This document shows, piece after piece, positions 1-32,654 of a stretch of 32,654 bases of DNA; position 1 is the first letter of the stretch, and every line of letters starts with the position of its first letter. The notes beneath the pieces are model-generated. The model ran no database searches, had not been told where the DNA came from, and saw only the letters and a program-made list of their open reading frames with translations. This DNA comes from Spirochaetota bacterium. Its GTDB lineage: Bacteria; Spirochaetota; UBA4802; UBA5550. Position numbers and translations under genes: made by a program. The stretch lies in NCBI GenBank assembly GCA_012730035.1, contig JAAYBQ010000031.1, forward strand, positions 1-32,654. Direction: 5' to 3'.

Positions 1-180
1 AATGCGGAAGAGACGTGAATTCAGTAAACCACTTTTATGTTCCAGTAAGGAACCGTAAGGAGGGCCTGCGTTACTGTATAAGTTGCGCGCGTGAGGATAA
101 GATCGTAACGCTGGTGTAGTTTTGCACAGAATTGCCGCCAGGCATACTGCTGTTCGAACTGTAACAGCATATCTTTTCAT
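1..180 (-). CDS. Partial hypothetical exported protein, cut by left edge
   Basis: Reading on the minus strand from an ATG at 180-178, the frame stays open for 60 codons to the edge of the window, so the 3' end is missing. The first residues (MKRYAVTVRTAVCLAAILC) have a basic start and a hydrophobic stretch like a signal peptide. An in-frame stop lies four codons upstream, so the frame cannot begin much earlier. The purine run GGGGA sits directly against the ATG, which is poor spacing for a ribosome site. It would follow the 232-693 gene on the same strand after 51 bases. I recognise no family. It could be a chance open frame; the signal-like start and lack of stops are the only support. Confidence 0.4.
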   Translation of the reverse strand, partial: MKRYAVTVRTAVCLAAILCKTTPALRSYPHARNLYSNAGPPYGSLLEHKSGLLNSRLFRI

Positions 181-231
181 TCCCCGGTATTTTTAACATC
201 AATATCTTTGTGAGTTTTTTAAGGAAAGACT

Positions 232-693
232 TTATGCCGCCCTTGACATCCTGCCGGGCGGCTTAACAGGATCATTATAAGCATAATAAAGCTCCATTAC
301 TACAGCTTCGGCATTGTGACGGTTTTTAAACGGAATTGCCGAGAAGCTGAACTGATCCCTGCCGGTTACCGGTTCTATTCCCGCTGCCCTCTGCCCGGTA
401 TTTACGTCAGGATTCAATCCCTTCATGTAGAGCGAAATAAAGAGGTTGTAGCCGCTGATAGGCTTGCCCCTGGCCATGGTTCTGTATGTATCCTTTGTGT
501 GCGGCGCAAGGCTCTGCCATTCCATAACAGCATCCCTGAATGCCCTGCGGTTTTTCTGCTGTTTAAAGGTGCGCGGATTGTACGGCACGGAGTATGAGCG
601 TATATACTGGTTTCCATGCACATTGTAGTAGATAAGGTTCCCCACGCGTCCGTGGATCGATTTCAGGTATGATTTAAGTATGACCTTTGCCAT
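232..693 (-). CDS. Hypothetical protein with VGN...Y...RS...NPRT pattern
   Basis: A 153-residue protein with a strong ribosome site (GAGGAG, about 8 bases before the ATG). The N-terminal half has the pattern GRVGNLIYYNVHGNQYIRS, then NPRTFKQQKNRRAF and a W near residue 59. This resembles small proteins of unknown function (DUF6266-like) that are often found near phage or in repeated copies in Bacteroidetes and related groups; I base this on pattern only. There is no signal peptide or membrane segment. The last codons contain a 7-base inverted repeat (GCCGCCC/GGGCGGC, 236-262), without a following T-run. No other phage gene is visible, so it stands as an orphan. Function unknown. Confidence 0.7.
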   Translation of the reverse strand: MAKVILKSYLKSIHGRVGNLIYYNVHGNQYIRSYSVPYNPRTFKQQKNRRAFRDAVMEWQSLAPHTKDTYRTMARGKPISGYNLFISLYMKGLNPDVNTGQRAAGIEPVTGRDQFSFSAIPFKNRHNAEAVVMELYYAYNDPVKPPGRMSRAA

Positions 694-730
694 AGATATC
701 TTCTCCTCGAAGTATTAAGTGCTGTTCATA

Positions 731-760
731 TTAATACGACAGCGGGGGACTAAATGTAAA
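731..760 (-). promoter_or_regulatory. Candidate sigma70-type promoter for the 232-693 gene
   Basis: On the minus strand TTTACA (760-755) is followed after 18 bases by TATTAA (736-731), about 40 bases upstream of the start codon at 693. The -35 matches 5 of 6 consensus bases and the -10 matches 4 of 6. Assigned by eye only. Confidence 0.4.
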
Positions 761-894
761 AAAAATTTGCTTTTAAAGGAATTTTTTAAGGGAAATATGC
801 TATTTTCCGGCCGGATAAAAAGGGCACAAAGTTTACCGCGCCTCTGTTATTATATGCTGTTCCCCCTGTACTGCCGGGGCATCTCTTTAAGTTA

Positions 895-922
895 TTGACT
901 CTTTCTCTGTAGCTGCTATGGG
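895..922 (+). promoter_or_regulatory. Weak candidate promoter for the SH3 lipoprotein/ABC importer operon
   Basis: TTGACT (895-900) and TATGGG (917-922) are separated by 16 bases and lie 22 bases before the ATG at 945. The -35 is good, the -10 matches only its first three bases. No B12-box-like sequence was seen in 709-944, so there is no sign of a cobalamin riboswitch. Confidence 0.3.
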
Positions 923-944
923 ATGTTATTAATAGGATGACTAT

Positions 945-1895
945 ATGAAACTGAAATTTATATCTTCCCTGGTTTGTATCTGTTTTTTAATATCATGTTC
1001 AAATAAGGATGAAAAGCAGGCTAAGCCGGAGACTGTCAGTCCATGGATTGGACGGGTTACGGCTTATAAGCTGATTATAAGGAAAGCACCTGATCAAAAA
1101 AGCGGTATAGCCGGAACGGTCCTGAAACATCACCGTATAGATGTACTTGAAGTCCTGTATAAAAAAGAAACAATCAACGGTATCAGTTCGTCATGGTTTA
1201 AAGTAAAAACAGAATCGGGACTTGAGGGATTTGCCTTTGGCGGTGATATTGAAAAACCTGAAAATGACATAGATCTTCCGGTTTATAAATCAGAACTGCT
1301 CAGGTGTCCCGATGATATACATAATTCATATAAGTGTGTTGAATATATTGAAAAAAGGCTTTTACCCGGGCTAAAAGATAATGTTAAAAGAAACGGTAAT
1401 ACATTGACAATAAGATGTTCCAACGGGAAGGTCGTCGAATTTACCGATGAAAATTCTGAAACAGACCAATATATGGGGTATTTATTAAGGCACCACTATA
1501 AAATTCCAAATTTATATTTAATCTTTATACAGTACTACGAAGGCGGCGAATATTACATTCTGAACAGTGCCGGTGGAGAACAGGAGAAGATATGGGATGT
1601 GCCGGTATTCTCTCCCGATAATACCAGGTTTATATGTACGTCCGAAGATCTTGAGGCGGGATATGGCTATACGGGTATACAGGTGTTCAGAATTGAAAAC
1701 TCGAAGTTCATCAAAGAATATGAGGTTAAACTGCAATGGGGGCCTTCGCACCCTGTGTGGGTTAACAATAATAAAATTAACCTTGTCAGGAATGAATACA
1801 TTGATCTGCGTGAGCGTACAAGTCCTGACAAACGCTACCTGAAGTTCAGGGCTGAACTTGAACTTGTAGATGGTAAATGGATTCTTAATGAATAA
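945..1895 (+). CDS. Lipoprotein with bacterial SH3-like domain
   Basis: A 316-residue protein beginning with a lipoprotein signal: hydrophobic stretch, then lipobox LISC with the modified cysteine at residue 18. Residues about 36-100 read like a bacterial SH3 (SH3b) domain (RVTAYKLIIRKAP near the start, WFKVKTESGLEGFAFGG at the end), a fold often used to bind peptidoglycan or peptides. The rest, about 115-316, is not recognised. AGGA lies seven bases before the ATG. The stop overlaps the start of the substrate-binding protein gene by 8 bases, so the two are probably translated together. That could make it an envelope accessory of the importer, but this is inference from position. Confidence 0.8.
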   Translation: MKLKFISSLVCICFLISCSNKDEKQAKPETVSPWIGRVTAYKLIIRKAPDQKSGIAGTVLKHHRIDVLEVLYKKETINGISSSWFKVKTESGLEGFAFGGDIEKPENDIDLPVYKSELLRCPDDIHNSYKCVEYIEKRLLPGLKDNVKRNGNTLTIRCSNGKVVEFTDENSETDQYMGYLLRHHYKIPNLYLIFIQYYEGGEYYILNSAGGEQEKIWDVPVFSPDNTRFICTSEDLEAGYGYTGIQVFRIENSKFIKEYEVKLQWGPSHPVWVNNNKINLVRNEYIDLRERTSPDKRYLKFRAELELVDGKWILNE

Positions 1896-2748
1896 GAGTA
1901 TATCAGGGTATAATATATTTATTGTAATCTTTATCGCGCTCCTGTTTCTTCTCTTTTCAGTTACAGGGGGCAGTCCCGCGCGCCCCGGCAGCGGCAGCAT
2001 TAAGCGCGTAGTCTCCCTTTCATCCTCTCTTACAGACCAGGTGAACGACCTTGGCGCTGCTGATATGCTTACGGGTGTTACAATGTTCAATCCGGGTTAC
2101 AGGGGGAATGCTGTTGTAGTGGGAAGCTACGTCCGCCCTGACATGGAGAGGATAATAGCACTGCGGCCCGATATAGTACTTGTTTCGGACGAGGACAGCA
2201 TACAGAATTCAGGGCCTGCGCTGTACTTCGGGCTGCGTTTTTTCAGATCAGGCAGGGTCTTTAACTTTGATGATATCTGCAGGGGCTACATGCAGCTGGC
2301 GGGAATTCTCGGCAGGGGGGAATACGGTGAGCAGAGGGTTGAATTATACAGGCAGAGGCTTGAACTTGTAAAAAGGCCGCTACGCGCTCCGCGCGTAGTA
2401 TTTCTTGTCTCTGTAAAACCGCTGATCACGGCTTCAGGCAGTTCCTACATCAATTCCATTATTGAATCGGCCGGAGGGATAAATGTTTTTAAAAATGAAA
2501 AGAGCGCTTATCCCATACTTGGCCTGGAATCTCTGCTGCTTGCCGATCCCGATGCTGTTATAACGATGATGGAAGGTGACCGTGATTTTTTAGTAACCAG
2601 GCTTAAGGATTACAGCCGCGTGCGTTTTATCCGCAACAATAATATATTCTCATCGGGTGACGGTTCAATCCCCTATTATACTCCGGGCAGGTATGTCGAA
2701 GCGGTTGAAACAATTTCATTACTGTTCGCTGGTATAAAATATGAATAA
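1888..2748 (+). CDS. ABC importer substrate-binding protein, BtuF/FecB-like
   Basis: A 286-residue periplasmic binding protein of the helical-backbone class used for cobalamin, haem or ferric siderophores. It starts with a hydrophobic signal or anchor (residues 8-27) without a lipobox. The core shows the usual pattern: VVSLSSSLTDQVNDLGA (41-57), then VGSYVRPDMERIIALRPD (78-95), where the binding lobe begins. I chose ATG 1888; an in-frame ATG at 1870 would add six residues but lengthen the overlap with the lipoprotein gene and has no ribosome site. It overlaps the permease gene by 8 bases. The substrate cannot be told from sequence; no TonB receptor or corrinoid enzyme gene is nearby. Confidence 0.85.
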   Translation: MNKSISGYNIFIVIFIALLFLLFSVTGGSPARPGSGSIKRVVSLSSSLTDQVNDLGAADMLTGVTMFNPGYRGNAVVVGSYVRPDMERIIALRPDIVLVSDEDSIQNSGPALYFGLRFFRSGRVFNFDDICRGYMQLAGILGRGEYGEQRVELYRQRLELVKRPLRAPRVVFLVSVKPLITASGSSYINSIIESAGGINVFKNEKSAYPILGLESLLLADPDAVITMMEGDRDFLVTRLKDYSRVRFIRNNNIFSSGDGSIPYYTPGRYVEAVETISLLFAGIKYE

Positions 2749-3715
2749 GCGGCTCAGGCTCTCAGCTCTTCTGATACTGCCTCTGGTGGCCTTAACCGCA
2801 GGGCTCTCGCTCGGCAGTGAAGCGGTCAGTCCCCTTGAAATATTTTCATGCATGCCCGGCGGTGACTGCACGCTCAGGGCCGAGGTGGTTCTTAAGCTGC
2901 GGCTGCCAAGGGTAATTATCGCCATGTTCGCCGGGGCCGCCCTTTCGGTAAGCGGTGCCGCTTTCCAGTCGGTGTTCAGGAATCCCCTTGCCGATCCGTT
3001 TATCACAGGTGTATCGGGAGGCGCGGCGCTGGGGATATCGGCAGCGGTTATTACCGATATGGGGCCCGCAGCTGTAATGGCCATGGCCTTTGGCGGCAGC
3101 CTGCTGGCCATTGTTATGATCTACGCTTTCTCTGCGGTAAGGGGAATTACGGGGAGCGGGCTTGTACTGTCTGGAGTCGCGCTCAGTTTTATTTTCTCAT
3201 CGTCGGTAATGCTCATATTCGCAATGGCCAGGTCAGAGGATGTGCACCGGATAATAATATGGCTGATGGGTGACCTTTCGTACCAGGGCAATATACCTGT
3301 AACGTGGATATGCCTGAGTATTCTGGCAGCCATGTTTATCCTTTTTATGTTTCACAGGCACCTTGATATAATATCCATGGGCCGGGGGTTTTCGCTTTCG
3401 TCAGGTGTGAGCGATTTTGAACTGAGGGTGGTAATTCTGCTTGCATCGGTTCTGGCAGCACTTGCCGTACTCCTGGGTGGAATAATCCCCTTCGTGGGGC
3501 TTATGGTACCGCACCTGGCCAGGATGGTGGCCGGCCCGGACCATTACAGGCTGGTTCCACTGTCTGCCGTGGCAGGGGGATCGTTCCTTGTGCTGGCCGA
3601 TGCCTTCAGCAGGTCGGTAATTGTACCCTACGAGATACCCGCAGGTGTTGTCACCGGGTTCTGCGGCGGAATATTCTTTCTGCTCTATGTCATAAAGAAC
3701 AGGCCGGAGATCTGA
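2741..3715 (+). CDS. ABC importer permease, FecCD/BtuC family
   Basis: A 324-residue inner-membrane permease, close to the usual family length of about 330. It shows the FecCD signatures RLPR (54-57), RNPLADP (80-86) and, near the C-terminus, IIPFVGLMVPHLARMV and the ADAFSR...EIPAG stretch, with many hydrophobic segments typical of a transporter with about ten spans. In this family two copies form the channel under the binding protein and above two ATPases. The ATG overlaps the end of the binding-protein gene by 8 bases, and the ATPase gene begins one base after its stop, so all three are one transcription unit. Confidence 0.93.
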   Translation: MNKRLRLSALLILPLVALTAGLSLGSEAVSPLEIFSCMPGGDCTLRAEVVLKLRLPRVIIAMFAGAALSVSGAAFQSVFRNPLADPFITGVSGGAALGISAAVITDMGPAAVMAMAFGGSLLAIVMIYAFSAVRGITGSGLVLSGVALSFIFSSSVMLIFAMARSEDVHRIIIWLMGDLSYQGNIPVTWICLSILAAMFILFMFHRHLDIISMGRGFSLSSGVSDFELRVVILLASVLAALAVLLGGIIPFVGLMVPHLARMVAGPDHYRLVPLSAVAGGSFLVLADAFSRSVIVPYEIPAGVVTGFCGGIFFLLYVIKNRPEI

Positions 3716-3716
3716 T

Positions 3717-4499
3717 ATGCCGGGACTATTTACCATACACTCAGCCGATGCAGGTTACGGCAGCGGAATAGTAATCCGGGGGCTTGACCTTGATATAGAA
3801 TCCGGTGAATTTATTTCGCTCATAGGGCCCAATGGCGCAGGCAAGAGCACCATCATCAGGCTGCTTACGGGCATGCTCCAGCCCGTTGCCGGTACTGTGT
3901 GCTTCGGGGGAAGGGATGTTAAGAGTTTTGGAGCGAGGGAGCTTGCGCGGAATTTTTCAGTCGTTATGCGCATAACCGGCGAGGTGCCTGCGTTTACCGT
4001 ACGCAGTTTTCTCGGCTTCGGGATGTTCCCCCATGAGGGTCCTGGCCGTTACGGCGCGGGCAATTGCCTGACAGTTAATGATACCGCGGAGCGTACGGGT
4101 ATTACCGGCCTTATGGACAGATCTGTGAACGAGCTCTCTGCCGGTGAATTTCAGCTGGTGCAGGTTGCGCGCGCCCTTGTTCAAAGCAGCGGGGTGATTA
4201 TTCTTGATGAACCGGTTTCGAACCTGGATTACGGGCATACAACGCTGGTTATGGATCTGCTTCGTGAGCTTAACAGGTCGGGCACTACCGTGGTATGCGC
4301 GCTTCATGATGTTAATTGCGCTTCGGAGTACAGCAGCAGGATGGTGTGCATAAAAAACGGGGCGCTGTTCGCTTCGGGCGCGCCTTCGAGTGTTGTCAAT
4401 ACTGCGGTTATGGGTAAGCTTTATGACGCGGAGTTTATGAGTCTTGTGAACCCGGCAACGGGCAGTCCCATGATAGTTCCGGTGCCGGGCGGTATCTAA
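3717..4499 (+). CDS. ABC importer ATPase, BtuD/FhuC-like, with altered Q-loop
   Basis: A 260-residue ATPase subunit partnered with the preceding permease. Walker A is GPNGAGKST (37-45), the signature is LSAGE (140-144, normally LSGGQ/E), Walker B is VIILDEP (160-166), the D-loop is SNLD (168-171) and the switch histidine is H197. The Q-loop glutamine, expected near residue 85 (FSVVMR), appears to be arginine. That residue normally couples the ATPase to the permease, so the change is notable, though alignment by eye may be off by a few residues. The substrate is unknown, probably a metal chelate or corrinoid as judged by family. The gene ends three bases before the convergent flaA stop. Confidence 0.92.
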   Translation: MPGLFTIHSADAGYGSGIVIRGLDLDIESGEFISLIGPNGAGKSTIIRLLTGMLQPVAGTVCFGGRDVKSFGARELARNFSVVMRITGEVPAFTVRSFLGFGMFPHEGPGRYGAGNCLTVNDTAERTGITGLMDRSVNELSAGEFQLVQVARALVQSSGVIILDEPVSNLDYGHTTLVMDLLRELNRSGTTVVCALHDVNCASEYSSRMVCIKNGALFASGAPSSVVNTAVMGKLYDAEFMSLVNPATGSPMIVPVPGGI

Positions 4500-4502
4500 G
4501 AG

Positions 4503-5198
4503 CTATTTAGTCTCTCCTTTATTCTCAAATCCCATGCCCCACGCGTCGCTCTGGTTGTCCTTGTACTTGTCGCGAACAGTGGCTGTAATGTCATCTACAT
4601 AGAAGTACTGCCAGATCGGTATGCGGGTGTCATTGGCCGGTTTGTAGAGAATGTATAGAATCCTGAACGCCTTTTCCTGTTCAAGGTATTCGTTCTGCTG
4701 CTTAACCTTGTGCCTTATGGGGGCTGTCAGTTTTCTCCAGCCGTTAAAGTTCAGCTTGCCGAATGATATGTTGTGCACCGTTCCCTCTACGTCCTGGACA
4801 ACAAACTGCAGTTCCCCTGAGAAATTCTTGCCGTAGATCCAGACGCTCATGCTCTTGCAGTATTTTTTTATAACCAGCTCCTTCGCAGGGATTATGCGGA
4901 AAATATCACCGCGCCTTCCGAAGCATTTTACCCCCAGGTATTTCTTTGAATTGTTATACTGCGCCGGGAACTGGTCCCTTATCTGCAGATCGGCCACCTG
5001 CTGGTTTGTTATGTCGAATTTAAGGTTTTTATCCGGTGAATAGGATGTTGATTCAAAATCCTCGAGCACTTCTTCGCTGTATATCTGCTGCACAACGCTG
5101 TCATTGTCGTGTTTATTGCCCCCGTTGTTGTTCCCCTCCTGTGAAAAAACCGGTGAAAGGAAAAGGGCCAGAACCATAAGTGACATGAATTTTTTCAT
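4503..5198 (-). CDS. flaA: Flagellar filament outer layer protein, FlaA family
   Basis: A 231-residue exported protein with signal peptide (MKKFMSLMVLALFLSPVFS, cut before QEG). The mature part shows the FlaA pattern: VLEDFES (about 44-50), a central SVWIYGKNFSGELQFVVQD, then VHNISFGKLNFNGWRKL and, later, YFYVDDI and a C-terminal DAWGM. In spirochaetes FlaA proteins coat the periplasmic flagellar core filament and influence its shape. The length is nearer to Leptospira FlaA2-type proteins than to the longer Treponema FlaA; this comparison is from memory. The ribosome site GGAGG is well placed. It is transcribed alone from a strong promoter and converges with the ABC ATPase gene with a 3-base gap. 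Confidence 0.85.
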   Translation of the reverse strand: MKKFMSLMVLALFLSPVFSQEGNNNGGNKHDNDSVVQQIYSEEVLEDFESTSYSPDKNLKFDITNQQVADLQIRDQFPAQYNNSKKYLGVKCFGRRGDIFRIIPAKELVIKKYCKSMSVWIYGKNFSGELQFVVQDVEGTVHNISFGKLNFNGWRKLTAPIRHKVKQQNEYLEQEKAFRILYILYKPANDTRIPIWQYFYVDDITATVRDKYKDNQSDAWGMGFENKGETK

Positions 5199-5227
5199 TT
5201 AAAATCCTCCAGTATAATTACCATATT

Positions 5228-5256
5228 ATAATATTATTCAGCGGCAGGTATGTCAA
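5228..5256 (-). promoter_or_regulatory. Strong sigma70-type promoter of flaA
   Basis: On the minus strand TTGACA (5256-5251, perfect -35) is followed after exactly 17 bases by TATTAT (5233-5228, 5 of 6). The start of transcription would lie near 5221, giving a leader of about 22 bases with GGAGG before the ATG. This is housekeeping-type, not the TAAA...GCCGATAA form used by flagellar sigma28. Confidence 0.75.
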
Positions 5257-5375
5257 TAAATTCTTGCCTGTTATATTATTTTTAATAAAGCCGGCAGTTC
5301 AGGCCCAGATAATGTTTTTAAGGGGTGATATTATCATCCTGTGGCCAGGTATGGGCGCGGCAAGTAAAATAGTAG

Positions 5376-5404
5376 TTGATTTTTAAGATTATCAGGGGTA
5401 TATT
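5376..5404 (+). promoter_or_regulatory. Promoter of the PilZ-repeat protein-mlaEF operon
   Basis: TTGATT (5376-5381) and TATATT (5399-5404) are separated by 17 bases and stand 17 bases before the PilZ start codon. Transcription would begin near 5411, leaving a very short leader with no clear Shine-Dalgarno sequence (only TTAAAGAA before the ATG). The same two hexamers recur before mlaD at 9302-9331. Confidence 0.55.
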
Positions 5405-5421
5405 CAATAACGGTTAAAGAA

Positions 5422-5802
5422 ATGAACAACGGCAGCAGAAAAGAGCTCAGGTATTCAGCCAGTATACTCAATCCCGACAGGGTATATGTTGAAATTGATA
5501 CCGGTGTAAAGATGCGGGGCAACATTATCGATCTTTCGGCAGGGGGGCTCGCGTTTGAAATTACCGGTGAAGGTGATGGACTGAGGGATCTTGACCGCTT
5601 AAGGGATTATTCCATGGTTATTGTTATTGACAGCCTTAGGATCGTCGCGGGCGTACAGAAGGTCTGGGGTTTTTTCAGGGATCTGGAACCGGGGCAGCTG
5701 TACCTGTCGGGCGTCAGTTTCGGGAATGTCTCAAGCGATGACAGGCTTAAGCTGTACGGCGTAATTGAGAGAATCAGGGATCTTTCTCTGACCGGTTCGT
5801 GA
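5422..5802 (+). CDS. PilZ domain protein, probable c-di-GMP receptor
   Basis: A 126-residue protein that is essentially one PilZ domain. The two c-di-GMP-contact motifs are visible: RKELR (residues 6-10, RxxxR) and DLSAGG (37-42, [D/N]xSxxG). With both present, ligand binding is likely, as established for this family. There is no membrane segment. It is the first gene of the operon leading into the repeat protein and MlaEF (28-base gap to the next start), so c-di-GMP may act on envelope lipid transport here; that is inference from order. The ribosome site is weak, so the start depends on domain fit and on the promoter position. Confidence 0.85.
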   Translation: MNNGSRKELRYSASILNPDRVYVEIDTGVKMRGNIIDLSAGGLAFEITGEGDGLRDLDRLRDYSMVIVIDSLRIVAGVQKVWGFFRDLEPGQLYLSGVSFGNVSSDDRLKLYGVIERIRDLSLTGS

Positions 5803-5829
5803 CAGGCGGCCAATGGAGCTTGCCATCTT

Positions 5830-7470
5830 ATGAGAACACTGATAATCAGAGCGGCAGGCATACTGCTTGTTGTATATGCACTGACCCCGGCCGCTTATGC
5901 TTTTGAAAGCAGGCCCTCTCCCGATGACACGGACTGGGCCTGGTTCTTCTATGAAAAAACAACCGGTTCCGGAATGTACAGCGTTGTATGGCGGCCGTTC
6001 TACATGAATACTGTCTCACCTGAACTTGAATTCGATGCCTCCCTTATGCCATTCATCTTTACGCGGTACCGCACTGAAAGATATGACAGGGTAACCGCGT
6101 TTCTGGGCCTTTACAGCTCTGTTGATTACAGGCATCCCGACGGAAATGACGATTATGACAACGGGCTTTTCCCGCTTTTTATGCATGGCGAGGGTACTGC
6201 TGATTCAGACGACTACCTTCTTGTTTTTCCCGTGGGGGGAACAATGAGGGGCAAGTTTGCCTATGACAGGATATCTCCATGGGTGTTCCCCGGGTTCCTG
6301 CTTTTTTTTGTCTATCCGCCTTCGGGCATATTTACAATGCATACCCTGCTGCTGGGGATCGCTTCGCTGGTACCGGTTTACACCGGATTTGAAGACGGCG
6401 AGTACAGGGGCACTGCGCTGTTCTGGCCCCTTGTGGCATGGGGGGGCGATGAATCGGGTAAAAGAAAAACCTTCAGGATTCTTCCTTTCTACTCGCACAA
6501 GAGCAAGGAGGGATGGTACGACACATATTCATATTTTATGCTTATCAATTACAGAGAGATCTTTCTGCGGGATGACACCAGGTACACATTCTTTTTCTTT
6601 CCGTTTTACGGCAGAAAGTGGAGCCGGGAGGGGAGGGTCTCGTCGCACACCCTGCTCTGGCCTTTTTTTTCGTGGGGTTACGACAGCGTAAGCAACGACA
6701 GGGAGTACAACCTGCCGTGGCCGCTTGTGCAGATACGGGACTGTGACAATCCCAAAATAAAGAAAAGGATATTCTTCCCGTTTTACGGCCGTTATACTGC
6801 CGAAAACTATGAAAGCTTTTTCGTAACGCCGCTCTATTTCAGAATAACAGACCGCAGTGCCGATGTGACTGCCGCCTATAATGTTTCTTTCTTTCTGTTC
6901 TGGTATTTTAAACGCGATTATCAATACAGACATGAATTCTACGGAAACTCGTGGCGTTATTTCAAGATATGGCCGCTTATGCAGGTTGAGTGGAGTGATT
7001 CCGGTTTTTATTCGCTGAATGTGCTCTCCCTTCTTCCCTTCAGGGATACAGCGGGTTACGAGAGGATGTACCAGCCATTCTGGAGCCTCTTTGAGTACAG
7101 GGTAAAACCTGATGGAGTTAAATATATGGGCATACTTATGAGGACATACTACCAGGTATGGAACGATGATTTTATCAAGATAAAGATTCCCCTGCTGCTT
7201 GACTACACCAGCAGGGGGGGCGCCGTAACCGAGTTCTGCATGCTGGCGCGGGCATTCGGCTACGAGAGTGAAGCTGATGCCACTTATATGCGCATACTGT
7301 GGATACCGTTCAGGATAGGTAAGGGCACTGGTATTCAGGCTGCTGAAGGTGTAGGGGAAGCCGACGATAACGTGAAAGATATTTATGCGGACCTGTATTT
7401 TAATACCGGGCACGGGAATTTCCGCAGTGGCAGTATGGACCGTAATATTTATGCGAGCGCGAGGTTCTGA
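5830..7470 (+). CDS. Exported aromatic-rich repeat protein of unknown function, in mla operon
   Basis: A 546-residue protein with a signal peptide (cut after AYA, residue 24). The rest is rich in F, W, Y and P and built on a repeat of about 20 residues centred on [FWL]P[FL][FYW]: WRPFY (54), MPF (73), FPLF (114), FPV (133), FPG (153), FWPL (198), LPFY (218), FPFYGR (257), LWPFF (276), PWPL (296), FPFYGR (316), IWPL (380), LLPF (401), QPFW (415). No known domain is recognised. Alternating short aromatic strands and polar turns suggest a beta-rich outer-membrane or periplasmic protein. It lies between PilZ and mlaE (1-base gap to mlaE), so it may be the outer-membrane side of the Mla system. 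TGGAG sits about 10 bases before the ATG. Confidence 0.85.
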   Translation: MRTLIIRAAGILLVVYALTPAAYAFESRPSPDDTDWAWFFYEKTTGSGMYSVVWRPFYMNTVSPELEFDASLMPFIFTRYRTERYDRVTAFLGLYSSVDYRHPDGNDDYDNGLFPLFMHGEGTADSDDYLLVFPVGGTMRGKFAYDRISPWVFPGFLLFFVYPPSGIFTMHTLLLGIASLVPVYTGFEDGEYRGTALFWPLVAWGGDESGKRKTFRILPFYSHKSKEGWYDTYSYFMLINYREIFLRDDTRYTFFFFPFYGRKWSREGRVSSHTLLWPFFSWGYDSVSNDREYNLPWPLVQIRDCDNPKIKKRIFFPFYGRYTAENYESFFVTPLYFRITDRSADVTAAYNVSFFLFWYFKRDYQYRHEFYGNSWRYFKIWPLMQVEWSDSGFYSLNVLSLLPFRDTAGYERMYQPFWSLFEYRVKPDGVKYMGILMRTYYQVWNDDFIKIKIPLLLDYTSRGGAVTEFCMLARAFGYESEADATYMRILWIPFRIGKGTGIQAAEGVGEADDNVKDIYADLYFNTGHGNFRSGSMDRNIYASARF

Positions 7471-7471
7471 T

Positions 7472-8290
7472 ATGCCCGGTAATTTCAGGATATCATATCG
7501 TAGAAGTTTTATGAACAGCGTGTCTGCGCTGGGTTCAAGGCTTTTATACCAGGTGAATTTTACGGGGTTCACTCTTATTCTTATTTTTAATGCGATCATT
7601 CAGATGCGGCATGCATTTTTCAAGCGCAGGGAGATTATCAAGCAGATGTACGTCTCTGGCGTTAAGAGCATGGTGGTGTGCGGCATAGTGGCACTGCTCG
7701 GCGGCATGATCTTTTCGCTTCAGATAGGGCTCCAGCTGAAGACATACGGGCAAAGTGATTTTGTTCCCACAATGATCATAAACGTGATGAACAAGGAGCT
7801 GGGAGCCCTTCTTACGGGGATAATACTGACAGCTTTTTCGGGCGCTGCCATGGCTGCCGAAGTGGGAACCATGAAGGTCTCGGAGGAGATAGATGCGCTT
7901 GAGATGATGTCTATTAACCCGGTCAGGTATCTTGTGATGCCGCGTATGGCCGCGATGATGCTAATGATGCCGGCGCTTACTATATACACTGTCATACTCG
8001 GCGTGTTAGGCGCAGCAGTAATCTGTTATTTCCAGCTCGGGATGTCCATGGAGTCATACTTCAGGCGTATCGTTGAATCTATCTGGTTCAAGGACATGTA
8101 TGTGTGCATGCTCAAGAGCCTGGTTTTTGCGGTGATAATATCATCCATAAGCTGCGCTAACGGTCTCAAGGCGGGTAATGGAGCGCTCGGTGTGGGGCAT
8201 GCGACGCGTGTGTCCGTTGTTTCGTCGCTCCTGATGATTCTTGTTTCGGGTTATTTTATAACGTCGCTGTTTTACGGGGGATTTTTATGA
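7472..8290 (+). CDS. mlaE: MlaE-family lipid ABC transporter permease
   Basis: A 272-residue inner-membrane permease of the MlaE/YrbE/TGD1 family, moving lipids between inner membrane and periplasm together with MlaF and MlaD. Several hydrophobic spans are visible, with the family motif EEIDALEMMSINPVRYLVMPR-like stretch in the middle (the EEIDALxxM portion is diagnostic) and a C-terminal NGLKAGNGALGVG segment. I chose the ATG at 7472, one base after the upstream stop, with GAGG eight bases before it; an in-frame ATG at 7385 would add 29 residues that lie inside the previous gene and look non-native. It overlaps mlaF by 4 bases (ATGA). Confidence 0.93.
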   Translation: MPGNFRISYRRSFMNSVSALGSRLLYQVNFTGFTLILIFNAIIQMRHAFFKRREIIKQMYVSGVKSMVVCGIVALLGGMIFSLQIGLQLKTYGQSDFVPTMIINVMNKELGALLTGIILTAFSGAAMAAEVGTMKVSEEIDALEMMSINPVRYLVMPRMAAMMLMMPALTIYTVILGVLGAAVICYFQLGMSMESYFRRIVESIWFKDMYVCMLKSLVFAVIISSISCANGLKAGNGALGVGHATRVSVVSSLLMILVSGYFITSLFYGGFL

Positions 8291-9030
8291 TTGAGCTTGT
8301 TAATGTTCATAAATCCTTCAATGATAAAAAAATACTCGATTCGGTCTCTATAAGAATTGAAAAGGGTGAAACATTTGTAATAATAGGTCAGTCAGGTGTG
8401 GGCAAGACCACCATACTGCGTCACATAGCAGGTTTCTTTGACCCTGACCATGGCGATGTATTCATTGACAGCGAGAGGATGAACGGCGCGGGTACGGGTA
8501 AAAAGGCGAGGCTGCGTGAAAGGATGGGCTTTCTGTTCCAGTCCGGGGCACTTATAAACTGGCTTAATGTCAGGGAGAATGTTGCGCTTCCACTGGTTGA
8601 ACACAAACTGGGGAGCATCAGCGAGATTAACCGGATAGTTGACGAAAAGCTTGAACTGTTGCAGCTGCTGGATTCTGCGGATAAAATGCCCGCTGACATA
8701 AGCGGCGGCATGAAAAAAAGAGCGGGACTGGCGCGTGCCATTGTACGCAACCCGTCGATAATCCTTTACGATGAGCCCACTTCGGGCCTGGACCCGGTAA
8801 TGTCCGCAAGGATAAACGACATGATAACCAGGATGAAGTCTGAACTGGGTGTAACCAGTGTTGTCGTCACTCATGACATGGTAAGCGCGTATAATATTGC
8901 TGACCGCATCGCAATGCTGTACAACGGAAGCATTATAGAATGCGGAACTCCTGAACAGATACGTGGGAGCAGCAGTCCCATTGTACGGCAGTTTATTGAA
9001 GGTTCACTTGGCGGTCCCATAGACGTGTAG
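8287..9030 (+). CDS. mlaF: MlaF-family lipid ABC transporter ATPase
   Basis: A 247-residue ATPase that powers the MlaE permease. Walker A GQSGVGKTT (34-42), Q-loop Q85 in GFLFQSGAL, signature ISGGM (138-142), Walker B IILYDEP (158-164) and the histidine H196 in VVVTHDM are all present. The FQSGALIN segment and the signature ISGGMKKR are typical of the MlaF branch rather than of sugar or amino-acid importers. The 4-base overlap with mlaE indicates coupled translation. After its stop comes a 477-base gap before mlaD, unusual for this operon type. Confidence 0.94.
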   Translation: MIELVNVHKSFNDKKILDSVSIRIEKGETFVIIGQSGVGKTTILRHIAGFFDPDHGDVFIDSERMNGAGTGKKARLRERMGFLFQSGALINWLNVRENVALPLVEHKLGSISEINRIVDEKLELLQLLDSADKMPADISGGMKKRAGLARAIVRNPSIILYDEPTSGLDPVMSARINDMITRMKSELGVTSVVVTHDMVSAYNIADRIAMLYNGSIIECGTPEQIRGSSSPIVRQFIEGSLGGPIDV

Positions 9031-9060
9031 GTTGATCCTGCTGTTTAATATTCCGGATTG

Positions 9061-9209
9061 GTAATTATTCTTAAAAATACTTTTATTGTCAGAGTTAATT
9101 TCTTAACTGTTTTGTAAAATAAAAAGCTCTATTCCCTCCGCCGCCGAAGGCGGCGGAGGGAAATTAAAACTACTCTACTGCACTAATAAATATTTTTAGG
9201 AATAATTAC
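9061..9209. repeat. Imperfect 149-base palindromic element with central hairpin
   Basis: The left end GTAATTATTCTTAAAAATAC (9061-9080) matches the reverse complement of the right end (9188-9209) at 20 of 22 positions. Between the arms sits the perfect GC hairpin at 9132-9162. Inverted ends, small size, AT-rich body and lack of a frame are what a miniature inverted-repeat element or a structured RNA would show. No target-site duplication was obvious. Confidence 0.55.
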
Positions 9210-9300
9210 TGTTAGTGTAATATTGTGATTTAATTCTTGCCACGCCGGAAACGGCAAGAGGGCAAGACCATTTACTCTGCAAAATGTTTAAGGAATTAAC
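9094..9300. repeat. Inverted pair of GTTAATTCCTTAAC-type boxes, copy 1
   Basis: GTTAATTTCTTAAC (9094-9107) faces TTTAAGGAATTAAC (9287-9300). With the adjoining bases, 24 of 33 positions match between the two arms. The right arm read on the minus strand matches the right arm of the 18758-18863 pair at 24 of 28 positions, so the two loci share a repeat. It interleaves with, rather than nests in, the 9061-9209 palindrome. Confidence 0.55.
9132..9162. terminator. GC-rich perfect hairpin after mlaF, possible terminator
   Basis: TTCCCTCCGCCGCC (9132-9145) pairs perfectly with 9149-9162 across a GAA loop, 14 base pairs. It lies about 100 bases after the mlaF stop. There is no T-run on the plus side (ATTAAAAC follows), while the minus side has an AT-rich flank, so a classic intrinsic terminator is not proven. 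It may equally be the core of the surrounding repeat element. Confidence 0.35.
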
Positions 9301-9301
9301 A

Positions 9302-9331
9302 TTGATTAATTATTGAATAAATTGTTATATT
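9302..9331 (+). promoter_or_regulatory. Candidate promoter for mlaD
   Basis: TTGATT (9302-9307) and TATATT (9326-9331) are 18 bases apart, using the same hexamers as the promoter before the PilZ gene. Transcription would start near 9338, about 170 bases before the mlaD start. It begins directly after the right-hand inverted box ending at 9300. Confidence 0.4.
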
Positions 9332-9507
9332 AAAACAGGATTGATTTCAGGCAGAGTCTCTTATAATCGATCCGATAATGCTGCCTGCCCGTCTACGGTG
9401 GTATTAAAATAGTATCGGGTCATAAAAAAGGATATGCAGAAATTACCGGGTATGTATTTATACGGGGCAAAGCCGGGATAATGTGAATAAAACACACAGG
9501 GATAGTG

Positions 9508-10164
9508 ATGACAAGGTTTAATGAATTCATCGTAGGAGTGGTTTTCTTTTTCGCGATGGGAGTACTGGTATATTTTACGGTAATCAAGGGTGAATTCTTT
9601 GATACGCGTACCTACTACACAATGAGTGTAATATTTGACGAGGTGCAGGGCCTGGCCGAGGGTGATCATGCGCAGGTTAACGGTGTTGAGGGGGGAGTGG
9701 TCACTTCCATAAGACTTCTTGAAGACAGCAGGGTCAGGGTTGTACTGAAGATGCATGTCAACTTCAGGATATATGAAAACTATTCGATTGTAATGAAGAA
9801 CACCACAGCCCTGGGCGGAAGGATAATATCAATAAATCCCGGCAGGCCGGAGGTCGATGGAATTTATTTCAGCGAGATCGAAACAAGGACCGATCTGAGT
9901 GGCGCTTCTCTTGGTGATCCCTTCTCGCTGCTTGCAGAGGTTATACAGGAGAACCGTGACGAGCTGGCAAGTACCATTCTTAATATAAGCCAGTTCGCAG
10001 AAAAGATAAACAAAGGTGACGGCACCATTGCCAGGCTTGTTAACGAAGACACGGTGCATGCCGGCGCGGATAAAACACTCAAACAGGTCAGGGATACAAT
10101 CGAGGATTCGCGTGAACAGGCTCCTGTAACAAGTTTTATCAGGGCTGCCCTGACGTTTTTTTAA
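9508..10164 (+). CDS. mlaD: MlaD-family MCE domain protein
   Basis: A 218-residue protein with one N-terminal membrane anchor (about residues 7-26) and a single MCE domain (about 36-112, with the GLAEGDHAQVNGVEGGVV core). MlaD-type MCE proteins form hexameric rings that carry lipid between MlaE and the periplasm. After the domain comes a helical tail including the common INKGDGTIARLVNED stretch. I chose ATG 9508 with AGGG six bases upstream; a GTG at 9505 is also in frame but too close to it. Separated from mlaF by 477 bases, it may have its own promoter. Its last codons form an intrinsic terminator. Confidence 0.92.
   Translation: MTRFNEFIVGVVFFFAMGVLVYFTVIKGEFFDTRTYYTMSVIFDEVQGLAEGDHAQVNGVEGGVVTSIRLLEDSRVRVVLKMHVNFRIYENYSIVMKNTTALGGRIISINPGRPEVDGIYFSEIETRTDLSGASLGDPFSLLAEVIQENRDELASTILNISQFAEKINKGDGTIARLVNEDTVHAGADKTLKQVRDTIEDSREQAPVTSFIRAALTFF
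10139..10162 (+). terminator. Intrinsic terminator built into the 3' end of mlaD
   Basis: TCAGGGCTGCCCTGA (10139-10153) is a 6-base-pair stem with a CTG loop, followed by CG and seven T (10156-10162). The T-run encodes the two final phenylalanines and the first base of the TAA stop, so terminator and coding sequence overlap. Confidence 0.72.
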
Positions 10165-10316
10165 CCTGCGTGTAACCTCTTTTAGCCTATTTTTATTGAC
10201 AAAAGCCCTGTTTATAAATGATTTCATGGAAGTTTGAATGCGTAATCAGGAGCCGGTTTTTTACGGCTCGATTTCCCGCCTGTTAAATTACCGGGTTGTT
10301 TTAATAAGCGGTGTAC

Positions 10317-10345
10317 TTAAAACAGATTTCCATTCTGATTAAAAT
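10317..10345 (+). promoter_or_regulatory. Candidate promoter for carB-pyrR
   Basis: TTAAAA (10317-10322, 4 of 6) and TAAAAT (10340-10345, 5 of 6) are 17 bases apart and about 30 bases before the carB GTG. A small GAGCCG/CGGCTC hairpin (10250-10269) lies upstream. No PyrR-binding leader of the Bacillus type was recognised. Confidence 0.5.
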
Positions 10346-10374
10346 ACTGAAGATATTTCAAGGACAGGTTCAAG

Positions 10375-13300
10375 GTGCCGAAAAGAGAAGATCTGAAAAA
10401 AATAATGATTATTGGTTCAGGCCCCATAGTTATAGGGCAGGCGTGTGAATTCGATTATTCAGGTTCGCAGGCGTGCAAGTCGCTTAAAGAGGAGGGGTAC
10501 GAGGTTGTGCTGGTCAACTCCAATCCGGCCACGATCATGACCGATCCGGAACTTGCTGACAGGACCTACATAGAGCCGCTCTCACCTGACGTACTGAGCG
10601 CAATAATTGAAAAGGAGCGGCCCGATGCGATACTGCCGACCGTTGGAGGACAGACAGCTCTTAACCTGACCATGAAGCTGGGCGAACTTGGTGTGCTTGA
10701 AAAGTATGGTGTTGAACTTATAGGCGCCAATATCGATTCCATCAGAAAGGCAGAGGACAGAGACCTGTTCAAAAAGGCCATGCTGAGCATAGGGCTCGAT
10801 GTTCCCGAATCGGGACTTGCATCGTCAGTAGACGAAGCGCTAGAGATATGCAGCAGGATAAAACTGCCCATAATAATAAGGCCGGCGTTTACACTTGGCG
10901 GAGCGGGCGGGAACATTGTTTATAACAGGGAGGACTTTGTCGACCTTGTCAAGAAGGGACTTGACGAGTCCCCCATAAACCAGGTGCTCCTTGAGGAGTC
11001 GGTCATAGGCTGGAAGGAGTTTGAGCTCGAGGTGATGCGTGACACCAGGGATAATGTTGTTATAATATGTTCTATTGAAAACTTTGATCCCATGGGTGTT
11101 CACACCGGAGATTCAATTACCGTGGCGCCTCAGCAGACGCTGACTGACGCGGAGTACCAGAACCTGCGTGACATCGGGATTAAAATAATCAGGGAGATCG
11201 GTGTGGATACGGGCGGTTCCAATATCCAGTTCGCGATAAATCCCGTTGACGGCAGAGTCATTATAATTGAAATGAACCCGCGCGTAAGCCGCAGTTCGGC
11301 GCTGGCATCAAAGGCGACCGGTTTTCCGATCGCAAAGATCGCGGCCAAGCTGGCAGTGGGCCTTACGCTTGACGAAATTTCGAACGACATTACCCGCGAA
11401 ACACCCGCATCATTTGAACCGACTATTGATTACGTGGTAGTCAAGACGCCCAGGTGGGCATTCGAAAAGTTCGAGGGCGCCGATTCAAGGCTGGGCACGC
11501 AGATGAAGTCTGTGGGTGAGGCCATGTCAATCGGGCGCACATTCAAGGAGTCATTTCAAAAAGCACTGCGTTCACTTGAGATAGACAGGTTCGGATTCGG
11601 TTCGGACGGCAACCTTAAGCTTGAACGCTACCTGGACTCACTTCCTGAAGATGAAAGGAGAGCCGCGTTCGAAAAGGAATTTACCCGTCCGGGGGCCGAG
11701 CGCGTGTTCTACATCCACTCTGCCATGAAACGCGGGGCAAGCGTTGAATGGATAGCCGGATTTACCGGCATAGACCCGTGGTTCCTGAACCAGTTGAAAG
11801 AACTGGTTGACGCAGAGGATGTTTTTGAATCGGAGTACAGAAAATCCGGTCTTGACATAACAGCAGTAAGGCGAATGAAGGCGCTTGGTTTTTCTGACAG
11901 GCAGCTGGGATTCATGATGAACAGAAAAAATCTTGCCGAACTTTATTCAAAGGGCCCACTCTACCAGAAGAAGTATTCCATGACGCTCAGGATGGCAGAA
12001 CGCGAGGTCCGCCAGTTCAGAAAGGAGCACGGCCTGGTACCGGGATTCAGGGTCGTTGATACATGCGGGGGAGAGTTCGAGGCTTACACACCTTATTACT
12101 ATTCCTCTTATGATCCTGGTAACGAATCTGTCCCAACAGACTGCAAAAAGGTGATGATACTTGGTGGAGGCCCCAACAGGATAGGTCAGGGGATAGAGTT
12201 CGATTACTGCTGCTGCCACGCGTCATTCGCGCTGCGCGAGGAGAATGTCGGGTCGATTATGGTCAATTCGAATCCTGAAACTGTTTCTACCGATTATGAT
12301 ACTTCTGACAGGCTTTATTTTGAGCCGCTTACTCTGGAGGATATACTTCATATATATGAGCTTGAAAAACCGGACGGTGTTATTGTCCAGTTCGGAGGTC
12401 AGACACCTCTTCGTCTTGCCAGGGCGCTTGAGGAGAATGGCGTCAGAATAATAGGAACCTCGCCGGATGCAATAGACAGGGCAGAGGACAGGGAACGGTT
12501 CTCGAAGGTGGTCGAAAAGCTGAAACTTAAACAGCCCGAGAACGGCATTGCTTTTAACCAGGAGGACGCAGTTAAAATCGCGACCGCTATAGGTTATCCC
12601 GTGCTTGTGCGCCCATCCTACGTGCTGGGTGGAAGGGCCATGGCCATAATATACAACGAGGCGAGTCTGCAGAACTATATCAATACCGCGGTCGAACTCT
12701 CGCCGGAGCATCCCATACTTGTGGACAGATTCCTTGAAGACGCTGTCGAGGTTGACGTTGATGCTATATGTGACGGGGATGATGTTTACATCGGCGCGAT
12801 AATGGAACACGTTGAGGAGGCCGGCATACACTCCGGCGATTCAGCCTGTATTATTCCGCCCATGACAATTCCGCAACATCTACAGGATCGGATTATTGAA
12901 CAGACAAAGGCTCTTGCGCATGAACTGAAGGTCATAGGCCTGCTGAACATTCAGTATGCAATACAGGGAGGCGAGCTTTTTATACTTGAGGTTAATCCGC
13001 GTGCGTCAAGGACTGTGCCATTTGTTTCAAAAACAACTGGTGTTTCTCTCGCGAAGATCGCACTCAAGGTAATGCTGGGCAGAAAGCTCAGGGATTTCGG
13101 GCTTACTGACATGAAGAGGTTCCCGTTCGTCAGTGTCAAGGAGGCGGTACTTCCTTTCGACAAGTTCCCCGGGGTTGACACTATTCTTTCGCCCGAAATG
13201 AAATCCACCGGCGAGGTTATGGGCATATCATATAATTTTGGTGAATCCTACTTCAAGGCTGCACTTGCAGCGGGGGATAAACTTCCTATGGGGGGTACCG

Positions 13301-13698
13301 TATTCTTCAGCCTTAACGACAACCACAAGGCGCAGATGCTGGAGGATGTGAGGAGTCTGAGCGTGCATGGATTTAATATAATCGCCACAAAGGGAACGTC
13401 CAGGTTCTTTAATGATAACGGCATAAAGTGTGAGCATGTCTTCAAGGTGAACGAAGGGAGGCCTAATGTTGTTGACAGAATCAAGAACGGAGATGTACAG
13501 TTTGTAATAAATACACCCCTGGGCAAGGTAACGCGCGATGATGCTTACCTGATAAGACAGGCCGCAGTACGCTACCACATACCCTCGACGACTACGGTCG
13601 CGGGCGCAAAGGCTGCGATAAACGGCCTTCTTCATATAAAGCATACGGGGGAACTTTCGGTCAAGCCTGTTCAGGAATACTACAAAGAGGTGGAATGA
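10375..13698 (+). CDS. carB: Carbamoyl-phosphate synthase large subunit
   Basis: A 1107-residue enzyme of full length that makes carbamoyl phosphate from ammonia (released from glutamine by CarA), bicarbonate and two ATP, feeding pyrimidines and arginine. The two homologous halves are clear: the first opens with [20 protein letters not shown], the second near residue 597 with [15 protein letters not shown], each with an ATP-grasp domain (for example [13 protein letters not shown] near 171). A methylglyoxal-synthase-like regulatory domain closes the protein from about residue 965. Translation starts at GTG. carA is not in the window. It overlaps pyrR at the stop, so the pair is an operon. Confidence 0.97.
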
Positions 13699-14240
13699 TG
13701 GCTATTGAAAAAACAATTCTCAGTTCATCCGATATTGAAAGAATTATCAGTGACACCGCCGGCCAGGTAGTGCGTGATTTTCCCGATATGGAAAGTTTTG
13801 CCATTGTGGGAATACAGACGCGTGGTGTTGAACTTGCCGCGAGAATAAAAGAGAAGATCGAAAAATTAATCGGAAAGCCTGTAAAGAACGGGACGCTTGA
13901 CATTACATTCTACAGGGATGATATTACAACCAGGGGTAAACTCCCGGTGCTTAAAGAGACCCTTATTGAATTCAATATCAATAACAAAACAATACTTCTT
14001 GTAGATGATGTGCTGTTTACGGGAAGGACCACCAAGGCCGCAATTGAAACCCTTATGGCCTTTGGCAGACCTAATATGATAAGATTTTTTGTACTGGTAG
14101 ACAGGGGGGGCAGGGAGCTCCCCATTCAGGCGGACTACTGCGGGCATAAAGTGCTGACCACTGCCGAAGATCTTGTAAAGGTAAGGCTCAGGGATACGGA
14201 TGGCGTTGAGGACTCGGTTGTACTTGTGACTGAAAATTAA
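13698..14240 (+). CDS. pyrR: PyrR regulator / uracil phosphoribosyltransferase
   Basis: A 180-residue protein of the PyrR family, which senses UMP/UTP and controls pyr genes by binding mRNA, and may also act as a uracil phosphoribosyltransferase. The PRPP loop LLVDDVLFTGRTT (around residues 100-112) and the upstream FYRDD and VGIQTRG segments are typical. Two adjacent ATG codons exist (13695 and 13698); the second has GAGG seven bases before it. Position directly after carB agrees with pyrimidine control. I could not see a PyrR-binding attenuator in the carB leader, so how it regulates here is open. Confidence 0.93.
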   Translation: MAIEKTILSSSDIERIISDTAGQVVRDFPDMESFAIVGIQTRGVELAARIKEKIEKLIGKPVKNGTLDITFYRDDITTRGKLPVLKETLIEFNINNKTILLVDDVLFTGRTTKAAIETLMAFGRPNMIRFFVLVDRGGRELPIQADYCGHKVLTTAEDLVKVRLRDTDGVEDSVVLVTEN

Positions 14241-14296
14241 GTATATGCCACGGATCATGCTGTTGTTTTAATTTTTTATAACTCAGGAATAATTAT

Positions 14297-15223
14297 ATGG
14301 AAAATGTAAAAGATCTTATCATCGTGGGCGGAGGACCTGCAGGTCTTACTGCGGCTATTTACGGAATAAGGGCAGGGCTTAGCCTGGTGCTGGCTGAAAA
14401 ATTTTCGCCAGGGGGACAGGTTGTCAACTCTTACGAAATAGAGAACTATCCCGGATTTGCCGAACCCGTTGAGGGATGGGAGCTGATGTCGCGCATGGAG
14501 GAGCAGGCCCGCAGGCTTGGAACTGAGATCATTAACGGCGACATCATCTCTGTTGATAAAAGCGGAGATATCTTCTCGGTTAAGATGGACGGGGCTGTTA
14601 TAGAATCGAGAAGTGTCATTGTCGCAGCAGGCGCTAGTCACAGGAAACTGGGGGTACCCGGTGAAAAGGAATTCATGGGACGTGGAGTGTCATACTGCGC
14701 AACATGTGACGGTGCATTCTATAAAGACCGGATCACGGTGGTTATTGGCGGAGGTGACGTGGCGCTCGAAGAGGCTCATTTTCTAACGCGGTTCTCGTCA
14801 AGGGTTTACCTTGTTCACAGGCGCGAAAACTTCAGGGGCGCGGATATACTGCAAAAGAGGGTTCTTTTGAGCGACAAAATAGTTCCGGTATATAACAGCG
14901 TGGTAGAATCGGTCAACGGAAACGAAGCGGTCCGTTCCGTTTCGGTTAAAAACCTTGTGACCGGCAAAAAAGAGATTATAAACACTGACGGTGTTTTCGT
15001 CTTTATAGGATATGATCCCAATACCGCATTCCTTGATGCTGAACTGCTTAACGGCAGCAAAGAGGTCGAGGTGGATATTAACATGCGCACAAAGGTTGAA
15101 GGCTTATTTGCAGCGGGGGATATTCGCAGCGGTTCCAAACGGCAGATAGTTATGGCCTGCGCTGACGGAGCAACCGCTGCGATGTCTGCGTATGATTATC
15201 TCACCGAGCTTTCCTGCAGGTAG
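14297..15223 (+). CDS. trxB: Thioredoxin reductase
   Basis: A 308-residue flavoprotein that passes electrons from NADPH to thioredoxin. The FAD-binding GGGPAGLTAA (11-20), redox-active CATC (134-137), NADPH-binding GGGDVALEEA (151-160) with HRRENFR (174-180), and the C-terminal GDI...QIVMACADG FAD segment are all in place, and the length is standard. The second glycine motif has V where S is common (GGGDSA), a small change. CAGGA lies about nine bases before the ATG. It follows pyrR after 56 bases and may be cotranscribed or have its own promoter. Confidence 0.95.
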   Translation: MENVKDLIIVGGGPAGLTAAIYGIRAGLSLVLAEKFSPGGQVVNSYEIENYPGFAEPVEGWELMSRMEEQARRLGTEIINGDIISVDKSGDIFSVKMDGAVIESRSVIVAAGASHRKLGVPGEKEFMGRGVSYCATCDGAFYKDRITVVIGGGDVALEEAHFLTRFSSRVYLVHRRENFRGADILQKRVLLSDKIVPVYNSVVESVNGNEAVRSVSVKNLVTGKKEIINTDGVFVFIGYDPNTAFLDAELLNGSKEVEVDINMRTKVEGLFAAGDIRSGSKRQIVMACADGATAAMSAYDYLTELSCR

Positions 15224-15435
15224 TAAAGGTATTGTTCCCGTGTGATTTGCGGTAAAATCTTTTTTTATTTTAAAAGCTATGATTGAATTTTGCTGGAAAA
15301 CCCGGGTGGGATTTTTTACAATGGCTATGCGTTGATCATTCTGCATGCTGCAGACTGTCCGTACTCTCCTCTATGCCCGCGCGGCAGTAAAGAGGCTGAT
15401 AAAATAAATAGAATTGTATTAACGGGGATGCTGAC

Positions 15436-15879
15436 ATGAAATACCTGAAGTTCGCTGCTGCTGTGTTTCTGCTGATGCTGATTGCTGCGGGATGCAGCAA
15501 AAAGTATCCTGATTACGAGCAGTATATTAATGATATAATCAATGCGCAGGATGAGTTCCTTTCACGGATAGGTTCCGCATCAAGTGCGGAAGATATTGCA
15601 GCATCAGCAGAATGGTTCAGCGTGAGACTTTTAGAGCTTGATAAAACCGGCAGATCGCTTAAAGAAAAATATCCCGAAAGCGCTGGATGGGAATCGGCGC
15701 CTCCCGAGTCTCTTAAGGATGACTGGATCAGGTTTCATGCAAAGTGGTCCGAGTTCGAGGAGCGCTGGAACCTTGAGATATCCGGTGACCACTCGTACCA
15801 GCGCATGCTTTATGATCCTGAAGTACGGGAAGCCTTTATGAAACTTGCCAGAACCATGGACTCTGTGAGTTTTCTTTAA
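15436..15879 (+). CDS. Small lipoprotein of unknown function
   Basis: A 147-residue protein with a clear lipoprotein signal: hydrophobic residues 6-18 and lipobox AAGC with the lipidated cysteine at residue 20. The mature part is rich in E, K and W and looks mostly helical. No domain is recognised. GGGGA lies nine bases upstream of the ATG. It is separated from trxB by 212 bases, in which nothing convincing was seen, and converges with the next minus-strand gene 15 bases after its stop. Function unknown. Confidence 0.75.
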   Translation: MKYLKFAAAVFLLMLIAAGCSKKYPDYEQYINDIINAQDEFLSRIGSASSAEDIAASAEWFSVRLLELDKTGRSLKEKYPESAGWESAPPESLKDDWIRFHAKWSEFEERWNLEISGDHSYQRMLYDPEVREAFMKLARTMDSVSFL

Positions 15880-15894
15880 CCTTGCAAGTTCCCT

Positions 15895-16701
15895 TTATCC
15901 CTGCCTGAACTTTGAGTAGAATTTTTCCAGGCCTGAACTGATAATACTGCCCAGCCTTAAAAGTCTGGCCCTGTCTATGGTAAGCTCCCCGAGGTTGAAA
16001 TCGCGGTCGTTAAGAAAAAGCGCCCGCGAAACTGAAAGCCGTATTACCGGAATCGACTTGCCGTAAAGCTTCATTATGCATCCTCCGGTTTCAGCAGCTT
16101 CAGCCCTGAATTTTTCCGCAACGGTGTCCCCCTCTTTCATCATCAGTCTTCCGGTTATGGCTGCCAGGTCCCTGGCTGCATCTGCGCCGGATATTCCGCC
16201 GGCATCTGAACCTTGATGCGTTGCGTATGAAGTAATCACCAGAGGGCGGGGCATCCCGGCGTCGGTTGAATTGGGTGGTCCCACGGCTGCATGGGTGTGG
16301 CATTCAATGAGCATTTTAATTTTTCTGCGGTTAACGGCTTCGCGCACCGATTCATGGAACGGAAAGTAGTACCTGTCCAGTATATTAGAAATGGCAATCT
16401 CATCAGGGTAGCAGTTCTTTCTGAAAACCTCCCTGTTCATTGAGGTTCTCATTTTTATTACACCGTCCGTTGTCACGGGGTGCAGCTGCGAGAATTCCCT
16501 GTCCGGGTCGACAAAGAGTTTTGACACGGAGGTGCTTACGGGCCGCTCCATTGCTGTTTCAGTATTGAAAATAATTTCAGCACCAGCGTCCGATTCAAAA
16601 AATATATCTGCCGCGCTAACGTTTTCATAACCCGAAAGTTCATCGGGGATTTCGCGTCCACCGTGAGGTATTATAAGCAGCAATGGCAATCGACGGCTCA
16701 T
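15895..16701 (-). CDS. N-formylglutamate amidohydrolase family protein
   Basis: A 268-residue protein resembling zinc-dependent N-formylglutamate amidohydrolases. It has the early SxPHGG-like motif (IIPHGGREIP, 11-19, H13), a VDPDRE stretch (64-69) where the family has a conserved acidic/arginine segment, and ECHTH (133-137) with the likely metal-binding histidines. In known cases the enzyme hydrolyses N-formyl-glutamate in histidine breakdown, but many family members act on other substrates, and no hut gene is here. Its start overlaps the end of the GGDEF-EAL gene by 4 bases, so the two are cotranscribed. Confidence 0.78.
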   Translation of the reverse strand: MSRRLPLLLIIPHGGREIPDELSGYENVSAADIFFESDAGAEIIFNTETAMERPVSTSVSKLFVDPDREFSQLHPVTTDGVIKMRTSMNREVFRKNCYPDEIAISNILDRYYFPFHESVREAVNRRKIKMLIECHTHAAVGPPNSTDAGMPRPLVITSYATHQGSDAGGISGADAARDLAAITGRLMMKEGDTVAEKFRAEAAETGGCIMKLYGKSIPVIRLSVSRALFLNDRDFNLGELTIDRARLLRLGSIISSGLEKFYSKFRQG

Positions 16702-18524
16702 TGCCTGGCCGCTCCGCCGTGTGTGCCCGGGCCCGGCAGGCCGATGTAGAATCCCTGCGAATAATCTATTCCGAATTCTCTTACCCGGTTGAATATATCT
16801 TCACTCTCCACATATTCGGCGACTGTCTGTATGCCCAGTTCCCTGCAGAGCCCGGCAATATTTCTGACAATGACCATTTTTGTTTTATCGGTGTCAATGC
16901 TGCTTATAAGCGCGCCGTCAAATTTAATGTAGTCTATGTTCAGTCTGCTTAGGTGTGAAAAGTTCGAGAATCCTGAACCGAAATCATCTATGGCAAAACT
17001 GTAACCCATATCACGTGCTGACTTTATAAAGTCGCCTACCACCTGGTAGTTGTCAAAACCTTCAGATTCAACAATCTCAAGTATGACTCTGCCCCGGTTG
17101 TCAGGGTGCAGATCCATCATTTTTTCAAGAAACATGGTAAAGTCAGGGGCATGGATATCTGAAGCAGTTATATTTATGGAAAAACTGCGCGGGTCATTCT
17201 GCATAAACGCAAAAACTTTTCTGATTATAATCCTGGTTATTTCATGGTATACCCTGGTCTTTCTTGCGGCGCTCAGAAACCTGCCGGGCAGATGAGGTAT
17301 GCCCTCTGCGTTCATAATTCTTAAGAGCGCTTCGTGCTTTTCGATAATACCGGTGTTGTTATTAAGTATGGGCTGAAAATATGGAACTATTCTGTCATAA
17401 TTTATGGCGCTGTTAAGCTCGGCCAGTGTGTTTATATTCTGTATGTATGTAATCCTGTCGTTATCATGGTCGGTGTAAATGTGAAAGGGGAGTTTCATGT
17501 TTATTGCGTGGTGCAGTGCCATGTCTGCCCTGGATATAAGGTGTTCTGTTTCATCGGTGTATGGAGCGATCCCTATACAGGCGCTGAGCGGTATGCGGTT
17601 GTTTTCGTGAACAAACTCCTCACCGTTTATGTGTTGCAGTATTTCCCGTGCAGTTATCCTTAAGCGTTCGTTAAGCTGTGGATCTGAATTGTCAAGGTCA
17701 AGAAGCAGCGCGAATTCACCACCTGAAAGATTGTATGCTTTAATCGCATGGGTATTTTCAAAGAGCTGTATCCTTCTGCCGATAAATTTCATCAGGTTGT
17801 CACCGAGTGAGTATCCGAAAAACGTGTGTATGTCATGAAAGTTGTCGATCCTCAGAATAAAAATTACTGGATAGATTCTGAGCTGCATATCCTCCATGAG
17901 CATTTTTCTGTTAGGAAGTCCGCTTGTACTGTCATAATACAACTGCTTAAGCAGCAGCCTTTCGATACTGGAATGCCTGATTTCAGCATAGTACGAAAAA
18001 ATTGTGAGGCAAAGAAAAAGCAGAAAGGCCATTACAAGACTTATGGCCGGGTAGGAGGAATGGATCTGCCTGACAGCCGAGAGGGAAATTATTGTAATAA
18101 AGCATGTGGCAAAAATGATATTCCATACGGTGCCTGTTGTTTTACCTGCCAGGTTATAGGTTATAACAGGGAATATTAGAACAACCATAAATTCGCCGAA
18201 TCCAGGTTCGGTGCCGGTTATGCCGTGAATCATTGAAATAATCATGGCGACGAATATTACCGATCTGAAGAATTTCTGTTTGGGGAATATTCTGTAAAGA
18301 AGAAGCAGCATTATGAAAGAGGTTGTGTATGCAGCATTGACTAATGAAAAAGGATTTATGCCGTTCAGGGCTCTTATTGTTATTAATGAACAGATAACAG
18401 TAAGTGCCATTGCCAGTGTGACCGGAATGAATTCGTCCCGTACCAGTATGTCATAGATTACTATGTCATGCCTGGGTTCTGTTATATATTCTCCGTTAAG
18501 CCGTTCTCTGAGTATTTTAAGCAT
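16698..18524 (-). CDS. Membrane GGDEF-EAL protein, likely c-di-GMP phosphodiesterase
   Basis: A 608-residue protein with about six hydrophobic segments in residues 32-180, a GGDEF-type domain (about 195-350) and an EAL domain (about 365-600). The GGDEF motif is degenerate: NLSGGEF (265-271) replaces RxGGDEF, losing the catalytic acidic residue, so cyclase activity is unlikely. The EAL side keeps its key residues: EALLR (398-402), SINITASD, LEIVESE, IDDFGSG (512-518), KFDG, AEYVE (569-573) and QGF (590-592), so it probably degrades c-di-GMP. AGGTGA stands before the ATG. It is the only c-di-GMP enzyme in the window. Confidence 0.93.
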   Translation of the reverse strand: MLKILRERLNGEYITEPRHDIVIYDILVRDEFIPVTLAMALTVICSLITIRALNGINPFSLVNAAYTTSFIMLLLLYRIFPKQKFFRSVIFVAMIISMIHGITGTEPGFGEFMVVLIFPVITYNLAGKTTGTVWNIIFATCFITIISLSAVRQIHSSYPAISLVMAFLLFLCLTIFSYYAEIRHSSIERLLLKQLYYDSTSGLPNRKMLMEDMQLRIYPVIFILRIDNFHDIHTFFGYSLGDNLMKFIGRRIQLFENTHAIKAYNLSGGEFALLLDLDNSDPQLNERLRITAREILQHINGEEFVHENNRIPLSACIGIAPYTDETEHLISRADMALHHAINMKLPFHIYTDHDNDRITYIQNINTLAELNSAINYDRIVPYFQPILNNNTGIIEKHEALLRIMNAEGIPHLPGRFLSAARKTRVYHEITRIIIRKVFAFMQNDPRSFSINITASDIHAPDFTMFLEKMMDLHPDNRGRVILEIVESEGFDNYQVVGDFIKSARDMGYSFAIDDFGSGFSNFSHLSRLNIDYIKFDGALISSIDTDKTKMVIVRNIAGLCRELGIQTVAEYVESEDIFNRVREFGIDYSQGFYIGLPGPGTHGGAARQ

Positions 18525-18646
18525 TATTCAGTCACCTGGTAAAAATTTCCGTGTAATCCCGCATGTTGTGCGGTGTTACTATTTTTTGTCATTTACAGTT
18601 CAATACAGCCATATATTATGACCGCGGCAATTTTGAAGCTTTGGGT

Positions 18647-18663
18647 CCCGTTATTATAACGGG
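18647..18663. promoter_or_regulatory. Perfect 17-base palindrome, operator-like
   Basis: CCCGTTATTATAACGGG has two perfect 8-base arms around one central T. It lies 123 bases upstream of the GGDEF-EAL start and 238 upstream of trmH. Odd-centred symmetric sites of this size are often dimeric repressor sites; no regulator gene is nearby. Confidence 0.35.
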
Positions 18664-18757
18664 ATAAAGGTGATATGTTTTTATTACCGTTTAAGTCAAT
18701 TGATTTTTTACCATTTGTGCCGGGCAAATACCGGTTTCAAATTATATTTTAATCATA

Positions 18758-18863
18758 GTAAATTCCTTAACTTTTTCATAATTAAATGTTCCACTCCACG
18801 GCTGCTTTTGGACGTGGGTGATAATAAAGTATTCTATACTGAAAAATGGTTAAGGAATTAACC
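18758..18863. repeat. Inverted pair of GTTAATTCCTTAAC boxes, copy 2
   Basis: GTAAATTCCTTAAC (18758-18771) faces GTTAAGGAATTAAC (18850-18863); 13 of 14 bases match and the similarity continues inward (TTTTTCA in both). The right box is itself palindromic: GGTTAAGGAATTAACC (18848-18863). A CCACG/CGTGG hairpin lies between the arms. The same box pair occurs at 9094-9300. The right arm ends 37 bases before the trmH start. Confidence 0.6.
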
Positions 18864-18900
18864 CTGATTTTTTAAACTAAACTGATCCTGGAGGGATGTT

Positions 18901-19452
18901 ATGCCGAGAAAACTTGTCCACGAAGAGATAAAGGCTGCAAGGCCAATGCCCGGGGAGCTTGCGGGAATGGAGCGTTTTCCCGTGAGCATTTTTGCCGAGA
19001 ACATAAGAAGCCTGTACAACGTGGGTTCCATTTTCAGAACAGCTGACGGTGTTATGGCTGAACAACTCTGGCTCTGCGGTTATACCGGTTATCCTCCGCG
19101 CAAGGAGATTGACAAGACTGCGCTTGGAAGCGTGCAGAGTGTGCCATGGGAGCATTCGGAGCATAGTGTGGAAGTGCTTACGGGACTTAAAGAGCGGGGT
19201 GTGCAGCTTGTTGCGCTTGAGCATACCGATTCAAGTGTAAAATACACTGAAGCGCATTATACATTTCCGCTATGTGTAATGCTGGGGAACGAGGTCGAGG
19301 GGCTTAGCGACCAGGCTGTCTCAATGTGCGACGTTGCTGTTGAAATCCCGATGTACGGAATAAAGCAGTCCCTTAATGTGTCTGTTGCATGCGGCGTCAT
19401 TCTCTATTTTCTTGTAGAGCAGTTTCTGAAAAATAAAAATCCTGATAAATAA
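18901..19452 (+). CDS. TrmH/SpoU-family RNA 2'-O-methyltransferase
   Basis: A 183-residue SPOUT methyltransferase. The three knot motifs are present: NVGSIFRTADG (40-50), LGNEVEGLS (128-136) and IPMYGIKQSLNVSVA (149-163). These use S-adenosylmethionine to methylate ribose in tRNA or rRNA; the exact target cannot be told. The short length means it lacks the N-terminal substrate-binding domain of the longer 23S enzymes, as in TrmH-like forms. The ribosome site GGAGGG is strong and six bases from the ATG. It appears to be transcribed alone, directly downstream of the inverted-box repeat. Confidence 0.92.
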   Translation: MPRKLVHEEIKAARPMPGELAGMERFPVSIFAENIRSLYNVGSIFRTADGVMAEQLWLCGYTGYPPRKEIDKTALGSVQSVPWEHSEHSVEVLTGLKERGVQLVALEHTDSSVKYTEAHYTFPLCVMLGNEVEGLSDQAVSMCDVAVEIPMYGIKQSLNVSVACGVILYFLVEQFLKNKNPDK

Positions 19453-19629
19453 GCAGAGTAAAGCTCCCGGACGGTCAGCAGGATAAAATGATTTAATTCC
19501 ACAGCCGTTGAATGCGGGGCAGTTTGTTTTAAAAACAATTCAAGAAAAAATTGCTCATAAATAATGCTAATTAAAGCAGGACTATATTCCGATATTCCTG
19601 AAAGGATATATTCCGCCCGGAGACTGCCG

Positions 19630-20814
19630 ATGAAGAAACTGATTCCCCTGACTTTACTGCTTATGACTTTCTCTCTACCGCTTTCCGCTGTAAGGCTCTC
19701 GTGGGAAATTGACAAAAGCGAACGCATAGAAATGGTCAAGACCGCGGTTGTAAAGTACGCGGTAAACAGAAAGGTGCAGAAAGTTTATGAGGAGAGGAAT
19801 ATAATAGATCTCACCTGCGTTGAGCAGTCTGCTGAAAGCTGCAGGGTGGACGGTGTGTTCACGGTTTTTATGCGCGATTCGGGAGAGAGCGTTTTCAGGC
19901 AGCGGGAGAGGTTCGCGGTTGATTTTAACATAGTTCCCACCGGTCACTTTATTGTTAAGCGCACTGATTACATGCCCAACCTGCGTCACATACCCGAGTT
20001 CCCCGGAAGAGAAATAAAAGAGAATGATAAATGGACAGCAGACGGAGAACTTGTGGTCCAGGATTTTTCGAAGCCTTTTAAACTTACGTTCCCCGTGGAA
20101 TATACCTACGTGAAGACTATACGGCAGGACGGGAACGAAATTGCCGTTATCAAATACACTTACGTAATCGACCTTGATCTTTCAAAAAGTAAAAATCCTC
20201 CCGATTTTCCCGTGAGCATAGCAGGCCGTAACGACGGCGTCCTCTACTGGGATCTGACGCATAACAAACCGGGTGACATGCGTGACCTTTACTACGTCGC
20301 TTTCCTTTTTGCCGGGCAGGACGGCGGGCAGACACTGGTTGAGTTCTCCATGGACATAAAGACAACGAGTAAATCGTACGTGAACTATACCGCCGAAGAT
20401 AAAAACAGGGACAGGGATGAACTGAAGACAAAACTTCCCGAAGGGACACAGGTGGACAGCGACGAGCGCGGGATCGTTGTAAGGATGGACGATGTACTTT
20501 TCGATTTTGACAGGTACACGCTCAGGCCGGACACCGCCGAGAAGCTTGCGAAAATATCGGGCATAATAAAAGAGAAATACCCCGACAGGGAGATAATAGT
20601 AGAGGGCCACACCGACAACGTGGGCAGAAAGGATTATAATTATACGCTCTCCGAAAAGAGGGCAAGGACTGTTTCGGAGTTCCTGAAGGGGCGGGTCGGG
20701 CACGATAAGATTTCATACAGGGGGCTCGGCCAGGATGTGCCCCTGGCCGATAACAGTACCACCGAGGGTAGACGTAAAAACCGCAGGGTTGAAATTATAA
20801 TAAAGCTTAACTGA
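19630..20814 (+). CDS. Exported protein with C-terminal OmpA-like domain
   Basis: A 394-residue envelope protein. It has a signal peptide (cut after LSA, residue 20), a beta-rich N-terminal region without a recognised domain, a charged linker (about 255-275) and a C-terminal OmpA peptidoglycan-binding domain (about 283-393): VLFDFDRYTLRPDT, EGHTDNVG (325-332) and NYTLSEKRA (337-345). The aspartate and arginine that contact diaminopimelate in the family are there, so it likely tethers the outer membrane to the cell wall. I use ATG 19630, with CGGAGA upstream; a start at 19564 would put residues before the signal. Its stop abuts the convergent P83/100 stop in TGATCA. Confidence 0.9.
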   Translation: MKKLIPLTLLLMTFSLPLSAVRLSWEIDKSERIEMVKTAVVKYAVNRKVQKVYEERNIIDLTCVEQSAESCRVDGVFTVFMRDSGESVFRQRERFAVDFNIVPTGHFIVKRTDYMPNLRHIPEFPGREIKENDKWTADGELVVQDFSKPFKLTFPVEYTYVKTIRQDGNEIAVIKYTYVIDLDLSKSKNPPDFPVSIAGRNDGVLYWDLTHNKPGDMRDLYYVAFLFAGQDGGQTLVEFSMDIKTTSKSYVNYTAEDKNRDRDELKTKLPEGTQVDSDERGIVVRMDDVLFDFDRYTLRPDTAEKLAKISGIIKEKYPDREIIVEGHTDNVGRKDYNYTLSEKRARTVSEFLKGRVGHDKISYRGLGQDVPLADNSTTEGRRKNRRVEIIIKLN

Positions 20815-22497
20815 TCAGGGCTTAATTACCCCGTCCAGCGACAGGTCACCTTTTTTAAGGACAATTATTGTCATGTCCTCTCTATTAATAAATATGCTGT
20901 CTTCATAAAAAGTGATGAACGAGTTCTGGTGTACCCTGTCCTTTGATTTTGCAACAAGCTTCAGGTCGGTATCAAATTTGCCCAGGTAATAATCTTCACC
21001 ATCTTTTACTATTACATAGATAAACCCGTCCTTTATCTCTAAAAAGCTTCTCCAGAATATATTGTCAGTGCCTGTCTTTACCAGAGTCAGTTTTTCCCTG
21101 TCAATAAGCGTCAGCCTGTGGCCAGATACGTGACTGCCCTGATGAGTGATTACAACTATTCCGCCTGAAAATATATCATATCTTCTGCCGCAGATGTTTG
21201 TTACCGGTGATTTGAAGTCAATTTTTTTTGTCGCGGCATTGATCATGTAAAGCGTGTTGTTGTAGTGTCCCCCCTCGAGGTATTCCTTTATTTCAAGGTA
21301 GTATATTTTAAGCCCGTAAACGTTTTCGTCTGCCTGTTTGTCACGGAGCCTGTCTTCACGTTTATCCAGTTCCTGCTCTTTCTTCTGAAGCTCTTCCTCT
21401 TTTTTGATTATTTCTGCTGTTGTGGTTTTATCTTGAACCGTTTCGCCTGTTTTATTATCAGGGGTGCCGGACAGCTCCTCTTTGTCCTTCTTTGTTTCCT
21501 CCTCCTTTTTCTGCAGATCCTCTTCGGTTTTGCTTACTTCGGATTCCTTTTTCCGGACCTCTTCCTCCTCCTTCCTTACCCTCTCTTCGGTAACCCTGTT
21601 GGTGATTTCTTTCTTTTTGACCTCGTCCTCTTTCTTCTTTCTTTCTTCGGGGTCAGTGATCTTCTTTATCTCCTCTTTCTCCCTGCGCACCTCCTCCTTT
21701 TTATTTTCAAGATCAGTGCGTCGTTTTTCAACTTCAGTCTTTTTTTCTTCAGTTATCTTTTTATCCCTGTTAAGCTCATCTTTACGTTTCGCAATCTCTT
21801 TTTCTTTGATCCTGACAAGTTCGCCACGGTCACCGGTTGTGCCCTGTTCCTTTTTGACCTCTTTTTTTACTTTATCATCGGAAATTTCAAATGGGTCAAT
21901 TGTGCCGATCTTTCCTCTCTTCGATTCAACTGTCAGCGGAACCAGGAGCGCTGTTTTACCCGGCCACTGGTCATACCTGACAGCTATTCCCGCGTTCTTT
22001 TCGGTTATGTAGTTCATAACCTTCTCCCTGTACCTGGACCTGAAGTATTCCATGTCACTCCTGTGAAGCGCGTTGTAGTAGGTAACATAAACTGCCAGCG
22101 CGCGCGCCTGGGCGGGTGTGTAGCCGTAAAGCTGTTCAAGGTAAGAGGCTATTATGCGGCGCACGTTCTTAATGTGATCAACGCGCGCGTCTTTATCGAT
22201 AAAAATTATATCTGCGGAATACTTTTCTTTGCCGCCTGCACCGTCAACGCGTACAACCGAGTATTTCATGTGGTAACGGAAACGTTCGTTGTATCCGCCC
22301 TTTGATGCCAGGTATGCCAGCTGGTATCCGATGGACTGTATCTGGTCAACAGTCTCAGATTTTCCCCCCGTCCCCTCGTAGTTGACGAAATCAATTTTTT
22401 TAGCGTTGTAGATTTCATCCACATCAACCTCAAGTGCGGAGATTGAAACAGAAAAGAAAGCAATGAACAGCATCGACAGGGTTATTTTACGCAGCAT
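20815..22497 (-). CDS. P83/100 family periplasmic protein
   Basis: A 560-residue protein matching the P83/100 antigen family known from Borrelia. A signal peptide (cut near ISA, residue 20) precedes a conserved domain with VNYEGTGG...QIQSIG, then ENAGIAVRYDQWPGKTALLVPL-like sequence whose QWPGKT core parallels the Borrelia QWAGKT. Residues about 230-410 are a highly charged K/E coiled coil with repeated KKEEE-type steps, and the end (about 430-560) is beta-like. The role of the family is not established. I chose the ATG at 22497, with AGGAG seven bases before it; the frame is open to 22656 but that extension is not signal-like. Confidence 0.85.
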   Translation of the reverse strand: MLRKITLSMLFIAFFSVSISALEVDVDEIYNAKKIDFVNYEGTGGKSETVDQIQSIGYQLAYLASKGGYNERFRYHMKYSVVRVDGAGGKEKYSADIIFIDKDARVDHIKNVRRIIASYLEQLYGYTPAQARALAVYVTYYNALHRSDMEYFRSRYREKVMNYITEKNAGIAVRYDQWPGKTALLVPLTVESKRGKIGTIDPFEISDDKVKKEVKKEQGTTGDRGELVRIKEKEIAKRKDELNRDKKITEEKKTEVEKRRTDLENKKEEVRREKEEIKKITDPEERKKKEDEVKKKEITNRVTEERVRKEEEEVRKKESEVSKTEEDLQKKEEETKKDKEELSGTPDNKTGETVQDKTTTAEIIKKEEELQKKEQELDKREDRLRDKQADENVYGLKIYYLEIKEYLEGGHYNNTLYMINAATKKIDFKSPVTNICGRRYDIFSGGIVVITHQGSHVSGHRLTLIDREKLTLVKTGTDNIFWRSFLEIKDGFIYVIVKDGEDYYLGKFDTDLKLVAKSKDRVHQNSFITFYEDSIFINREDMTIIVLKKGDLSLDGVIKP

Positions 22498-22533
22498 CCG
22501 TGGCTCCTGGAGTAATTTATTTATTATAAAGTG

Positions 22534-22562
22534 ATAGTATATTGAGCTGCCGGGCAATACAA
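22534..22562 (-). promoter_or_regulatory. Candidate promoter of the P83/100 gene
   Basis: On the minus strand TTGTAT (22562-22557) and TACTAT (22539-22534) are 17 bases apart, 37 bases before the start codon. A perfect TATAAT lies slightly nearer (22528-22523) but has no -35 partner. Confidence 0.35.
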
Positions 22563-22744
22563 GTAATTTTTTTAAAAATGGCCATGCGAGCCTGTTGACT
22601 TCCGGGCAGGGTAGTTTCTTCTTGACGCGAAAAATTACCTCTTTAAAATAGATCATACAGTTTAATTCTCCCGGCTTTGCCTCTGGCGGCCTGTGGTAAT
22701 GGCGGTTTTTTTTAATGAACTGATACTCTTTACGGAAAGTAATT

Positions 22745-23377
22745 ATGGCAAAAACAAAAGCCTATCTTTTTGATTTTGACGGCACACTGGTGGACACAAT
22801 GCCCGGGTTTGCAGATATCGCGGGTAAAGTTATGCACCGGTATCACCCGGAGATATCATTTGAATACGCCAGGCAGCGATATCTTGAAACATCGGGCAAT
22901 CCTTTCTTTAAACAGCTTGAGATAATATTTCCCGGTGACCCGACAAACCCTGAGAAGGCCAGGATTTTTGAAGAGACCAAGATCGAAGGATTCTTTAACT
23001 CGCACTTTACCGGAGAGGTTAAGGATGCGATTAATGCTCTACGTTCAGCGGGGCATATTGCGGGCATAGCATCGAATAATTTCCAGGAGCTGATCGACAG
23101 GTTCGTGGCCACGGGGGGACTTGAATTCGACATTGTACTGGGGTTCCGGCCCGGATTTGAAAAGGGCCCGCAGCACTTTGATTTTGTGCGTCACAAATAC
23201 GGCCTGTCAAAGGGTGACCTTACTTTTGTGGGGGATTCACTCAAGGATGCCGAAAAGGCGTTTGATTACGGAATCGGTTTTGTAGGGATCTGCGGAACAT
23301 TCAGGCCCGAAGATTTCCGTAAAATCCGCGAAGATATTGTAACTATTGAATCTATGAAGGAACTATTATACTTATGA
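22745..23377 (+). CDS. HAD-family phosphatase, phosphoglycolate phosphatase-like
   Basis: A 210-residue HAD hydrolase. Motif I DFDGT (10-14), motif II serine in IASNN (108-112), a lysine at 140 and motif III/IV GDSLKDAE (163-170) are all present, with a helical cap between motifs I and II as in phosphoglycolate phosphatase-type enzymes. The substrate is unknown. It overlaps the nucleotidyltransferase gene by 4 bases (ATGA), suggesting that the phosphatase acts on a product or precursor of the nucleotidyltransferase pathway. Confidence 0.88.
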   Translation: MAKTKAYLFDFDGTLVDTMPGFADIAGKVMHRYHPEISFEYARQRYLETSGNPFFKQLEIIFPGDPTNPEKARIFEETKIEGFFNSHFTGEVKDAINALRSAGHIAGIASNNFQELIDRFVATGGLEFDIVLGFRPGFEKGPQHFDFVRHKYGLSKGDLTFVGDSLKDAEKAFDYGIGFVGICGTFRPEDFRKIREDIVTIESMKELLYL

Positions 23378-24105
23378 AGGCAATTGTACTGGCAGCAGGA
23401 ACAGGAAGCAGGCTTGGTGAACTGACAAAGGCAAGGACCAAGGGGATGGTGCCCGTCAGGGGCAGGCGTCTTATTGACTATCTTCTTGATTTTTTTGAGC
23501 CCGGATTTTTTGACGAGATTATTGTAGTGGGCGGGTTCTGCTACGAAGACCTGAGGGATCACATAATGACCAGGGATTGTAAAAACGTCAGGGTTATCGA
23601 AAACAAAGAATATCTTAAGGGGAACATCTATACGCTTCTCGCTGCGCTCGCACAGTTCAGCGGCGAATCATTCCTTATGACAAACGTGGACCACATCTAC
23701 CCCCGTGTAATGTTCGGTAAAATGAAGCAGAGTTTTTCCGGAATACGCGCCATGTGCGACTTTGACCGGAAACTCGGTGCTGACGACATGAAGGTCAGGC
23801 TTGTTCCCGGCACAACCAGAGTTGAAAAGATCAGCAAGCAGCTGGACCAGTTTGACTGCGGCTATATTGGAATGACATATGTGGACAAAACAATGGAGTC
23901 CCTTTACAGGGCAGCCATTGACCGGACAATAGAGCAGTTTGGCGAAAAAGCGGTTGTGGAGAATATTCTCCAGGTGCTGGCATCTAAAGGGGGGGATTCG
24001 CCGGCTATATGCGATCTTTCAGGTTTCGGCTGGTACGAGGTTGACACCCCGGAGGACCTGATGGCTGCAGAGAAGGGCCTGCGCGATGACAGAAATTTTA
24101 ACTGA
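23374..24105 (+). CDS. Nucleotidyltransferase, inositol-/choline-phosphate cytidylyltransferase-like
   Basis: A 243-residue enzyme of the sugar-phosphate nucleotidyltransferase fold. The nucleotide-binding LAAGTGSRLGEL (6-17), the lysine in TKGMVPV (22-28), the metal aspartate in TNVDHIYP (102-109) and VDTPEDL (222-228) are visible. The KGNIYTLLAAL and VDHIYP segments remind me more of CTP:inositol-1-phosphate or phosphocholine (LicC) cytidylyltransferases than of glucose-phosphate enzymes, but this is by eye. It would activate a small alcohol or sugar phosphate as a CDP or similar derivative. No CDP-alcohol transferase gene is beside it. Confidence 0.82.
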   Translation: MKAIVLAAGTGSRLGELTKARTKGMVPVRGRRLIDYLLDFFEPGFFDEIIVVGGFCYEDLRDHIMTRDCKNVRVIENKEYLKGNIYTLLAALAQFSGESFLMTNVDHIYPRVMFGKMKQSFSGIRAMCDFDRKLGADDMKVRLVPGTTRVEKISKQLDQFDCGYIGMTYVDKTMESLYRAAIDRTIEQFGEKAVVENILQVLASKGGDSPAICDLSGFGWYEVDTPEDLMAAEKGLRDDRNFN

Positions 24106-24118
24106 TACGGTGAAGAAT

Positions 24119-24631
24119 ATGAAACTTGATCTTGTCTATTACGGAAAGGATATACTGTCGCAGGTGGCAGAGGATGTTCAGGACATCAATGATGATCTGC
24201 TTGAGACAATAGATTCAATGTTCAGGGTAATGTACAAAGAAAAGGGAATAGGTCTTGCGGGTCCGCAGGTTGACCTTAACAAAAGAATTATTGTGATTGA
24301 TCCGGGTGATGATCCCAGGCATAAAATCGCCCTTATTAACCCGGTCATACTGGAATCGTCGGACAGCACGGAACCCTATGAAGAGGGATGCCTTTCGCTG
24401 CCCGGGCTTAATGCCGATGTTATACGGCCCTCGGAGATTCTGCTGCGCGCCGTCAATTCCAAGGGAAAAAATATAGAGATAGAGGCTGGCGGAATAATGG
24501 CGCGGGTAATCCAGCACGAGATTGACCACCTTAACGGCATTCTCTTTATTGACCGCATAGAAAAATTTGTCCGTGACGAGATGAAGCCTGAATTAAAAAA
24601 GATTAAAAAGATGAATGTGAAGACGGCCTGA
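24119..24631 (+). CDS. def: Peptide deformylase
   Basis: A 170-residue metalloenzyme that removes the formyl group from the initiator methionine of new proteins. The three family motifs are present: GIGLAGPQ (43-50, usually GxGLAAPQ), EGCLS with metal cysteine C91, and HEIDH (133-137) with the two metal histidines and catalytic glutamate. I chose ATG 24119 (GGTGA before it), which gives the normal N-terminus MKLDLVYYGKDIL; ATG 24086 would add eleven residues and overlap the previous gene. It is one base upstream of fmt, the enzyme that adds the formyl group. Confidence 0.95.
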   Translation: MKLDLVYYGKDILSQVAEDVQDINDDLLETIDSMFRVMYKEKGIGLAGPQVDLNKRIIVIDPGDDPRHKIALINPVILESSDSTEPYEEGCLSLPGLNADVIRPSEILLRAVNSKGKNIEIEAGGIMARVIQHEIDHLNGILFIDRIEKFVRDEMKPELKKIKKMNVKTA

Positions 24632-24632
24632 C

Positions 24633-25565
24633 ATGAAGGTTGGATTTTTCGGAACACCGGGGATTGCCTCTTATGTGCTCGAAAAGCTCTGCTGCAGGTT
24701 CGACGTTGTGTTCCTTGTGGCACCCTCTGATAAACGCTGCGGCCGTGACCTTAAACTGCAGCACTGTGCGGCAAAAGAGGCAGCTCTCTGCCATGAGGTG
24801 CCGGTGCTGCAGCCCGTATCGCTTAAAGACCCTGCATTTGCCGAAACTCTCAGGGGTTTCGGCGCCGATATATTTGTAGTAGTTGCCTACGGCAGACTTA
24901 TACCCGCGTCGGTATTCAACATACCGCCATGCGGCACCATAAACCTTCATCCATCACTGCTGCCGAAGTACAGGGGCGCGGCGCCGGTAGAGTGGGCTCT
25001 TATAAACGGTGAAACTGTTACGGGCGTTACTGTACAGATGATAAACGAGGAACTGGACGCCGGCGACATTGTCCTTTCGGGCGAAATAGCAATCGACGGC
25101 AACATGACCGCTAAAGAACTCTACGAAATTGTGCTTCCCGTCGGCGCCGGACTGGTTGCCGATGCTGTTGAACTTCTCTGCTCCGGCGGCAGCATAAACC
25201 TTGTCAAGCAGGACCACTCGCAGGCAACCTGGTGCGGCAAGATAGATAATGAGACTGCGCACATTGACTGGAGCACGAGCGCCCCTGCAATACACAACCT
25301 GGTCAGGGGCCTTAACCCGAAACCCGTGGCATGGACAACCTTCCGCGGTAAACACCTGAAGGTATGGGAGACCCGCATATTCAGTGAGGAGGCGCCTGCG
25401 CCCGCTCCGGGAGAGATCGCGGTGCTGCATAAAAAAAGGCTTATAGCCGGTACTGGTAATGGTATAATTGAACTTGTTTCACTGCAGCCCGAAACAAAGA
25501 AGCGCATGGATGCTGCAGCCTTTATAAACGGCTACAGGCTGGCCCCGTCTGAAAGGTTTGAATAG
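24633..25565 (+). CDS. fmt: Methionyl-tRNA formyltransferase
   Basis: A 310-residue enzyme that formylates Met-tRNA(fMet) using 10-formyltetrahydrofolate. The catalytic motif NLHPSLLPKYRGAAPV (104-119) carries the family asparagine and histidine, and LDAGDI (141-146) carries the catalytic aspartate. The N-terminal FFGTPG and the C-terminal tRNA-binding domain (about 205-305) fit the family length. def-fmt is a common pair, and here the genes are one base apart. Confidence 0.96.
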   Translation: MKVGFFGTPGIASYVLEKLCCRFDVVFLVAPSDKRCGRDLKLQHCAAKEAALCHEVPVLQPVSLKDPAFAETLRGFGADIFVVVAYGRLIPASVFNIPPCGTINLHPSLLPKYRGAAPVEWALINGETVTGVTVQMINEELDAGDIVLSGEIAIDGNMTAKELYEIVLPVGAGLVADAVELLCSGGSINLVKQDHSQATWCGKIDNETAHIDWSTSAPAIHNLVRGLNPKPVAWTTFRGKHLKVWETRIFSEEAPAPAPGEIAVLHKKRLIAGTGNGIIELVSLQPETKKRMDAAAFINGYRLAPSERFE

Positions 25566-25567
25566 AA

Positions 25568-25918
25568 TTGTCGTACAGGGACAGAAAACCTGACAGAAAA
25601 AAGATGCGGCGCGACAAGAATGCCCTGGTCTGCGCTGGTGAAGAGAAGGACTCGCACGTCTCAAGGGAAAAGGCAAAGGCCAGGGAACTGCGCGGTACGG
25701 CCTGGTGGCGCGAAAAAATCTCCAGCGGCGAATGCTACTACTGCGGCAGAAAATTCAACCCCGCTGAACTGACCATGGACCACAAGATACCGCTCGCAAG
25801 GGGGGGCGTGTCTGAAAAAATAAATATAGTCCCCGCGTGCAAGGAATGCAATAACAAAAAGAAGTATATGCTCCCAACCGAATGGGACGAGTACATGGAG
25901 AGGCTTAAAAATGGCTGA
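25568..25918 (+). CDS. Small HNH endonuclease
   Basis: A 116-residue protein with a complete HNH domain: CYYC (56-59), LTMDHKIPLARGG (69-80), the asparagine in INIVPACKECN (86-95) with second zinc pair C91/C94. The basic N-terminus (residues 1-45) could bind DNA. It begins with TTG (AAGG about 11 bases upstream); an ATG at 25604 would drop twelve residues. It follows fmt after two bases and is thus in the def-fmt operon, an unusual place for a nuclease. Nothing suggests an intron or inserted element. Function is unknown; single-domain HNH proteins serve in repair, restriction or phage packaging. Confidence 0.85.
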   Translation: MSYRDRKPDRKKMRRDKNALVCAGEEKDSHVSREKAKARELRGTAWWREKISSGECYYCGRKFNPAELTMDHKIPLARGGVSEKINIVPACKECNNKKKYMLPTEWDEYMERLKNG

Positions 25919-25976
25919 TCCCTTTTACCCGCCATGCCGGTCGTAATAAACATACCCCGAATAAAAAGTTTTTTAA

Positions 25977-26005
25977 TTGTAATAGACCGGCCGATATAGT
26001 ATAAT
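25977..26005 (+). promoter_or_regulatory. Promoter of the cyclic-nucleotide-domain protein gene
   Basis: TTGTAA (25977-25982) and a perfect TATAAT (26000-26005) are 17 bases apart. Transcription would begin near 26012, leaving a 67-base leader that contains a GGGCC/GGCCC stem, and TGGAG before the ATG. Confidence 0.6.
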
Positions 26006-26078
26006 AAGACTTGTTTCGTACGGGCCGGCATTTCAGGCCCTGACTTCGCATCTCTATACCTTTAGCCTGGAGTAAAAT

Positions 26079-28526
26079 ATGCCTGAAACCAGAAATTTAA
26101 AGCAGGGTGAAATACTTTTTATACAGGGGGGCAATCCCGACAGGATATACATGCTGCAGGATGGCGAGATCGAGATCCTTTCGGCTCCGGCTGAATTTGC
26201 CGGGCTTGACAAAAATATAATCATAGACAAATCCGCAAGGGTCTTCAGTCTTAAGGGCAAGTCGATGCTTCTGGGCTTTTCCGGCCTGCTTGCATCGCCA
26301 TACACAAGGTCAGCCAGGGCTGTTACAGCCTCGCAGGTGGTGGAGTACCCGCTCCCGCAGGGGGGATTCAGGGGAATTGCCGGCCGTGAGATGAACACAT
26401 CGATCAACATGCTGCGTCAGCTCTTTAACAATTTTATGAACGCCCAGGCCCACATGAAAAAGACAGTGAGCGCGTACGTACGCCTCTGCCAGGTTGACGA
26501 TAACATGGCCCTTGCCCACAGCAGCCTGGCAAAGGGGAGCGGCCCCGATCCCGTCGTAAAAAAAAGCGATGACCTGCGCACCCTGTTCAACATGAACCGC
26601 GGAACCATCCCCTCGATAATTACAGTGGACTTTCTTCTTGAGGACAGGTCTGCCCAGTTCAGAAAATCCTACACCGAAAAAATAGCAATGGATTCGCTTG
26701 TCCCTGAATATGCCGACCTCGCGAAGAGGGTGCTGAAACTTGATCCGCAGATAATCGCGACAATGCTTAAAGCCGATTCCGACATAGCACTCTCACTCTT
26801 TACGGCCATTACGCGCGGGTTTGACAGGATGCTCGACAATACCTCGGCAATAATGGAAAAATTTGAACAGAAGATAAAAACTTTTTTTGACGGTCCTGGC
26901 AGCTGGGCCGAATATTTTACTGCCATGGATGGGTTGAAGGACTGGTCATCGCGCGGCGGCCTGGCATCGGACTTTCAGTCCGGGCTCGCAAGGCTTATGC
27001 AGCGGCTTGAGGCGATGGCGCTTGAGGTGAGCGGAAAGGGCTTCGGCAGGTTCGACGGCTACAACAAATTGCTGAATATGCTGGCAGGCAGGGGTGAACG
27101 CTCAGTTGCTGCTGCAAATGAGCCGGCAGAGGCGGAGGGGGACTTCGCGGGCGCGCCTTCAGTTATAAGTACTGGGCTGCAGAAATCGATCTTTCAGATA
27201 TTCGAGTTTGCCATGGTCGAGAAGGAGTTCCAGAACAGGCTTCTTAAAATGCTTAATGATTTCAAGATGAGCAAGAATCCCTTCGGCACCGAGTCCGACG
27301 AAAGAAAGATGCGCAGGTTCATTACCCAGATGTACTGGGATCTTTATAAGCAGGTTTTTGTGCGATCAAAGATTGAGTCAACCACGCCCAGGGCGGCAAA
27401 GCTTATGCTTAATTACGGTTTTCTTGATGATACAATGCTCACACCTGAACAGATTGCCGAGCTTAACGACCTTGCGCGCATGAGGGAACGGCAGCCTGAA
27501 TTTCCGGTCTACTCTGAGTACGAGTTCCTCTCTATGATCTATAATGGTGATGAGGAGCCCAGCATAACCGAGATGGGACTTGCCTACGATGCGTTTCTCA
27601 GGGAGCAGGAGAAGTACCAGAAAAAAAACAAGGGTGAAGAGAATACTGAGGATCCCAATTCGCCCATGAGCAAGACCCTTCACGAGATAAGCCAGCGGCT
27701 TGCGAGCACCGCTGCGGTCTGTTCCGGTGGAACTGCAACAGCCTTTCCCATACTGACAGCCGAGCTTGTAAAGGGGAGCTTTAAAAACCTGTACCAGAAT
27801 AAACATGCAGTTTCTGAAATAATAAAAAAACTCCGTGATATAGATTTCTCAGTCTTTTACAGGGAGACAGTACTTCGCCTGGATTCGGCGCGCGAGGTTA
27901 TCGAGGAGGAGGTCGTTCCATACTTTGTTCTGCTCCCCATATACGGCACCAAGACCCTTCTGTGGCAGGAGATTTCGGGCAACAATAAACGGTCCCTTGG
28001 AAGAATAATGATACCGGTATTTTTTGCAGGTGAACTCGAAAAGAGCCTTATGCATACCCTTGCCTGCTACAGGTGGGAACTTAACCGCAGCATGAAGGGT
28101 GCTATGTGGGCCGATCCGATTGAGGGCGGAATCTCGGGTGAATACTTTGACTACGTTAATACCTTTAAGAAGAACAGCAGGCTTTCGCCCGAAATGAAGG
28201 AGCAGATATCGCTGCGCTTCAAGTCTTTGCGCACAAACCGCGACAGGTTCGCGGCGGACTACATGCTCTGGGTAGAGTTTGAGCGCGAGGGTATAATGAA
28301 ACTGAACAACGTGGTAAGGGAGATGTTCTTTAAGCACATACCGTTTAAAAAAGAAACGCGCGAAATACTGGAGAACATGCCTGCCTACAGCAAGTACGCG
28401 GGAAGGTACAAGAATGTGCAGGCCAGGGAGATAGCCGCATTTGAGCGCAAGTTCAAAAAATACCAGAATGACGCCGGAGAGTACCCGGCCGAAATAGAAA
28501 AGTTTTTTGAATACCTTAAGATATAA
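26079..28526 (+). CDS. Large protein with N-terminal cyclic-nucleotide-binding-like domain
   Basis: An 815-residue cytoplasmic protein. The first 105 residues or so form a cNMP-binding-type beta barrel (LKQGEILFIQGGNPDRIYML, DGEIEIL, RSARAV). In the phosphate cassette the usual glycine-glutamate is GF (66-67), so the residue that contacts the ribose of cAMP is missing while the arginine (R77) remains; ligand binding is doubtful. The other 700 residues are long, mostly helical and unlike any domain I know, with charged linkers around 345-360 and 530-545. Similar large proteins occur in other spirochaetes as far as I recall. There is no DNA-binding helix-turn-helix, so it is not a Crp-like regulator. 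Confidence 0.8.
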   Translation: MPETRNLKQGEILFIQGGNPDRIYMLQDGEIEILSAPAEFAGLDKNIIIDKSARVFSLKGKSMLLGFSGLLASPYTRSARAVTASQVVEYPLPQGGFRGIAGREMNTSINMLRQLFNNFMNAQAHMKKTVSAYVRLCQVDDNMALAHSSLAKGSGPDPVVKKSDDLRTLFNMNRGTIPSIITVDFLLEDRSAQFRKSYTEKIAMDSLVPEYADLAKRVLKLDPQIIATMLKADSDIALSLFTAITRGFDRMLDNTSAIMEKFEQKIKTFFDGPGSWAEYFTAMDGLKDWSSRGGLASDFQSGLARLMQRLEAMALEVSGKGFGRFDGYNKLLNMLAGRGERSVAAANEPAEAEGDFAGAPSVISTGLQKSIFQIFEFAMVEKEFQNRLLKMLNDFKMSKNPFGTESDERKMRRFITQMYWDLYKQVFVRSKIESTTPRAAKLMLNYGFLDDTMLTPEQIAELNDLARMRERQPEFPVYSEYEFLSMIYNGDEEPSITEMGLAYDAFLREQEKYQKKNKGEENTEDPNSPMSKTLHEISQRLASTAAVCSGGTATAFPILTAELVKGSFKNLYQNKHAVSEIIKKLRDIDFSVFYRETVLRLDSAREVIEEEVVPYFVLLPIYGTKTLLWQEISGNNKRSLGRIMIPVFFAGELEKSLMHTLACYRWELNRSMKGAMWADPIEGGISGEYFDYVNTFKKNSRLSPEMKEQISLRFKSLRTNRDRFAADYMLWVEFEREGIMKLNNVVREMFFKHIPFKKETREILENMPAYSKYAGRYKNVQAREIAAFERKFKKYQNDAGEYPAEIEKFFEYLKI

Positions 28527-28666
28527 GCTAATGTTCCACTGCGCGGCCATGCGTAAATTTGTCATCACGATTAAAGAGTGTCCTCATCTGCTGATGCCTG
28601 GTCGCCTCTTTCGGATGGATTACAAGGTACGAAAAATATTTAAACCGGTTGAAAACAGGTAAAAGG

Positions 28667-29302
28667 ATGAAATATACAAATTGCTTGATAGCTATACTTA
28701 CGTTTGTTGTAATGCTCACTTCATATAATGCTTACCGTCCGCTTCTGGCATCTGACGAAGATGATACTGTTATTAAAAAGTGTGGTTACGGTGAACGCAA
28801 AAAATACCGCAGCTACCTTATAGATGTAAACCTCTACACCGGCGGCGGCAACCTGCTTCACGAAAAATACAGTGATGAACTGCTCTGCCTTGCATACGCC
28901 ATGAGTGAGAATCAGGATATTACCCTTGTTAAGCAGTCTGTGGGTTTTTACCATGACAGGCTCTCTTCAGGGGACACTCTTTATTATATCGGTTTTGATG
29001 TCTCGGCCGAATACGATGAGAAACTTGATTACGGAAGGTTCTGCACCAGACTTATACGGGAGAACGTGAGCGGAATAGCCGAGGAGGCTGTGCGGCTGGA
29101 ACGCGTGTTCAGGGAAAAGAATGTTGCGGGCATGGTGATAACATTCAGGTGGGACCGGAGCGGCGAGGAGAGCAGCTTTACGATCTGGCTTAAAAGGGAG
29201 GATCTGAGTCTTTTTAATAACGGCAAGATCACGGCCAGCGAGCTGTACCAGCGAAGCACCATAACGGGCAGCTCTGGCAGGGTTATACTCCTTCCAATAT
29301 AG
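28667..29302 (+). CDS. Exported protein of unknown function
   Basis: A 211-residue protein with a signal peptide or N-terminal anchor (residues 5-19 hydrophobic; possible cut after LLA, residue 28). The rest is a mixed sequence with no domain I can name: a YLIDVNLYTGGG segment, a central YYIGFDVSAEYD and a C-terminal FTIWLKREDL. I chose ATG 28667 (AGG six bases upstream) rather than the in-frame TTG at 28649. It follows the cyclic-nucleotide-domain gene after 140 bases. Its last 20 bases overlap the 3' end of hisC on the other strand. Function unknown. Confidence 0.7.
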   Translation: MKYTNCLIAILTFVVMLTSYNAYRPLLASDEDDTVIKKCGYGERKKYRSYLIDVNLYTGGGNLLHEKYSDELLCLAYAMSENQDITLVKQSVGFYHDRLSSGDTLYYIGFDVSAEYDEKLDYGRFCTRLIRENVSGIAEEAVRLERVFREKNVAGMVITFRWDRSGEESSFTIWLKREDLSLFNNGKITASELYQRSTITGSSGRVILLPI

Positions 29303-30338
29303 AACTTATAAGCGCGCATAACTTTTTAATCTCCATCATAGTGCCCACGCTTATGCGTACGTAGTCAGATATTACCGGTTCCTTAAAGTGGCGGACCAGT
29401 ATCCTCTCTTCTTTCAGTTTCAGGTAAAGTTCTTCCGAGCTGATCTGCGGGTGGCGCGCAAGCAGAAAGTTTGCACGCGAGGGTACGCGTTCAAAGCCCA
29501 GGTCGTCAAGCCTCTCTTCGAGGTACTCCTTGTTGCTCCTGAGCATGTTAATGTTGTATTCAAATGTTTTTCTGTCAAGGAGCGCCGCGGCCGCGCCTGC
29601 CTGCGCGAGTGAATCAACATTGTAAGAGTCCTTTATTTTAACCAGGCCCCTGATAATATCTCTGTGCGCTACAGCGAGTCCAACCCGCAGCCCGGCCAGA
29701 GAACAGGACTTCGAGAATGAACGGGTAACCAGCAGGTTGTCATATTCCCCGGTAAGTTCAATGGCAGAGCCGCCGTAGAAATCTATATACGCTTCGTCAA
29801 CAACCAGCAGTCCCTTAAATCTATCAAGGAATGACCTTATCATGCCGCTTTCAATAAAGGTGCCCGTGGGATTGTTCGGGTTGGCTATAATAACCATGTC
29901 GTACTTTTTATCCAGGAACCTTTCAAGGTTAAGGTTAAAGCCGCTCTCCATCTTTATCTTTTCGTATTTTATGGCGTTGGATTGCGCCAGCGTGTCGTAA
30001 AGGGAATAGGATGGATAGGGGAAGGCAGCTGTTCCATCTTTTTCAATGAGCCCCCGGAATATGAGCGTAAAGATTTCGTCCGACCCGTTCCCTGCAAAAA
30101 CGTTTTCAGGTGAAAGATTGTTCTGCTCTGCGAAGACCTGCCTCAGCCTGATGCAGAGTGAGTCCGGGTAACGCCTGAGTCCCGCATTTACTGCTTCGCG
30201 GATAGTCCCGAGCACCTTTTCTGATGGCGGGAATGGGTTTTCGTTGGTGTTAAGTTTTATGTATTCGTCAATGTTGGCGGGCTGTTCGCCGGGGATGTAC
30301 TCCTCCATGCCCTTGAGCGTGCTGTTCCAGAATTTCAT
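29283..30338 (-). CDS. hisC: Histidinol-phosphate aminotransferase
   Basis: A 351-residue fold-type I aminotransferase that converts imidazole-acetol phosphate to histidinol phosphate. It has LNTNENPFPPSE (29-40), ANPNNPTGT (152-160), DEAYIDF (181-187), the PLP lysine K210 in TRSFSKS (205-211) and GLRVG (216-220), all typical of HisC. GGAGA lies five bases before the ATG. No other his gene is present; its partner is pyrD, 10 bases upstream in the same operon. Close homologues can also act on aromatic amino acids, so histidine is the likely but not proven substrate. Confidence 0.92.
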   Translation of the reverse strand: MKFWNSTLKGMEEYIPGEQPANIDEYIKLNTNENPFPPSEKVLGTIREAVNAGLRRYPDSLCIRLRQVFAEQNNLSPENVFAGNGSDEIFTLIFRGLIEKDGTAAFPYPSYSLYDTLAQSNAIKYEKIKMESGFNLNLERFLDKKYDMVIIANPNNPTGTFIESGMIRSFLDRFKGLLVVDEAYIDFYGGSAIELTGEYDNLLVTRSFSKSCSLAGLRVGLAVAHRDIIRGLVKIKDSYNVDSLAQAGAAAALLDRKTFEYNINMLRSNKEYLEERLDDLGFERVPSRANFLLARHPQISSEELYLKLKEERILVRHFKEPVISDYVRISVGTMMEIKKLCALISSILEGV

Positions 30339-30348
30339 CCAGTCTCCG

Positions 30349-31260
30349 TTATACGCGGTGGGCCGCGCCTCTTATTTCATCAAGGGAGCTGATCCCCTCT
30401 TTCTTCATGTAATCTTCAAGCTGGCCTGCAAGTTTTCCTGATACTGCAGGTTCGACCATGCTCGCGGTCCCTATTGAAACTGCGGACGCGCCGGCCATGA
30501 TAAATTCAAGTACATCCTCGATGTTCGAGATCCCCCCCATACCCACAATGGGGATCTTTACCTTCTGGTATATCTGGTAGACGATCCTTACTGCCACGGG
30601 CCTTACAGCTGGGCCGCTTAAGCCCGCGACCTTGTTCGCAAAGTGCGGCCTGCGACTTTTAATATCAATCTTCATGCCGAGGAGCGTGTTAATGGCCGAG
30701 ACCGCGTCAGCGCCGATCTCCTCTGCGCGAAGGGCGAACGACGCGATGTCTGTAACGTTGGGTGAAAGTTTGATTATGAGCGGGCATGAAGTAACCTCGC
30801 GCGCCTGTTCCACCAGTTCGGTAAAGACGCACATATCTGTGCCGAAGGCCATTCCCCCCTGCTTTACGTTGGGACATGACACGTTAAGTTCAATGGCGTC
30901 TATGCCCGGAGTTTTTGACAGAATGCTGCAGAGCTCGATGTTCTCTTCGACTGAATGCGCGGCCACGTTGGGTATGGTGACCGCGCCTGACTTAACAAGG
31001 AAAGGGAGTTTCTTTTCGATAAATTCATCAAGCCCCACGTTTTCAAGGCCGATTGAGTTCAGCACACCTGAAGGAGTTTCAATTATGCGGTTACCGGGGT
31101 TGCCCCTGCGCGGTTTCATCGAAAGCCCCTTTGTAAAGACAGCGCCTATTTTTGAAATATCTACGAACCTTGATAGCTCTTCGCCGTAGCCTGCAGTGCC
31201 GGAGGCAACAGTTATGGGATTTTTAAGGGTCAGCGACCCGATCTTTACACTTGTATCCAC
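30349..31260 (-). CDS. pyrD: Dihydroorotate dehydrogenase, class 1B catalytic subunit
   Basis: A 303-residue FMN enzyme that oxidises dihydroorotate to orotate in pyrimidine synthesis. NPITVASGTAGYG (14-26), ELNVSCPNVKQGG (124-136) with the catalytic cysteine C129 that marks class 1, and GMGGISNIEDVLEFIMAGAS near the C-terminus are visible. Class 1B enzymes work with the PyrK electron-transfer subunit, which is not in this window. It starts with GTG, with AGGAG six bases upstream, and is followed by hisC after 10 bases. With carB and pyrR it makes three pyrimidine genes in this region, in two units. Confidence 0.95.
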   Translation of the reverse strand: MDTSVKIGSLTLKNPITVASGTAGYGEELSRFVDISKIGAVFTKGLSMKPRRGNPGNRIIETPSGVLNSIGLENVGLDEFIEKKLPFLVKSGAVTIPNVAAHSVEENIELCSILSKTPGIDAIELNVSCPNVKQGGMAFGTDMCVFTELVEQAREVTSCPLIIKLSPNVTDIASFALRAEEIGADAVSAINTLLGMKIDIKSRRPHFANKVAGLSGPAVRPVAVRIVYQIYQKVKIPIVGMGGISNIEDVLEFIMAGASAVSIGTASMVEPAVSGKLAGQLEDYMKKEGISSLDEIRGAAHRV

Positions 31261-31385
31261 GGATTTCTCCTTTGCTTTATGTAAAGGAACAATAGCACCG
31301 GGTATGAGTCAATGATTTTTTGGCAAAGCCCGCGCACCCGGGTATTTAACTTCTGCACACATTTCAGGATGCCGGAACTTTACAG

Positions 31386-31563
31386 CCCCCGCACCCCCGC
31401 AGGGGGCAAGGAATAATGGTTACGGTAAAGAAAGGTTTATTATTCAGTGAATTTATATTGCTGTTTAAACTTTATGTATTGTAATTATAGACCTGTTTAT
31501 AAAATTGATCCTGGTTTTAACAATCAGTTAAGTTGAGCCTTGCCCCCTGCGGGGGTGCGGGGG
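31386..31563. repeat. Perfect 26-base inverted repeat flanking a 126-base AT-rich core
   Basis: The arm at 31386-31411 (ends GGGGGCAAGG) is the exact reverse complement of 31538-31563 (CCTTGCCCCC at its start). Each arm can also fold by itself (CCCCCGCAGGGGG type). The arms lie in the 321-base divergent gap between pyrD and the HAD gene (31261-31581), which has no reading frame. The right arm ends a few bases before the GGAGG of the HAD gene. Similar C5/G5 hairpin sequence occurs at 32526-32540. Confidence 0.75.
31458..31485 (+). promoter_or_regulatory. Weak candidate promoter for the HAD gene
   Basis: TTGCTG (31458-31463) and TGTAAT (31480-31485, 5 of 6) are 16 bases apart inside the AT-rich core between the inverted repeat arms. 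The transcript would therefore carry the right arm as a leader hairpin. Confidence 0.3.
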
Positions 31564-31581
31564 GTGGGGAGGAAGTAAACA

Positions 31582-32262
31582 TTGAAAGATAAAAACATAT
31601 ACCTTGCGTTCGACATTGACGGGACAATATTTGACGCCGGTGAAATACTGCTTACAGCCATAGAGCAGGGCTCGGATAAACTTAAAAATCTGCGGCCCGA
31701 GCTGAACATAAGCACGCCCACTATGCAGCAGATCACATCTACTCTTGGCTACCCGCTGCCCGAAATATTCCGCATGCTCTACCCCGAACTTGATGCAGAG
31801 GGCAGGCGCCTTTATGCCGAAATCTGGACCGAAAACCTTGTGAGCCTTATACTTGCGCGTAAAGGTATACTGATTGACGGCGCAGAGAGGATAATACCGC
31901 AGCTTCACGCCGAAGGCTTCACCATGCTTGTTGCATCCAACGGCGCGCGCGAATACGTCGAGGCAGTGCTGGCAGCATATAACCTTAAAAAGTATTTTTC
32001 AGAGCCTTTTCTTTACGCGGCCGACGGTTACGGCACCAAGAGCGGAATAGTAAAAGAGTACATGAAAGTTCTTGAGCCCGGAACATTTATCATGATCGGT
32101 GACCGCATAACTGACCTGGATGCGGCGCGCGACAACTCAATTCCTTTCATAGGCTGTGCCTTTGGACACGCGGGCATAGAGGAGATCGGCGGCGAGAAGT
32201 ACATAGTTCACGGGCTGGACGAGGTTCCGGGAATGGTTAAGAGAGTGCTGGAGGAGGTGTAG
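31582..32262 (+). CDS. HAD-family phosphatase
   Basis: A 226-residue HAD hydrolase with motif I DIDGT (11-15), motif II ASNGA (118-122), a lysine at 153 (TKSG) and GDRITDLDAA (173-182). A helical cap lies between. It is in the same broad class as the 22745-23377 gene but not a close copy. It starts with TTG; GGAGG is nine bases upstream. The substrate is unknown. It stands alone, diverging from pyrD. Confidence 0.88.
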   Translation: MKDKNIYLAFDIDGTIFDAGEILLTAIEQGSDKLKNLRPELNISTPTMQQITSTLGYPLPEIFRMLYPELDAEGRRLYAEIWTENLVSLILARKGILIDGAERIIPQLHAEGFTMLVASNGAREYVEAVLAAYNLKKYFSEPFLYAADGYGTKSGIVKEYMKVLEPGTFIMIGDRITDLDAARDNSIPFIGCAFGHAGIEEIGGEKYIVHGLDEVPGMVKRVLEEV

Positions 32263-32307
32263 AATTGGGCTTGTACCATGCGCCCCGTCATGCCCTCATC
32301 ACCCTAA

Positions 32308-32348
32308 CCCTCTTCTCCCGTTTTGAAGAAATGAAGGGGAGAAGAGGG
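32308..32348. repeat. Hairpin repeat CCCTCTTCTCCC ... GGGAGAAGAGGG
   Basis: A perfect 12-base-pair stem (32308-32319 with 32337-32348) around a 17-base loop, preceded by CACCCTAA. Sequences of this kind (ACCCTAACCCTCT...AGAGGG) are dispersed intergenic repeats in many bacterial genomes. It may also serve to end transcription of the HAD gene, but no T-run follows directly. Confidence 0.6.
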
Positions 32349-32448
32349 AAATTGATATAAACTTATATTTTTTATATATCCCATTTAGTCTATGAACGGA
32401 AGAGGGCATGCGGTCAGGGCAAGTGCCTGTACAATGAGTAATCGATGG

Positions 32449-32468
32449 ATCCCCGCATACGCGGGGAT
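32449..32468. repeat. Hairpin repeat ATCCCCGCATACGCGGGGAT
   Basis: Eight-base-pair stem with an ATAC loop, followed by GACA. The form GGATCCCCGC...GCGGGGATGACA is a known kind of dispersed intergenic repeat in many bacteria. It stands alone here, without spacers, so it is not a CRISPR unit. Confidence 0.6.
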
Positions 32469-32480
32469 GACATTCTCCTT

Positions 32481-32512
32481 TCTCTGTGCCCTCTGTGGCT
32501 CTGTGGTAAATC
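32481..32512 (+). repeat. CTCTGTG-type direct repeat stretch
   Basis: TCTCTGTGCCCTCTGTGGCT followed by CTGTGGTAAATC consists of imperfect repeats of CTCTGTGG. I have seen this form (CTCTGTGGCTCTGTGGT) as a common intergenic repeat in environmental bacterial genomes; here only one occurrence is visible. Confidence 0.45.
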
Positions 32513-32525
32513 CGTTAAGTTATTT

Positions 32526-32540
32526 ACCCCCACCGGGGGT
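32526..32540. repeat. ACCCCC-ACC-GGGGGT hairpin
   Basis: Six-base-pair stem with a 3-base loop. It resembles the C5/G5 hairpins within the inverted repeat at 31386-31563, suggesting a related repeat family. Confidence 0.5.
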
Positions 32541-32654
32541 GGCAGAATGATGTGCATGAATTACTGCTGGAATATTCTGCCGGGGGCTGAACAGTTCCGG
32601 ACAATGCCTGTACCATACGCAACATATTGTTCTACTCCTCTTTTACCGGCGGTG

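Follow-up and report, generated by a model that had tools for sequence, protein, structure and literature searches.

The window analysed here is the whole 32,654-nucleotide stretch of contig JAAYBQ010000031.1, and all coordinates refer to it. An open reading frame at 5830..7470 (+) encodes a protein of 546 amino acids, designated REP (repeat protein), which heads an operon for an MCE transporter. Its delimitation is based on the reading frame, on the homologues and on the lack of a known family; the frame is real and conserved. The permease gene mlaE (7472..8290, +; PF02405, E = 4.2e-66; TIGR00056) starts 1 bp after REP and overlaps by 4 bp the gene of an MlaF-type ATPase (8287..9030, +), identified by PF00005 (E = 1.6e-29) and by its position in the operon. 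A short MlaD of 219 amino acids is encoded at 9505..10164 (+; PF02470, E = 1.6e-11), and comprises a transmembrane segment, the MCE domain, one helical repeat and the C-terminal motif EDSREQAPVTSFIRAALTFF. The gene order is therefore REP-mlaE-mlaF-mlaD, with the mlaE, ATPase and MCE genes adjacent and co-oriented as in an MCE/Mla operon. The first-pass annotation of REP made no mention of this operon directly downstream, which is the most informative fact about the locus.

The gap between mlaF and mlaD (9031-9504) is 474 bp long in the window and about 40-190 bp in most relatives. It carries a hairpin at 9134-9160 with perfect 12-bp arms, CCCTCCGCCGCC GAA GGCGGCGGAGGG (-30.8 kcal/mol, z = -6.2), which could represent either a small mobile hairpin element or an attenuator inside the operon. 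Just upstream of REP lies a gene for a PilZ-like protein (5422..5802, +), assigned from synteny and from a weak PF07238 match that falls under the cut-off (E = 0.0054). It is the upstream neighbour of REP in several relatives too, and its product probably stands outside the transporter machine. A divergent gene upstream of the operon encodes a FlaA-like secreted protein (4503-5198, minus strand; PF04620, E = 2.1e-13) and is kept in most members of the order. On the other side, carB and pyrR follow the mla operon (10375-14240), an order found in many relatives.

The REP polypeptide and its proline repeat

REP begins with a predicted signal peptide, MRTLIIRAAGILLVVYALTPAAYA (5830..5901, +), with an AYA cleavage motif after residue 24. 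Read from the sequence, this is a typical cleavable signal, and REP is accordingly classed as a secreted protein. AlphaFold2 (AF2) places a helix at residues 2-18 of this region, followed by a low-confidence linker; a signal peptide had also been claimed at first pass.

The same annotation had described a repeat of about 20 residues built on the motif [FWL]P[FL][FYW]. All thirteen prolines that it listed are present (residues 56, 74, 115, 134, 154, 182, 200, 219, 258, 278, 298, 317 and 334), and FPFYGR does occur twice, at residues 257 and 316, 59 residues apart. In its strict form the motif accounts for only five sites, because the sites originally read were looser, yet five is still far above the number in shuffled sequences (mean 0.2, maximum 3 in 5000). 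A looser pattern, hydrophobic-P-hydrophobic-hydrophobic, occurs 11 times versus a shuffle mean of 1.9 and a maximum of 8. The period stands as well: in the REP sequence taken alone, neighbouring prolines lie 17-21 residues apart more often than expected (p = 0.004), and the prolines conserved in the family give 10 such spacings where 2.1 are expected (0 of 20,000 random placements). P56, P74, P134, P200, P382 and P403 are invariant across 38 homologues. The repeat also extends past the sites first described, with prolines at 382, 403, 416, 454 and 493, and ends near residue 498. The single step of 28 residues, from 154 to 182, is due to an insert of about 25 residues that is missing in distant homologues; without it the step is about 20. 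Aromatic residues (FWY) make up 22% of the protein.

REP was initially reported as unrecognised, and this description holds. Neither the single sequence nor a profile matched any family in Pfam, NCBIfam, PHROGs or the PDB, and the profile searches thus yielded no confident known-family match of the kind that the first-pass annotation had named as its refutation. Two Pfam matches, Claudin_3 (E = 0.13) and DUF468 (E = 0.12), were dropped since they fall under the cut-off and concern single members only. An identity with MlaA, MlaC or PqiC/ABC_trans_aux was likewise rejected, as REP gave no match to PF04333, PF05494 or PF03886. In the open-access literature, to which the search was confined (subscription literature lay outside it), no paper evidently describing REP was found; nothing was found there on Leptospira with MlaE and MCE either.

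Distribution and co-inheritance with MlaE

Close homologues of REP, 42-58% identical, occur in 22 of 30 relatives. Over the Spirochaetota as a whole, 63 of 296 genomes have a homologue, with distant members in Leptospirales and including a Leptospiraceae-type branch. One distant branch is very likely Leptospiraceae, since its MlaD lies just above the cut-off of the NCBI Leptospira-specific Mce model (401.2 versus 400 bits). Among 149 Planctomycetota genomes, profile searches detected the family in 75, with strong, long matches in about 70; they also detected it in 38 of 58 genomes (marine MAGs) of a third phylum. The 113 genomes of a Myxococcota group yielded a single clear match, which is divergent, plus nine weak ones.

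MlaE is encoded immediately 3' of REP in all 30 order-level loci, and the median REP-mlaE gap is about 15 bp. REP followed by MlaE-MlaF, and usually by MlaD, is also the arrangement at loci of Leptospirales, of the third phylum and of Planctomycetota, where the domains were confirmed. The order differs at the Myxococcota locus, with REP downstream of MlaE-MlaF. No MlaE gene adjoins REP in 4 of 18 distant spirochaete loci (L041-L044) and in 4 of 13 planctomycete loci (L109-L111 and L113). The latter belong to one planctomycete group, in which REP is unlinked from mla and adjoins a conserved gene that, judged by eye, is metallophosphatase-like.

The genome analysed here has three MlaE paralogues. 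With type-A MlaE defined by an identity of 45% or more, and one broken copy (in G018) counted, this type occurs in every one of the 22 relatives, out of 30, that possess REP and in none of the 8 that do not, which have other MlaE paralogues only. REP is thus inherited together with the MCE system: REP and type-A MlaE are lost or gained as a unit, although the eight REP-less relatives are partly akin to each other.

These data bear on the proposal that REP is an envelope protein merely co-transcribed with the mla genes and has no part in lipid transport. In its favour, some REP orthologues are unlinked from mla, and related repeat proteins of about 800-1900 amino acids exist apart from the mla genes. 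The recurrence of one gene order across at least three phyla and the perfect co-occurrence of REP with its matching MlaE in the 30 relatives argue against it, and we regard it as very unlikely. Long proteins of about 1000-1900 amino acids that are built of the same proline-turn repeat of about 20 residues are found in Planctomycetota and Leptospirales (L133, L134, L135 and L136, on G302:C318, G300:C76, G301:C33 and G366:C702, respectively); some are encoded by tandem genes distant from mla. The proline-turn repeat is therefore used more widely than in a partner of MCE proteins.

The proteins that serve MCE systems elsewhere were sought in 20 relatives, with control genomes giving the expected matches. 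MlaA (PF04333) and PqiC (PF03886) were found in 0 of 20, and MlaC (PF05494) in 1 of 20, the sole match lying outside the REP operon. This match (G000:C355:29616-30026) is on another contig of the window's own assembly and has no equivalent in the other 19 relatives. The contig could be a contaminant, since the assembly is fragmented (442 contigs).

The MlaD proteins linked to REP in this order are about 220 amino acids long and share a conserved, hydrophobic C-terminal tail, EDxREQAPxTSFxRAALxxF. Similar tails are present on REP-linked MlaD in other phyla, for instance REAAPVGTFFQVLAGAF. In the third phylum and in Planctomycetota MlaD is longer, and REP is still kept. The REQAPxTSF tail was not found in the two MlaD paralogues of the same genome that were compared. 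These tail-less MCE paralogues (G000:C245 and G000:C5; L126 and L125) have no adjacent REP, and one of them sits in an MlaE-ATPase-MCE cluster of its own.

Predicted structure of REP

AF2 modelling of REP from 33 sequences (model mbd601f2f58a6) gave a mean pLDDT of 83 and a pTM of 0.67. The repeat region, residues 33-498 (5926..7323, +), is predicted to consist of 44 strands of about 6 residues each, as judged from the list of strands and turns and from co-variation. Two kinds of turn alternate, a Pro-turn (FPF, LWPF, WPL, FFPFYG) and a polar turn, so that a proline is found at every second turn. In the model, then, REP is a repetition of about 22 proline-turn beta-hairpins. A homologue of the third phylum that is only 23% identical is predicted, with lower confidence, to have the same strand pattern (pLDDT 73, pTM 0.47). 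The first-pass suggestion of a beta-rich protein with internal repeats is thus upheld by the alternate Pro-turns of both models.

Co-variation was examined by mean-field DCA on 205 sequences (Neff about 130). The top long-range pairs were dominated by phylogeny, hence only averages over predicted strands were used. These averages support hairpin pairing at both turn types, and of the 43 pairs of neighbouring strands 25 score above the 95th percentile of distant pairs, in co-variation data that are noisy and contaminated by phylogeny. Regular strand pairs, which the first-pass annotation had proposed to look for, are supported both by the AF2 model and by the co-variation of adjacent strands. 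AlphaFold2 and the weak co-variation together support a single continuous antiparallel meander of some 44 short strands.

Two further features depart from the regular pattern. A hydrophobic helical hairpin, residues 154-180 (6289..6369, +; AF2 helices 154-161 and 170-179), is the insert of about 25 residues mentioned above. It is placed exactly at one Pro-turn and is restricted to this order; distant homologues have a normal 20-residue step at this point. The tail, residues 499-546 (7324..7467, +), is of low confidence (pLDDT below 50) and terminates in Phe. Nearly all members of the order have F as the last residue, but the F-ending tail is disordered in the AF2 model and absent from distant homologues.

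Averaged over the family, hydrophobicity is 0.8-0.97 in the positions flanking the proline and 0.06-0.12 at the polar turns. Its maximum spans offsets -4 to +2 around the Pro-turn, and its minimum falls at the polar turns. The hydrophobic surface would therefore be one edge of the predicted ribbon.

Foldseek matched no solved fold at a usable TM-score. The top matches were propellers, OspA and TCP10, with TM-scores below 0.3 in nearly all cases and 0.39 (target length) at best. A parallel beta-solenoid was rejected, since Foldseek returned antiparallel sheets with no solenoid among the top matches, and hairpin co-variation was present at both turns. WD40, NHL and BamB propellers account for many of the matches, at E-values down to 2e-5, and strand length and spacing are similar, which raises the idea that REP is a divergent WD40-like propeller of about 11 blades of 4 short strands. 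The superpositions are poor, however, with TM-scores of about 0.1-0.2 and rmsd above 16 A. Furthermore, one repeat of REP comprises 2 strands (about 20 residues) versus 4 (about 40) in a propeller, and pairing co-variation at both kinds of turn leaves no blade boundary apparent. A propeller is therefore highly improbable. The repeat of REP may represent a new fold.

A further architecture to be considered is that of a beta-barrel spanning the outer membrane, with the MCE system moving lipid through or around REP. REP is secreted, beta-rich and rich in aromatic residues (the 22% FWY noted above), and the C-terminal Phe of nearly all order members recalls substrates of BAM. Moreover, co-variation of the first and last strands is mildly raised; depending on the pair it reaches the 70th-97th percentile, in a range dominated by noise. 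Against this, strands of about 6 residues are short of transmembrane length, and the hydrophobic zone follows one row of turns rather than forming a central belt at mid-strand. The F-ending tail, besides being disordered, is missing in other clades. No barrel leads the Foldseek lists, which contain a single weak match to VDAC, and the planctomycete orthologues are mostly lipoproteins (see below). We thus consider a barrel distinctly unlikely, and the classical closed form that the first-pass annotation had envisaged as one outcome of structure prediction is disfavoured on the same grounds.

Evidence of lipid anchoring is confined to part of the family. Of 70 planctomycete orthologues, examples of which were inspected, 56 have a lipobox-like N-terminus, as against 3 of 36 from the third phylum. 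The lipobox regular expression also fires in 16 of 89 spirochaete loci. As several of those displayed fall inside the hydrophobic stretch, the spirochaete matches are largely spurious, and lipidation is claimed for Planctomycetota only.

REP as a candidate outer component of MCE transporters

The reading that we favour, and hold to be rather likely, is that REP is a fourth, secreted component of an Mla-type MCE lipid ABC transporter, facing a membrane, probably at the outer-membrane side. The predicted ribbon would expose polar hairpin turns on one edge and, on the other, a rail of aromatic and aliphatic Pro-turns (xxWPLF, FFPFYG). Most likely the aromatic rail would lie against a membrane leaflet or dip into it. 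We infer this contact because the helical insert is found at the same edge and because the planctomycete proteins are lipidated; the hydrophobic helical hairpin in this order, or the N-terminal lipid anchor in Planctomycetota, would assist it. REP would then most likely reside on the periplasmic face of the outer membrane, where it would meet the hydrophobic C-terminal tip of the MlaD ring. Lipid would presumably be handed between MlaD and the outer membrane via REP. The role would be that filled elsewhere by MlaA/MlaC or by PqiC, by analogy and not by common ancestry.

A different geometry has REP spanning the periplasm as a lipid slide that joins a short MlaD to the outer membrane, in a role like that of the TamB/YhdP bridges. 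The continuous antiparallel meander and the short REP-linked MlaD of this order (about 220 amino acids) would suit such a bridge, as would the appearance of OspA, a single-layer sheet, and of the TCP10 domain among the Foldseek matches. If extended, about 44 strands at 4.8 A each would measure near 210 A. Against this reading, the hydrophobic surface is an edge and not an interior groove, and REP is retained in the third phylum and in Planctomycetota, where MlaD is longer. We therefore think this alternative unlikely.

Comparison with E. coli Mla (MlaFEDB with MlaC and MlaA) shows that MlaE, MlaF and MlaD in one operon are shared. MlaA, on the other hand, is missing here from 20 of 20 relatives and MlaC from 19 of 20, while REP is unrelated in sequence to the E. 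coli parts and has no counterpart there. Veillonella parvula has a minimal MlaEFD with an elongated MlaD bearing a C-terminal barrel (PMC10665443). In both systems a three-gene core without MlaA/MlaC has to make contact with the outer membrane. The MlaD of Veillonella itself carries the outer-membrane part as a fusion, whereas the operon described here encodes a short MlaD and begins with the gene of a separate repeat protein. PqiC, a toroid-shaped lipoprotein of the outer membrane, tethers PqiAB (PMC10897342). It works there with an MCE protein, and planctomycete REP is a lipoprotein too, but REP is much larger and all beta-hairpin, and PF03886 has no match in the 20 relatives. As for OspA and the TCP10/G-box domain of CPAP, both of them hit by Foldseek, they have in common with the predicted REP structure an antiparallel beta-meander of short strands. 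They differ in lacking sequence similarity, the TM-score is at most 0.39 (target length) or 0.23 (query length), and the function of OspA is unrelated to the role proposed for REP.

MlaEFD is regarded as the ancestral core of inter-membrane phospholipid trafficking (PMC10665443). According to the same survey, the outer-membrane partners known from Proteobacteria are missing in most phyla and their replacement is an open question. The survey found MlaD barrels to be completely absent in the PVC group and suggested that unidentified proteins may be needed; the word "Spirochaet" is not in its text. REP, which is common in that group, makes a good candidate for a protein of this kind. Tentatively, one may go further and suppose REP to be the first member of a new structural class, an amphipathic beta-ribbon that is open, has about 44 strands and bears aromatic proline-turns along one edge, coupling MCE rings to the outer membrane either by lying in a leaflet or by spanning the periplasm. 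This would be the general solution for MlaEFD without MlaA/MlaC in Spirochaetota and Planctomycetota.

REP thus constitutes an unnamed family that tracks MlaE-MlaF-MlaD across at least three phyla and offers a concrete candidate partner for them. The family further suggests that the "mammalian cell entry" protein of leptospires is part of a lipid transporter served by a dedicated partner. Pfam, NCBIfam and the PDB have no entry for REP, which is probably a widespread fourth component of MCE transporters and probably supplies the outer part that the MCE machine would otherwise lack in bacteria that do without the E. coli parts.
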